Shown: positions 1-54,894 of the stretch, in pieces | Layout: each line of letters opens with the position of its first letter | Numbering within the stretch: position 1 is the stretch's first letter | NCBI GenBank assembly: GCA_020721205.1 | Contig: DYNF01000009.1 | Span: forward strand, 1-54,894 | DNA length: 54,894 bases | Direction of reading: 5' to 3' | From: Prochloron sp. SulCav_FS08_3_32_3330 | Lineage (GTDB): Bacteria; Cyanobacteriota; Cyanobacteriia; Cyanobacteriales; DYNF01 | Translations under genes and position numbers: made by a program | The notes under the pieces: model-generated | The model's database searches: none | The model's input: the letters and a program-made list of their open reading frames with translations, nothing else | Told to the model about the DNA's origin: nothing

Positions 1-463
1 TTAAATTATAAGGAGTAGAATTAACCCATTCAGGAATATTACTCATAACTTGTTTCCTTAAATCATAAGCCGTTGGCAACTTTTCTCCTAATTTATATTG
101 TTCTTTTAAAATAGCAATCGCTTGATTATAACAATAACGACTAGAAGCTAACCACTTACGGTAAACTGATTTAAGCCTTGTTTCAGGGTAAATCCTGATC
201 TTCTTTGATGAGAGGTTTATACTTTCGCAATCCGTAGAGTCAGCAGAAGAAGATGGGAATGATTGCAAGTATGTCTTCCACCATTTCTCTTTCTGGAGAT
301 AACTCACAGTTGTGGTAAACCACGAGTTGGTAATTATCGAGTTTACAGAGCCGATCAAGGGAGCTAAATCCGAGTTTAACGTCATTGATCCCGACCACAA
401 GCAGGACGACATTTCCTGACATAACTTATTCCAGAATGGCTTTAAAACATTAGCTTTTGTCAT
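1..463 (-). CDS. TnpB-type (IS200/IS605 OrfB) protein, N-terminal part, cut by window edge
   Basis: An open frame runs without a stop from an ATG at 463 to the left window edge (about 154 codons), so the C-terminal nuclease domain lies outside. It begins MTKANVLKPFWNKLCQEMS and later reads KKIRIYPETRLKSVYRKWL, then KLPTAYDLRKQV. The second block is the usual TnpB N-terminal region (the strand-rich start that binds guide RNA in this family). The first ~80 residues are an extra leader that I recall from some cyanobacterial TnpB proteins. TnpB proteins are RNA-guided nucleases of IS200/IS605 elements. The RuvC residues, zinc finger and any guide RNA cannot be judged here. No TnpA is visible on this side. 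Confidence 0.7.
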   Translation of the reverse strand, partial: MTKANVLKPFWNKLCQEMSSCLWSGSMTLNSDLAPLIGSVNSIITNSWFTTTVSYLQKEKWWKTYLQSFPSSSADSTDCESINLSSKKIRIYPETRLKSVYRKWLASSRYCYNQAIAILKEQYKLGEKLPTAYDLRKQVMSNIPEWVNSTPYNL

Positions 464-627
464 TGATTCCGATCCGATTTCTTTGACAATTTGGGTTTTT
501 GAGTACAAACTAAGGAGATATATTATTTTAACCTAAATTTAGGTGAATTAAATTTAATTATCTCAAGTATAATCTATTTATTTGGATATCTCCTGATAAT
601 TCCATTAATTTGAGATTCTATCATTTA

Positions 628-680
628 CAGTGACCAGTGACCAGTGACCAATGACCAGTGACAAATGACAAATGACCAGT
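628..680. repeat. Heptamer tandem repeat (CAGTGAC type)
   Basis: Seven consecutive 7-bp units, mostly CAGTGAC with CAATGAC and AAATGAC variants, lie between the TnpB gene and trpE. This is the short tandemly repeated repetitive sequence type common in cyanobacterial intergenic DNA. Confidence 0.85.
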
Positions 681-706
681 TAATATCTTAATCGTTTAAA
701 ATATTA

Positions 707-734
707 TTCATCGTTCATCATTCATCGTTCATCG
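707..734. repeat. Heptamer tandem repeat (TTCATCG type)
   Basis: Four 7-bp units (TTCATCG, TTCATCA, TTCATCG, TTCATCG) end 15 bp before the trpE start codon, so they lie within its likely leader. Confidence 0.8.
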
Positions 735-749
735 TTATAAAATATATTC

Positions 750-2279
750 ATGATTTTTCCTGACTTTCCACATTTTCAAACCCTCGCCACTCAAGGTAAT
801 TTTATTCCCGTTTATCAAGAATGGGTCGCTGATTTAGAAACCCCTGTTTCCGCTTGGTATAAAGTTTGTGAAGACCATCCCTACAATTTTTTATTGGAGT
901 CGGTGGAAGGTGGGGAAACCGTTGGACGTTATAGTTTTTTAGGTTGTGATCCTGTGTGGGTTTTATCCTGTAAAGGAAATCAAACTATTCAAACCCATCG
1001 TGATGGTACAATTGAATCATTTGAAGGTAATCCTTTTGATATTTTAACCGCTAGATTAAAACCCTATCAGCCTGTAAAATTACCGGAGTTACCCCCCGGA
1101 ATCGGCGGTCTATTTGGCTTTTGGGGTTATGAATTAATTAATTGGATTGAACCTACTGTGCCGATTTATCCTAGTCAAGAGGCTGATCTCCCCGATGGCA
1201 TCTGGATGCAAGTGGATAATTTAATTATTTTTGATCAGGTAAAACGGAAAATCTGGGCGATCGCCTACGCTGATCTACGGGATCCTCAAGGAGATATAGA
1301 ACAAATTTATCAATCTACCTGCGATCGGATCACAAAATTAGTCTTAAAATTAAAATTACCTTTACCCGTTAAAGCGAAACAGTTAGAATGGAACTCCCCT
1401 CACAGTCCTCGCTATCATCAACCTCTGAATTATAGTAGTAATACTACGAAAGAGGCTTTTTGTGAGAATGTGATTAAAGCGAAAGAACATATTAAAGCGG
1501 GAGATATCTTCCAAGTAGTCTTATCTCAACGGTTACAGGCTACTTATCACGGTGATCCTTTTGATTTATACCGTTCTTTAAGATTGGTAAATCCTTCTCC
1601 TTATATGGCTTTTTACCATTTTAAAGATTGGCAAATTATTGGCTCATCTCCTGAAGTGATGGTTAAGGCAGAAAACACGGAAAACTCTGAATTGAAAGCG
1701 ACTGTGCGCCCGATCGCTGGAACACGCCCCAGAGGTAAAACTCGCCTTGAAGATGAAGCTTTGGCACAGGATTTATTACAGGATCCGAAGGAAATCGCTG
1801 AACATATTATGTTAGTAGATTTAGGACGAAATGATTTAGGGCGGGTTTGTGAGTCGGGTAGCGTGGAAGTAGATCAATTAATGGTTATAGAGCGTTATTC
1901 CCATGTTATGCACATTGTGAGTAATGTAATCGGTAAATTAGACCCAAATAATACAGCATGGGATTTATTAAAAGCCTGTTTTCCTGCGGGAACTGTGAGT
2001 GGTGCGCCAAAAATTAGGGCAATGGAAATTATAAATGAACTTGAACCGGAGCGCCGAGGTCCTTATTCGGGAGTTTATGGTTATTATGATTTTGAGGGTC
2101 AATTAAATACGGCGATCGCTATTCGCACGATGGTAGTACGCTCTTTACAGGAAAATTGTCATCAAGTTTCGGTTCAAGCGGGAGCGGGACTTGTAGCGGA
2201 TTCTGAGCCTGAGAAAGAGTATGAAGAAACTCTGAATAAAGCCCGAGGATTATTAGAGGCAATTCGGAGTTTAATATAA
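750..2279 (+). CDS. trpE: Anthranilate synthase component I
   Basis: The 509-residue product converts chorismate to anthranilate, the first step of tryptophan synthesis, with a glutaminase partner (TrpG) not seen here. The N-terminal domain contains LLESVEGGE, the kind of LLES motif used for tryptophan feedback binding. The C-terminal chorismate-binding domain shows RPIAGTRPRG, LGRNDLGRV, the PAGTVSGAPK loop and GAGLVADSEPEKEYEET. Length is normal for stand-alone TrpE. A PabB-type enzyme is less likely given the LLES region. There is no clear Shine-Dalgarno; heptamer repeats directly precede the gene. It is isolated from other trp genes, as is usual in cyanobacteria. Confidence 0.93.
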   Translation: MIFPDFPHFQTLATQGNFIPVYQEWVADLETPVSAWYKVCEDHPYNFLLESVEGGETVGRYSFLGCDPVWVLSCKGNQTIQTHRDGTIESFEGNPFDILTARLKPYQPVKLPELPPGIGGLFGFWGYELINWIEPTVPIYPSQEADLPDGIWMQVDNLIIFDQVKRKIWAIAYADLRDPQGDIEQIYQSTCDRITKLVLKLKLPLPVKAKQLEWNSPHSPRYHQPLNYSSNTTKEAFCENVIKAKEHIKAGDIFQVVLSQRLQATYHGDPFDLYRSLRLVNPSPYMAFYHFKDWQIIGSSPEVMVKAENTENSELKATVRPIAGTRPRGKTRLEDEALAQDLLQDPKEIAEHIMLVDLGRNDLGRVCESGSVEVDQLMVIERYSHVMHIVSNVIGKLDPNNTAWDLLKACFPAGTVSGAPKIRAMEIINELEPERRGPYSGVYGYYDFEGQLNTAIAIRTMVVRSLQENCHQVSVQAGAGLVADSEPEKEYEETLNKARGLLEAIRSLI

Positions 2280-2301
2280 ATCGCCAACGGGTTAAAAATC
2301 G

Positions 2302-2756
2302 CCAACGGGTTAAAACCCGTTGCTACCCAAACAAAACCCGTCTTCACGGGTTTTATGATTAAATATTAACGAATATATAAAAATTAAACCTGCGTATGCC
2401 TGTTTCGTTTATGTAGCAACAGGTTTCAACCTGTTGCCTTTTTGGAAACTTTTTTCCCAACGGGTTAAAACCCGTTGCTACCCAAACAAAACCACTGGAG
2501 TCCTAGGTTTTATGATTAAATATTAACAAATATTTAAAAATTAAACCTGCGTATGCCTGTTTCGTTTATGTAGCAACAGGTTTCAACCTGTTGCCTTTTT
2601 GGAAACTTTTTTCCCAACGGGTTAAAACCCGTTGCTACCCAAACAAAACCACTGGAGTCCTAGGTTTTATGATTAAATATTAACGAATATTTAAAAATTA
2701 AACCTGCGTAGGCAGGTTTTGTTTATGTAGCAACAGGTTTCAACCTGTTGCCTGTT
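2302..2756. repeat. Three tandem copies of a palindromic element (family 1)
   Basis: Units start at 2302, 2457 and 2614 (spacing 155 and 157 bp). Each unit opens with the hairpin CAACGGGTTAAAACCCGTTG, then GCTACCCAAACAAAACC. An AT-rich core follows (GATTAAATATTAAC), then an AAACCTGC hairpin, then GTAGCAACAGGTTTCAACC with TGTTGCC. The two ends are imperfect inverted repeats of about 40 bp, and each end contains its own smaller palindrome. Other copies lie at 4931, 6262, 36179, 43877 and 50413. It looks like a non-coding MITE-type element. No gene is seen in 2280-2842. Confidence 0.9.
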
Positions 2757-2842
2757 GCCTGTTACCTTTTTGGAAAATAAAATCAACCCTTTTTTAAATC
2801 AGGGCATATTTATTTAATGACGTTTAACTAAATTTTTCAAAA

Positions 2843-3847
2843 TTAAAGGATCATACTAGATAAATTTTGACGAGGATTATAACTTTTGATTGAGCGTAAT
2901 TTCTCATAATATTCCTTTTCCGTAGCACTCGGATTTTGAGGTGTAGCGATCGCAATTTTTACCAGTTGATCCCCTCGTTGTCCCTTCGGTAAATGCCATC
3001 CTTTCCCCTTCAGACGTAAAGATTGACCCGATTTTATTCCGGGAGGTACTCTCATCGTCACCATTCCATCAGGAGTCGGTACTTCAATCGAAGCACCTAA
3101 AACCGCCTCATCAGGCGTAATCGGCACTTCACAGATTAAATTATCCCCTTCAAACTCAAAAAATGAATGCGAAATTAATTCCACATTGAGATAAAGATCC
3201 TGACGTTTACGAGTAAAAGGATCAATCGAACCTTTCCCTTTAATCCGAATCCGACTACCGGGTTTAGCACCGGGAGGAATCCTCACATCTACAATTTCAT
3301 TAGCTAAACTTAGACGTTTTCTTGTTCCTCTAAAAGCCTCAGAATAAGTTAAAGAAATAGTAGCTTCCATTTGAGGTGTAGAAGGGGGTTCACTATAGCC
3401 ATTATTTCCGCCAAAACCTCTGGCAAAATCTTGATAAACCGTTTGATTAACCCCCTGTGGACGATAATTAGTGCTGGTACGGCGTTGACCACCGGAAGTA
3501 GAAAAACGTCCTAATAATTCATTAATAAACTCATCAAAATTGCCATATTGACTAAAATCAAAGCCACCAACATCCGTATTAAAACCCCCTGCCCCACCGC
3601 TAGATTGGGAGGCTTGTTTCCAATATTGACCAAACTGATCATATTTTTTGCGTTTATCTTCATCAGACAGAACTTCATAAGCCTCACTAACTTCTTTAAA
3701 ACGGGCTTCAGCCTGTTGATCATTCGGATTACGATCAGGATGATATTTCAGTGCAAGTTTGCGAAAAGTCTTTTTAATATCCTCAGCACTGGCGGTTTTA
3801 TTCAACCCCAATATTGCATAATAGTCTTTAAAGTCGGTGGAAGCCAT
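2843..3847 (-). CDS. DnaJ-class co-chaperone without zinc finger (CbpA/type II)
   Basis: An Hsp40 that would stimulate DnaK ATPase activity. The J domain occupies about residues 1-70 with the HPD motif in KYHPDRNP. A Gly/Phe-rich linker follows ([14 protein letters not shown]), then two beta-rich C-terminal substrate-binding domains ([35 protein letters not shown]). There are no CxxCxGxG repeats, so it is not a type I DnaJ. I place the start at the ATG at 3847 (MASTDF): AGGAG lies 10 bases upstream, a better distance than for the TTG two codons earlier. No CIRCE operator is visible upstream although hrcA is in the window. Confidence 0.9.
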
Positions 3848-4099
3848 TAACAAAAGTCTCCTCTTGTGTCATATACTTGTGTCATATAGGTTAGATGATT
3901 TTAGCAATTACAAAATTGCACTCTCAGTAAGTTTATATTAATCTAATTTATTTAACTTAGCAATTTTTTTGTTATATTCATAAGTTAACATATTTGTCAA
4001 TCTGATTAAGTGCGGTTTTCCCTGATATTTTTGGGCATTTTCCCTAATTAAGCTAAAATAAGATCATTTTCAATTTTGGATTTAGTATAATATTGAAAG

Positions 4100-4921
4100 A
4101 TGAAGAACATTAAAATTATTTTTACAGATTTAGATGGAACTATTTTACCCTATAATCGTTTTATTAGTGTAACGGATTTAGAAACATTTAATTTACTTAA
4201 ACAGACAGATATTATTAAAGTTATTGCCACAGGAAGAACTTTAAATTCTTTAAAATCTGTCATTGGTTTAGATTTTCCCATTGATTATGCGATCTTTTCT
4301 TCCGGTTCTGGTATTATTAATTGGCAAACTCAAGAAATTATTACCTATTATTCTTTTCCTCAATCTAAACTTAAAAAAATTACCCAAATTTTATTTAATT
4401 TAGATCAGAATTTTTTAATTTATGATCTTATTCCCCATAATCATTATTTTCAATATTATCAATCAAGTGTTATTTTACCTGATTTTCAAAGATATTTAAG
4501 CATTAATCAACAATTTAGTCGTCCTTTTCAATCTCATAATCTTAATCAAGATGCTACTCAACTTTTAACGATGTTAGACTCTTTAGATCAGTTTAATTAT
4601 CTTAATGATTTATTAGAAAAATTAGGGATTAAAATTCTCAGGGCTACTTCCCCGATTGATAATCAAACTATTTGGATGGAATTTTTTAATCCTGAAGTTT
4701 CTAAGGGTAATGCCGCTAATTTTTTATGTCAAAAATTAGCAATAGATCCTCTTTATAGTTTAGGGATTGGTAACGATTTTAATGATCTTGATTTATTAAA
4801 TTTTACCTATTATAGTTATGTGGTAGATAATGCACCTTTAGAATTAAAAAAATTATATCAAACTACTGCTAGTATTGATCATAATGGGTTTTCTCAAATT
4901 ATGAGAACTTTTATCCGTTGA
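4100..4921 (+). CDS. HAD-superfamily phosphatase (IIB/Cof type)
   Basis: The 273-residue cytosolic hydrolase shows HAD motif I as FTDLDGTIL (residues 8-16), motif II ATGR, a conserved Lys in SKGNAANFL, and motif IV in GIGNDFNDLDLL. The spacing and the large C2 cap between motifs II and III fit the IIB group. That group holds sugar phosphatases such as sucrose-phosphate and mannosyl-3-phosphoglycerate phosphatases and Cof-type enzymes. The natural substrate cannot be set from the sequence. It is divergent from dnaJ with a 252-bp AT-rich gap. A short stretch at 47182-47289 resembles its first 25 residues. Confidence 0.8.
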   Translation: MKNIKIIFTDLDGTILPYNRFISVTDLETFNLLKQTDIIKVIATGRTLNSLKSVIGLDFPIDYAIFSSGSGIINWQTQEIITYYSFPQSKLKKITQILFNLDQNFLIYDLIPHNHYFQYYQSSVILPDFQRYLSINQQFSRPFQSHNLNQDATQLLTMLDSLDQFNYLNDLLEKLGIKILRATSPIDNQTIWMEFFNPEVSKGNAANFLCQKLAIDPLYSLGIGNDFNDLDLLNFTYYSYVVDNAPLELKKLYQTTASIDHNGFSQIMRTFIR

Positions 4922-4930
4922 CAGTGGATA

Positions 4931-5116
4931 GCAGGGCGTTTTCATTATCGGGAGGCAACGGGTTGAAACCCGTTGCTACATAAACAAAACCTGCCTACGC
5001 AGGTTAAATTTTAAAATATTAGTTAATATTTAATCCTAAAACCCGTAAAGACGGGTTTTGTTTGGGTAGCGACAGGTTTTAACCTGTCGTAAAAAAAAAG
5101 AATGAAAACGCCCTGC
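4931..5116. repeat. Palindromic element, family 1, full-length form
   Basis: This copy shows the outermost ends: GCAGGGCGTTTTCATT at 4931-4946 and its exact inverse AATGAAAACGCCCTGC at 5101-5116. Inside are the nested hairpins CAACGGGTTGAAACCCGTTG, AACCTGCCTACGCAGGTT, AACCCGTAAAGACGGGTT and GACAGGTTTTAACCTGTC. Compared with the 2302 copies it is in the opposite orientation. Confidence 0.9.
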
Positions 5117-5158
5117 ACAGAAGGGGGAGTTCTTTTCTTTATTTTTGTTTGTTCAATA

Positions 5159-5188
5159 TTGGACTGATCCAATTTTTTCTGATAATAT
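5159..5188 (+). promoter_or_regulatory. Candidate promoter for the cold-shock gene
   Basis: TTGGAC (5159-5164) is followed after 16 bases by GATAAT (5181-5186, overlapping TAATAT). This would give a leader of roughly 115 bases before the csp start, a length typical of cold-shock mRNAs. Position is by consensus only. Confidence 0.35.
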
Positions 5189-5308
5189 GATATAAGGTAA
5201 CACTTAATTAAATTAAATATGATAGGAATATTTTTTTATAGATTTAGTAACTATTTATAAATTTATTTAAGTTTTTTTAAATTTTGATCCGTACTTAGGA
5301 GACTCTCA

Positions 5309-5515
5309 ATGACGCAAGGAAAAGTTAAATGGTTTAACAAAATCAAAGGCTATGGTTTTATATCCCCAAACGATGGAGGCAATGACGTTTTTGTTCATAT
5401 TAACACACTAGAACAGTGTGGTTTAAGTGGACTACAAGAAGATGACAATGTTCAATTTGAACTAGCTGAAAATCGTGGCAAAGTAGTTGCATCGAATATA
5501 AAACTAATAAACTAA
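5309..5515 (+). CDS. Cold-shock domain protein (CspA family)
   Basis: A 68-residue single-domain nucleic-acid-binding protein. RNP1 is present as KGYGFI (with Y where KGFGFI is common) and RNP2 as VFVHI; the N-terminus reads GKVKWFNKIKG. Length matches bacterial Csp proteins, which melt mRNA secondary structure in the cold. AGGAG sits 9 bases before the ATG. From general knowledge, many cyanobacteria lack CspA-type proteins and use RRM-type Rbp instead; this window has both (see 50630). The gene stands alone with a long AT-rich leader. Confidence 0.92.
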   Translation: MTQGKVKWFNKIKGYGFISPNDGGNDVFVHINTLEQCGLSGLQEDDNVQFELAENRGKVVASNIKLIN

Positions 5516-5569
5516 TAACTGTTTTTTATTCTCCCGTTTTGACTGGCGATAATTAAACTTTATTATATT

Positions 5570-5604
5570 ATGGTAGGAGTTTAACAAGGTTAAACCCCTA
5601 TCAT
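5570..5604. terminator. Hairpin after csp
   Basis: ATGGTAGGAGTTTAAC and GGTTAAACCCCTATCAT form a long stem with two G-U/mismatch positions around an AA loop. It lies between the convergent csp and STAS genes, where it could end transcription. There is no strong U-run. Confidence 0.45.
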
Positions 5605-5729
5605 AATCCAACAAAAAACACATTTTCTTCACCAGATCCCACAAGATTTTAATTTTATCCCCATTATTTATTTTGAAAAATAATGAATAAGTTATTAAAA
5701 TAATATTTAATTTAAAATTGTTTTATTCG

Positions 5730-6068
5730 TTAAATTCTAGTCATCGTAAGCTCAAGATTATCTCTACTTTCAAAAATTTCAAAGACACGATCTAATTGAG
5801 TTAATTCAAAAATCATCCGCACAGAAGGTGCTAAAGAACAAATAATCAAGCGTCTACCTAAACTTTGGGCGAGACGAAAACCATTAACTAAAGCCATTAA
5901 ACCTGCACTATCCAGAAAATCTACTTGAGTCATATCCACTACAAGAATCGGGTTATTTTCAGAGGATACAGCCGAATTTAATTCTTTTTCAAATTCATTA
6001 ACATTTGCGACACTAACAGCACCTGAAGGTTCTACGGTGGGTATAGTGGTATTTTGGGTTAAAGTCAT
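5730..6068 (-). CDS. STAS-domain protein (anti-sigma factor antagonist type)
   Basis: The 112-residue product is a lone STAS domain of the SpoIIAA type. The segment VDFLDSAGLMALVNG carries the Ser (DSAGL) that partner kinases phosphorylate in this family, followed by a RRLIICSLAPSVRMIFELTQL helix-strand region. Such proteins work in partner switching with RsbW-like kinases and PP2C phosphatases, none of which is adjacent. In cyanobacteria related STAS proteins sit near chemotaxis-like systems. The CheA-type gene beginning at 9284 is next on the same strand, but a 408-bp repeat-filled gap separates them. AAGGAG precedes the ATG by 9 bases. Confidence 0.88.
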   Translation of the reverse strand: MTLTQNTTIPTVEPSGAVSVANVNEFEKELNSAVSSENNPILVVDMTQVDFLDSAGLMALVNGFRLAQSLGRRLIICSLAPSVRMIFELTQLDRVFEIFESRDNLELTMTRI

Positions 6069-6229
6069 GGTCTTTTCTCCTTAGTTCTCAAAATTAAATG
6101 AATCAGAATTTTTATTTATATTTACAATCTAATTCTTAAATGTGCAATTCTTGTGTAAACTTCAAAAAAACTTTTTTTTGAGAAAAGATCAAAAGTGCAA
6201 ATTTTGTGTAAATTACTTTAGTCTTGTTT

Positions 6230-6472
6230 GTAGTTGGGCTTTAGCCCTACTTTAAGTAGGGTGTTTTCATTCTTTTTTTTCCCAACGGGTTGAAACCCGT
6301 TGCTACCCAAACAAAACCCGTCTTCACGGGTTTTAGGATTAAATATTAACTAATATTAAAAAATTCAACCTGCGTAGGCAGGTTTTGCTTATGTATCAAC
6401 GGGTTTTAACCCGTTGCCTCCCGACTTTGAAAACGCCCTGCTACTTTAAGTAGGGCTAAAGCCCAACTACGA
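6230..6472. repeat. Family-2 palindrome interrupted by a family-1 element
   Basis: Outer parts read GTAGTTGGGCTTTAGCCC on the left and GGGCTAAAGCCCAACTAC on the right. Between them lies a family-1 element running from GTGTTTTCATT to AAAACGCCCTGC. The 14-bp sequence TACTTTAAGTAGGG occurs on both sides of the insert (6248-6261 and 6442-6455). Removing one copy plus the insert restores an uninterrupted perfect palindrome, which looks like insertion with target duplication. Confidence 0.8.
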
Positions 6473-6476
6473 ACTT

Positions 6477-9284
6477 TTAAACTAAACGATTTAAAGTTTC
6501 AATTAATATTTCTTGATTAAAACGATCTTTAGTAATATAGGCATTTGCCCCCGCTTGTGCGCCCCTTCTTTTATCTTCATCAGAAGCAAGAGAAGTTACT
6601 AAAATAATTGGTAATTCATTATATTTTGGTTGTTGACGGATTTTTTCTGTGAAAGCAAGTCCATCCATATTCGGCATTTGAATATCGGAAACAATCGCAT
6701 CAAAATCTCGGGAAATAAGTTTATTAAAAGCATCTACTCCATCTATTGCCGTAATCACTTCATAACCCGCTCCTTCTAAAATTCGTTTTTCTTGAGTGCG
6801 GGTAGCAATGGAATCTTCAGCTAATAATACTACTCGTTTTTTCTGAATAGTTTGTTCCAGATTAAAGTTAGTTTTCGCAGGAATATTAGGAGTAATTGAA
6901 ATTCCTCCATGACGTTTTTTCTGGATGGTTTTTAGTATATCTATAGGATTAAGAATCATACAAACTTCTCCCGTTCCTAAGATAGTCGCCCCCGCCACAT
7001 TTCTTACTCGTTTTAAAAGACTACTTTGAGGTTTAATAACTACATCTTGAGTATCTAATAACCGATCTACAAATAAGCCTAATTTTTCGCCCCCAATATC
7101 TAGTAAAATACATAATAAATTTCCTTTATTTTGATTTTGATTTTGAGAATTATCCAGACTAAAATCGTGAGAAAATTCCAATAAATCCGCTAAATAAGCG
7201 ACAGAAATCGCTTGATTATCTAAAGCAATCGTATCCCTTCCTTCAATCGTAAAAATTTGTTCAGGGGCAATCAATAAAGTAGTCTGCACAAACTCGATCG
7301 GGATCGCATGAGTAATACTCTGAATATCCACTAATAATACATTCGCCGTCGCTAAAGTTGTACCTAGTTGAATCCGAAAAGTACAGCCTTGCCCCTGAGT
7401 TGACTCAATCGTAATATTACCTTTCAGCCTTTCCACATTAGTATTAACTACATCTAATCCTACACCACGTCCAGAAACCTCCGTAATAAATTTACGAGTA
7501 GAGAAACCGGGGGTTAAAATGATAGAATAGATCTGATTTGTCGTCATAGTTTCTAATTCTTCAGCACGGTATAACCCTTTATTAATCGCAGTTTCCTTAA
7601 TTTTTTGCAAATCTAAACCTCGTCCATCGTCACTCACTTCAATAATAATACTAGAAGCAGTTTGATAACCTTTTAAATGAATTTTACCACAAGGATTTTT
7701 GCCTTTTTGTCTTCTTTCAGAGGGAGTTTCAATCGCATGATCCACCGCATTGCGAATCATGTGCATTAAAGGATCCTTAATTTCCTCTAAAATTTGTTTA
7801 TCGGCGGAAGTTTCGCCCCCGTCAATCATTAATTCAATTTCTTTCCCTTCCTGTTTTGCCAGATCCCTCACCATTCGGGGAAAAAGAGTAAATACCGTAG
7901 ACAGAGGTAATAAACGTAAAGTTCTAATTTTTCCCTCTAATTCTCCCGCAATTAATTCTAATCGGGTACTATTTTCACTAGCAGAATTGCGTAAATGTTG
8001 AAAAATTTTATCTAATTTCTCTACATAAAGTTGAGAGGTTTCTGACTCAATATTATTTTGACGGAAACTGTGTCCTCGTCGGCTATTTTTCCATTCTTCC
8101 CATACAGCAAGGGCTTCCTCAATCTCGTTGGCTGTGTGAGCAATTCTAATTTTAGTAACGGTTAATTCCCCTGTCTGCGTCATTAAAGCGTCTAAATGAC
8201 TGGTTTTGACTCGAATGGTATCAATGCGATAAGGTTCGCCCATTTTTAACGCTGGAGTGTCAATCGCTTCATTTTTAAGAGGGGGTGCAGAGGGGTTTTT
8301 TTGAGGAGGTTTTTGTTTAGTAGCAACAGGGGATTTTTCCACTTTGGGAGCAACGGGAGGAATTTCCTCAGTTTCCGGGGGAAGATCCGGATAATCGGTT
8401 TTGGTAGGAGTGCTATTAGCGCCCATTAAAAAGGCTAATAAATGGAAAGTATTAATATTAGCAGGTTTTCCAGAAAAATATTGTTCAATTAAAGATTCTA
8501 TCCCTTTTAAACCTTCAGTAATTCGATTTTTAATATTATCATTTAAACTGGTTTTTTGTTGTTGAAGATCAATAATTATAAAATTAATTTGATCTAATAA
8601 AGGTAAAATCTGCTCTATTTGTAAAGCTTTTGCTTCTGTATAAATAGATTGATTAGTTTTAGCTAATTTCTCTAAATATTTGGGATTTTGAGGTGATGCT
8701 TGTAATTGACTAAAATTGATTTTAAATTTTTCAATATATTTTTGGATTGAGCCTCGATGATCAGCAAATTCTTTTCTAAATTTTGCTTCATTTTCATCTT
8801 CAGAAATTGAAGTTTCTTGATCATCTTGAATGAGGGTATCTTCTTCCTCAATTTCAGGAATAATTAACTGATCTTCTGTTAAAGTTTCTAACTCTAAAAG
8901 ATCAATTTCTTGCCCGTCAAGATAAAGCATAAATTGTTCAAGATCAACTTGAGAATCTTCCCCTGTAACTGCTTCATGAACTAACTTACGCAAAGCATCT
9001 AAACCATGATACAGGCGATCGCTCAAGTCAGAAGTAAGACTAACTTCTTTAGTTCTAATCGCTCCTAAAATATCCTCAATTTTATGACTAATAACTTCCA
9101 CTCCATCTACTCCTAACATACGAGAATCTCCCTTAAGAGAATGAGCTTCTCGCATTAAATCAGTAAAAGGACTATCATCCTTCGGATTTTTTTCTAAATG
9201 AAGAATACCCTCCTCTAATTTTTGGATATGTTCCTCACTAGAAACTTTATATAAATTCCGTAGTTCATCATCTTCAATCATCAT
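6477..9284 (-). CDS. CheA-type hybrid histidine kinase with C-terminal receiver
   Basis: A 935-residue chemosensory kinase. Order: Hpt domain (HSLKGD, phosphoacceptor near His48), a second helical region to about residue 300, a Pro-rich linker, the dimerisation/HATPase core, a CheW-like domain and a receiver domain. The core shows HMIRNAVDHAIE, DDGRGLD and GRGVGLDVV. The receiver has AEDS and SDIQMPNMDG, with the Asp near residue 867 and Lys in ITKD. This matches cyanobacterial CheA hybrids for type IV pilus motility or hormogonium control. Two MCP genes lie just upstream on the same strand (80-bp gap), so they probably form a signalling unit. GAGG lies 5-8 bases before the paired ATGs. No separate cheW or cheY is adjacent. 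Confidence 0.93.
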   Translation of the reverse strand: MMIEDDELRNLYKVSSEEHIQKLEEGILHLEKNPKDDSPFTDLMREAHSLKGDSRMLGVDGVEVISHKIEDILGAIRTKEVSLTSDLSDRLYHGLDALRKLVHEAVTGEDSQVDLEQFMLYLDGQEIDLLELETLTEDQLIIPEIEEEDTLIQDDQETSISEDENEAKFRKEFADHRGSIQKYIEKFKINFSQLQASPQNPKYLEKLAKTNQSIYTEAKALQIEQILPLLDQINFIIIDLQQQKTSLNDNIKNRITEGLKGIESLIEQYFSGKPANINTFHLLAFLMGANSTPTKTDYPDLPPETEEIPPVAPKVEKSPVATKQKPPQKNPSAPPLKNEAIDTPALKMGEPYRIDTIRVKTSHLDALMTQTGELTVTKIRIAHTANEIEEALAVWEEWKNSRRGHSFRQNNIESETSQLYVEKLDKIFQHLRNSASENSTRLELIAGELEGKIRTLRLLPLSTVFTLFPRMVRDLAKQEGKEIELMIDGGETSADKQILEEIKDPLMHMIRNAVDHAIETPSERRQKGKNPCGKIHLKGYQTASSIIIEVSDDGRGLDLQKIKETAINKGLYRAEELETMTTNQIYSIILTPGFSTRKFITEVSGRGVGLDVVNTNVERLKGNITIESTQGQGCTFRIQLGTTLATANVLLVDIQSITHAIPIEFVQTTLLIAPEQIFTIEGRDTIALDNQAISVAYLADLLEFSHDFSLDNSQNQNQNKGNLLCILLDIGGEKLGLFVDRLLDTQDVVIKPQSSLLKRVRNVAGATILGTGEVCMILNPIDILKTIQKKRHGGISITPNIPAKTNFNLEQTIQKKRVVLLAEDSIATRTQEKRILEGAGYEVITAIDGVDAFNKLISRDFDAIVSDIQMPNMDGLAFTEKIRQQPKYNELPIILVTSLASDEDKRRGAQAGANAYITKDRFNQEILIETLNRLV

Positions 9285-9324
9285 AAAACCTCAAAAAAAT
9301 TCAAAATTCAAAATTCAAAATTAA

Positions 9325-9357
9325 GTTTGATGTGGTGCTTTTAGCACTACATCAAAC
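9325..9357. repeat. Short palindrome between MCP and CheA genes
   Basis: GTTTGATGTGGTGC and GCACTACATCAAAC are inverted with one mismatch around a short loop. Just to the left are tandem AAATTC-type heptamers (9295-9322). Confidence 0.7.
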
Positions 9358-9364
9358 CAATAAC

Positions 9365-10825
9365 TTATACTAAAGTTTTTAACTCCTGTGCGGCTTGATT
9401 TAATTGTTCCACACCCGTGCGAGTTTGAGTAATACCCGTTGCCGTTTCTTTCGCCCCTGTATTAATAATATTCATGGCTGATACTACCTGCTCGATCGCC
9501 GTAACTTGTTGACGAATATTAAGGGAAATTTGTTGATTATTAATAACTACATTATTAACAGAATCCGCTACTCCAGCAAAGGCTTGAGCCGTTTCTTTTG
9601 TCATTTCCATGCCCTGATCTACGGTTTTTGTACCATCATCTGTAACGATCACGGTAGTATTAATTGCTTTTTGAATTTCTGTCACTAAAAGATTAATTTT
9701 TTCCGCAGATTGACGAGATTGATCCGCTAATTTCCTGATTTCTGAGGCTACCACAGAAAAACCTTTGCCATGTTCTCCCGCTCTTACCGCCTCTACAGAA
9801 GCATTCAGAGCTAACATATTAGTTTGATTCGCAATATCACTCACTAACTGGGAAATATTACCAATTTGATTAGTTTGTTCACTTAAAAGCACAATTTGTT
9901 GAGCGATCGCCCCTACTTTCCCTTTTAAATCCTCCATTTTATCAAGAGTTGAATTAACGGTACGATTACCCATTTCTGTCATTTCTAAAGCCTGATTAGC
10001 CGCATTAGAAGCAGAATCAGCCTGTTGAGCAGATTGCCTCGAAGACGCGCCTAACTCCTCCATCGTTGTGGTAGTTTCATTAACGGAAGCCGCTTGTTCA
10101 GAAGCCGTGCGTTCCTGTTGTTCAACGGTAGAGGCGATTTCATTCGATGAAGATGCTAAAACATTGGCAGTTTGACCCATTTGTTTAGCAATACCGTTAA
10201 CAATAATTAAACCTAATCCAATAGATAAAACAAAGGAAAGAAAGGTAGTACCAATTAAAATCAGAATCAGGATATTTAATGCTGATTCTTGATTTTTCAT
10301 ACTCAGGTCTACAAGTTCATTTTCCCTTTCCTTAAATTTAATTAATAATTCAGACATTGCCTCGATTTGATCTCGTCCCCCATCTATTTTCCATTGTTCA
10401 ATTACTTTGTCCCTAGGTACGTTTTTATTAACTAAATCAATTAAATCTAAATTAATTTTTTCCAGTTCTACTAGATTTGTTTTTAGTTCGGTAAAAATTT
10501 CCTGTTGTTGTTTATCCTCCATAAGTTCATCTAGGCTTTTACTATATTTAACAACGGCTTCTTGTGCTGATTTAAAATTATCCACAGAAGTTTGATCTTT
10601 ATCTAAAATATAACCCCTTGTAGTACGGGAAAGAACTTGAATTTCAATCCCTAAATCCCCAATCGTGCCTTGAATTTGAACTGCTCGTTCTAAATTAAGA
10701 ATTTCAGTGCGCACACTTTGAACTTTTAAAAAGACAATAAATCCTGAAATGATCGAAAGAATAACAGGGATTGAATATCCCCCTAAAATTTGATATCTAA
10801 TCGCTAATTTTTTGTTATTTGGCAT
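9365..10825 (-). CDS. Methyl-accepting chemotaxis protein (CHASE3-like sensor)
   Basis: The 486-residue transducer has a first membrane helix near residues 15-32 and a helical extracytoplasmic region to about 185 containing [14 protein letters not shown]. That phrase resembles CHASE3-type sensor helices. A second membrane helix follows ([20 protein letters not shown]), then the cytoplasmic signalling hairpin. The tip is present: [25 protein letters not shown] domain is not obvious. It would form arrays with the CheA-type kinase encoded just downstream. A second transducer of identical length lies immediately upstream; the two differ mainly in the sensor half. Confidence 0.9.
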
Positions 10826-10830
10826 AATAA

Positions 10831-10913
10831 TTTGTTCTTTGTTATTTGTTATTTGTTCTTTGTTATTGGTTATTTGTTATTTGTTATTTGTTATTTGTTA
10901 TTTGTTATTTGTT
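10831..10913. repeat. TTTGTTA heptamer tandem repeat
   Basis: About eleven 7-bp units of TTTGTTA, with TTTGTTC and TTGGTTA variants, fill most of the gap between the two MCP genes. Short runs of the same heptamer occur near 14703, 38518 and 40970. Confidence 0.85.
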
Positions 10914-10995
10914 AGTATATACAGGCAAGATGCCTGTACTACTGGTAACTGATTACTGTTCACTGTCAACTATCCACTATCAACTGTCAACTATA

Positions 10996-12456
10996 TTAGA
11001 CCATTTCTTTTAATTCATTAGCCGCCTGATTTAACTTTTGTGTACCTAATTTTGTTTGAGTAATACCCGTAGCCGTTTCCCTCGCCGCTTGACTTAGAGA
11101 GTTCATCTCATTTACCACCTCCGTAATAGCGATCGCCTGTTGTTTAGACGTTAAAGAAATTTGTTGACTATTGACCACAATAAAATCAATGGATTCTCCC
11201 ACTTTTCTAAAAGTTTGAGCATTATCTTCAGCAAGTTTAACGGTTTTATCCACTTTTTGAGTCCCTAAATCCGTCGCCATAATTGTACCTTGAATTGCTT
11301 TTTGAATATCAGAAATTAAATCCTTAATTTTTTGCGCAGAAATTTTACTCTGATCCGCTAATTTTCTAATTTCTGAGGCTACCACCGAAAAACCTTTCCC
11401 ATGTTCTCCGGCTCTTACCGCTTCCACCGCCGCATTCAGAGCTAACATATTAGTTTGATTAGCTAATTCTCCTACCAATTTTTGATAATTATCTATTTGA
11501 CCAATTTGTTGATTAAGTTGATTAATCGAAACAGCGATCATCTCTACTTGATTTTTCAAATCTGACATTTCTTGAAAAGCTTTTTCCACTGATTGATTTC
11601 CTTCTTGAGAAAGTGTTAAAACCTCTTTCGCACTATTAGCAGAGTTTTCAGCCTGTTGTGCCGATTGTTGGGCAGAAGCCTGAAGTTCATCCATCGTAGT
11701 GGAAGTTTTATTAACAGAATTTGCCTGTTGTTGAGCAATTCTTGCCTGTTCTTCCGAAGCTGTAACAATTTCATTAGAAGCCGTCGCCATGGAATTAATT
11801 GTACTTTCAAAAGTATAAATAATCGCTTTATTAATAAAAGTTTTTAAAAGAAGCACAATAAAAATAATAGTAATAGCTAAAAAAGGAATAAAAGTCCATA
11901 AAATAAGATTAAAAATATAAGTAGCTTTTGCTCTTTCTTCCTGTGCCACATCTAACTGTAATTGAATTAGTTTTTCAATGGATTCTGACAGAGGATCTGT
12001 AACTTTATATAAAGGTCCATCAAATTTATTTAATTCTTTAATTAAAGCCTCCCCTTGATAAGTTGTTAAAACAGTTTTAAATTTATCAATTTGTTCATCT
12101 GTTGCAGATGCTGTTTTTTTAACTTCATCAGCCAAAATCTTTTCTTCAGGAGTTAAATAGGTTTTTTGATAAGCTTCCCAATTTTCTTTAATATTTACTT
12201 GTGCGTCGTTTATTTTTTGTAATGCTTGATCACGAGTCATGATTCCCGCATGAGTTTTATTTGCCGTGTCAATCACCCCCACAAGATATTCGTCGGAAAC
12301 AGTTTTCAGTTGTTTTAAAGGGATCATTCGATCATCATAAATAGTTTCCACTTGATGATTAATTTGAAAAAAACCGATGATCGAAGAAACTCCCATGACA
12401 CCTAATAATAGTGCAGGAACAATAAAACCTAATTGTAATTTAGTTCTTAATTTCAT
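10996..12456 (-). CDS. Methyl-accepting chemotaxis protein (four-helix-bundle sensor)
   Basis: A 486-residue transducer. The start MKLRTKLQLGFIVPALLLG gives the first membrane helix. Residues 35-185 look like a 4HB_MCP sensor (DDRMIPLKQLKTVSDEYL). The second membrane helix is near 186-205 (ILWTFIPFLAITIIFIVLLL). The signalling region has [20 protein letters not shown] and repeated Gln/Ala-rich coiled coil with potential methylation sites. It is first of a three-gene minus-strand run (MCP, MCP, CheA), with 170 bp of heptamer repeat before the second MCP. The ligand is unknown. Confidence 0.9.
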   Translation of the reverse strand: MKLRTKLQLGFIVPALLLGVMGVSSIIGFFQINHQVETIYDDRMIPLKQLKTVSDEYLVGVIDTANKTHAGIMTRDQALQKINDAQVNIKENWEAYQKTYLTPEEKILADEVKKTASATDEQIDKFKTVLTTYQGEALIKELNKFDGPLYKVTDPLSESIEKLIQLQLDVAQEERAKATYIFNLILWTFIPFLAITIIFIVLLLKTFINKAIIYTFESTINSMATASNEIVTASEEQARIAQQQANSVNKTSTTMDELQASAQQSAQQAENSANSAKEVLTLSQEGNQSVEKAFQEMSDLKNQVEMIAVSINQLNQQIGQIDNYQKLVGELANQTNMLALNAAVEAVRAGEHGKGFSVVASEIRKLADQSKISAQKIKDLISDIQKAIQGTIMATDLGTQKVDKTVKLAEDNAQTFRKVGESIDFIVVNSQQISLTSKQQAIAITEVVNEMNSLSQAARETATGITQTKLGTQKLNQAANELKEMV

Positions 12457-12899
12457 TTTTTTAATCTGCTCTTATGCTTATGTCTGAAAATTTCAGATTT
12501 TATTGTTAATATACAATATTTTTTTGTTCAGATCAGACTTTTTTATCAAATCTTAATTAAATTTTTGTAAAGTTTTTATTAATAAATCTTATCTGGTAAA
12601 TAATTAATATTATTAATCCCCTAAAAAGTCTTATATTTTTGATTTTTAAATAAAGTTAATCCCTAATTCTTTAAAAAACAACCAAATATTAAGATTAAAT
12701 TAAACTTGGTTTATATTTTAGTAAAATTGCTTGTTTATAATCAAAAACTGTTTACAATAAAAAATGTTTCAAGAACCAAAAAACTTGACAAACTTAAAAT
12801 AATATTGTTAAACAATAAACAAATATTTAATATTTGACTTTTGTTTTAAACTTATCGCTAAATTTTTTAAATTAATTATTCACTGGAGAATCATTTTTT
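12457..12899. other. AT-rich divergent intergenic region
   Basis: This 443-bp gap separates the divergent MCP and phosphate-binding genes and must hold both promoters. It is nearly all A/T with several TTAAAC/TTAAAT words. I could not align a convincing series of 8-bp Pho boxes at 11-bp spacing, and I see no gene or repeat. Confidence 0.5.
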
Positions 12900-13955
12900 A
12901 TGTCCGCTAAAACCTTATTGAAACGTCCCACCGCTTTTTTAATCGCTTCCCTTCTTTCTTTAGGATTAGCTAGTTGTGGACAAGAACAAGCACCCACTAA
13001 CACCGAAACGCCTACAGAAACCACTCCTGCTAATACATCAGGATTAAGTGGCGATATCTCCGTAGATGGATCCAGTACCGTTTTTCCCATTTCTGAGGCA
13101 ATGGCAGAAGAATTTATGAAAGCTAATTCCGGCACGAGAGTAACCGTCGGTATTTCCGGCACTGGTGGAGGTTTCAAGAAATTTTGTGCAGGAGAAACAG
13201 ATATTTCTAACGCTTCTCGTCCGATTAAAGAGTCAGAAATTGAACTTTGCAAAAAGAATAATATTGAATATGTGGAAATTCCCGTCGCTTTTGACGGTTT
13301 ATCAGTAGTAGTTCATAAAGAAAATAACTGGGCAACTTGTTTGAAAACTGATGAATTAGCTACCATGTGGAAACCCGAATCTGAGGGTAAAATAATGAAA
13401 TGGAATCAAATTAATCCAGCATTTCCTGATAAAGATTTAGACCTTTTTGGGGCGGGTACAGACTCCGGTACTTATGATTATTTTACCGATGCAATCACGG
13501 GTAAAGAAGGGGAAAGCCGAGGAGATTTTACAGCGAGTGAAGATGATAATGTCATTGTACAGGGTGTTTCAGCGGATCCCGCAGGTTTAGGATTTTTCGG
13601 TTTTGCTTATTATGAGGAAAATAAAGACACTCTTAAAGTCTTACAAATTGAAAATTCCGAAGGAAAATGTATTGAACCTACGGCTGAAACCATTGCAGAC
13701 GGTACATATAACCCCTTATCACGTCCTATTTTCGTTTATATTAGTAAAACTGCTTTAGAAAGTAAACCTCAAGTTAAAGCTTTTGCAGAATATCACCTTG
13801 AAAATGCGAATCAACCTTTAGTTAGTGAGGTGGGATATATTGCTTTAACAGAGGATATTTTAACTAAAGCTAAAGCCAGAATCACTAATACCACTCTTGG
13901 CACTATTTATGAAGGTAAATCTTCTGTAGGAGTGAAATTATCTGAGAAATTATAA
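12900..13955 (+). CDS. sphX: Periplasmic phosphate-binding lipoprotein (PstS/SphX family)
   Basis: The 351-residue substrate-binding protein starts with a lipoprotein signal peptide ending LGLASC (lipobox Cys at residue 26). It then has a Thr/Pro-rich linker and the PstS fold: [40 protein letters not shown] and [12 protein letters not shown]. These loops bind phosphate in this family. The sequence matches cyanobacterial SphX, usually induced by low phosphate through SphR. Here it is alone, without pstCAB. GGAG is 10 bases before the ATG. The symbol sphX rather than pstS is an inference from similarity to the cyanobacterial branch. Confidence 0.88.
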
Positions 13956-14034
13956 TTAAATTCAAAATTCAAAATTCAAAATTCAAAATAAATGATTAAG
14001 GCTTAACATTATTAAGCTTTAATCATTGCAATTT

Positions 14035-14436
14035 TTACCAAATAGTTTTTACCTTAGAAGATTTAATTTTATAATCTCGACTAATAATTGGAATATTGTA
14101 ATATAAACCAGTAGCCGCAATTAAGCGATCAGGTAAATCGGGAATTTCATCTCGACTAACATTTGCTAAACTTTTAGCAATATTTTCATCCAAAGAAATA
14201 GAGACTAATAAAGTATCACCTTGATTAATTTCTGTGATTAACTTATTTAAAGTATCTTTTGGTATTCTTCCTTTTTCTATTAAATAAATAATCTCTACTA
14301 TTGTAATAGTAGAAAATCCTACGTTATGACCATTTTGACCAATATTTTCGATAGTAGATTTTGCTGTTTGAGAAAGACGCTCATCATCAAAAATATACCA
14401 AATAACGGTATGAGTATCAGCAATAGCTTTTAACAT
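14035..14436 (-). CDS. vapC: PIN-domain toxin (VapC family)
   Basis: The 133-residue PIN-domain RNase shows the expected acidic residues: Asp in AIADTH (residue 7), Glu in TIVEIIYL, and Asp in DRLIAA and SRDYKI. VapC toxins cleave tRNA or rRNA and are held inactive by a partner antitoxin. Its ATG follows the stop codon of the upstream 82-residue gene with no gap (TAA-ATG), so the pair is surely co-translated. The target RNA cannot be predicted. Confidence 0.88.
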   Translation of the reverse strand: MLKAIADTHTVIWYIFDDERLSQTAKSTIENIGQNGHNVGFSTITIVEIIYLIEKGRIPKDTLNKLITEINQGDTLLVSISLDENIAKSLANVSRDEIPDLPDRLIAATGLYYNIPIISRDYKIKSSKVKTIW

Positions 14437-14685
14437 TTAGATATCCTCTCCCGCAAAATTTGACCACATTTCTTGACGTAGTTGATCAATATCTTCTGTA
14501 GATGGTGCTTTGCCTAGATTCGCACAAATTCCTAATAATGAGCGTCGAGGTTTTATTTCTATTGCTGTTAATGTTTCCTTTTCTAATTCTTTAGTTAAGC
14601 GTATTTTATCATTAATAGAAAGTTGATTAACTAAACTCAAAATTTGTTCAAAGTTAACAGAAATTTGGTAGTTAGCTTGAGTCAT
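14437..14685 (-). CDS. Antitoxin of VapBC-type pair
   Basis: An 82-residue protein whose stop abuts the VapC start. The N-terminal half (ISVNFEQILSLVNQLSINDKIRL) is helical; the C-terminal half (LGKAPSTEDIDQLRQEMWSNF) resembles the toxin-wrapping tails of cyanobacterial antitoxins. I see no classic AbrB or ribbon-helix-helix signature, so the DNA-binding mode is uncertain. The role rests mainly on its position and size. GGAGG lies about 8 bases upstream of the ATG. Confidence 0.75.
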   Translation of the reverse strand: MTQANYQISVNFEQILSLVNQLSINDKIRLTKELEKETLTAIEIKPRRSLLGICANLGKAPSTEDIDQLRQEMWSNFAGEDI

Positions 14686-14741
14686 ATTTATGACCTCCTT
14701 ATATTTGTTATTTGTTATTTGTCTAAAGACAAATAATTAAT

Positions 14742-16280
14742 CTATAATAACCCAATAATTTTATCAATAACCTCCTCAATTGTTAAATGATCTGTAATAA
14801 TTTCGATCGCATCGGTAGCCTTTTTTAAAGGAGCAATTTTTCGGGTACTATCTTTATAATCTCTTTCTGCTATTTCTATTTCTAATTGGGATAAATTAAT
14901 CTCATTATAACCTTGATTTTCTAAATCTTGTAATCTTCTTTTTGCTCTTTCTTGAACCGAGGCAGTTAAAAATATTTTTAAATCTGCATCAGGAAACACA
15001 TGAGTCCCAATATCACGCCCTTCTGCCACGATTCCTCCCTTTTTACCAAATAACTTTTGTTTACTAACTAACGCCTCTCTAACTGCATTTAAAGCGGCAA
15101 TTGTTGACGTATTTTGCGTAATTTCCGGGCTACGAATCGCCGTGGTAATATCTTCTCCATTCATTTTAACTTGAATTGGTAAATCAGGAGTATGAGGAGG
15201 TATTAATTCTAAAGAACTTTTTGCTAATAATTCGGCAATTTTTGCTTCATTTTCTAATTCTATCTTATTATTAATAATTAACCATGTTACTGCTCTATAC
15301 ATTGCCCCAGTATCCAGATAAAGTAAATTTAATTTTTCGGCAATTTTACGAGTAACGGTAGATTTTCCTGCTCCGGCTGGTCCATCAATCGCAATAATCG
15401 GTAACTTTTGTTTTAAAATTAAATTATCAATTAAACGAGTTTTTCCTAAATAAACGGCGATCGCTAGTAAACCTTGATCTTCAATTTTTTCTAAAGTTGT
15501 TAAAGTCTCAGTATCCACAATATTAATATAATCAATTTTAATTTCGGGTACAGATTTTAACTTTTCTTCTACTAACTTAATTAAAATTTTAACATCTTTT
15601 TCCCCTTGATTAAAAGCAATTTTTGCTAACTGTAAACTTTCAAATAAAATCGTCGCTTTTTGCTGTTCTTCTAAAGTTAAATATTGATTACGAGAACTCA
15701 AAGCTAAACCAGATTTTTCCCTAATAATAGCACAACCTCGAATTTCTATAGGTAAGTTTAAATCTATCACTAAACGGCGAATAATTGCTAATTGTTGAGC
15801 ATCTTTTTCGCCAAAATAAGCAATATTTGGTTGAATAATATTAAATAATTTAATTACAATCGTTGCTACCCCTTCAAAATGTCCCGGACGGGAATTTCCA
15901 CAAAGATTATTCATCAGAGAGTGAGGGGGAACAACTTGAGTAAAATTAGTTAAATTTTCTGTATTAATATTATTAGTAATATCTCCATAAAGTTCTGACA
16001 AAAGAGGAGTAAAAATTACATCTACTCCTAATTTTTCACAGAGTTTTAAATCCTGTTCTAATTGCCGAGGATATTGGTTTAAATCCTCATGAGGATTAAA
16101 TTGTAAAGGATTAATAAAAATACTAACTACGACTAAATCCGTTTCAGAAACTGCTCTTTCAATTAAACTTTGATGCCCTTGATGTAATGCTCCCATCGTG
16201 GGAACTAAACTAATATTTTTATCTTGTTTTTGAGATTTTAAATAATATCTTAATCCCGCAATTGTTTGAAAAATTTGCAC
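14742..16280 (-). CDS. panC-cmk: Bifunctional pantoate-beta-alanine ligase / cytidylate kinase
   Basis: The 512-residue fusion is characteristic of cyanobacteria. Residues 1-285 are PanC, which makes pantothenate from pantoate, beta-alanine and ATP: VPTMGALHQGHQSLI carries the HxGH signature, and SSRNQYL is present. Residues 290-512 are CMP/dCMP kinase: Walker A GPAGAGKST, DTGAMYRAVTW, AEGRDIGTHVFPDADLKIFL and ERDYKDSTRKIAPL. Together with coaBC (52708) it gives the window two coenzyme A pathway genes. SD-like GGAGGG lies upstream. It is followed by the VapBC pair on the same strand. Confidence 0.96.
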   Translation of the reverse strand: MQIFQTIAGLRYYLKSQKQDKNISLVPTMGALHQGHQSLIERAVSETDLVVVSIFINPLQFNPHEDLNQYPRQLEQDLKLCEKLGVDVIFTPLLSELYGDITNNINTENLTNFTQVVPPHSLMNNLCGNSRPGHFEGVATIVIKLFNIIQPNIAYFGEKDAQQLAIIRRLVIDLNLPIEIRGCAIIREKSGLALSSRNQYLTLEEQQKATILFESLQLAKIAFNQGEKDVKILIKLVEEKLKSVPEIKIDYINIVDTETLTTLEKIEDQGLLAIAVYLGKTRLIDNLILKQKLPIIAIDGPAGAGKSTVTRKIAEKLNLLYLDTGAMYRAVTWLIINNKIELENEAKIAELLAKSSLELIPPHTPDLPIQVKMNGEDITTAIRSPEITQNTSTIAALNAVREALVSKQKLFGKKGGIVAEGRDIGTHVFPDADLKIFLTASVQERAKRRLQDLENQGYNEINLSQLEIEIAERDYKDSTRKIAPLKKATDAIEIITDHLTIEEVIDKIIGLL

Positions 16281-16367
16281 TTTTTCCCTCCAGTTTTAAT
16301 AAATTATTAATAATTATTGATTAATGATTCAATCATTAATTTATTGTTTATGATTGAATCATTAAAT

Positions 16368-16904
16368 TTAAAGAGATTTTTCGATCGCTTGATTAATGTC
16401 AAGATGTAAAATATATTCTCCTAGTTTAAAATGAGATGACCATAATTCATATTCTAAACGTAAAGAAGTTAAAAGAGGATAACCTTCTAACTTTAAATAA
16501 CGGGTATAATTACGCAATTGAAAAGAATAATTTTCATTATTGTCATGATCGTGTAACCAAAAACGAGTTTTTCCATAAACTCCCCTTTCCCAAAAATGCC
16601 GATAGCCTGTTTTTCCTTCCCCTTGAGTGGTCATGATTACCCGGAAAGGAGAGATTTCTAGCCAGAGTAAACGGCTATGAGACTCAAAAGGGCGTAAGGG
16701 ATTTTCAGGAAATTTTCCCCTGCTCATGCCTTTAGATTCTGATTTTGTTACGATAGATTGAGGGGGATTGGTTTCATTAAATACTAAGTGGAAACTTTGT
16801 CGATCTTTTTGGTAAAGTGTACCGATCGCCTCTAAAGTAGAACAGACTAGGAGATCTTTAGACAGGAAAGATAAACAAACAGAAGTTTGGTGATGAGCTA
16901 ACAT
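16368..16904 (-). CDS. Conserved-looking hypothetical protein
   Basis: A 178-residue soluble protein without membrane segments or a signal peptide. It is rich in aromatic residues and Arg/His (WLEISPFRVIMTTQGEGKTGYRHFWERGVYG; HDHDNNENYSFQLRNYTRYLKLEG). The composition and codon use look like a real gene, and the frame is uninterrupted. I recognise no catalytic motif or named family. It is upstream of panC-cmk on the same strand with an 87-bp gap holding paired ATGATTGAATCAT palindromes. No clear Shine-Dalgarno, so the start at 16904 is uncertain. Confidence 0.6.
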   Translation of the reverse strand: MLAHHQTSVCLSFLSKDLLVCSTLEAIGTLYQKDRQSFHLVFNETNPPQSIVTKSESKGMSRGKFPENPLRPFESHSRLLWLEISPFRVIMTTQGEGKTGYRHFWERGVYGKTRFWLHDHDNNENYSFQLRNYTRYLKLEGYPLLTSLRLEYELWSSHFKLGEYILHLDINQAIEKSL

Positions 16905-16999
16905 GAATCAAGCAAGGGGTGAAAATAGTGGGATATATCTTAAAGATAATGTTTTACAGCCTATTTTTCCAAAAACTTAAAAAAAGTTAAACAAACCCC

Positions 17000-17027
17000 T
17001 TGCCAAAAAAAAAAATATATGTATAAT
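17000..17027 (+). promoter_or_regulatory. Sigma-70-type promoter for tRNA-Asn
   Basis: TTGCCA (17000-17005) and TATAAT (17022-17027) are 16 bases apart, with the -10 box 43 bases before the mature tRNA 5' end. Both boxes are close to consensus. Confidence 0.65.
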
Positions 17028-17070
17028 AATTAAATGTGGGAAGAAACAAAAAGTTTTGAACTCACAGCAA

Positions 17071-17142
17071 TCCTCGGTAGCTCAGTGGTAGAGCGATCGG
17101 CTGTTAACCGATTGGTCGTAGGTTCGAATCCCACCCGGGGAG
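17071..17142 (+). tRNA. trnN: tRNA-Asn (GTT)
   Basis: A 72-base cloverleaf: acceptor stem TCCTCGG pairs with CCGGGGA, the D arm has AGCTCAGTGGTAGAGC, the anticodon loop is CTGTTAA with GTT at 17103-17105, and the T arm contains GGTTCGAATCC. Discriminator is G and CCA is not encoded. Confidence 0.97.
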
Positions 17143-17160
17143 TTAAAAAAAAAATTAAAA

Positions 17161-17189
17161 AACCAAGTTTTTTTTAAACTTGGTTTTTT
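17161..17189 (+). terminator. Rho-independent terminator after tRNA-Asn
   Basis: AACCAAGTTT and AAACTTGGTT form a perfect 10-bp stem with a T5 loop, followed by a short T-run. It starts 18 bases after the tRNA. Confidence 0.85.
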
Positions 17190-17332
17190 ATTTCATGTTT
17201 GTTGTTGGGCTTCAGCCCTATATCAATCAATTCTTAGTGCTAGAACTTCTACAACGAACAAGACTTATTTTTCGTGCATTAATGTGTATAACTAAATAGT
17301 ATAGTGTAAAAAAATTTTAGAAATAAATATTT

Positions 17333-18106
17333 ATGAATCTTATCAGAATTTGGGTCATTGCCAAAAATGGATTTCAAGAAGTAATCCGAGATCGAATTTT
17401 ATATTTTATCTTGTTTTTCCTAATTTTATTAGGATTAGCATTAGCTTTATTACCAGAAATTTCCGCTAATACTCACGAAAAAATCTTTATTGATTTTGGT
17501 CTGTCTGCGATCGAAATATTTGGAGTCATTGTCGCAATTTTTGTAGGGACAGGATTAATTAATAAAGAAATAGAAAAACGTACAGTATTAGTATTAATTC
17601 CAAAACCGATCAGTAGGGCGGAATTTATTATCGGAAAACATCTTGGTTTATCCGCAGTAATTGGAGTAATGATAACAGCAATGAGCGCAATTTATTTTGG
17701 ACTTTTAACTTTTGCTAATTATAGTTATCCTTTAGTGCCATTATTAGTTTCTATCTTCTATCTTTATCTTGAATTATTATTAATAATTGCTGTTGCCCTT
17801 GTTTTTGGTGTGTTTACCAGTTCAGTTTTAGCCACACTTTTTAGTTTGGGAATTTATTTAATGGGAAATATTAGTCAAGATTTACTGAAATTAGGAAATA
17901 TTAGCAAAAGTAGTAATATTCAAGCAATTACAGAAAAACTTTATTTAATTTTACCTGATTTATCTCATTTGAATCTCAAAAATGAAGCCGTTTATGGAGT
18001 ATTACCTAATGCTTTAGAGTTGTTAACTAATGGAGTTTATGGTATTATCTATACCATTGTTTTATTAAGTATTGCTATTCTTATTTTTTCCCGTCGTCAA
18101 TTTTAA
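17333..18106 (+). CDS. ABC-2 type transporter permease
   Basis: The 257-residue integral membrane protein has about six hydrophobic helices, starting with RILYFILFFLILLGLALALL (residues 21-40). The ABC-2 hallmark stretch GLINKEIEKRTVLVLIPKPISRAEFI lies between helices 2 and 3. No ATPase gene adjoins it, so the partner must be elsewhere. Similar permeases in cyanobacteria are annotated only as multi-copper or unknown export components; the substrate is unknown. The start at 17333 has no obvious Shine-Dalgarno. Confidence 0.85.
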   Translation: MNLIRIWVIAKNGFQEVIRDRILYFILFFLILLGLALALLPEISANTHEKIFIDFGLSAIEIFGVIVAIFVGTGLINKEIEKRTVLVLIPKPISRAEFIIGKHLGLSAVIGVMITAMSAIYFGLLTFANYSYPLVPLLVSIFYLYLELLLIIAVALVFGVFTSSVLATLFSLGIYLMGNISQDLLKLGNISKSSNIQAITEKLYLILPDLSHLNLKNEAVYGVLPNALELLTNGVYGIIYTIVLLSIAILIFSRRQF

Positions 18107-18148
18107 GGATATAGCTATATCCGATCATTATTGTAGAGATGTAAAATT

Positions 18149-18182
18149 ATTGTAGAGACGTAAAATTTTACGTCTCTACAAT
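18149..18182. repeat. Perfect 34-bp palindrome (family 3)
   Basis: ATTGTAGAGACGTAAAA and its exact inverse TTTTACGTCTCTACAAT lie between the convergent permease and TrpD2-like genes. An extra near-copy of the left arm precedes it (18130-18148). A longer relative is at 34414-34459. It may act as a two-way terminator. Confidence 0.85.
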
Positions 18183-18214
18183 TGTTTGAAACAATAAAAA
18201 ATTAATTACTGGGA

Positions 18215-19267
18215 TTAAACAGAAATTAATTGTTTAATTTCATCTCTTTTTTGATTAAGTTTCCCTTCAGAAATTAATTTTTCTGCTAAGAGTAAACCTT
18301 CTTTTATATTATCACAAATTCCACAATGATACAAATAAAAACCGCCATTCCAAATAGTCGCATTTGTTAAAGGAGAATTTTCACCTTTTAAAACCTTTTC
18401 TACTTGATCTAAATAAATTTCTTTCGATTCTAAAGTTACATCTTTCCCGTTTAAATCATAATCTTTAGGATTAAGTTTTAAATATTTAATTTCTTTCTTT
18501 TTATTCGGATTATTAATCAGAATAATCGTCGTTTTAGCTAAACTTAAATCAGGACTTCCTTCTAAACCTTTAATCAAGGTAAAATGCTTAAATTCTCTTT
18601 CAGAAAAAGCATCTATAATGATTGTCTCCGTAGCTGAATGGACATAGCCACTAATCAAATTTGTTTCCCCTTGATAAGGTTGCCAAATTAATTCTACAGT
18701 GGAAAAAGGAGGTCTTTTACCAATTTCATCTCGATAAGGAATTAAATTTTGAGCCAAAATAAATTGAGTTCGAGTATAAACAAAACCTAAATAAGTTTGA
18801 GCCAAAATTTGTTTAATTTTATCCTGAAAAAGATGAGCAAAATCTATTCCTAAACCTTGGAAAATTTCAATTAAAGGAAGCCCGTGTTTTGTTGGAAATC
18901 GATCACCCCCATGAAGAATGATCGGAATCTCCACAGAAGCCAACATTAAGGCAATTAAAGGGCTAATCGGGGCAGTACGCAATCTCCCATCGTAGGGTAC
19001 GCCTAACACCGTTACAGGGTGCTTAAACGTGGGGATAGAGGGTATTTTGCTTCCTAGTTCATCATAAGCATCCAACATTCCCGCTAACTCTATACCCGTA
19101 GGGCGTTTAATGCGATGGGCGATCATAAAAGCCCCGATCTGGGCAGGAGTAGCCTCTTGAGTTAACATCATTTTAGTAGCGATCGCCGCTTCAGAGCGAG
19201 TTAAATTTTCCCCTGTATGTTGCCCACTACCAATTTTTTTTAATAATTCTCGAAATTGATGACTCAT
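18215..19267 (-). CDS. Anthranilate phosphoribosyltransferase-family protein (TrpD2-like)
   Basis: A 350-residue member of the glycosyltransferase family 3 fold. It has the helical N-terminal domain (LTRSEAAIATKMMLTQEATP, AFMIAHRIKRPTGIELAGML) and the alpha/beta domain (HGGDRFPTKHGLPLIEIF). The PRPP-binding GTGGDG motif of true TrpD is replaced by LGVPYDGR, so it is probably not the tryptophan-pathway enzyme. Proteins of this TrpD2/YbiB type are reported to bind nucleic acids in other bacteria; applying that here is inference. It lies 49 bp downstream of glcF on the same strand. Confidence 0.8.
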   Translation of the reverse strand: MSHQFRELLKKIGSGQHTGENLTRSEAAIATKMMLTQEATPAQIGAFMIAHRIKRPTGIELAGMLDAYDELGSKIPSIPTFKHPVTVLGVPYDGRLRTAPISPLIALMLASVEIPIILHGGDRFPTKHGLPLIEIFQGLGIDFAHLFQDKIKQILAQTYLGFVYTRTQFILAQNLIPYRDEIGKRPPFSTVELIWQPYQGETNLISGYVHSATETIIIDAFSEREFKHFTLIKGLEGSPDLSLAKTTIILINNPNKKKEIKYLKLNPKDYDLNGKDVTLESKEIYLDQVEKVLKGENSPLTNATIWNGGFYLYHCGICDNIKEGLLLAEKLISEGKLNQKRDEIKQLISV

Positions 19268-19316
19268 GATTTTAAATAATAAGTAATAAGTAATAATTGA
19301 AAGAAAACTGATAAAA

Positions 19317-20657
19317 TTAAACCTTAATTCCCCTAATCGAATAATCTAATAATTCAATCGGGTGTAAAACCGGAATATTTTTACCTTTTATTGCTAAATG
19401 TTTTTGAATTTGTAAAGCACAACCCGGATTAGGAGAAGCGATTAAACTAGCACCAGTATTTAATAAATTATCTACTTTTTGTTGTCCTAATTCATCCGCA
19501 ATTTCCGGTTGTAATAAATTATAAACCCCCGCACTACCACAACATAAACTAGCATCAATTGGCTCTTTTAATTGTATATTAGGAATTTTTCTTAACAATT
19601 CTCTTGGTTGTAAACTAATTTTTTGACCATGTAATAAATGACAAGCATCTTGATAAACTAAAGTTAATTTTTCCTCAGTTATGGGTAATAATTCCGTAGT
19701 TAAACCAATTTCTATTAAAAATTCATTAATATCTTTAACCTTAGCTGAAAATTGTTTTCCTTTCTCTTTATATTCATGATCATCTTTTAAAATATGACCA
19801 TATTCTTTTAAAGTGTGACCACAACCAGCCGCATTAATAATGATATAATCAACCTCAGTATTTTCAAACTTATCTATCATTTGTTTAGCCAAAGTTTGAG
19901 CTTGTTTTTCCTCACCTTGATGACTAGGTAAAGCCCCACAACAACCTTGATTTTTCGGAATAACAATTTCACAACCATTAGCACTTAAAACTCTTGCTGT
20001 TGCTTCATTAACAGGGTTAAAAAATAACTGTTGTACACAACCTAAAATCATACCAACTCGATAGCGTTTATTGCCTTGAGCGGGTATGAGATCAGGTAAA
20101 TTTCTTTTAATATTTTTGAGATTTATTTGAGGTAAAACCGCCTCCATTGCTGAAAGTCGAGGAGAGATTTTAGTTAATAAATTAGTTTTGCGAATTAAAG
20201 ATTGTAAACCTGATTTTTGATATAAAAATAAACCGGGTAAAAATAAAGATAAACGGTTAGGATAAGGAAATAAATTAAAAATTAATTGCCGAATTAAAAT
20301 ATCAGAAAAAGAGCGAGTTTGATTCCTTTCAACTTGAGGGCGAGTAGCACTAATTAACTTATCATATTGTACCCCAGAAGGACAGGCAGTGGTACAAGCT
20401 AAACAGCCTAAACAAGAATCAAAATGTTGTATAGAAGTAGCATTCAATTCAGCATTATTATTATTAATAGCATCCATTAAATAAATTCTACCTCTAGGAG
20501 AGTCCATTTCTTTTCCTAATATGCGATAACTAGGGCAAGTTGATAGACAAAAACCACAATGTACACAGGCATCAATTAAATTTTGTGCGGGAGGATTTTT
20601 GCGATCAAAACCTTTAAATTCTTGATTATTCTTGTTAGCGTTGTTTAAATTTTCCAT
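19317..20657 (-). CDS. glcF: Glycolate dehydrogenase iron-sulfur subunit
   Basis: A 446-residue heterodisulfide-reductase-like subunit. Two 4Fe-4S motifs appear: CVHCGFCLSTCPSY (about residue 31) and CLGCLACTTACPSG (about 83). Two CCG domains follow, with GCCGALPSH and SLCCGSAGVYNL. It passes electrons from glycolate oxidation in the photorespiratory pathway to the membrane. A GlcE-like FAD subunit is encoded upstream at 21530 on the same strand. GlcD was not seen in this window. Confidence 0.9.
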   Translation of the reverse strand: MENLNNANKNNQEFKGFDRKNPPAQNLIDACVHCGFCLSTCPSYRILGKEMDSPRGRIYLMDAINNNNAELNATSIQHFDSCLGCLACTTACPSGVQYDKLISATRPQVERNQTRSFSDILIRQLIFNLFPYPNRLSLFLPGLFLYQKSGLQSLIRKTNLLTKISPRLSAMEAVLPQINLKNIKRNLPDLIPAQGNKRYRVGMILGCVQQLFFNPVNEATARVLSANGCEIVIPKNQGCCGALPSHQGEEKQAQTLAKQMIDKFENTEVDYIIINAAGCGHTLKEYGHILKDDHEYKEKGKQFSAKVKDINEFLIEIGLTTELLPITEEKLTLVYQDACHLLHGQKISLQPRELLRKIPNIQLKEPIDASLCCGSAGVYNLLQPEIADELGQQKVDNLLNTGASLIASPNPGCALQIQKHLAIKGKNIPVLHPIELLDYSIRGIKV

Positions 20658-20687
20658 TGTTTAAATTTTATTTATATTGTAGAATTG

Positions 20688-20760
20688 TAGGGTGGGCATT
20701 TCCCTTCAATAACTTTTAGGATCATTGTTTTAATTTATTACAGGGAAATGCCCACCTTAC
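20688..20760. repeat. Inverted repeat upstream of glcF
   Basis: GTAGGGTGGGCATTTCCCT (20688-20706) and AGGGAAATGCCCACCTTAC (20742-20760) are inverted with one mismatch, separated by 35 bp. It is another dispersed-type palindrome rather than an evident operator. Confidence 0.75.
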
Positions 20761-20815
20761 ATTTTTTGAAACTTGATCAATCTTTAACTTTATTATACAT
20801 TAAAATCTACATTTA

Positions 20816-21169
20816 TCATAAAATAGAAACTGTCATTTTATCTTTGTTTTTATTACTAAAATATTTTTGTTGTTTTAAAGCTTCTTCTTTAGTATAAAAT
20901 TCTCCAATTTCTAAAGGGAAATTAATCTCTTGATGATTAATCATTTTAATAACTAACTGTAAAATTTTACTACTAATATGAACATTAAACATAAACAATT
21001 TAGAAAAATTACTTTCTTCTTTAATACTAATCAAATTTGGCTCAAATTGATCTTTTTCTAAGGTAAATACAAATTGATATTCTGTGTTTTCTATAGACAA
21101 AGATACTTCAATAATATCTGAAGTTATTTGACTAATAGATAAGATCGTTACCATCATTTTTGAATCCAT
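20816..21169 (-). CDS. Small hypothetical protein translationally coupled to an upstream remnant
   Basis: A 117-residue product with no membrane segments, mixed alpha/beta by appearance (VSLSIENTEYQFVFTLEKDQ; MINHQEINFPLEIGEFYTKEEAL). I recognise no family. The start at 21169 is chosen over the ATG at 21190 because GAGG lies 6 bases before it. Its first bases overlap the end of another frame that stops in the AAATGA inside ATTCAAAAATGATGG. Such an overlap is typical of a second gene in a coupled pair, but the upstream partner now exists only as a fragment. Confidence 0.55.
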   Translation of the reverse strand: MDSKMMVTILSISQITSDIIEVSLSIENTEYQFVFTLEKDQFEPNLISIKEESNFSKLFMFNVHISSKILQLVIKMINHQEINFPLEIGEFYTKEEALKQQKYFSNKNKDKMTVSIL

Positions 21170-21302
21170 CTTACACCTCGTAATGTCCAATAAGTAATAA
21201 ACTCTTGTATTTTCATTTTATAACTTGTTTGATCCCAAGGATCTTTAATAATTAAATTACCTTGATTATCAAAACTATCAACTATTTGTAATTTTTTCCT
21301 GA
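21156..21302 (-). pseudogene. Open fragment of an unrecognised gene ending over the 117-residue gene start
   Basis: About 48 codons are open without a convincing start, reading KLQIVDSFDNQGN, KDPWDQTSYKMKIQ and FITYWTLRGVRWIQK before TGA. It follows the Uma2-type remnant in a different frame. The coupled overlap with the next gene suggests this was the 3' end of a longer gene whose 5' part is gone. The family is not recognised. Confidence 0.4.
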
Positions 21303-21461
21303 TTATTCTATATTAAAATCTACTTTATCATAAAGATCAATTAACGTAATTTCAAAATTAATTTTCTCAAAAGAAATTAAATCATTTTCTTGATTATATT
21401 CTCTAAATAACCATTGATTATTGTCAGTTTTACTATAATGATCTACTTGTAATTTATAATG
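21303..21461 (-). pseudogene. C-terminal remnant of a Uma2-family gene
   Basis: About 52 codons: YKLQVDHYSKTDNNQWLF, then REYNQENDLISFEKINF and EITLIDLYDKVDF before TAA. This is the typical tail of Uma2 (COG4636) restriction-endonuclease-like proteins. The frame is blocked by a stop directly upstream, and a dispersed palindrome begins 10 bp away (21471), so the rest was lost at the repeat boundary. Confidence 0.65.
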
Positions 21462-21470
21462 TTATAAAAG

Positions 21471-21521
21471 GTTTGTTGTGCCTCTTTAGTGCTAAGATGG
21501 TGCTAAAGCACAACAACGAAC
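21471..21521. repeat. Dispersed palindrome, family 2
   Basis: GTTTGTTGTGC...TTTAGTGCTAA and TGGTGCTAAAGCACAACAACGAAC form an imperfect hairpin. The core is GTTGTTGTGCTTTAGCAC and its inverse, seen also at 22870, 25999, 31424, 46123 and 50566. Confidence 0.85.
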
Positions 21522-21529
21522 AATGGAAA

Positions 21530-22840
21530 TTAAATAAAAATATCAGGATTAAACATATTTTGTGGATCAAATTTTTGTTTAATTTGTTTCATCATTGTTT
21601 TAGCATTGCCATTATAACCAAAATTATCAAATTCTTTTTTTACTCTTAAAGGGGCATCTAATACGATTAAATAACCTTGATTTTCTTGACAATATTCTCT
21701 CATAGTTTTAACCCCATTTAATAATTTTTCTTGTTCTAAATAAATTCGCCCAAGCCCACTTCCTAAATGAATCATTCCCCTTTCTTTAATTAAAGATAAT
21801 TCTGCTAATTTCGTCAACATTTGTACAGCAAAACTAGGTAAAATTCCAGTTTTACAAGTAACAGCATGATCCGAGTTAATTTCTGCTAATAATTGATTAA
21901 TCTTATTATATACATTATCTACTTGATCTTGAGGTAAAATTTCAGATTTTAAGTTTAAATTTTTAGCAATATTTATTAATTGTTCACTTTGATAATTAAT
22001 ACTTTCTATAATTCCTTGAAATTGTACTAATAAACCGATCTTATTTCCTAAGTTTAAATCTTTAATTAAACTCGCAGATAACAAGTCAGCTTTTAAAGGA
22101 GTTAAAGCAGAACTTTTTAATAGTTGAATAGCCTGATCTATTGGCTCAGAATCTCCTGTAATTAACACAGTTTGGGCATTTTCTAAAATCGGAAATAATC
22201 TTAATGTTACTTCCGTAATAATGCCTAAACTGCCATAACTTCCTGTTAATAATTTCATTAAATCATAACCTGCTACATTTTTAACAACTTTACCTCCGGC
22301 TTTGGCTATTTCTCCATCATTTCTCATAAAAGAAATGCCTAAAATTAAATCCCTAATCCCATTATATTTATGTCTTAAACTACCACTTTCTGCTGTAGCA
22401 ATAATACCACCAATCGTTGCTACTTCAGGAAAAGCGGGATCAATCGGTAAATATTGATTAAATGTTTTAAGCTGATTTTGTAATGTTAATAAGCTGATTC
22501 CTGCTGACACTGTAATGGTAAAATCTCCAGCAGAATGTTCAATAATTTGATTTAATTTTTCGGTGGAAATAACGAGGTCACATTTTGTTCTTAAATTTCC
22601 CCAATTAATTTTACTACCGCCTCCCATAATCATCACTGAAAGGTGATTTTTATGGGCATATTTAACGATTTCTGTTAGGTTTTGATTGTTTTGAGGTAAA
22701 CAGACACAAACTGGTTTATTTAGGGCTAAAATTGCGGTTTCAATTTTAGTTTTTAAATTAGAATTAACTTGATCCCATGCAATTATTTCTACATCGTTAA
22801 TAGTAGAAAGATCCTGAATAATATTAGTTGAATTTTTCAT
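21530..22840 (-). CDS. glcE: FAD-binding oxidase subunit, GlcE-like (glycolate dehydrogenase)
   Basis: The 436-residue FAD-linked oxidase has a PP-loop-type flavin domain: VMIMGGGSKINWG, ITVSAGISLLTLQNQL, LPIDPAFPEVATIGGIIAT and GYDLMKLLTGSYGSLGIITE. A C-terminal half ends KQKFDPQNMFNPDIFI. Its neighbour GlcF supports glycolate dehydrogenase. GlcE rather than GlcD is suggested by length and by the GG(K)VVKNVAGYDL region, but this is a judgement. I reject the longer frame from GTG at 22891 because its first residues are encoded by a dispersed repeat; ATG at 22840 (MKNSTN) is preferred. Confidence 0.8.
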   Translation of the reverse strand: MKNSTNIIQDLSTINDVEIIAWDQVNSNLKTKIETAILALNKPVCVCLPQNNQNLTEIVKYAHKNHLSVMIMGGGSKINWGNLRTKCDLVISTEKLNQIIEHSAGDFTITVSAGISLLTLQNQLKTFNQYLPIDPAFPEVATIGGIIATAESGSLRHKYNGIRDLILGISFMRNDGEIAKAGGKVVKNVAGYDLMKLLTGSYGSLGIITEVTLRLFPILENAQTVLITGDSEPIDQAIQLLKSSALTPLKADLLSASLIKDLNLGNKIGLLVQFQGIIESINYQSEQLINIAKNLNLKSEILPQDQVDNVYNKINQLLAEINSDHAVTCKTGILPSFAVQMLTKLAELSLIKERGMIHLGSGLGRIYLEQEKLLNGVKTMREYCQENQGYLIVLDAPLRVKKEFDNFGYNGNAKTMMKQIKQKFDPQNMFNPDIFI

Positions 22841-22869
22841 TTTTTTAATTAAGATTTTGATTAATAATT

Positions 22870-22921
22870 GTTTGTTGTTGTGCTTTAGCACTATAATTAG
22901 CGCTAAAGCGCAACAACGAAC
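22870..22921. repeat. Dispersed palindrome, family 2
   Basis: GTTTGTTGTTGTGCTTTAGC and GCGCTAAAGCGCAACAACGAAC form a hairpin of about 20 bp per arm around ACTATAATTA. It separates glcE from the BCD-family gene. Confidence 0.9.
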
Positions 22922-22935
22922 AAATGGATCCTATT

Positions 22936-24435
22936 TTAATCTAAATCGCCCTCCATCACTGTGGCGATCGCCCGTTTTGTGTTTTCCTGAAACTCTTTGA
23001 CACTAACATGATTTAAAATTACCACCGCCAGTAACATTCCTAAAGCTTGAAGGGAAAAAACCACGCTATAAGCTAAAACGGGGCTAGAAAAGAGCATTTT
23101 TCCTAAGTCTAAGACTATTCCCCCTAAAAAGGTAGCCATCCCCCTTGCCATCGCCTGTGAAAGCCCCCATGCCCCGATAAAAGTTCCTGCCGTTTCTGCC
23201 GCCGTTAAATCTAACATTAAGCTGATTCCGCCGATTGTGCCTACTCCGGCAGAAACTCCGAATAGTAATAAAGCTCCTTTTAATAAAATTACTTCTTGAG
23301 TAAAACCTGCAATAATTATAAAAATAAAACAAATTGAGACTAAAAAACAACCTATTTTCGTTGTTAATTTTTGTCCTAAACGGGGAATAACTAAAAATCC
23401 GGTAACACTATAACCAATTAAAATACCAATGCCCCAAAAAGAATTTAACAGCGTAGTTTCTCCGATTGACATTCCAAAAACATCGCCTCCGTAGGGTTCT
23501 AATATTGCCTCTTGCATAAATAAACTAATCGTAAAAACTAGCAAAAAGACGAAAAATATACCTGTTTGACGACTTGCTGTTAAAATTTTAAATGCACGAT
23601 TTAAGGTAATCTTATCTTCTCTTTCGATTAAAGAAGAACGCAAAGTAAAACGAGAATATTTTTTTTCTACTCCGAAAGTTGCCAATAATGTCATTAGAAA
23701 AACAATTAAAGGGACAATTAAAAATAATTGATTAATCGGTCCTTGTAAAGTTTCAATCGGCGTTTGAATTTCTTTTTCTCCTGTTAATAAAATTGACCCA
23801 ATATTTGCCCCCAAAATTATTCCCGTTTGTTCAACTTTTTTTAAGAAAATACTTCCAGTAATGCCTCCGATTACAATTCCTACCATTAACATTGACCAGA
23901 CAATTGAAACAATTTTTGAACGGTTATCTTCGTCAGAAATATCTACTAATAAAGCAGTAAAAGGTGTGGAACTACAACTTAATGCTAATCCATAACCTGC
24001 TAATATAATACCTAATAAAATTGTCCAACCAATGGTACTATTATTCCAAATCCAACCATCATTGTTTCTTACAATCATTCCTAAACGCCAAACTCCTTGT
24101 ACTGCAAGAAATATAGACATTCCAAATAATAATGTCCCCGTCCAGACATAACCACTACGATGGAGGTTAAAAATAGGCTTGGTATCTGAGAGTTGACCAA
24201 ACCAAATTCTTACGGGAGAAATAAATTGAGGAATTGCTACAATTCCGGCGGTAATTGTCGCAGGAATTGCTAATTCACTAATCATAATTCGGTTTAATAC
24301 GGCAAAGGTTAAAACTGCCATTAATCCTAATCCCATGTTAAAAATACCAAGGCGAAACATGGTTAATAGTTGGACTTTAGGTAGTTTTTTTTGATTATTT
24401 GATAAGGGAATTTCCGAAAATTCTGGTCTGGTCAT
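22936..24435 (-). CDS. BCD-family MFS transporter (PucC-like)
   Basis: The 499-residue membrane protein has about 12 hydrophobic helices. Features of the bacteriochlorophyll-delivery (BCD/PucC) branch of MFS include FRLGIFNMGLGLMAVLTF near the start, LNRIMISEL, IPQFISPVRIWFGQLSDT, and GISLMLDLTAAETAGTFIGAWG late. In phototrophs such proteins help deliver chlorophyll to pigment proteins; a direct role here is inferred. The gene starts 10 bp after exbD on the same strand, so exbB-exbD-BCD may be one transcript. Confidence 0.85.
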   Translation of the reverse strand: MTRPEFSEIPLSNNQKKLPKVQLLTMFRLGIFNMGLGLMAVLTFAVLNRIMISELAIPATITAGIVAIPQFISPVRIWFGQLSDTKPIFNLHRSGYVWTGTLLFGMSIFLAVQGVWRLGMIVRNNDGWIWNNSTIGWTILLGIILAGYGLALSCSSTPFTALLVDISDEDNRSKIVSIVWSMLMVGIVIGGITGSIFLKKVEQTGIILGANIGSILLTGEKEIQTPIETLQGPINQLFLIVPLIVFLMTLLATFGVEKKYSRFTLRSSLIEREDKITLNRAFKILTASRQTGIFFVFLLVFTISLFMQEAILEPYGGDVFGMSIGETTLLNSFWGIGILIGYSVTGFLVIPRLGQKLTTKIGCFLVSICFIFIIIAGFTQEVILLKGALLLFGVSAGVGTIGGISLMLDLTAAETAGTFIGAWGLSQAMARGMATFLGGIVLDLGKMLFSSPVLAYSVVFSLQALGMLLAVVILNHVSVKEFQENTKRAIATVMEGDLD

Positions 24436-24445
24436 TATTCAGTAT

Positions 24446-25150
24446 TTAAGGTGTATTTTCTGTGGGTAAATTATTATTATTTGAAGGGGGAGTTTCTGTG
24501 GGTAAATTATTATCTACAGGGGGAGTTTCTGTAGGTAAATTATTATTATCTACCGAGGAATTTGGGAGAGGAATACTATTAGGAGAAATAGAATAAGGTT
24601 GACTGGGAATATTACTATTACCGGGGAGTTCTAAATTATTTTGAGGAAGTCCGGGGGCTGAATTAATCTCATTATTCGAGTTAGATTCTCCGGGTAAAGT
24701 AGCTAAAGCAACACGATCGCCGCCGATCAGTTTTAATAGATCTAAAATTTCTATTACATTACTATAATTAGTGTTACGAGAGGCGTGTAACACTACTAAA
24801 CCGGAGGGATTTTGTTGATAATAATTAACAATTGCCTGATTTAAACGAGTTTTATTAGTGAGTTGTTTTTCTAAATAAATATTGCCCGTTTCATCTAAAC
24901 TAACCACTAACATTTGTTGCATTTGAGATGTACCCGTTTGTGCTTTAGGTAAATCCAGATTAATCGCTTGTTGACGGGATAAACTTACCGCCCCTAAGAT
25001 AAAAAAGGTTAAAATACAAAAAATTACATCAATTAACGGTAAAATATTAATTGTTACTTCTTCACTTTGAGCGCGATCTTGCCATAATTTCATCGGGGCA
25101 ACGGGAGAAGATGCGATCGCTGAACGTTTTTTCTTTTGATGATTATTCAT
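24446..25150 (-). CDS. exbD: ExbD/TolR-family protein with Asn/Pro-rich repeat tail
   Basis: A 234-residue biopolymer transport subunit. After a basic cytosolic start it has one membrane helix with the expected Asp: INILPLIDVIFCILTFFILG. A periplasmic domain follows (LVVSLDETGNIYL, GLVVLHASRNTNYSNVIEIL). The last ~70 residues are low-complexity with three near-copies of NNLPTETPP, visible in DNA as imperfect repeats at 24450-24560. ExbD works with ExbB (next gene, 80 bp upstream) using proton motive force to drive TonB-type transport. No tonB is seen. Confidence 0.88.
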   Translation of the reverse strand: MNNHQKKKRSAIASSPVAPMKLWQDRAQSEEVTINILPLIDVIFCILTFFILGAVSLSRQQAINLDLPKAQTGTSQMQQMLVVSLDETGNIYLEKQLTNKTRLNQAIVNYYQQNPSGLVVLHASRNTNYSNVIEILDLLKLIGGDRVALATLPGESNSNNEINSAPGLPQNNLELPGNSNIPSQPYSISPNSIPLPNSSVDNNNLPTETPPVDNNLPTETPPSNNNNLPTENTP

Positions 25151-25230
25151 AATAGTTATTAGTTATAAAAAATAATAAATGATGAAATTTTGTTAATTAA
25201 ACGCTTAAAAATTAGTAGAATTTTGAATTA

Positions 25231-25923
25231 TTATTCATCCTCATAATCAACAATTTCAGGGGATTCAATCGTAGCCGTTAAAGGCTCATTTTCTTCATCA
25301 GTTTCACTCCAATGTTGACGATAAATTACTTCTAACTCACTTCCAGCTTTGCGAAAAACACGAACTTGATTAGACCATAAACCTTGAAATAAACGATAAA
25401 AAGCTAAACTAGCAATGGCGACAATTAAACCAAAAGCAGTGGAAAATAAAGCTTCCCCAATACCCGTAGAAACACCAGAAGCGGCATCTGTACCCAGATC
25501 ACTAATGCGTAAATTTCTTAAAGTACGAATTAAGCCTAAAACTGTCCCTAATAAGCCCAATAAAGGAGATAAAGCAATTACCGCTTCTAAAATTTTATCC
25601 CCTCGTCTCATCAAAGCTAACTCATCATCTGCCATAGATTCCAGCGCCAAATGGAAAACTTCTGGGCTAGGATGGGATAATCTTAAAGGAGTGTATAAAA
25701 AGCGTCCTAAAGGATGATTCCGATATTTTCTTGCCGTTTCTTTGGCTAAATTCCAATCTCGTAAAGCAGAGTCCATGATCCTACTTAAAATTTGTTGTTC
25801 ACTAAAAACAACTTGAGACCAAAACCATACCCTTTCCATAATTGTACCGATGGACAAAATAGACAAAAAGACTAAGGGATAAAAAGTTAGTCCTACTTTA
25901 CTAATAAATTCTGCAAGTGTCAC
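25231..25923 (-). CDS. exbB: ExbB/TolQ/MotA-family proton channel protein
   Basis: The 230-residue protein has the three-helix layout of Exb[21 protein letters not shown], then [21 protein letters not shown], then [24 protein letters not shown], with the conserved GLLGTVxG and GIGEAL motifs. It forms the stator of the ExbBD motor. The start is GTG at 25923 with AGGGGG 9 bases upstream. It is the first gene of the probable exbB-exbD-BCD unit. Confidence 0.92.
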
Positions 25924-26344
25924 GGAAGATTGAACCCCCTAAAATTAAGATTAATTAAATTATGTCTGTTGTTTTCTGTTATTTGACCTTGAAAAAAGGT
26001 TCGTTGTTGTGCTTTAGCACTATAAAACTGTGAACAACGAACAATGAAAAAAGGTTCGTTGTTGTGCTTTAGCGCCACAGTTCTATAGCGCTAAAGCGCA
26101 ACAACGAACAATTATTAATTTCACGGCGGTTTACATTGTACTTTAAAAAGAGAATATTTTGCTAAACTTTCAAAAATAGGATTAAGATATGTTAACCTAA
26201 AAATAGAATGTCCCCATTATATTCTTAAATTAAATTAAAAAACTGATCTAATTTCTTGGGCTTTGCTATCTTAAATGTCAAGATCAAACTCTGGTTATTT
26301 TTTCTAGTCTCAATCCTTATTACTCATAAATACCCTTATTAACA
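25924..26344. other. Divergent gap with two family-2 palindromes
   Basis: The gap between exbB and the large CheA-type gene holds two palindromes (25999-26044 and 26053-26110). The second is nearly perfect: GTTCGTTGTTGTGCTTTAGCGC and GCGCTAAAGCGCAACAACGAAC. The remaining 230 bp up to 26344 is AT-rich with no ORF; it presumably holds the kinase promoter. Confidence 0.75.
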
Positions 26345-29300
26345 ATGAGAAATGCTCCTTCTCAAATAAATTTTAATCAAAAAGTTCAACAGCAACTACG
26401 CAAAATGCTGGAGATTTATCGTCATTCAGCAAAAATTGATGATAGGAATAATCCTCAAAATATTCAAGAGCGTATTGCTTTACAAAAACATTGTCAAGAG
26501 TTATTAAAATTAGGACAAACCGCAAAATTTCCAGCTTGGGTTAAACTGTTAAAAGTGATGAAGGAAGTAATTGCTAATCCTCATCATGATTATAAAAATA
26601 CAGCAGGTTTAATTATTAATCAAATTCAATATTCTGCTAAGTTAGTAGCAAATGGGAATAGGGTAAATTTAAAAATAAGTCCGAAAATAGAAAAACTTTA
26701 TCAGGCACAACAGGCAAAAAAAGAACAAAGTAATAAGGCTCTAAAAAATGATAATTTAGGATCATCTCAAGAGGATCTTAATTCATCAAAAGAAGAATTA
26801 TCTCAATTATTTGGAGAAAATTTAGCAAAAAGTTTTGGTTTTATAGACAATCAACTTCAGGAGGATCCTCAAGTGAATAACGCAAATTCTTTACCCGAAA
26901 ATCAAGGGAAAATTCAGTCAAAATCTAATAATAATAAGGGATTAAATAATAATGATTTATTTGATCTATTTGGCGATAATTTTTCTTTTGATGAATCTTT
27001 AGATAAAGAAACAATTATTTTTCCGTTAGAAGATCAATGTATTACTCAAGCGGCTACAGAATTGAGTGAATTATTTGGAGAGGATTTTTCTTTTGAAGAA
27101 GAAAATACGATTATTCAAACTACACCATTTTTTGTCCAAAAAGGTTCTGAAATAAAAAATCACAAGAAAGAAAAAGAAAAAGAAAAAGCCCAATCTAAAC
27201 CAGAAATTCCTGCCTCGGAAAAGTTGTCTTTTAAAACAGAAGATGGAGAGGAGTTTTCTCATTTCTTAGAAACAGATTTTCCTTTAAAGGAAGAAGAAGA
27301 AAGAGCTAAAAAAAATGGGGTTAATTCTAATTTACCTGATTTAGATAAGCAAAATGTTAAAGAAGGGGAAAATAAAGAAGTTAATGAGGATGAATTAAGG
27401 GAATTTTTTGAAGAAGATTTCTTGGCGGAATATCAATCTAAAGATACTTCTGTGAGTGAGTTAGGGGCATCAGATATTGATGAATTGAGTGAACTTTTAG
27501 AAACAAGTTTATCTTTTGGGATGAAATCAATCAATAGTAAGAAAAAACCGGAAAAATTTGAGGAAATTAATGATTTTCTGGAGGAGGATTTCTTGGCGGA
27601 ATATCAATCTAATGGAGAAGAAAATCCAAGTCAAAATTCTTCGGGTATGGAGGAATTAAGTGACTTTTTAAATCAGAGTTTAGGGGCTAATAAAACAGGT
27701 GTTAATCAGCTACAAAAAAGTCAAAACCTAGAAAATATTGAGGATTTTCTTGAAGATGAATTTTTGGCAGAAAATCAACCAGAAACTGATTATGGTGATG
27801 ATTTAGGTTTGTCTGAAATAGATGAATTAAGTCAATTATTAGAGGATAATATTACCGATGAATATAGTGCTAAAGTAGGAATAAAAGTAGTTGAAAATTC
27901 AGAAGATAATGATGATTTTAGTAATTTCCTTGAAGATCAATTTTTAGCACAACATGATCTTGATTATGGGGAAGAAGTGGATGATGAACTTTCTAATATT
28001 GCCGAACTTAGTCAATTATTAGAGAGTAGTTTATCTTTTGGGGTGAAAAAATCGGCTGATCAGACTGGGGAAAAAGAGGACACTTCTCAAGTTTTTAATC
28101 ATTTCTTAGAAGATGAATTTTTACAAGAATATGAGGTTAAAAATGAACTGGATAATAATAATGATATTTATTCGGAAATTTCTAATTTAGATAATTTAAG
28201 TCAAATTTTAGAAAGTAATTTATCTCTGAATGAAAAATTGAGTTCCCAAGATTCAGAAATTGATGAGTTAAGTCTGTTATTTAAAGAAAAAAATGAAATT
28301 CAAAATAATTTTGAAAGTGTAAATACTGATGAATTAGAAAGTTTATTAGATGAAAAATTAGAGCCTAAATTAGAGCCTAAATTAGAAATTTATCCTAGTA
28401 AATCTTCTTATCCTTTGGTGGAATTATATGAAGATCTGAGTGAGTTGGAATGGGTATTAGAACAATCTCCTATTCTTGAACCGATAGACTTAAATGGAGA
28501 AGTTAAACATCTTGAAAACTTAATTAATGGGGTTATTTCAATTCCTCTTGAACTTTATGATAATTTAAGTGAACTGGAGACATTTCTTAATCAACCTGCT
28601 ATTATTTTAATTGAGCAAAATACGGTTAATTTTGAGTCTTTAATTAATTTAATTAATACTGCGCCCAAAATTGAAAAAACAATTGAAAAAATAATTGAAA
28701 AACCGCCTCAAGTTTTAACGCCAAAACCGTCGGCAAAACAGATTCCTGTCACAGCGAAATCTCCTGTTTTACCTACACAAAAATCAGTGGCTAAAACTAG
28801 CCAAGCAAAACCGATCGCCAAAGAGGAAGATGAATTTAGCGATTTAGAAGATTTATTAAAAAAAGCGGATATTTCGATAGGAAGTAATAAAACCAGTAGT
28901 TCTACCCCACGGCAGTCTGCCCAACCGAAAAAAACTAATGTGTTTGAACAAACGATGAAAGTTCCGATTAAACAACTGGATAGTTTAAATAATTTGATGG
29001 GGGAATTAGTTGTTAATCGGAATAGTTTAGAACAGGATCAAGAAAGATTACGCCAATTTTTAGATAATTTGCTTAATCAAGTACAACAACTTAGTGATGC
29101 TGGGGGCAGAATGCAGGATCTTTATGAGCGATCGCTGTTGGAAACTTCCCTTTTAGCGGCACGTCAAGGGGTGCGTCATGGTAGTAGTTCTTACTCATTT
29201 TCAGGGGGATCGGGTAATAATTCGGGTAATAATAGTTCTAGTGATCAGGATTATGATCCTTTAGAAATGGATCGTTTTACGGGTTTCCATTTACTCTCGG

Positions 29301-31417
29301 CGGAAATGTTGGAATTAATTGTCAGAGTAAGGGAATCGGCTTCGGATATTCAATTTTTAGTGGAAGAAACGGATCAGGTGGCGCGGATCTTACGTCAAGT
29401 TTCCACTCAAATGAGTGAAGGCTTAACTAAAACTCGAATGTTGCCTTTTTCTCATACGGCGGAGCGTTTTTCGACGGGCTTATTTCGGATTAAACGGAAA
29501 CTGAAAAAAGAAGCAAAATTAGTGATTGAAGGACGAGATGTGTTGATTGATAAAATGATTCAAGAACATCTCCAAGATCCGATGATGCACTTGATTAATA
29601 ATGCTATGACTCATGGGATTGAATCTCCTGAAGAAAGAAAGGCTTTAGGCAAAGAGATCGAGGGTACAATCACGGTACGTTCTTTTGTTCAAGGAAATCA
29701 AACGGTTATTACTGTTTCTGATGATGGGGCGGGAATTAATTCGGCTAAAGTAAAGTCAAAAGCGATCGAGAAAAAATTGATCACCCCTCAAGAAGCGGCA
29801 AAATTGACCAAGGCTGAAGTTTATGATTTTCTCTTTGATGCGGGTTTTAGTACCACGGATCAAGTGGGAGAGTTAGCGGGACGTGGTGTGGGTTTAGATG
29901 TGGTGCGTACCAGTTTAATTGATATTCGAGGAACGGTCACAACGGAGTCAAAATTAGGTCAAGGTACGACTTTTACCATTCGTCTACCTTTAACTTTAAG
30001 TATTAGTAAGGCTTTATGTTGTTTAAGTGATCATGCCCGGATTGCTTTTCCGATGGATGGGGTGGAAGATATGCAAGATTATCTCCCGAATGAGATTCAA
30101 ACTAATCCCCAAGGACAAAAATTTGTATTGTGGCGTGATACTTATCTTCCTTTTCAATCTTTATCTGAATTTCTTACCTATTATCGTCATATTAGCCGAA
30201 GTTCGGTTTATGGAAAACAGGCAACGGAAACGGTTTCTATTGTCATTTTACGCAGTGCGGGTAAACTCCTAGCGGTACAAGTGGATCAGGTATTAGGGGA
30301 ACAAGAAATCGTGATTAAACAAATTCAAGGTCCGATCCCCAAACCCCCCGGTATTGCAGGGGCTACCGTGTTAGGGGATGGTCGGATCATGCCGATCGCC
30401 GATGTTTTGGAATTAATTGATATTTCGGAAGGAAATCTACGCAAAGAAGCGGGAGGTCATTTCCTCAGAAGTGGTGAGATTACTCCGATTGAAGAAGTAA
30501 AATCTCAGCCGATCGTCTTAATTGTAGATGATTCTATTACGGTAAGAGAACTACTTTCGATCAGTTTCAACAAAGCCGGATATCAAGTAGAACAGGCGAA
30601 AAATGGTCTGGAAGCGTGGGAAAAACTTATTTCAGGATTGCCCTGTGATATTATTTTCTGTGACGTGGAAATGCCCCAAATGGACGGTTTAGAGTTACTT
30701 TCTAATATTAATAGTGATGAAAAATTAAAAGAAATTCCTGTCGCAATGTTAACCTCTCGTGGTGCGGAAAAACATCGTAAAATTGCGGCAGAATTAGGCG
30801 CAAGTGGATATTTCACTAAACCTTATTTAGAAGAAGCTTTACTTGATGGCGCCCAAAGAATGATGGATGGTGAAGTTTTACTCGCTCATAGTAGTCGTAA
30901 ATCGAAACCAAAAGCGAAACCAAAATCTCAGGTTTCAGAGGGTGTTAATAATCAAGATGTTCAGTTCCCGATTCATTATCCTACGATCTTACAAAGTAGT
31001 ATTAAAGAAAAACCGAAAGTTTTAATTATTGATGACTCAGTAACGGTGCGAGAATTATTATCAATGACTTTCAAAAATGCGGGATATTTGGTAGAACAGG
31101 CGAAAGATGGGGAGGACGCATGGCAAAAATTAATAGATAATCCCGATATTGATCTAGCTTTCTGTGATATTGAAATGCCTCGCTTAAATGGTTTAGACTT
31201 TTTATCTCGTTTACAAAAGGATGAGCGTTTGTCTCAACTTCCTGTCGCTATGTTAACTTCCCGGGGAGCGCAAAAAATGAAAAATATTGCCGCCGAACGG
31301 GGTGCCAGAGGTTATTTTGTTAAACCTTATATGGAGGAAGTCTTATTAGATGCGGCGGATCGTTTATATAAAGGTGAAATGCTCTTAAATTTAGAGGAGG
31401 AAGCGGTAGAAGTTTAA
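26345..31417 (+). CDS. Large CheA-type hybrid kinase with acidic repeats and two receiver domains, no visible Hpt
   Basis: A 1690-residue PilL/CheA-like protein. Residues 1-120 are a helical N-terminal domain (KMLEIYRHSAKIDDRN, AWVKLLKVMKEVI). Residues ~150-670 hold about 16 short acidic repeats of two alternating kinds: FLEEDFLAEYQ and DELSQLLESSLSFG. Two copies of LSELExxL follow (~693, ~735). Residues ~866-1200 are the kinase core (VFEQTMKVPIKQLDSL, HLINNAMTHGIE, DDGAGI, GRGVGLDVV), then a CheW-like domain. Two receivers follow: FCDVEMPQMDG (Asp ~1439) and FCDIEMPRLNG (~1607), each with KPY. No HxxKG-type Hpt is seen, so phosphotransfer may use a separate Hpt protein, as in split cyanobacterial PilL systems. 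Confidence 0.88.
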   Translation: MRNAPSQINFNQKVQQQLRKMLEIYRHSAKIDDRNNPQNIQERIALQKHCQELLKLGQTAKFPAWVKLLKVMKEVIANPHHDYKNTAGLIINQIQYSAKLVANGNRVNLKISPKIEKLYQAQQAKKEQSNKALKNDNLGSSQEDLNSSKEELSQLFGENLAKSFGFIDNQLQEDPQVNNANSLPENQGKIQSKSNNNKGLNNNDLFDLFGDNFSFDESLDKETIIFPLEDQCITQAATELSELFGEDFSFEEENTIIQTTPFFVQKGSEIKNHKKEKEKEKAQSKPEIPASEKLSFKTEDGEEFSHFLETDFPLKEEEERAKKNGVNSNLPDLDKQNVKEGENKEVNEDELREFFEEDFLAEYQSKDTSVSELGASDIDELSELLETSLSFGMKSINSKKKPEKFEEINDFLEEDFLAEYQSNGEENPSQNSSGMEELSDFLNQSLGANKTGVNQLQKSQNLENIEDFLEDEFLAENQPETDYGDDLGLSEIDELSQLLEDNITDEYSAKVGIKVVENSEDNDDFSNFLEDQFLAQHDLDYGEEVDDELSNIAELSQLLESSLSFGVKKSADQTGEKEDTSQVFNHFLEDEFLQEYEVKNELDNNNDIYSEISNLDNLSQILESNLSLNEKLSSQDSEIDELSLLFKEKNEIQNNFESVNTDELESLLDEKLEPKLEPKLEIYPSKSSYPLVELYEDLSELEWVLEQSPILEPIDLNGEVKHLENLINGVISIPLELYDNLSELETFLNQPAIILIEQNTVNFESLINLINTAPKIEKTIEKIIEKPPQVLTPKPSAKQIPVTAKSPVLPTQKSVAKTSQAKPIAKEEDEFSDLEDLLKKADISIGSNKTSSSTPRQSAQPKKTNVFEQTMKVPIKQLDSLNNLMGELVVNRNSLEQDQERLRQFLDNLLNQVQQLSDAGGRMQDLYERSLLETSLLAARQGVRHGSSSYSFSGGSGNNSGNNSSSDQDYDPLEMDRFTGFHLLSAEMLELIVRVRESASDIQFLVEETDQVARILRQVSTQMSEGLTKTRMLPFSHTAERFSTGLFRIKRKLKKEAKLVIEGRDVLIDKMIQEHLQDPMMHLINNAMTHGIESPEERKALGKEIEGTITVRSFVQGNQTVITVSDDGAGINSAKVKSKAIEKKLITPQEAAKLTKAEVYDFLFDAGFSTTDQVGELAGRGVGLDVVRTSLIDIRGTVTTESKLGQGTTFTIRLPLTLSISKALCCLSDHARIAFPMDGVEDMQDYLPNEIQTNPQGQKFVLWRDTYLPFQSLSEFLTYYRHISRSSVYGKQATETVSIVILRSAGKLLAVQVDQVLGEQEIVIKQIQGPIPKPPGIAGATVLGDGRIMPIADVLELIDISEGNLRKEAGGHFLRSGEITPIEEVKSQPIVLIVDDSITVRELLSISFNKAGYQVEQAKNGLEAWEKLISGLPCDIIFCDVEMPQMDGLELLSNINSDEKLKEIPVAMLTSRGAEKHRKIAAELGASGYFTKPYLEEALLDGAQRMMDGEVLLAHSSRKSKPKAKPKSQVSEGVNNQDVQFPIHYPTILQSSIKEKPKVLIIDDSVTVRELLSMTFKNAGYLVEQAKDGEDAWQKLIDNPDIDLAFCDIEMPRLNGLDFLSRLQKDERLSQLPVAMLTSRGAQKMKNIAAERGARGYFVKPYMEEVLLDAADRLYKGEMLLNLEEEAVEV

Positions 31418-31423
31418 TCTCTT

Positions 31424-31531
31424 GTTTGTTGTTGTGCTTTAGCACCACAGAACTTTAGCGCTAAAGCGCAACAACAAACTTTAGCGCTAAAGCACAACAA
31501 CGAACTTTAGCGCTAAAGTGCAACAACGAAC
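31424..31531. repeat. Triple family-2 palindrome after the kinase gene
   Basis: Three arms of TTTAGCGCTAAAG(C/T)(G/A)CAACAAC type follow an inverse GTTTGTTGTTGTGCTTTAGC. The sequence could fold in several alternative hairpins. It separates convergent genes and may end transcription on both strands. Confidence 0.85.
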
Positions 31532-31534
31532 CTA

Positions 31535-32314
31535 TTATTCCAGTTCAATGCCCATTTCTTTTAATTTTTGACTTAAATCATTAAGTTTCTTTAAAAGAAC
31601 TTCTTTTTCTTGTTTTTCCTGATCAGCACGTTGACGTTCCTGATCAGTGCGTTGACGTTCCTGTTCAATCCTTTCCGTACCCCAAGGAAGTAGATTGCCT
31701 GAACTATCCCGCCACCGTAGCCAATAACCAGCGCGATCGGCTTTTCTTCCTTCCCAAACCCCTAAAAAGAGGTTTATTCCTTCTAACCAATAATAACCCT
31801 CATTATTAGGAGTTTGAGGTTGATAGCGTTCATTAACTAAACGATAACATTCTAACATTCCCTCACTTGGGTGAAAAATTAAATAAAAAGGAACTTGTAA
31901 AATTTGCTCATAAAAATACCATTTTCCATAAGGAAAATGAGGATTAAATGAGTATTCACCGCCTTCAGTTTCCGAAATAAACTCCATCACAATTAAAGGT
32001 AAATCGCCTTCAGTGTGAGGAGTATAACTTTTTCTCTCCTGTGATTTGGGCGTAACTTGGGGAATATAAACCCAGTCCGGGGCTTTAATCGCAGTTTTGT
32101 CATCTACTTTGGTACAAATACCAAAATTAGTGGCAATTAACATTTCTGGGGTAATTAAACCCGCAATTTCGAGAATTTCTCGTAATACGGCGGCTAATAA
32201 AGGTTGAGTTAAATTATCCACAGGCTCATCAGGTAATTGAAAATCATCTGGTAAGGTTTCCCAAATAATTTTATGGGAAATAGTTTTAGGTTTAATTGTG
32301 GGTGTGATGGTCAT
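31535..32314 (-). CDS. Uma2-family (COG4636) protein with coiled-coil tail
   Basis: The 259-residue protein has the PD-(D/E)xK-like Uma2 fold. AIKAPDWVYIPQV supplies the acidic residue, DLPLIVMEFISETEGGEY holds the E-containing strand, and YFYEQILQVPFYLIFHP and YWLEGINLFLGVWEG follow. The last ~45 residues are a charged coiled coil with repeats of QERQR(T/A)DQ. Uma2 proteins are abundant in cyanobacteria and usually called putative restriction endonucleases; activity is generally undemonstrated. There are two more intact copies (33912, 38539) and one remnant (21303) in the window. Confidence 0.85.
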   Translation of the reverse strand: MTITPTIKPKTISHKIIWETLPDDFQLPDEPVDNLTQPLLAAVLREILEIAGLITPEMLIATNFGICTKVDDKTAIKAPDWVYIPQVTPKSQERKSYTPHTEGDLPLIVMEFISETEGGEYSFNPHFPYGKWYFYEQILQVPFYLIFHPSEGMLECYRLVNERYQPQTPNNEGYYWLEGINLFLGVWEGRKADRAGYWLRWRDSSGNLLPWGTERIEQERQRTDQERQRADQEKQEKEVLLKKLNDLSQKLKEMGIELE

Positions 32315-32472
32315 AGTTTATTCTATATTGGGAAGCGATCGCCCGAATATGTGGACTAGACAATTTAATCAGAAATCTCAAATATCAATCTTGATAATTT
32401 GATAATTTTATTATAAACTTTATTTTAAATCTTAACCAAAAAAACTATTCAGAATGAACCTAAAAAATGAAA

Positions 32473-32808
32473 TTAACATCTTTCTAAAGGTGCCATAGTT
32501 AAACCTTCTCTTAACAATTGTTCATGATATAATTCCGCTTGTTCTTGAGGTCCTACCCAAACGATCGCCTGTCCTTCATAATGAACTTGATTAGTTAAAT
32601 CCCAAGCCAGATCGCTAGTCATATTGGGAATATAAGTCATCAAACAATCAGCAACGTGCTGAAAAGTATTAAAATCATCATTGAGAACAATCACTTTAAA
32701 ATTAGGATAAGGTTTGCGTACCACCTCAGAAGAAATTGATTTTTCTGGAGCTAAAGTTGTTGCCATATTTTTAATCGTTAATTTTCCAATTGTTGAATAA
32801 ATTTTCAT
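32473..32808 (-). CDS. clpS: ATP-dependent Clp protease adaptor ClpS
   Basis: A 111-residue adaptor that delivers N-degron substrates to the ClpC/ClpP protease. Conserved ClpS features: FKVIVLNDDFNTFQHV, then VHYEGQAIVWVGPQEQAELYHEQLL. AAGGA lies about 7 bases before the ATG at 32808, supporting that start; a second ATG (MATTLAP) at 32766 would give the more usual ~97-residue length. The last residues LTMAPLERC are typical of cyanobacterial ClpS1. It follows the ROK kinase gene on the same strand, 25 bp apart. Confidence 0.92.
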   Translation of the reverse strand: MKIYSTIGKLTIKNMATTLAPEKSISSEVVRKPYPNFKVIVLNDDFNTFQHVADCLMTYIPNMTSDLAWDLTNQVHYEGQAIVWVGPQEQAELYHEQLLREGLTMAPLERC

Positions 32809-32833
32809 CGTTCATCCTTGATTATTTATCATT

Positions 32834-33724
32834 TTAACTGATAACTGAAAAAGCTAATTTTGCCGCACCGATCATTCCTGCATCATTACCTAATGTGGCT
32901 TTTAATAATTTAAAATTAACCCGAGAACTAGGTAAAACTCTTTTTTCAATTTCCTGTAAAGTTGCAGGTAAGAAAAAATCCGCACTAGCACTAATTCCTC
33001 CCCCAATAATAACAGATTCAGGTGTTAAAATATACATTAAACTCGCAATTCCTGCCCCTAATAATTTACCATAATTTTCCCATATTTCTAACGCCGAGGA
33101 ATCCCCTTCTAAAGCTAATTTTCCTAATTCTGCCGGATCCTTCCCCCATTGACGAAGAATCCCCCGAATAGAACAATATTGCTCAAAAGAGCCTTGATTT
33201 CCGCTATTACAAGGCTCTCCTTCAAAATTAAGGGTAATTAAGCCTAATTCCCCTGCCGAGCCTGTATGACCCGTAAAAAGCTCACCATTGAGGATGATTG
33301 CCCCTCCCACTCCCGTGCCAAGGGTTAAAACTACCAAATTTTGAAATCCTTTTCCCGCCCCCAGCCAAGCCTCTCCTAAACCTGCACAGTTAGCATCATT
33401 AGCGATAATCGTAGGTAGTCCAATCTTAGCCTCTAAAACCTCAGAAACGGGTACGTCCTCCCAGCCTGAAAGATTGATCGCTACTTTGGCGATTCTTCCG
33501 GTGATATCCACTGCCCCCGGCACTCCGATTCCTAAAGCGATCGCCTGTGAATCCTTATTTAGCTGTTTTACCGCCGATGCGATCGCATCGAGTACCGCTT
33601 CGGGGGTAGCAGGTTGGGGGGTAGGAATACTCATTTTTTCTAAACAAGTACCATCTTCGTGAAAACGTCCTAGTTTGATGGCAGTGCCACCGAGATCAAC
33701 GCCAATAACTACTGATTTGTTCAT
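32834..33724 (-). CDS. ROK-family sugar kinase (glucokinase type)
   Basis: About 296 residues. It has the ATP-binding start VVIGVDLGGTAIKLGRF, GIGVPGAVD, ANDANCAGLGEAW (catalytic Asp), LTLGTGVGGAIILNG, and HTGSAGELG. The ROK zinc motif CxCGxxGCxE is reduced to CNSGNQGSFE, so two of three cysteines are missing. Glucose phosphorylation is the likely role. The longer frame from 33826 has no better ribosome site, and its first 34 residues lack similarity to kinases, so I choose the ATG at 33724 (MNKSVV). Confidence 0.86.
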   Translation of the reverse strand: MNKSVVIGVDLGGTAIKLGRFHEDGTCLEKMSIPTPQPATPEAVLDAIASAVKQLNKDSQAIALGIGVPGAVDITGRIAKVAINLSGWEDVPVSEVLEAKIGLPTIIANDANCAGLGEAWLGAGKGFQNLVVLTLGTGVGGAIILNGELFTGHTGSAGELGLITLNFEGEPCNSGNQGSFEQYCSIRGILRQWGKDPAELGKLALEGDSSALEIWENYGKLLGAGIASLMYILTPESVIIGGGISASADFFLPATLQEIEKRVLPSSRVNFKLLKATLGNDAGMIGAAKLAFSVIS

Positions 33725-33911
33725 ATTTTTTGAGTTAACTTTTGAGATAATATTGATAAATTTTCCCACATTATTAAATTTAAAATAATCATAACTTAGA
33801 TTTGGGAAATCTTCAAGAGTTTCCATTTTAATCAGATTACTTGGAATTGTTTAATTTTAATTATTTTTATGATAATATCTATTATATAGCAATAATTTAA
33901 GGTGAAATAAA

Positions 33912-34400
33912 ATGGAATGGCAAACAGTTTGTGAAAATCAATATTTACAAAATTTACCCTTCAAAATTGAACTTAATAAATGGGGACAAATAGTAATGAG
34001 TCCAGTGAAAATTAAACATTCTTTTTATCAAGGTAGAATATCGGCTTTACTTAATACTTTAATTTCCGAAGGGGAAGTAATGCCCGAATGTGCGATCCAA
34101 ACTTCTGATGGTATAAAAGTGGCTGATGTAGCTTGGATTTCAGAAAAAAGATTCGATCTTATTCTTGAAGAAACTTCTGCTTCTATTGCCCCGGAAATAT
34201 GTATAGAAGTTAAGTCAGAAAGTAATACCAATGAAGAAATAGAATTTAAAAAAAAATTATATTTAGAAGCCCAAGCTCAAGAGGTTTGGTTTTGTGATCC
34301 TAATGGAAATATGAAATTTTTTAATCAAGAAAAAGAACTAAAAATATCTTTATTAGTCCCTGATTTTCCTAAACAAATTAAACGCCGATATCAACAATAA
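33912..34400 (+). CDS. Uma2-family protein, compact form
   Basis: 162 residues. It shows the same fold elements as the larger Uma2 proteins: KIKHSFYQGRISALL, VADVAWISEKRF with the acidic residue, PEICIEVKSESNTNEEIEFKKKLYLEAQAQEVWFCD (the ExK-like strand EVKSES and following helix). No coiled-coil tail. It is divergent from the ROK kinase with a roughly 190-bp AT-rich gap. Role unknown; nuclease is the family prediction. Confidence 0.82.
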   Translation: MEWQTVCENQYLQNLPFKIELNKWGQIVMSPVKIKHSFYQGRISALLNTLISEGEVMPECAIQTSDGIKVADVAWISEKRFDLILEETSASIAPEICIEVKSESNTNEEIEFKKKLYLEAQAQEVWFCDPNGNMKFFNQEKELKISLLVPDFPKQIKRRYQQ

Positions 34401-34413
34401 ATTTTTATTATTT

Positions 34414-34459
34414 CAAATAGCTGTAGAAACGTAAAATTTTACGTCTCTACAGCTATTTG
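34414..34459. terminator. 46-bp palindrome between convergent genes (family 3)
   Basis: CAAATAGCTGTAGAAACG...TAAAA and TTTTACGTCTCTACAGCTATTTG are 23-base arms with one mismatch and no loop. The inner part matches the palindrome at 18149. Its place between the convergent Uma2 and DUF3352 genes suits a two-way terminator. Confidence 0.75.
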
Positions 34460-34468
34460 ACGAACTTT

Positions 34469-36136
34469 TTAAGAAGCTAAATTAAAGAAAATATTGGCAC
34501 GACGCACACCATTTTCACTCCCTTCACTACTCAGAGTTAATGACTCTAAATTCTTAAATAATGGACTTCCTGCTAAACGAATTATTTTTAATAATGGCAC
34601 TTTTTCAAATACCTCAGCACTGTTTTGCCAATCTATATAAAAATAACCATCATTTGGTAAAGGTAAAGCGGTGATCGCATCTTGAAATTTTTGACTATTT
34701 AATAAAGAATTTTCCTGTTGTCCTACTGCTTTTGATAATAACTCAATCGAATTAGAAAAAACTTCATAATTATCAATAGTTGTATGGACTCCTTTTACTT
34801 GAGCATCTAAACTAATTAAACGCTTATTTTTGCCTGTAGTTTCTAATTTTGTCCAAAGTTTCATCGTCCTATCAAAAAGAGGTAAATTCCCCACACTATA
34901 ACCTTCATTTTCTGCTAATTTATCTAAATGATCAATCGCAGTTTGAGTATTAAAATCAGCATTTTTTTCTGCAACAAAAATCCAATCTAATTGATGTTTA
35001 TTTGGGACAGTTGCTAACGCATATTCCCCCTTTATATAAGCAAAAATTTCTTCAGGTAAATTAATATTTAAAGACTTTTCTAAATTAGTAATCCCTTGAT
35101 TAAATAATAATTGTAAAGGAGAATCAGACTCCAGCCCCGTTTCAATCTGCTCCCAGAGGTGGTTTAAATCCACACCAGCCGCCGTTAAGACACTTTCAGA
35201 AGGAATGAGAGCTAAAGCCGTAACTGGAGCGTTTAAAGTGGGTTTTTGTTGGGCTTCCCCGGAGACTCCGATTAAGGCTGTTTGAGCTATCAATCCTTGG
35301 GGTTTAATTCCTAAACTAACGGTTAAAATTTGCTCAAGATCGGGTGTTTCGGGAATTGGTTGATGGGTGATCCAAGCAGAAATAGCGGGTAAATTGACCA
35401 CAGCTATACCAATACGGGGATCTTTAATTGTTACTAATGCTGATTGATAGGCGGGAGAATTTTTTAAGTTTAAATTAACAGCTTGAACATTATTAATAGC
35501 ATTTTTTAAGACATTAATATTATTAGCAAAAAGTACATAATTTCCTACTACCGCCCTCGCCATAAAACCTTGATTTTTGGAACTATTAAGGTTAATTTGA
35601 TTAATTAAATTAACTCCTTTATAGGTTTCAAATTCTAATTGAGATGTATCTGAAAGGGCTTTTTCAGAATAAGAAGATTGAAGAAAACTTTTAGCTAAAT
35701 CTGCATTTTTCGTAGTCACCGCTAATAAATATCCGGGTTGAAAACCATTTTCTTGATCTCGATCGAGATCAAGAGATGTAATGGCAAAAGTTATTTCTTC
35801 TCCCAACCAAGGCTTAATTTGTTGATTATAATTTAAGCCAGTTTTAGCGAGTAAACTATTTTTTAATTGGGTAAAATCCTGTTGAGTTTTTGCTCTTTTT
35901 CCTAAAGGATTTCCTAAGTTTAAAAAAGCTTCTAAACGATCAGGATTAGTTAATAAAGATACCATTAAAGGGGATTGTTGGGGGACAAAAATAGTAGCGG
36001 AGGGTGTAATATTTAAACCGCCACCTTTGAGGGTAAGGGGGCTATTTTTAATAATTTGAGAAATGCTTACTCCTGTAAGGGAAAGTACAATTATAGAAGC
36101 AAGAATAAGACTAAGAATAAAAGAGCGAAATTTCAT
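34469..36136 (-). CDS. DUF3352 protein, exported or membrane-anchored
   Basis: The 555-residue protein starts with a hydrophobic segment (FILSLILASIIVLSLTGV, residues 6-23) that could be an uncleaved signal anchor. The rest is an extracytoplasmic domain of DUF3352 type: ATIFVPQQSPLMVSLLTNPD, WLGEEITFAITSLD, ATVPNKHQLDWIFVAEK, LPNDGYFYIDWQ. The family is widespread in cyanobacteria and has no established function that I know of. It stands alone, bounded by palindromes on both sides. Confidence 0.85.
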   Translation of the reverse strand: MKFRSFILSLILASIIVLSLTGVSISQIIKNSPLTLKGGGLNITPSATIFVPQQSPLMVSLLTNPDRLEAFLNLGNPLGKRAKTQQDFTQLKNSLLAKTGLNYNQQIKPWLGEEITFAITSLDLDRDQENGFQPGYLLAVTTKNADLAKSFLQSSYSEKALSDTSQLEFETYKGVNLINQINLNSSKNQGFMARAVVGNYVLFANNINVLKNAINNVQAVNLNLKNSPAYQSALVTIKDPRIGIAVVNLPAISAWITHQPIPETPDLEQILTVSLGIKPQGLIAQTALIGVSGEAQQKPTLNAPVTALALIPSESVLTAAGVDLNHLWEQIETGLESDSPLQLLFNQGITNLEKSLNINLPEEIFAYIKGEYALATVPNKHQLDWIFVAEKNADFNTQTAIDHLDKLAENEGYSVGNLPLFDRTMKLWTKLETTGKNKRLISLDAQVKGVHTTIDNYEVFSNSIELLSKAVGQQENSLLNSQKFQDAITALPLPNDGYFYIDWQNSAEVFEKVPLLKIIRLAGSPLFKNLESLTLSSEGSENGVRRANIFFNLAS

Positions 36137-36178
36137 AAATTTTAATCAAATAATTATTATTGTAGAATATTTTTTGTT

Positions 36179-36314
36179 CAACAGATTAAAATCTGTTGCT
36201 ACATAAACAAAACCCGTCTTCAGGGGTTTTATGATTAAATATTAATTAATATTTAAAAACAAAACCTACGAAGGCAGGTTTTGTTTATGTAGCAACGGGT
36301 TTCAACCCGTTGCC
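36179..36314. repeat. Palindromic element, family 1, reaching into a coding region
   Basis: The element starts CAACAGATTAAAATCTGTTG and ends CAACGGGTTTCAACCCGTTGCC. Both terminal hairpins keep pairing although their bases differ. Its right end overlaps the 3' end of the 92-residue gene on the minus strand and supplies its stop codon. Confidence 0.9.
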
Positions 36315-36560
36315 TTTTTGACTTTCTAATTCAGTTAAATCAGTTTCTTTTGGTGGATTATTTACCGCCCAATTTAGAGATTCCTCTAATTTTATAGCAT
36401 TATTTTCTTGATATAACCACTGTTCATTATTAGGAATAAATTTACCAATTTTCACTACCCAAACCCCATATTCAGGATTTTCAATTAAAACGCTTTCCCC
36501 CGCAAACTCTTTCCCAAGGGAAATTTGTTCATTACTGCCAATTGTTTTTATTTGTGCCAT
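36285..36560 (-). CDS. Small antitoxin-like protein with repeat-derived C-terminus
   Basis: About 91 residues starting at ATG 36560 (MAQIKTIGSN); the earlier TTG is less likely. The body (GKEFAGESVLIENPEYGVWVVKIGKFIP, then AVNNPPKETDLTELES) resembles unannotated antitoxin-type proteins of cyanobacteria, in which a VWVIKxGxFIP phrase recurs. This is from memory, so the role is tentative. The last eight residues GNGLKPVAT and the stop are encoded by a family-1 repeat, so the natural C-terminus was replaced or extended. No toxin gene follows. Confidence 0.55.
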   Translation of the reverse strand: MAQIKTIGSNEQISLGKEFAGESVLIENPEYGVWVVKIGKFIPNNEQWLYQENNAIKLEESLNWAVNNPPKETDLTELESQKGNGLKPVAT

Positions 36561-36836
36561 AATCAATTAATAAATTAGGATCTTAAAATCTTAGTTTAGC
36601 ACAAAAATTTAAGCATAGATCATGATTTTAAATAAAGGATCCTGTTGACGAATTGACAAAAAATTTCTCAAATTTTAGTTCATAATAAAATGATTAAATT
36701 GACTCAAAATTTGCTAACTTTAAATAAAGACTATCTCTATTTACCTTTAATTTAATTAACTAGATTTCTCTAGTTATTGGTTATTAGTTGTTAGTTATTC
36801 CTCAAATTATAACTTTAAATTTTTGATTTTTAAATT

Positions 36837-37190
36837 ATGATGTATTCTCCTATTCCTAGTATTTCCGTTGAAGAATTGGCTCAATATTTAGCACAAAATA
36901 ATCAGGATCAGCCTTTACAATTAATAGATGTAAGAGAACCCTCTGAAATAACAAAGGCTTATATAAATGGATTTGAGGTCTTTCCTTTAAGCTATTTTGA
37001 ACAGTGGTCAAACTATATTATCACTGAGTATAACTCCCAAGTAGAAACTTTTGTTCTTTGTCATCACGGAATGCGATCGGCTCAAATGTGTCAATGGCTA
37101 CTAAATCAGGGTTTTACCAATGTTAAAAATATAGAAGGGGGAATTGATGCCTATTCTCGGCTAGTTGATTCGACGATTCCACGTTATTAA
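36837..37190 (+). CDS. Rhodanese-like domain protein
   Basis: A 117-residue single rhodanese domain. IDVREPSEI near residue 35 is the first signature and VLCHHGMRSAQMCQWLLNQGF is the active-site loop with the catalytic Cys in CHHGMRS. Such proteins transfer sulfane sulfur or serve as phosphatase-like or binding modules. Start is the first of two overlapping ATG codons (36837, 36840). It is followed by hrcA on the same strand 235 bp later. Confidence 0.9.
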   Translation: MMYSPIPSISVEELAQYLAQNNQDQPLQLIDVREPSEITKAYINGFEVFPLSYFEQWSNYIITEYNSQVETFVLCHHGMRSAQMCQWLLNQGFTNVKNIEGGIDAYSRLVDSTIPRY

Positions 37191-37425
37191 TATAAATGAG
37201 AAAGGAAGTTCTTGAATAAACATCCTTTCTAAGATAAACTTATATTTTTATTAACAATTTCTTGCTTTTTTTTAACAATTAAGATTTAATCTACTCAAAA
37301 CTTCCTAAAACAAATGCAATTTAATTAATCATAAATTTGGCTTATTTTATCTAAAAAAGTTCCCTTGAAACTAAATATTTTTTTTAACTGTTTTATCATT
37401 TTCAAAATAAGAATTTTTGCTAATC

Positions 37426-38517
37426 ATGTCTATAAAATCTCAACTAAGTGAACGTCATCAAAACATCTTAAAAGCCACTGTTCAACATTATATTGCTACG
37501 GCGGAACCTGTAGGTTCAAAAACCCTTGTTAATAAATATGATTTTACGGTTAGTTCGGCAACAATTCGCAATGTCATGGGAAATTTAGAAAAAGCGGGTT
37601 TTTTATATCAACCTTATACTTCCGCCGGACGTATTCCTTCCGATTCAGGTTATCGAATTTATGTAGATCAATTAATAACTCCCGATGAAAATATAGGTAA
37701 ACAAATTAAACAATCTTTAAATAATTATCTTGATCGAGATAGTTGGAATTTAGAAGATTTATTACAACGAGCAACTCAAATGTTGGCAACATTAAGCGGG
37801 TATATTGCTTTAATTACTATGCCCCAACCTTCTCAAAATATTTTAAAACATTTACAATTAGTTCAGGTTAATTCTGAACAAATTATGTTAATTTTAGTCA
37901 CAGATACTTATCAAACTCAATCTTTTTTAATAGATGCTAATTCTTTTTTAATTAACCAGCAAAAACAGCAAAAAAATGAAGCCATATTTGAAGAAGAATT
38001 ACAAATTTTCTCAAATTTTCTCAATCGAAAATTAAAAGGGAGATCTTTATTTGAATTATCCAATTTAAACTGGACTGAATTAGATCAAGAATTTAAGAAA
38101 TATGCTGACTTTTTGACAAAAATATTAAAAGAATTACAAAATTATGCTCAAATTTCTGCTAGTAAACAGATCTTAATTAAAGGAATTTCTGAATTATTAA
38201 AACAGCCGGAATTTTCCCAGTTAGATCAAGTACAAATGTTAATAAATTTATTAGAAGAAAAACAAGATAATCTTTTTCCTTTAATTTTTGAATTTCCTGA
38301 AATTAATCAACAGAAAAAAAATAAAGTTATGATTAGAATTGGCTCGGAAAATCCTTTACAATCAATGCAAATCTGTACTTTAATTTCTGCTACTTATCAA
38401 CAAGGAAATATTCCGATCGGTAGTGTGGGCATGATCGGACCGACTAGAATGTTATATTCTAATGCTATTTCCTTAGTCGAAACTGTCGCTAATTATCTTT
38501 CAGAAACCTTAAGTTAA
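37426..38517 (+). CDS. hrcA: Heat-shock repressor HrcA
   Basis: About 363 residues. The winged-helix N-terminus is present (LSERHQNILKATVQHYIATAEPVGSKTL, then VSSATIRNVMGNLEKAGFL and SAGRIPSDSGYRIYVD). The C-terminal GAF-like domain ends with IGSVGMIGPTRMLYSNAISLVE. HrcA represses groESL/dnaK-type genes by binding CIRCE. I chose ATG 37426 over the TTG at 37417. No CIRCE inverted repeat was found anywhere near dnaJ or hrcA itself, so its targets lie outside this window. Confidence 0.95.
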   Translation: MSIKSQLSERHQNILKATVQHYIATAEPVGSKTLVNKYDFTVSSATIRNVMGNLEKAGFLYQPYTSAGRIPSDSGYRIYVDQLITPDENIGKQIKQSLNNYLDRDSWNLEDLLQRATQMLATLSGYIALITMPQPSQNILKHLQLVQVNSEQIMLILVTDTYQTQSFLIDANSFLINQQKQQKNEAIFEEELQIFSNFLNRKLKGRSLFELSNLNWTELDQEFKKYADFLTKILKELQNYAQISASKQILIKGISELLKQPEFSQLDQVQMLINLLEEKQDNLFPLIFEFPEINQQKKNKVMIRIGSENPLQSMQICTLISATYQQGNIPIGSVGMIGPTRMLYSNAISLVETVANYLSETLS

Positions 38518-38538
38518 TTATTTGTTATTTGTTATTTG

Positions 38539-39174
38539 TTATTCGGACTTACATTCATAATCCCCCTTAAATATTTGTTGTGTAGTTAAATTTAATTCAG
38601 GAAAAATTATTGATTTTATGATTTGATTTCCTTGAAATTTAGTGCCATAATATTCATTATTTTCTAAATTATAAATAGTTAAAGTCGGTTGTTTTGGATA
38701 ACCAATAAATTTACGTCCTCCTAAGCCCAAATAATCCACAATCCAATATTCTTTAATTGCTAATGTCTCATAAACATCTAATTTTAAAGCATAATCATCA
38801 CTCCAATTACTACTAACTATTTCTATAATTAATTTAATCGTATTTCCTAACATTAGGGTGGATTGTTTTTCCCAATTTGGCTCATTTTTAAGTAAGTTTT
38901 TATCTAAAACAATGCCATCCGGCTCATAACCGGAAAATTGATCTCCTTTGATCACACATTCTTTTGGTATAAAATAAGGTAAGTTTAAGCGTCTTATTTC
39001 TAAGCTTAATTCTGTGATTAAAAACCCCGCTATTTTTGAATGTTGACCTTTAGGTTTTGGCATCTCAATAATTGCTCCATTATGTAATTCATAATGATAT
39101 TCTGTTGATTCAGGATACCAATTAATAAATTCTTCAAAGTCAAGATAATTATTTTTTAAGATTGCTTGAATCAT
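38539..39174 (-). CDS. Uma2-family protein
   Basis: 211 residues. Motifs: YELHNGAIIEMPKPKGQHSKIAGFL, GYEPDGIVLDKNLL with the acidic residue, TIKLIIEIVSSNWSDDYALKLDVYETLAIKEYWIVDY (Glu in EIVSSNW and a conserved helix). Family prediction is a PD-(D/E)xK nuclease fold of unknown role. It is convergent to hrcA with only 21 bp between the stops. Confidence 0.87.
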   Translation of the reverse strand: MIQAILKNNYLDFEEFINWYPESTEYHYELHNGAIIEMPKPKGQHSKIAGFLITELSLEIRRLNLPYFIPKECVIKGDQFSGYEPDGIVLDKNLLKNEPNWEKQSTLMLGNTIKLIIEIVSSNWSDDYALKLDVYETLAIKEYWIVDYLGLGGRKFIGYPKQPTLTIYNLENNEYYGTKFQGNQIIKSIIFPELNLTTQQIFKGDYECKSE

Positions 39175-39222
39175 GATTTTATCATTAGCTCTTTATTCTT
39201 AATTATTAATTATTAATATTAA

Positions 39223-39516
39223 TTACAATCTTGTAGACACCGATCTTAAAACATCAGGAATTTGAGAATCAGGATCAAACTCTAAAATTGTTTCTGAAAA
39301 TTTTAAATAACCTGAATTAGTAAAAGATACTAAAATTCTTGATAAAGCCACCCAGACAACTTCATCAAATTCCCAATCGCAACCTTTTTTTGCAAAACAA
39401 CTAATAGATTTTAACGCCCAAAAATAGGTATTTCGCACAATGGATCCTCCTTTTTTATAGGGAGGAACATCGTCATTTTTAACACATAAAATGTTATCTT
39501 TAAAATATACTTTCAT
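39223..39516 (-). CDS. Hypothetical 97-residue protein
   Basis: A small protein with three cysteines (NILCVKNDD, SISCFAKKGCDWEF) and no signal peptide or membrane helix. The frame is clean and lies between a Uma2 gene and a membrane protein gene. Family not recognised; it could be coupled to the Uma2 gene, which begins 48 bp downstream on the same strand. Confidence 0.45.
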   Translation of the reverse strand: MKVYFKDNILCVKNDDVPPYKKGGSIVRNTYFWALKSISCFAKKGCDWEFDEVVWVALSRILVSFTNSGYLKFSETILEFDPDSQIPDVLRSVSTRL

Positions 39517-39553
39517 TATAATAATTAACGATTAATTGTAATTAACAACCCAA

Positions 39554-40195
39554 ATGATTAACAAAATTAGCTTAAGTTTACTTTGGATCACTTTTGTGAT
39601 ATACGCTTTTATTTTCGCTCCTCCCAATAATCCTAATACTTTAGATTTAATTAAAAATTTATCTACAGGATCATTCACAGGAATTAATCCTTATGTTATC
39701 ACATTATTTAACTTAATGGGCATTTTACCCATGATGTATAGTGCTTTTTTAATAATTGATAGTAAAGGACAAAAAATTCCGGTTTGGTTATTTTTAATTG
39801 GCTCATTTTTCTTCGGGGCTTTTGCCTTAATTCCTTATTTAATTTTAAGAGAAAATAATCCTACTTTTAGCACTGAAAAAAATTGGTTAATTAAATTAGT
39901 AGATTCTCGAATTTTAGGATTAATTTTAACTATTATCACCCTTATTTTAATTATATTTGGTATTAGTCAAGGTGACTGGAAAGATTTTATTTTACAATGG
40001 CAAAATAGCCGTTTTATTAATGTTATGACTATAGATTTTTGTCTATTATCGTTATTATTTCCCTTTTTATTAAAAGATGATCTAACAAAAAGAGGAATTA
40101 ATAATAATAAATTATTTTGGATTATTTCATTTATTCCCTTATTTGGTACATTAATTTATTTATGTTTCCGTCCTTCTTTACCTGAAAAAAAATAA
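39554..40195 (+). CDS. DUF2834-like membrane protein
   Basis: The 213-residue protein has about six hydrophobic helices (SLSLLWITFVIYAFIFAPP; VWLFLIGSFFFGAFALIPYLILR; ILGLILTIITLILIIFGIS; LFWIISFIPLFGTLIYLCF). The FAPPNNP and PYLILRE phrases recall cyanobacterial DUF2834 proteins. Function unknown. Stop is 5 bp from that of the next, convergent gene. Confidence 0.7.
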   Translation: MINKISLSLLWITFVIYAFIFAPPNNPNTLDLIKNLSTGSFTGINPYVITLFNLMGILPMMYSAFLIIDSKGQKIPVWLFLIGSFFFGAFALIPYLILRENNPTFSTEKNWLIKLVDSRILGLILTIITLILIIFGISQGDWKDFILQWQNSRFINVMTIDFCLLSLLFPFLLKDDLTKRGINNNKLFWIISFIPLFGTLIYLCFRPSLPEKK

Positions 40196-40199
40196 AATT

Positions 40200-40955
40200 T
40201 TAAGTATGTTTAAGAAAAATTCTTAAACTATTTAATAAATTTAAAGATTCTGTTTCATTCTTAGAAGAATATAATACAATACATTGAGATAAATTAATCA
40301 AATTTTTAGTATTTAAAACTAAAGTAACTACATAATATTTACTCCCATCAATACTAGAAACAAATTTATGTTCAAATTTTTTTATATCCTTAAAAGGACT
40401 TTCAAATATGTTAGTAAAACCTAAGTTTTTATAAATATAAGTAAATCTTTTTATATCTTTTTTAAAAACAAGAGTTTCCCCCTCATTTTTAAACATTTGG
40501 AAACCAGCTATGCCAAAACCTGTTAAAATTATAATTAAAACAATTTGAGTAAAAATATCCCCATATTTAATAATTAATTGATTATTGCTATTGGGATTAT
40601 TCATCCAATTAGATAATCTAGTTTGATGCTCTTTATAAGGAGACCAAATTATCTTTTTATTACCGGAAACAATTATCACTTGTTTTTGTTCAAATTTAAC
40701 TTCATCAATGGAATTAATGTAAATATTTTCTAATTTATAGAAACCCATTAATTTAGTTTTTATTAATTGACAAGAAAATTGAGTTTCTGTTATTTTTTCA
40801 CATTTTAATTGATTAACTCCTGATTTATAAACAGAAATTAAACCTAAAAATAAAGAAAATAAAAGAACAAATAACCCAATTTTCTGATTTTTCTTAACTT
40901 CTTCAATCGGTGTTTTTAAAACAAGTTCTTGATCTGTTTGATTAACAATTTCCAT
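40200..40955 (-). CDS. Hypothetical protein with two membrane helices
   Basis: 251 residues with hydrophobic segments near 27-45 (IGLFVLLFSLFLGLISVY) and 132-153 (FTQIVLIIILTGFGIAGFQMF). The segment between them holds two Cys (LKCEKITETQFSCQL). The C-terminal half is beta-rich and cytosolic by appearance. I recognise no family. The arrangement resembles small membrane-anchored beta-sandwich proteins. Confidence 0.6.
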   Translation of the reverse strand: MEIVNQTDQELVLKTPIEEVKKNQKIGLFVLLFSLFLGLISVYKSGVNQLKCEKITETQFSCQLIKTKLMGFYKLENIYINSIDEVKFEQKQVIIVSGNKKIIWSPYKEHQTRLSNWMNNPNSNNQLIIKYGDIFTQIVLIIILTGFGIAGFQMFKNEGETLVFKKDIKRFTYIYKNLGFTNIFESPFKDIKKFEHKFVSSIDGSKYYVVTLVLNTKNLINLSQCIVLYSSKNETESLNLLNSLRIFLKHT

Positions 40956-40980
40956 AAATAAATTTAGTTATTTGTTATTT

Positions 40981-41216
40981 GTAGGGGCATGACAAGATAA
41001 GACTTATTTATAATCTAATAATCTTATGATGTCATGCCCTTACAAGATAAGACTTATTTATAATCTAATAATCTCATGATGTCATGCCCCTACAAGATAA
41101 GACTTATTTATAATCTAATAATCTTATGATGTCATGCCCCTACAAGATAAGACTTATTTATAATCTAATAATCTCATGATGTCATGCCCCTACAAGATAA
41201 GACTTATTTATAATCT
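40981..41216. repeat. 50-bp tandem repeat with palindromic joints, 4.5 copies
   Basis: Units begin at 40991, 41041, 41091 and 41141, with a partial fifth at 41191-41216. Each reads (T)ACAAGATAAGACTTATTTATAATC-TAATAATCT(T/C)ATGATGTCATGCCCC. The junction GTCATGCCCCTAC is inverted by GTAGGGGCATGAC at the left boundary (40981-40993), so the array can form large hairpins. T/C alternates at one position in successive units. It ends 1-2 bases from the ugd stop codon. No spacers differ, so it is not CRISPR. Confidence 0.95.
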
Positions 41217-41217
41217 G

Positions 41218-42582
41218 TTAATGTCCAATTCCTACATAATTAAAACCTGCTAATTTTAATAACTTTTTATCCAGAAAATTACGACCATCAACTATAATAT
41301 TGTTGTTCATTTTTTCTAACATTTTTTGATAATCTAACTTTAAAAATTCCTGCCATTCTGTTACTAAAACTAAAGCATCACAACTATCTGCTAACATCAT
41401 AATATTTGTTTCTATGATTACATCAGATAAACCGTGACTAATACCTGTTTGAGAAACTATTGGATCATAAGCTTTAACTTTTGCGCCTAAACGAGTTAAT
41501 TCTTTAATAATATCGAGGGAGGGAGCATCTCTCATATCATCAGTATCAGGTTTAAAAGTTAAACCTAATAAACCGATAATTTTTCCTTTTAAAATTTTTA
41601 ATTTATTTTGCAATTTTTCAATCACAATTAACCTTTGATGTTGATTTAATTTTACCACAGATTTTAATAAATCTACTTCATAATTATAATCATCAGCAAT
41701 ATGAATTAAAGCGGAAACATCCTTCGGAAAACAGGAGCCTCCCCAACCGATTCCTGCTTGTAAAAATTTCGTCCCAATGCGAGAATCTAAACCAATTCCT
41801 TGCGCCACTTGGGTTACATCTGCTCCTACTTTATCACAAATATTTGCTATTTCATTAATAAAACTAATTTTAGTAGCTAAAAATGAATTAGCCGCATATT
41901 TAATCATTTCTGCTGAGGTTAAATCTGTAACAACAACGGGAATAGAATCACCATTTTTTTCTTCAGCAAACTGTCTTAAAATAATCGGTTCATAGAGTTT
42001 TTTCATTAAATTTATTGCCTGATTACTTTCACTTCCTAATACAATGCGATCGGGATTAAAAGTATCATAAATAGCCGAACCTTCCCTTAAAAATTCAGGA
42101 TTACTAACCACATCAAAATCAACTTCAATTTTTTGATTATTTCCTAATAGTTTTTCCCTCTCTTTTACCCCATCTAAAACAATCATTTTAACCCAATCTC
42201 CTGAACCAATAGGCACAGTAGATTTATTAACAATAACTTTATAACCTTGGTTTAAATTTTCACCGATACCTTTAGCAACTGCTTCCACATAACGAGTATC
42301 ACTTTCACCATTAGGTAAAGCCGGAGTTCCCACTGCAATAAAAAGGATTTCACCATGTTCAACTCCTAATTTTAAATCGCTAGAAAATAGCAGATTTTTA
42401 TTAGTAATACAAGATTGCATTAACTCAGATAAACCCGGCTCATAAATAGGAGATTGACCAGATTTCATCAGTTTAATTTTTTCCTCATTATTATCAATAC
42501 AAATCACATTGTGACCGATATTTGCTAAACAAACTCCGGTCACTAAACCCACATATCCTGTACCAATTACACAAACTTTCAT
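41218..42582 (-). CDS. ugd: UDP-glucose 6-dehydrogenase
   Basis: The 454-residue NAD-dependent enzyme oxidises UDP-glucose to UDP-glucuronate. NAD motif GTGYVGLVTGVCLANIGH at the start; SGQSPIYEPGLSELM; STVPIGSGD; NPEFLREGSAIYDTF; catalytic Cys in GWGGSCFPKDVSAL; LTFKPDTDDMRDAPS. The next gene upstream (uxs) would decarboxylate its product to UDP-xylose, so the two form a UDP-pentose pathway for polysaccharide. Gap to uxs is 100 bp with a degenerate family-2 repeat. Confidence 0.96.
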   Translation of the reverse strand: MKVCVIGTGYVGLVTGVCLANIGHNVICIDNNEEKIKLMKSGQSPIYEPGLSELMQSCITNKNLLFSSDLKLGVEHGEILFIAVGTPALPNGESDTRYVEAVAKGIGENLNQGYKVIVNKSTVPIGSGDWVKMIVLDGVKEREKLLGNNQKIEVDFDVVSNPEFLREGSAIYDTFNPDRIVLGSESNQAINLMKKLYEPIILRQFAEEKNGDSIPVVVTDLTSAEMIKYAANSFLATKISFINEIANICDKVGADVTQVAQGIGLDSRIGTKFLQAGIGWGGSCFPKDVSALIHIADDYNYEVDLLKSVVKLNQHQRLIVIEKLQNKLKILKGKIIGLLGLTFKPDTDDMRDAPSLDIIKELTRLGAKVKAYDPIVSQTGISHGLSDVIIETNIMMLADSCDALVLVTEWQEFLKLDYQKMLEKMNNNIIVDGRNFLDKKLLKLAGFNYVGIGH

Positions 42583-42618
42583 TATGATTAAATATCCTTA
42601 TTTTTTGATTTATTTTAA

Positions 42619-42681
42619 GGTTCGTTGTTGGGCTTTAGCCCTTTAAATAATTTAATTGTGGTGCTTTAGCCCTTTAACAAA
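42619..42681. repeat. Degenerate family-2 repeat
   Basis: GGTTCGTTGTTGGGCTTTAGCCCTTTAA followed by GGTGCTTTAGCCCTTTAA: two half-units in the same direction between uxs and ugd. Confidence 0.7.
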
Positions 42682-42682
42682 C

Positions 42683-43618
42683 TTAATTATTATTAATGAT
42701 TCTATCACGAAAATCATCAATTGTTAATTTCAAACCTTCTTGTAAATTAATTGTTGGTTGCCAACCTAAATATTTAATCGCTTTAGTAATATCTGGTTGA
42801 CGTTGTTTAGGGTCATCTTCGGGTAAAGATTGATAAATTAATTTCGCATTAGGATTAATCATATTTTGAATAGTTTGAGCTAATTCTAAGATTGTATATT
42901 CTCCCGGATTACCTAAATTAATTGGACCAATATAATCATTATTCATTAATCTGATTAAACCTTCAACTAAGTCAGAAACATAACAGAAACTACGCGTTTG
43001 TAAGCCATCTCCATAAATAGTTATGGGCTTATTTCTTAAAGCTTGACTAATAAAATTACTCACAACTCTACCATCATTTTCTAACATCCTTGTGCCATAA
43101 CTATTAAAGATCCGAGCTACTCTAATATCTACATTATTTTGACGATAATAGTCAAAAGCTAGAGTTTCAGCAACCCTTTTACCTTCGTCGTAGCAGGATC
43201 TAATCCCGTTACAATTAACATTTCCTCTGTATTCTTCCGGCTGAGGATGTACATCAGGATCTCCATAAACTTCCGAAGTTGATGCTAATAAAAACCTCGC
43301 TTTTACTCTTTTTGCTAATCCTAACATATATAAAGTTCCCATCACATTTGTTTTAATCGTTTTGACAGGATTAGCTTGATAATGTACGGGAGAAGCTGGA
43401 CAAGCTAAATGATAAATTTGATCAACTTCTAAACGAATTTCCTCCGTAATATCATGACGAATTAATTCAAAATAAGGGTGATTTAACCATTTTAAAATAT
43501 TACGTTTAGTACCCGTATAAAAGTTATCTAAACATAATACTTCGTGACCTTGTTCCATTAAACGATCTATCAAATGGGAACCGATAAAACCCGCTCCACC
43601 TGTTACTAAAATTTTCAT
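42683..43618 (-). CDS. uxs: UDP-glucuronate decarboxylase (UDP-xylose synthase)
   Basis: The 311-residue short-chain dehydrogenase/epimerase-type enzyme has [50 protein letters not shown] and SCYDEGKR, which carries the YxxxK catalytic pair. [19 protein letters not shown] and [14 protein letters not shown] are typical of UXS. UDP-glucuronate from Ugd would be the substrate and UDP-xylose the product. It lies directly upstream of ugd on the same strand. Confidence 0.93.
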
Positions 43619-43962
43619 TTTCTTTAATCTTTTAAAAATCTTTTCTTATTATAACATTAGAGAACATAATTGATTAAATAAGTAGATAGTCATAATTATT
43701 GTCCTATACAAAAAAGTTCGTAGTTGGGCTTTAGCCCTCTCCTTGTAGGGCTGAAGCCCAACTACGAACTTTTTTGTTACTTTATTTATGACTACTTACT
43801 TATGTTCTTTGTCATTTTTTGTAACAAATTTAATATTTATAATTTTTGTATGGTACAAACAAGATAAGTTTTTTTTCCAACGGGTTAAAACCCGTTGCTA
43901 CATAAACAAAACCAGCTAAGAGCAGGTTAAATGTTTTAAATATTAACTAATATTAAAAAATA
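43619..43962. other. Divergent gap made largely of repeats
   Basis: The gap holds a family-2 hairpin at 43711-43775 (AAAAAGTTCGTAGTTGGGC / GCCCAACTACGAACTTTTT) and half of a family-1 element at 43877-43961. The AT-rich core of the latter (AAATATTAACTAATATTAAA) runs to within a base of the comEC ATG, so the comEC translation start region derives from the repeat. Confidence 0.8.
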
Positions 43963-46119
43963 ATGGCACATTATAATTTTATTATTCTTGGCTTTTTTTA
44001 TGTAATTGGTTTATTTTCCACCGCAATTTTTGGTTTTCCCTCATTTGAAACTTCTTTAAATAAATGGTTAATTATTATTAGTATAATTTTAACTTTTAAT
44101 ATTATTTCGGCTTTGACTATACCTCGATATTGGCGATTAATACCAAGAGGAAAAATCTGGTTATTAGGAGGAATAATTGCTATTTTAGCAGTAATTTACT
44201 TTCAATTTCGTGTTCCTCATCTTGAAATTAATGATATTAGTCAAATCTTAATTAAAGATAATATATCTAGTGAAATTGTTACCATTAAAGGAAAAATTTT
44301 AGATCAACCTCAACTTAATCAAAAAAATAAAATAAAATTTATTTTAGCAGTTAATCAAGTTAAAAAAGAACAAGAAAAAGAATTTCAAAATGTTAGCGGT
44401 AAAACTTATGTAACTTTACCATTATTACAAGGAAATGGTTTATATATAGGAAAAAAGATTGAGATTACAGGAATATTATATCTACCGAAAACTTCCTCTA
44501 ATCCGGGAGCATTTGATTTTCAATATTATCTAGCTCAAAAAGGAGTTTTTTCAGGAATTAGTGGCAAAAATAGTATAATTAATCTGAAAGAAAAAGAACC
44601 AATTTTTGCCCTTTATAAATTAAGAAAAAGGATCGTTCAAGCTCAATTAAAAGCCTTAGAAAGTCCATTAGGACAATTAGTTAGTTCCGTCGTTTTAGGA
44701 CGTAGTGCCGTAGATTTACCCTATCAAATAAGGGATTTATTTATTAATAGTGGATTAGCTCATGTCTTAGCGGCATCGGGTTTTCATGTAGCTTTATTAT
44801 TAGGAGTAATTCTAAAATTAACTAAAAGATTTTCTAGTAATAATCAATTAATTATAGGAGTAATCACCTTAATTTTTTATATCAGTTTAACAGGTTTACA
44901 AGCCTCCGTTTGTCGAGCCGCTTTAATGGGAGGAGCTAGTTTATTAGGTTTAGTTAATGAAAGAAAAGTTAAACCTTTAGGCTCTTTATTTTTATCAGGT
45001 ATTTTATTATTAATAATTAACCCTTTATGGTTGTGGGATTTAGGTTTTCAATTAAGTTTTTTAGCTACATTAGGCTTAATTCTTTCTGCTTCTAAAATTG
45101 AAAAGAAATTAGATTTTATTTTCCCAGTTATTGCCTCTCCTTTAGCTATTTGTTTGAGTGCCACTTTATGGGTTTTTCCCTTAATTATTTATACTTTTAA
45201 AACCTTTCCTATCTATAGTATTGTCGTTAATTTAATCGCCGATCCTTTCATTATAATTATTAGTTTAGGAGGAATGTTAAGTGCTTTTTTAGCCTTATTT
45301 TTTCCTTCCATTGGCACTTTAATCGCTCAATTATTATATTATCCAACTGATTTTTTAATTAAGATTATTCAATTCTTTAATGCTTTACCCTACAGTAATT
45401 TTGCTTTGGGACAAATTCCTTTAATCTTAATGTTAATTATCTATTTTATTTATACTTTAACTTATCTCAATCAATGGCTTAAGCAAAGATTATCTATTTC
45501 TATTTTATTAACTTTAACTTTAATTATTGTCCCAATTTTATCCAAAAATAATACTTTAATCCAAGTTACGATTTTTGACACAAATCAACCTAATATTATG
45601 ATTCAAAATAAAGGAGATAATCTATTAATTACTCAAGAAAATTATGATGATTTAGCTTATACTATTTTACCATTTTTAGATAGTCAAGGAGTCAATAATA
45701 TTAATAACTTAATTAAATTAGATCAAACAACTTCATTAATTAATAATTATTTAGCCATTAATCAAGAAATTAAATTAACTAAAAATCAAAATATTACTTC
45801 AAAAGCCATAAATCTTAATTTTTCTCATAATAAAATGTTACAATTAAATATTAATAATCAAAATTGGTTATTTTTGTTTAATCTTGATCAGAATTTTACG
45901 ATTAATAATCCTTCAGAAGTATTAATCTGGTGGGGAAATAATATTAATCTTGAATTAATCAAAAAAATCAAACCGAAAATTGCGATCGCCGTCGCCAATC
46001 AAATTAATAAAAATATAGAAAAATATTTAATAAATAATCAAATTAAATTATATTTAACTCAAGAAGATGGAGCGATCCAATGGCAAGAAAAAACAGGTTT
46101 TCAAAGTACCCTAAATTAG
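43963..46119 (+). CDS. comEC: ComEC/Rec2-family DNA uptake channel
   Basis: The 718-residue membrane protein has an N-terminal DUF4131-like part (TSSNPGAFDFQYYLAQKGVF), then the competence core with LAHVLAASGFHVALLLGV, LTGLQASVCRAALMGG and LLIINPLWLWDLGFQLSFLATLGLI. It forms the inner-membrane channel for single-stranded DNA in natural transformation. The C-terminal ~190 residues are where a metallo-beta-lactamase domain usually sits. Here it is AT-rich and has no HxHxDH motif (IFDTNQPNIMIQNKGDNLLI), so the hydrolase site appears lost. No other com gene adjoins. Confidence 0.88.
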   Translation: MAHYNFIILGFFYVIGLFSTAIFGFPSFETSLNKWLIIISIILTFNIISALTIPRYWRLIPRGKIWLLGGIIAILAVIYFQFRVPHLEINDISQILIKDNISSEIVTIKGKILDQPQLNQKNKIKFILAVNQVKKEQEKEFQNVSGKTYVTLPLLQGNGLYIGKKIEITGILYLPKTSSNPGAFDFQYYLAQKGVFSGISGKNSIINLKEKEPIFALYKLRKRIVQAQLKALESPLGQLVSSVVLGRSAVDLPYQIRDLFINSGLAHVLAASGFHVALLLGVILKLTKRFSSNNQLIIGVITLIFYISLTGLQASVCRAALMGGASLLGLVNERKVKPLGSLFLSGILLLIINPLWLWDLGFQLSFLATLGLILSASKIEKKLDFIFPVIASPLAICLSATLWVFPLIIYTFKTFPIYSIVVNLIADPFIIIISLGGMLSAFLALFFPSIGTLIAQLLYYPTDFLIKIIQFFNALPYSNFALGQIPLILMLIIYFIYTLTYLNQWLKQRLSISILLTLTLIIVPILSKNNTLIQVTIFDTNQPNIMIQNKGDNLLITQENYDDLAYTILPFLDSQGVNNINNLIKLDQTTSLINNYLAINQEIKLTKNQNITSKAINLNFSHNKMLQLNINNQNWLFLFNLDQNFTINNPSEVLIWWGNNINLELIKKIKPKIAIAVANQINKNIEKYLINNQIKLYLTQEDGAIQWQEKTGFQSTLN

Positions 46120-46122
46120 ATC

Positions 46123-46192
46123 AAAAAAGGTTCGTTGTTGTGCTTTAGCACCACAAAGTTTAGTGCTAAAGCACAACAACGAACCTTTTTTT
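46123..46192. terminator. Two-way hairpin terminator built from a family-2 repeat
   Basis: AAAAAAGGTTCGTTGTTGTG...CTTTAGCAC and GTGCTAAAGCACAACAACGAACCTTTTTTTT form a near-perfect long stem with A- and T-runs at its ends. It sits between the convergent comEC and hetR genes. Confidence 0.8.
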
Positions 46193-46199
46193 TAGAGAT

Positions 46200-47105
46200 T
46201 TATTCCTTAATACCAAACATCATTTGTAACACCATAGTTTTACCATCTTTTTGATGATATTTATCCGCCCAATTTCTAATAACTTGATCCAATTCTTTTT
46301 GGGCTTGATCTAACTTTTCTAAAGGAATATCTAACTCCTCTAAAATGCGCATAAACTTTGAATTTTTAGTTGACCATTCCCCCATCATCCTAAAATAACG
46401 TGCCGTATCTTCTACCATTGTATAAGTCCTTTCTTCAGGATTTTCAGGAGCATAAAAAGGAGAAATTAAAACATAAAAAGGTAAATTTCCCCCGTAATCA
46501 ATTCTTGAAATTGTGTTAGAATAAATTAATCTTCTCTTAATATGTTCACTTAAAGCTTCACTAATAGATATTCTTTTAGATTCAGGAAAATTTAACTGTG
46601 AACGATCATGTAAATATTCAATTAATTCTAACAATTGCCATGAATTAATTAATTGAGCCGGAGGTAAATTTTGAGGTAATTTTTCCCTAATTTTTATTTC
46701 TTGTTCCGGTGATATATTAATTGGTAAAAAACGGGATTTTTCCGAAGTACAAGGATATTTTTCTAGCCAAACATAAGGAAATTGAATTAAATAACGAGGC
46801 TCTTGAGAACCTAACATTTGAAGCAATTTTCCTTCCGTTAAAGCTTCCTTAACTTCCTGAACAATTTGTCTAACTCTTTTCGCTTCAATATGATGAAGAT
46901 GCCCAGTCATTCTAGCATTTTCATTCTGTTCAATATAAGTAGCATAAACAGCTAATTTAGCGGCAGTAGCGGCGGCTTCTAAAAAAGCTCCGTGACGATG
47001 TCCTCCAGTTCTTAAAGCCGTAAAAGCAAGATAAAATAGTATTTGATCCATTGAACTTGAATTAATACTTTTAATCAGATCAAGATCAGTATTAAGATTT
47101 GGCAT
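46200..47105 (-). CDS. hetR: HetR, master regulator of differentiation
   Basis: 301 residues, strongly similar along the full length to Anabaena HetR as I recall it. The DNA-binding part has GGHRHGAFLEAAATAAK (Anabaena G36 equals G39 here) and RMTGHLHHIEAKRV, then MLGSQEPRYLIQFPYVWLEKYP. The Ser equivalent to S152 is S155 (INSWQLL); SEALSEHIKRRL and VEDTARYFRMMGEW follow. The C-terminal hood with RILEELDI and NWADKYHQKDG holds residues that contact RGSGR peptides in known structures. Cys48 of Anabaena is Leu51 here. HetR activates genes for heterocyst or filament patterning. A patX-like gene lies 230 bp upstream on the same strand. Confidence 0.95.
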   Translation of the reverse strand: MPNLNTDLDLIKSINSSSMDQILFYLAFTALRTGGHRHGAFLEAAATAAKLAVYATYIEQNENARMTGHLHHIEAKRVRQIVQEVKEALTEGKLLQMLGSQEPRYLIQFPYVWLEKYPCTSEKSRFLPINISPEQEIKIREKLPQNLPPAQLINSWQLLELIEYLHDRSQLNFPESKRISISEALSEHIKRRLIYSNTISRIDYGGNLPFYVLISPFYAPENPEERTYTMVEDTARYFRMMGEWSTKNSKFMRILEELDIPLEKLDQAQKELDQVIRNWADKYHQKDGKTMVLQMMFGIKE

Positions 47106-47181
47106 TGTTCGATTCTCTTGAACTTAATTCTCTTAAATTGAAATGTATAATATCAGCAAAATAATATTTTGAAACTAATCA

Positions 47182-47289
47182 TTGTTTAAAAATATTCAAA
47201 TTGTTTTTACCGATTTAGATAATGGTTGTTGCACCCTAAATACTAATATTGCTAAGATTGTGGATCCTAATTTTTATTATAATCTATAA
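47182..47289 (+). pseudogene. Possible HAD-phosphatase remnant
   Basis: An open stretch on the plus strand reads FKNIQIVFTDLDNGCCTLNTNI and soon stops. Its first half matches the start of the HAD gene at 4100 (MKNIKIIFTDLDGTIL) with motif I mutated (DLDN for DLDG). It is only 35 codons and has no normal start, so it is at best a fossil in the hetR leader region. Confidence 0.3.
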
Positions 47290-47334
47290 AAGTCTATTTT
47301 TGAAATTAATTTTTCAGTATTTTTGCTAAAAAAT

Positions 47335-47499
47335 TTAACTTTTGGATTGAGTTTCTCGGTCTCGTCCACTGCCTCTTTCTATTGCTAATTCTGAGAAATT
47401 TTCATCTAAATGGAAAGAATTAATTTGAAAAATATTTGGAATAGCAAAAGAGCTTAAAAGACACAGAAATAAAATTGAGAAAACAGAGTTCTTAGACAT
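47335..47499 (-). CDS. patX: PatX-like small protein with RGSGR pentapeptide
   Basis: A 54-residue ORF. The N-terminus MSKNSVFSILFLCLLSSFAI is hydrophobic like a signal or export segment; the C-terminal part is LAIERGSGRDRETQSKS. RGSGR (residues 42-46, bases 47362-47376) is the pentapeptide of PatS, PatX and HetN that binds the HetR hood and inhibits it. Hydrophobic start plus RGSGR near the C-terminus and a place beside hetR are the described features of PatX in filamentous cyanobacteria. AGAGG lies 11 bases before the ATG. TCCAGA at 47561-47566 on this strand is one base from the DIF1 word TCCGGA, but no good -10 box follows. Probably exported and processed; expected to restrain the neighbouring HetR. 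Confidence 0.85.
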   Translation of the reverse strand: MSKNSVFSILFLCLLSSFAIPNIFQINSFHLDENFSELAIERGSGRDRETQSKS

Positions 47500-47680
47500 G
47501 ATGGAAACAACCTCTTATTAATATAATTGTTGTTTCTCTTTCCCACGTTTTATTCAAGAATCTGGATAATTTTAAAAATAAATTTATCTTTTTTGATAAC
47601 AACTAAAACAATGTTTTATCTATTACAAACAACAAAAACAAACATAGTTTTTTCAAAAAACTATGCTTTTCCCTATTCAT
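47500..47680. other. Leader region upstream of the patX-like gene
   Basis: AT-rich. On the minus strand it has TCCAGA 62-67 bases before the start and TATATT near 47520. A hairpin AACATAGTTTTTTCAAAAAACTATG lies at about 47641-47665, just after the FAD oxidoreductase stop region, and may end that transcript. Confidence 0.4.
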
Positions 47681-49519
47681 TTAATCTGGAATATAGGTAA
47701 ATTTTTCTACTAAGATCCAATTTCCTGAAGTATTAAAAGTTCCCCAAAGAGAAACTTTTTGTTGATTAATACTTCTTTCTAATTTAAAATGAATCCGGGG
47801 TAAAATCGTAATTAATTGAATTTTTTGCCCTTGATCCGATTCAGGATAAGTAACATCTAAATAATATTCTTGATTCTCAGTGTGAGATAAAATACCTTCA
47901 TAAAAATTCGGTTTCTTTTCCCTTAAATAATGGAGTTTTTCGTCAAAAGATTGATAATTTTTTGAAATCGGAACATCTGAGCCTTTAATTAAATTATCTC
48001 CTTTTGAGCCGAAAAAATAGCCATTAATCGGATAATCTTCTGGATGATCAAGATAAAAAGTCTGACCTTCTAACCAATTAGAATGTTCCCAAACTAGATC
48101 AAAAAATGGGAAAATTGCCGCCGGAGCATCTTGATCTTTTAATAATCTTTCTTGAATTTTTCTGACAGGAACATCCCTTACCTCACAATTTAACTCAATA
48201 GATAAAGCCGCCGCCATTCCTGCCGCCTGTCCAATATTCATGACTAAAGGCTGTAAACGAGTTGCACCGTTAGCAATGTGAGACACACTAATATTTTTTT
48301 CACAAACCAGTAAACCCTCTGTTTTTTCAGGGATTAAACTATCATAAGGAATTAGAAAAGGTGTACCAGTCCACCGCCCTCCCCAACGAATAGACTTGGG
48401 AGCGAGGGAAAATGGGAAGTTAGGATAATGATGATCATTTGGATAATTTCCCAAGGCGATCGCATTCATTTCTCCTTGATCATTAAAAGGTAAATTTCCC
48501 ACATTGCCATCTTTAACGGGTAAAATATTCTGTTCAATAATAGTAGTTTTACCGATTAAACGGCGACTTTCTCTGTAATAAGGATGAAGGGCAAAAGCTC
48601 CATCTCCTAATTCACTCGGAAAAGTATTTTTTGCTAAACCGTAACTTCGTCCTAATTCCTGTTGAATATAATAAGCAAAACCCTGACTATAATCAAAAGC
48701 TTCTTTTAAAAACTGTTTACGCTCAGTTTCTGTTCCAATTAAACGGTGTAAATTTTCTCCATAATCATTCCCTTTATGGGGCCAATTAAGCATGAATAAA
48801 TTAAGAGGAAGCCTTCCATAATTTAAAAACATTTCTGCTCCATAATTAGCATAAGCACCCTCATAATTTTGAGGATTATAATGAGGAGGAATCCGTATTT
48901 GTGGTGCTTTATTTCCCTTTCCATAATCCTGTAAAATTACCACCCAAGTAGGAGATTGAACCGGATATTTCTGAGTTAATTCATTTTCGGCGATCGGCGC
49001 ACTTGGCTCATGCCATTGATCTTTAAATTCCCACCCCCACCGATGAGAAACCTCTCCTAATGCCAGTAAATCACCTAATTCCGTGCCATCAAGCACAATT
49101 TTGGCAAAAATGAGGTAATCTTCAAAACGTACCCCTAAAATACGATTTTCTTCTTTTATAACTTCTAAAGGTTTTTGTCCTGATATCCACTGTAAATTAT
49201 CTAATTGATTAACCCAATCCGCTAAAATATTAGCACCAGTGCGGGGATGATAAGAAAATAAACTAACCCAACTATGATTAAGTTGTGCCTTTTGCCTCCG
49301 TTGTAAAGCTCTTAAATATGTTCCCCACAATCCCGTTTGAAAAGAGGCTAACTCATTGCCATCGGGAGCGGAAACTCCGGCAGAGGTTAACATCCCTCCT
49401 AACCAATATTCCTCACTCACAATCAGAGTTTTTACCCCACAACGGGCGGATTGAATAGCGGCGGCAGTAGCACCTGTTCCTCCTCCCACAACTAAAATAT
49501 CAGTGATGATTTTTTCCAT
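47681..49519 (-). CDS. FAD-dependent oxidoreductase (FAD_oxidored type)
   Basis: The 612-residue flavoprotein starts with the dinucleotide fold DILVVGGGTGATAAAIQSARCGVKTLIVSEEYWLGGMLTSAGV. It has VLDGTELGDLLALGEV and later NISVSHIANGATRLQPLVMNIGQAAGMAAALSIE, the pattern of the FAD_oxidored (Pfam PF12831) family. No signal peptide is evident. The substrate is unknown. It is upstream of patX/hetR on the same strand with a 181-bp gap; a shared transcript is possible but not indicated. Confidence 0.83.
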   Translation of the reverse strand: MEKIITDILVVGGGTGATAAAIQSARCGVKTLIVSEEYWLGGMLTSAGVSAPDGNELASFQTGLWGTYLRALQRRQKAQLNHSWVSLFSYHPRTGANILADWVNQLDNLQWISGQKPLEVIKEENRILGVRFEDYLIFAKIVLDGTELGDLLALGEVSHRWGWEFKDQWHEPSAPIAENELTQKYPVQSPTWVVILQDYGKGNKAPQIRIPPHYNPQNYEGAYANYGAEMFLNYGRLPLNLFMLNWPHKGNDYGENLHRLIGTETERKQFLKEAFDYSQGFAYYIQQELGRSYGLAKNTFPSELGDGAFALHPYYRESRRLIGKTTIIEQNILPVKDGNVGNLPFNDQGEMNAIALGNYPNDHHYPNFPFSLAPKSIRWGGRWTGTPFLIPYDSLIPEKTEGLLVCEKNISVSHIANGATRLQPLVMNIGQAAGMAAALSIELNCEVRDVPVRKIQERLLKDQDAPAAIFPFFDLVWEHSNWLEGQTFYLDHPEDYPINGYFFGSKGDNLIKGSDVPISKNYQSFDEKLHYLREKKPNFYEGILSHTENQEYYLDVTYPESDQGQKIQLITILPRIHFKLERSINQQKVSLWGTFNTSGNWILVEKFTYIPD

Positions 49520-49649
49520 ATTTTGACCATTATTAAATGATTAGACTATGATCACTATAATTAATTTTCAGATTAATTTTCAGATTAGTTTTCAGATTAA
49601 TTTTGATCAAAAATCATAGCCAATCATAGTATTATCATTTAATCATAGT

Positions 49650-50357
49650 TTAAAACTCTCTCACAGAAGGTTTACCGTCTATAATTTCTCCTACTAATAC
49701 CAGATCAGCAACTCCTACAAATAAACCATTATCAAGCACTCCGGGAATATTATTAATTTCTTTTTCTAATTCTGCCGGATTCTCAATCTGATCAAATTTT
49801 ACATCAATAATTAAATTACCTTCATCCGTTACCACAGGACCAGCTTTTTTTACCCCCATGCGTAACTCAGGTTTCCCTCCTAAAGCGGTTAATTTTCTCA
49901 TGGTAGGACTAACAGCCATCGGGATTACCTCCACAGGTAACAAAAAAGTAGAGCCAAGTCTATCTACTAATTTTCCAGCATCTACTACTACAATAAATTC
50001 ATTTGCCAAACTGTCTACCACTTTTTCTCTGGTATGGGCGGCACCACCACCTTTGATCATGTGTTTATCCGGATCCACTTCATCAGCCCCATCAATAGCA
50101 ATATCAATATGATCCACCGCATCAAGGGAAGTTAAAGGAATATTATATTGTTTTGCTAATACTTCCGCCTGAAAAGAGGTGGGAATACCGACAATATTTT
50201 TAATTTCCCCTTTTTGTAAACGCTCTCCAATATATTGGATCGCATAAGCTGTAGTAGAGCCTGTACCTAAACCTACCACTGAGTCAGATTTTACCCTAGC
50301 GGCGGCAACTCTACCCACAGCTTGTTTCATTAGTGTGATTGTATCAGTATCACTCAT
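49650..50357 (-). CDS. rpiA: Ribose-5-phosphate isomerase A
   Basis: 235 residues. It interconverts ribose 5-phosphate and ribulose 5-phosphate in the Calvin and pentose phosphate cycles. Signatures: [54 protein letters not shown] (catalytic Glu/Lys region) and [18 protein letters not shown]. Length is normal. AAGGAG precedes the ATG by about 8 bases. Confidence 0.96.
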
Positions 50358-50412
50358 AAAATAATCTCCTTAAATTTATATTTTTTTAAAATGGATCAGG
50401 CTTCAGACCCAA

Positions 50413-50524
50413 GGTGTTTTCATTCTCCAAAAAGGCAACAGATTAAAAAAATCAACCTGCGTAGGCAGGTTTTGCTTATGTAGCAAGGGGTTTCAACCAT
50501 TTGCCTCCCGATAATGAAAACACC
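50413..50524. repeat. Family-1 element with internal deletion
   Basis: Ends GGTGTTTTCATT (50413-50424) and AATGAAAACACC (50513-50524) are exact inverses. Inside are a mutated left hairpin (GGCAACAGATTAAAAA), AACCTGCGTAGGCAGGTT and a right arm (GCAAGGGGTTTCAACC). The AT core is missing. Words CTTCAG flank it on both sides. Confidence 0.8.
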
Positions 50525-50565
50525 CTGCTTCAGTCCTGATTTCTCACCGATGTTTAATTAAAAAA

Positions 50566-50604
50566 AGTTTGTTGTTGTGATGGTGCTAAAGCACAACAAC
50601 AAAC
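50566..50604. repeat. Dispersed palindrome, family 2
   Basis: GTTTGTTGTTGTG and CACAACAACAAAC are inverted around ATGGTGCTAAAG, at the 3' side of the rbp gene where it may act as terminator. Confidence 0.75.
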
Positions 50605-50629
50605 CAAGATTAACTAATCAAAAATACGA

Positions 50630-51184
50630 TTAGTTAGTAGCAGTTTGTGTACTATATCTTTCTTTAAGTATGGCTAACTCATTCGCCCAACGGGGATCTG
50701 GTTGGAAAGACTCATTTCCCGTGCTGGTAATCGTAGTTTGATTGCTAGAATTAGATTTTTGACGACGATTTTTCTTCTTCTTATTCCCACCACCAGAGAT
50801 GGAAGGAGAAGAAGAAAGAGAAGGAGGTGAAGGAGGTGAGGAAGGTGAGGAAGGTGAAGAAGGTGAGGAAATATTGATTTTAGGAGTCGGTTTTGCCATC
50901 GTTGTTTCTTCATTTTGATCCCCTTTACCTTTGCTACGAGGTAAAGCTTTTTCAATTTTCAGAGGACTTTCCATAAAAGGCTGACCGTTATATTTTTCAA
51001 TAAACTGATCCGCTTCTTCATCTGTAGCCACCGTCACAAAACCAAAACCTCGACATTTACCCGTTTTACGATCTTTAATTAATTTCGTCGTAACAGCTAC
51101 TTCCGAGTCTACAAACACGGCTTGAAATGCCTCACGATCAATTACGTCTTTAGGTAAATTACCAACATATAAACGGATAGACAT
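50630..51184 (-). CDS. rbp: RRM-type RNA-binding protein with Ser/Pro-rich tail
   Basis: 184 residues. An N-terminal RRM domain (1-85) has RNP2 LYVGNLPKDV and RNP1 KCRGFGFVTV. The linker carries tandem SSP units (SSPSSPSSPSSPPSPP), then KKKKNRRQK and a conserved-looking C-terminal end (DPRWANELAILKERY). Cyanobacterial Rbp proteins are cold-inducible and bind mRNA; most are ~100 residues with a short Gly-rich tail, so this one is long. GGAGGT lies 8 bases before the ATG. A structured leader (51250-51317) suggests control at RNA level. Confidence 0.9.
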   Translation of the reverse strand: MSIRLYVGNLPKDVIDREAFQAVFVDSEVAVTTKLIKDRKTGKCRGFGFVTVATDEEADQFIEKYNGQPFMESPLKIEKALPRSKGKGDQNEETTMAKPTPKINISSPSSPSSPSSPPSPPSLSSSPSISGGGNKKKKNRRQKSNSSNQTTITSTGNESFQPDPRWANELAILKERYSTQTATN

Positions 51185-51249
51185 TATATATACCTCCAGA
51201 TGGGATTTAATAAAAAAAATTTGATTTTATGAACTGTCTTAACAATCTT

Positions 51250-51317
51250 GACAACAGAAAAAAGGGAGGAATAGACTCGCAGTTTTATCACCTTGAGTCT
51301 GTTGTCTTCCCTTTTTT
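51250..51317 (-). promoter_or_regulatory. Structured 5' leader of rbp with two crossing stems
   Basis: In the minus-strand transcript the order is AAAAAAGGGA (51317-51308), GACAACAG (51306-51299), AGACTC (51300-51295), a 16-base loop, GAGTCT (51278-51273), TCCCTTTTTT (51267-51258), CTGTTGTC (51257-51250). AAAAAAGGGA pairs perfectly with TCCCTTTTTT (10 bp), and GACAACAG pairs perfectly with CTGTTGTC (8 bp), but these pairings cross, so in a simple fold they exclude each other. The centre AGACTC/GAGTCT stem fits either. TCCC followed by U-runs could act as an intrinsic-terminator-like form. It lies 66 bases before the rbp start. Confidence 0.6.
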
Positions 51318-51644
51318 TTGTCATAGCGATTGGTTTTTTAATCAATATATGATTAGTCAATATCTGCTCACTCCTGCATAATGAGAGCCTAAGAGCAATG
51401 TTTTGAGCTTGTGTCTCACGAGTCATTTTAACAAGGACTTGTGCGATTTTCTCTTTTATAATTATTACAGATTCTTTTCACAATAGATCAAACCGTTCCA
51501 AACGTCAAATAATTTTAATATTTTGAGATTTGATAATTTGACGTTACATAATTAAGGTATGATAAAATTTCCCAAAAACACAAAAGACCCAAAGAAATAT
51601 TTTTCAACAATTAGATTAATCTTTAATAATTCATGGAGGTTATT

Positions 51645-52265
51645 TTGTCAACACTTGAAACGATTACCATTCCCCCTGCTAACGGTAAATCCCCTCAATA
51701 TTTAGTGCTTGCATTACACGGTTGGGGTGCTAATTTTCATGATTTAGTCAGTTTAGTGCCAATGTTTAATCTCCCTAGCTATCAATTTTTATTTCCAAAT
51801 GCCCCTTTTCCCCATCCTCAAGTGCAGGGAGGGAGAGCATGGTATTCCCTTGAAACCAGTGATTATAAAGGTTTAGCTGAAAGTAGGGAAATTCTTTTTG
51901 ATTGGTTACAATCCTTAGAATCTTTAACACAAATTCCTCTCGATCGCACTTTTATGGTCGGTTTTTCCCAAGGTGGTGCGATGAGTCTGGATGTGGGAAT
52001 ACAATTACCTTTAGCCGGAGTTTGTAGTATTAGTGGTTATTTACATTATCAACCGGAAATCATCGAAAATCACACTTATCCGCCCGTTTTAATGGTGCAT
52101 GGCAAAATAGATCAAGTTGTACCTTTATCGGCTTCTCATCAAGCCAGAAATGAGTTAACTCAAATTGGCGTAAAAATAAATTATCATGAATTTCCCTATA
52201 TGGGTCACGAAATACCTCAAGATGCTTTAAATATAATGCAACGCTTTATTGAGGAAAATTCTTAA
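51645..52265 (+). CDS. Alpha/beta hydrolase, carboxylesterase/phospholipase type
   Basis: About 206 residues. LALHGWGANFHDL gives the oxyanion region; VGFSQGGAM contains the nucleophile Ser; VHGKIDQVVP has the catalytic Asp; YMGHEIP has the His. This fits the Est/YpfH-type serine esterases. Start choice: GGAGG sits right after the ATG at 51633 and 5 bases before a TTG at 51645, so initiation at the TTG (MSTLETITIPP) is more likely than at the ATG. Confidence 0.88.
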   Translation: MSTLETITIPPANGKSPQYLVLALHGWGANFHDLVSLVPMFNLPSYQFLFPNAPFPHPQVQGGRAWYSLETSDYKGLAESREILFDWLQSLESLTQIPLDRTFMVGFSQGGAMSLDVGIQLPLAGVCSISGYLHYQPEIIENHTYPPVLMVHGKIDQVVPLSASHQARNELTQIGVKINYHEFPYMGHEIPQDALNIMQRFIEENS

Positions 52266-52358
52266 TTTTTGCACTCAAACAAGAACGGGACTTAATTAGA
52301 GTAAAATAAAAATATACGCTTCTTTGATCAGAAATAAAGCTATTAGGGGGAATGTGTG

Positions 52359-52571
52359 ATGAGTGTTTTAACTTTGACACCAGAAGAAATTGCTGGTTTA
52401 ACTACGAATGATGTGGCTGATTTGGCTAGTCGTCTGGAAACAGATGATTATAGTAGTCCTTTTGAGGCTCTGAAAGACTGGCATTTATTACGCGCGATCG
52501 CTTTTCAAAGATATGAGTTAGTTGAGCCTTATCTTTATCTTTTAGATATGGAGGCTTATGATGAGGAATAA
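52359..52571 (+). CDS. Small conserved cyanobacterial protein (DUF2555-like)
   Basis: 70 residues, acidic: LTPEEIAGLTTNDVADLASRLE, DDYSSPFEALKDWHLLRAIAF, VEPYLYLLDMEAYDEE. I recall this pattern as DUF2555, a family confined to cyanobacteria and without known function. The start is ATG 52359, preceded by GGGGG; a GTG directly upstream is less likely. It precedes coaBC on the same strand with a 136-bp repeat-filled gap. Confidence 0.75.
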   Translation: MSVLTLTPEEIAGLTTNDVADLASRLETDDYSSPFEALKDWHLLRAIAFQRYELVEPYLYLLDMEAYDEE

Positions 52572-52572
52572 T

Positions 52573-52621
52573 TTGGTCATTGGTCATTGGTCATTGGTCA
52601 TTTGTCATTGGTCATTGGTCA
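52573..52621. repeat. TTGGTCA heptamer tandem repeat
   Basis: Seven 7-bp units of TTGGTCA with a TTTGTCA variant follow the DUF2555-like gene. A second run of AATAACT-type units lies at about 52664-52706, ending at the coaBC start codon. Confidence 0.85.
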
Positions 52622-52707
52622 TTTGTAAATAAAATTAATATTAATATTCACAGCCTGTTATTAATAATAACTAATAACTAATAATTAATAACTAATAACT
52701 AATAACT

Positions 52708-53919
52708 ATGAAGCCAAAAATATTAATCGGTGTGGGAGGCGGTATTGCAATTTATAAAATATGTGAAGTCGTCTCCAAACTTTTTCAAATGGGTATGGAA
52801 GTTAAAGTTATTTTAACGGATACTGCCGAAGAATTTGTTACCCCTTTAACTTTTGCAACTCTCTCTCGCCATCAAGCTTATACGGATCAGGATTTTTGGA
52901 AAGCTACCCATTCTCGCCCTTTACATATTGAGTTGGGAGAATGGGCTGATCTATTAGTAATTGCTCCTTTAACTGCGAATACTTTAGCAAAATTAGTTTA
53001 TGGTTTAGCAGATAATTTATTAACAAATACTATTTTAGCATCTCGATGTCCTATTTTACTCGCTCCTGCGATGAATACGGATATGTGGGAGCAAGAAACC
53101 GTTAAAAATAATTGGCAGAAATTACAACAATTATCCCGTTATTATAGTTTAAATCCCACAGAAGGTTTACTCGCTTGTGATCGGATTGGCGCTGGAAGAA
53201 TGGCAGAAGCGACAGAAATAATTTTAGCTGTTCAATCTTTAATTTATACTAAGGGTAAACAGGATTTAAAAGGAAAACATTTATTAATCACAGCCGGAGG
53301 GACAAAAGAATATATAGATCCCGTGCGTTTTATTGGTAATCCTTCTACGGGTAAAATGGGTTTAGCTTTAACTCTAGCTTCTATACATAGAGGGGCTTCT
53401 GTTACTTTAATTCACACAGGAATTGATCTCAATTCTTTAAATTCTTTATCAGATTTAAAAACTATTTATACCCCCTCTGCTCATGAAATGGAAATAGCAA
53501 TTTTTGAGGAAGTTGCTATTGCTGATTGGATCATTATGGCGGCGGCGATCGCTGATTTTAAACCTGCTCATTATACTGATTATAAATTACCAAAAAAAGA
53601 GATTCCAGAGAGTTTATTATTAGCACCTGTAACAGATATTGCGATGAAATTGGGACAATTTAAACAAGATTATCAAAAATTAATCGGTTTTGCCGCCCAA
53701 ACAGGGGATATTATTACTCCTGCTTTAGATAAATTAAAAAGGAAAAATTTAGATTTAATCGTCGCAAATCCTGTAGATTTACCGAATGCTGGTTTTGGTA
53801 GCGACACAAATCAAGCAATCTTAATTAATTCTAAAGAAATTCAAAAAACTGTTACTAATTGTAGTAAATTAGAGTTAGCTCATCAAATCTTAGATTTTAT
53901 CCAAACAGATAATAACTAA
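52708..53919 (+). CDS. coaBC: Phosphopantothenoylcysteine synthetase/decarboxylase
   Basis: The 403-residue bifunctional enzyme makes 4'-phosphopantetheine for coenzyme A. CoaC part: GVGGGIAIYKICEVVSKL, HIELGEWADLLVIAPLTANTLAKL, APAMNTDMW. CoaB part from ~190: LLITAGGTKEYIDPVRFIGNPSTGKMG, AAAIADFKP, KLPKKE and GFAAQTGD. In most bacteria the decarboxylase tip has a Cys in GRMAE(P) context; here it reads CDRIGAGRMAEATEI. Directly upstream is a heptamer-like repeat and no clear Shine-Dalgarno. Confidence 0.95.
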   Translation: MKPKILIGVGGGIAIYKICEVVSKLFQMGMEVKVILTDTAEEFVTPLTFATLSRHQAYTDQDFWKATHSRPLHIELGEWADLLVIAPLTANTLAKLVYGLADNLLTNTILASRCPILLAPAMNTDMWEQETVKNNWQKLQQLSRYYSLNPTEGLLACDRIGAGRMAEATEIILAVQSLIYTKGKQDLKGKHLLITAGGTKEYIDPVRFIGNPSTGKMGLALTLASIHRGASVTLIHTGIDLNSLNSLSDLKTIYTPSAHEMEIAIFEEVAIADWIIMAAAIADFKPAHYTDYKLPKKEIPESLLLAPVTDIAMKLGQFKQDYQKLIGFAAQTGDIITPALDKLKRKNLDLIVANPVDLPNAGFGSDTNQAILINSKEIQKTVTNCSKLELAHQILDFIQTDNN

Positions 53920-54034
53920 CATCAATCTAGTAAATAATGACTCAAATTTAAACATGAATTAGAAAATTTTTGATCAATGATTTTATTAAAATTAACATTT
54001 TCAATCAACATTAGTTAAAAATAAATTAAAAATT

Positions 54035-54820
54035 ATGGATCCCGCAACTTCTTTCATTAGTTTATTTATTGCTTTTATTTTCTTTATCAATGGTATTAAA
54101 ATTGATCGAGAATATGAGCGCGGTGTAATCTTTCGTTTAGGTCGTCTGCAAAAAGTAAGAGGACCCGGATTATATTGGATTATACCCGCTATTGACCAAA
54201 AAGTACAGGTAGATGTGCGCACGAAAACCATTGATATACCTTCCCAAGAAGCGGTAACGGCTGATAGTGTAACGATTAAAGTTAATGCTGTGCTTTTTTA
54301 TCGTATTATCGAATCTGAAGCTGTCAAAGCGATTAATAAAGTAGAAAATTATCGCATGGCTGTTTTACAGTCGGCAATGACGACTTTACGCAATGTGGTA
54401 GGACAAAATATTCTTGATGATGTGTTACAAAATCGAGATAAAATTAATTTTAGAGTACAAGAAATTGTAGATGAAATTACCGAGCCTTGGGGAATTTGTA
54501 TTGAAAGAGTTGAGATTAAGGATGTAGAAATTCCCATTGGAATGCAAAGGGCAATGGCAAAAGAAGCTGAAGCGGTAAGGGAAAAACGCGCTCGTTTAAT
54601 TAAAGCTGAAGCGGAGCAAGAAGCTTCTTTAAAATTAGCTCAAGCATCAGAAAATATTATGCACAATCCTGCGGCTTTAGAGTTAAGAAGATTACAAATG
54701 TTAACAGAAATTGGGGCAGAAAATAATACTACTACAGTGGTAATGATTCCTTCTGATTTAATAACTTTAACGAAAGAATGGACTAATATTTTAGTTAAGG
54801 ATCAATCAAAAAGTTCGTAG
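54035..54820 (+). CDS. Slipin / stomatin-family SPFH protein
   Basis: 261 residues. A hydrophobic N-terminal segment (FISLFIAFIFFINGI) anchors it. The SPFH domain follows: EYERGVIFRLGRLQKVRGPGLYW, DVRTKTIDIPSQEAVTADSV, VLQSAMTTLRNVVGQ and GICIERVEIKDVEIP. A coiled coil (MAKEAEAVREKRARLIKAEAEQEASLKLAQASE) comes next. Slipins oligomerise in membranes as scaffolds. The last residues and stop (KSS then TAG) fall in the start of a 34-bp repeat array, so the C-terminal tail is repeat-derived. No NfeD partner is seen. Confidence 0.9.
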   Translation: MDPATSFISLFIAFIFFINGIKIDREYERGVIFRLGRLQKVRGPGLYWIIPAIDQKVQVDVRTKTIDIPSQEAVTADSVTIKVNAVLFYRIIESEAVKAINKVENYRMAVLQSAMTTLRNVVGQNILDDVLQNRDKINFRVQEIVDEITEPWGICIERVEIKDVEIPIGMQRAMAKEAEAVREKRARLIKAEAEQEASLKLAQASENIMHNPAALELRRLQMLTEIGAENNTTTVVMIPSDLITLTKEWTNILVKDQSKSS

Positions 54821-54894
54821 TTGGGCTTTAGCCCTATTTTCAAAAAGTTCGTAGTTGGGCTTTAGCCCTATTTTCAAAAAGTTCGTAGTTGGGC
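54807..54894. repeat. 34-bp tandem repeat reaching the window edge
   Basis: Units of CAAAAAGTTCGTAGTTGG-GCTTTAGCCCTATTTT begin at 54807, 54841 and 54875; the third is cut by the window end. Each carries half of the family-2 palindrome (TTCGTAGTTGGGCTTTAGCCC). Confidence 0.92.

What the first reader, a model, noticed from the sequence alone, without database searches (positions are those of the whole stretch)
46200..47499. hetR paired with an unlisted patX-like gene carrying RGSGR
Seen: a 54-residue minus-strand ORF at 47335-47499 with a hydrophobic N-terminus and RGSGR at residues 42-46, 230 bp upstream of a full-length hetR on the same strand. Known: RGSGR-bearing PatS, PatX and HetN peptides bind HetR and inhibit it, and PatX has been described as travelling with HetR in filamentous cyanobacteria. 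Inference: an activator-inhibitor pair exists in this genome. Other genes resemble low-GC, often unicellular, lineages, so its presence may mean a multicellular relative or reuse of the pair for another purpose.
Basis: partly seen in the sequence, partly recalled or inferred. Interest (0 to 1): 0.85.

Follow-up and report, generated by a model that had tools for sequence, protein, structure and literature searches.

The report
Ordinary patX–hetR pair, divergent cyanobacterial lineage
The window carries the well-known pair of a cell-differentiation switch (HetR) and the small exported peptide gene (PatX) that should restrain it; it is the usual arrangement, but in a poorly sampled nitrogen-fixing cyanobacterium whose relatives have mostly lost the pair.

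Summary
A 54-codon ORF (47335-47499, minus strand) with a hydrophobic leader and RGSGR at residues 42-46 lies 229 bp upstream of an intact hetR (46200-47105). It is patX. The same same-strand patX-hetR order occurs in 43 of 61 named hetR loci with at least 4 kb upstream, and never in antisense or downstream controls. The ORF has a DIF1-like promoter box (TCCAGAT, 67 nt before the ATG) matching the TCCNGA box found upstream of nearly all patX genes. The HetR is divergent (at most 65% identical to any other) but keeps all six residues known to bind the PatS hexapeptide. The genome also holds hetZ, a hetZ-related gene, a patU-like gene and nif genes, but no hetP. The pair is best read as a working HetR/PatX regulator of a probably filamentous, non-heterocystous diazotroph, inherited vertically in a clade where most sampled members lack hetR. 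PatX-HetR association is published, so this is a new member of a known kind. One side result is more interesting: within one related genus, two genomes lacking hetZ and any detected patX kept a HetR that has lost RGSGR-binding residues.

The parts
46200..47105 (-). hetR, 301 aa, intact; DNA-binding and RGSGR-binding residues kept
47335..47499 (-). patX, 54 aa small exported-type peptide with hydrophobic leader
47362..47376 (-). RGSGR codons (residues 42-46); preceding E41 makes the hexapeptide ERGSGR, identical to the PatS-6 sequence
   Evidence: PMC4649674 and PMC7761841 for PatS6
47560..47566 (-). TCCAGAT, DIF1-like promoter box starting 67 nt before the patX ATG
47106..47334 (-). 229-bp patX-hetR intergenic stretch; no GGGN5CCC HetR site found in the 700 bp upstream of hetR
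46134..46180 (-). 20-bp hairpin followed by a T run: likely terminator after hetR, between hetR and the convergent gene at 43963-46119

Best explanation
The ORF is patX and forms, with the adjacent hetR, the ancestral HetR/PatX regulatory pair of filamentous cyanobacteria. A DIF1-like, HetZ-dependent promoter (inferred) drives patX and perhaps hetR. PatX is exported through its leader and cut outside the cytoplasm to a hexapeptide, here ERGSGR (inferred from work on Nostoc PatX). The peptide enters the same or neighbouring cells, binds the HetR hood domain and releases HetR from DNA (inferred from the kept binding residues). In this nitrogen-fixing, probably filamentous but non-heterocystous organism the pair would set which cells or positions become specialised, for example necridia or nitrogen-fixing cells. 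Shown here: gene order, motif, promoter box, binding residues, hetZ/patU/nif content, and no HetP family match. Inferred: expression, processing, binding, phenotype and morphology.
For: Same-strand RG[ST]GR ORF upstream of hetR in 43 of 61 named loci with >=4 kb upstream and 59 of 99 other loci with >=1.2 kb (window and its duplicate removed; five genomes are counted twice); 0 antisense, 0 downstream controls. TCCNGA 45-90 nt before the ATG in 57 of 62 distinct patX genes against 3% of shuffled segments; window TCCAGAT at 67 nt, chance 0.002; the patX of G244 has TCCGGA at the same 67 nt. Hydrophobic leader like other PatX. All six PatS6-contact residues kept (sites from PMC4649674). The window differs from the consensus at 20 of 121 conserved DBD and flap columns but 0 of 26 hood columns, Fisher p 0.025. 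hetZ at the NCBIfam cut-off and a HetZ-related gene over it; patU-like ORF beside hetZ, homologous to the ORF downstream of hetZ in 11 of 12 other hetZ loci. Contrast inside genus g29: G244 has hetZ and a patX and keeps five of six sites; G028 and G052 have no hetZ and no detected patX, and their HetR has lost R223, D270 and D278.
Against: No transcript, processing or binding data. The 54-aa peptide is too short and variable for significant sequence similarity; homology rests on position, motif, leader and promoter box. The box differs from DIF1 TCCGGA by one base. In Leptolyngbya BL0902 the transcriptome effects of patX deletion looked largely independent of hetR (PMC11298460), so inhibition of HetR by PatX outside heterocyst formers is not settled. 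PatP, the maturing peptidase, was not searched here.
Confidence: 0.87

Rival explanations
1. The ORF is a relic or chance frame and hetR works alone in this genome.
For: Short ORF, no family match; divergent HetR on a long branch.
Against: Motif in a sense frame about 1e-4 by shuffling; conserved synteny and promoter box; hood-domain residues kept, whereas HetRs from two genomes of genus g29 with no detected patX lost them.
Confidence: 0.05
2. The pair is real but has been taken over for another task in a non-filamentous cell, for example timing of nitrogen fixation by autocrine signalling.
For: The genome lies in a clade where 18 of 25 sampled genomes lack hetR; nif genes present, HetP not found; HetR has changed fast in the DBD and flap. 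A unicellular strain with a HetR ortholog, Synechococcus PCC 7335, is known (PMC2821919).
Against: hetZ, HetZ-related and patU-like genes, part of the filament core set, are all kept. Morphology unknown.
Confidence: 0.12
3. hetR and patX were acquired horizontally from a filamentous donor.
For: Patchy presence in the local clade.
Against: HetR groups with G003 and G029 (SH-aLRT 92, but long branches meet) and RpoB groups G000 with G029 (84); hetZ copies lie elsewhere in the genome; no near donor, best identity 65%.
Confidence: 0.05

Closest known systems
PatX (PatX-HetR pair of filamentous cyanobacteria; Elhai and Khudyakov 2018, as cited in PMC7761841 and PMC11298460)
   Same: Small ORF with hydrophobic leader and RGSGR, upstream of and on the same strand as hetR, with a DIF1-like box about 60 nt before the ATG.
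   Different: Short (54 aa); hexapeptide ERGSGR rather than the commoner HRGSGR; box is TCCAGAT rather than TCCTGAT or TCCGGAT; the 229-bp gap is among the shorter ones.
PatS (Nostoc/Anabaena PCC 7120)
   Same: Contains the ERGSGR hexapeptide.
   Different: PatS is 17 aa with the motif at its C-terminus (PMC12756182, PMC7761841); here there is a hydrophobic leader and eight residues follow the motif.
HetR (Anabaena/Fischerella, PDB 4ynl, 4yrv, 3qod)
   Same: Full length; all PatS6-contact residues kept, DNA contacts kept with one conservative change (K76R).
   Different: About 60-65% identical to other HetR; below the NCBIfam equivalog cut-off.

Membership tests
PatX | Small protein with RG(S/T)GR | tested here: met
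   54 aa, RGSGR at 42-46
PatX | N-terminal Sec-type leader | tested here: inconclusive
   Hydrophobic 15-mer, mean 2.6, at residues 6-20; no signal-peptide predictor was run
PatX | Found with hetR, usually just upstream on the same strand | tested here: met
PatX | DIF1-type promoter | tested here: inconclusive
   TCCAGAT at 67 nt; one base from TCCGGA, within the TCCNGA range of 57 of 62 patX
PatX | Export and PatP cleavage to a hexapeptide that binds HetR | not testable with these tools
   shown for Nostoc in PMC12756182
HetR | S48 core plus HetR_C hood domain, full length | tested here: met
   301 aa
HetR | NCBIfam HetR equivalog score cut-off (an annotation threshold, not a biological feature) | tested here: not met
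   467 against 489 bits over the full length; all contact residues kept and Pfam cut-offs passed
HetR | PatS6-contact residues R223, E253, E254, D256, D270, D278 | tested here: met
Heterocyst-forming genotype | HetP family commitment protein | tested here: not met
   no match in G000, present in 18 of 60 relatives
PatS | Motif at the C-terminus of a 17-aa peptide | tested here: not met
   54 aa, eight residues follow the motif, hydrophobic leader

The most novel reading that the evidence does not exclude
The HetR/PatX pair, kept with hetZ, a patU-like gene and nif genes but without HetP in a lineage whose relatives mostly lost hetR, patterns nitrogen-fixing cells without heterocysts, an intermediate between ancestral filament patterning and heterocyst patterning.
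Probability: 0.15. Interest if true: 0.65.

Novelty: new member of a known kind. Interest (0 to 1): 0.3.

Why it matters
It extends the HetR/PatX pair to a family-level lineage with no close relative in the held genomes, in a part of the tree where most sampled genomes lack hetR, and in a diazotroph without a HetP match. It fits the pair being ancestral with repeated loss. The contrast found in passing (genomes without a detected patX whose HetR lost RGSGR contacts) offers an evolutionary test of whether PatX is the ligand HetR is selected to bind outside heterocyst formers, which the one transcriptome study left open.

Tried and rejected
The degenerate start pattern gave nothing beyond the genome handle. 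The promoter scan for sigma-70 sites was no better than shuffles. No GGGN5CCC HetR site was found near hetR or patX. A similarity search with the G244 PatX found nothing convincing in its congeners, but so short a query is weak. No structure prediction was run because solved HetR-peptide structures already define the site.

Full report
Observation. The 54-aa product starts at an ATG at 47499, has a hydrophobic stretch at residues 6-20 and RGSGR at residues 42-46, preceded by E, so it contains ERGSGR, the PatS-6 hexapeptide. It ends 229 bp before hetR on the same strand. HetR is full length and matches both HetR Pfam domains, but scores under the NCBIfam equivalog cut-off (467 against 489 bits) and is at most 65% identical to any HetR found.

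Chance. In shuffles of the 575-bp intergenic region that keep its dinucleotide make-up, a sense-frame RG[ST]GR appears about once in 10,000. In the whole genome the degenerate DNA pattern has 68 hits. I translated 41 stretches around hits, all 30 that had loci plus 11 that the printed letters could encode as RG(S/T)GR; none is an ATG-started small ORF with a leader. The remaining hits were excluded by eye.

What it is. Of 61 named hetR loci with at least 4 kb upstream, 43 have a small same-strand RG[ST]GR ORF upstream; of 99 other loci with at least 1.2 kb, 59 do (window and its duplicate left out; five genomes occur twice). The antisense and downstream controls give none. Published work states that patX accompanies hetR in filamentous cyanobacteria (PMC7761841, PMC11298460, PMC12756182). 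Upstream of patX, a TCCNGA box lies 45-90 nt before an in-frame ATG in 57 of 62 distinct genes (window included), mostly TCCTGAT, six TCCGGAT; shuffles give 3%. The window has TCCAGAT at 67 nt; L109 has the same variant. The chance of such a box in that slot is 0.002. DIF1 (TCCGGA) promoters of patS, patX and hetR depend on HetZ in Anabaena (PMC7377430).

HetR. The PatS6-contact residues R223, E253, E254, D256, D270 and D278 (PMC4649674) are all kept (window numbering is +3). Of the DNA-contact residues only K76 is changed, to R, as also in G003 and G029. Against columns at least 95% conserved, the window differs at 10 of 70 in the DNA-binding domain, 10 of 51 in the flap and 0 of 26 in the hood (Fisher p 0.025). 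So the protein has diverged quickly, but not where the peptide binds.

Genome. G000 has nifH, nifD, nifB, nifE and nifN, hetZ at its cut-off and a HetZ-related protein over its cut-off, and a patU-like ORF beside hetZ with a homologue downstream of hetZ in 11 of 12 other loci. No HetP family match was found. hetR, hetZ and patU3 are in the ten-gene filament core of PMC2821919; that paper also notes a HetR ortholog in Synechococcus PCC 7335, so these genes suggest but do not prove filaments. The genome is alone in its family among held genomes. The RpoB tree puts it in a clade of 25, 18 without hetR, next to G029, which has hetR and hetZ (SH-aLRT 84). The HetR tree groups it with G003 and G029 (92) but warns of long branches. 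Vertical inheritance with losses elsewhere is the simpler reading.

Side result. In genus g29, G244 carries hetZ, a HetR with five of six contact residues, and a patX divergent to hetR with TCCGGA 67 nt upstream. G028 and G052 have no hetZ, no RG[STA]GR ORF in the 4.5 kb upstream of hetR and no convincing match to the G244 peptide; a patX elsewhere in them is not excluded. Their HetR is about 46% identical to the window's, keeps all six DNA contacts and has lost R223, D270 and D278. Other divergent HetRs without a nearby patX (G086, G097, and the second copies in G205 and G247) keep five or six contacts, so lack of a nearby patX does not by itself predict loss of the site.

Verdict. An intact patX-hetR pair, a new member of a known kind. 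Its function in this organism is inferred, not shown.

Noticed in passing
L221:4941-5885 (G028), L222:4821-5765 (G052), L226 (G244): Within one genus, two genomes without hetZ and without a detected patX keep a HetR whose DNA contacts are intact but whose RGSGR contacts R223, D270 and D278 are lost, while the congener with patX and hetZ keeps them.
   Followed up: partly
L027, L028, L036, L078, L079, L080, L228, L230: PatX proteins with three to nine RG(S/T)GR repeats in Leptolyngbya-, Leptothoe- and Adonisia-type genomes and others, possibly multi-peptide precursors.
   Followed up: no
upstream of patX in most loci: Beyond the TCCTGAT box, the patX leader has further conserved blocks (GTATCAG, TAGACAC, CACGGA) just before the ATG in many Oscillatoriales; weak or absent in the window.
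   Followed up: partly
G030 and G053 (family f31); G008; L223, L224: Strong HetZ or HetZ-related matches in genomes without a HetR match.
   Followed up: no
G205:C7:79404-80294, G247:C66:14055-14931: Second, divergent HetR copies (about 40% identical) without a nearby patX that still keep five of six RGSGR contacts.
   Followed up: no
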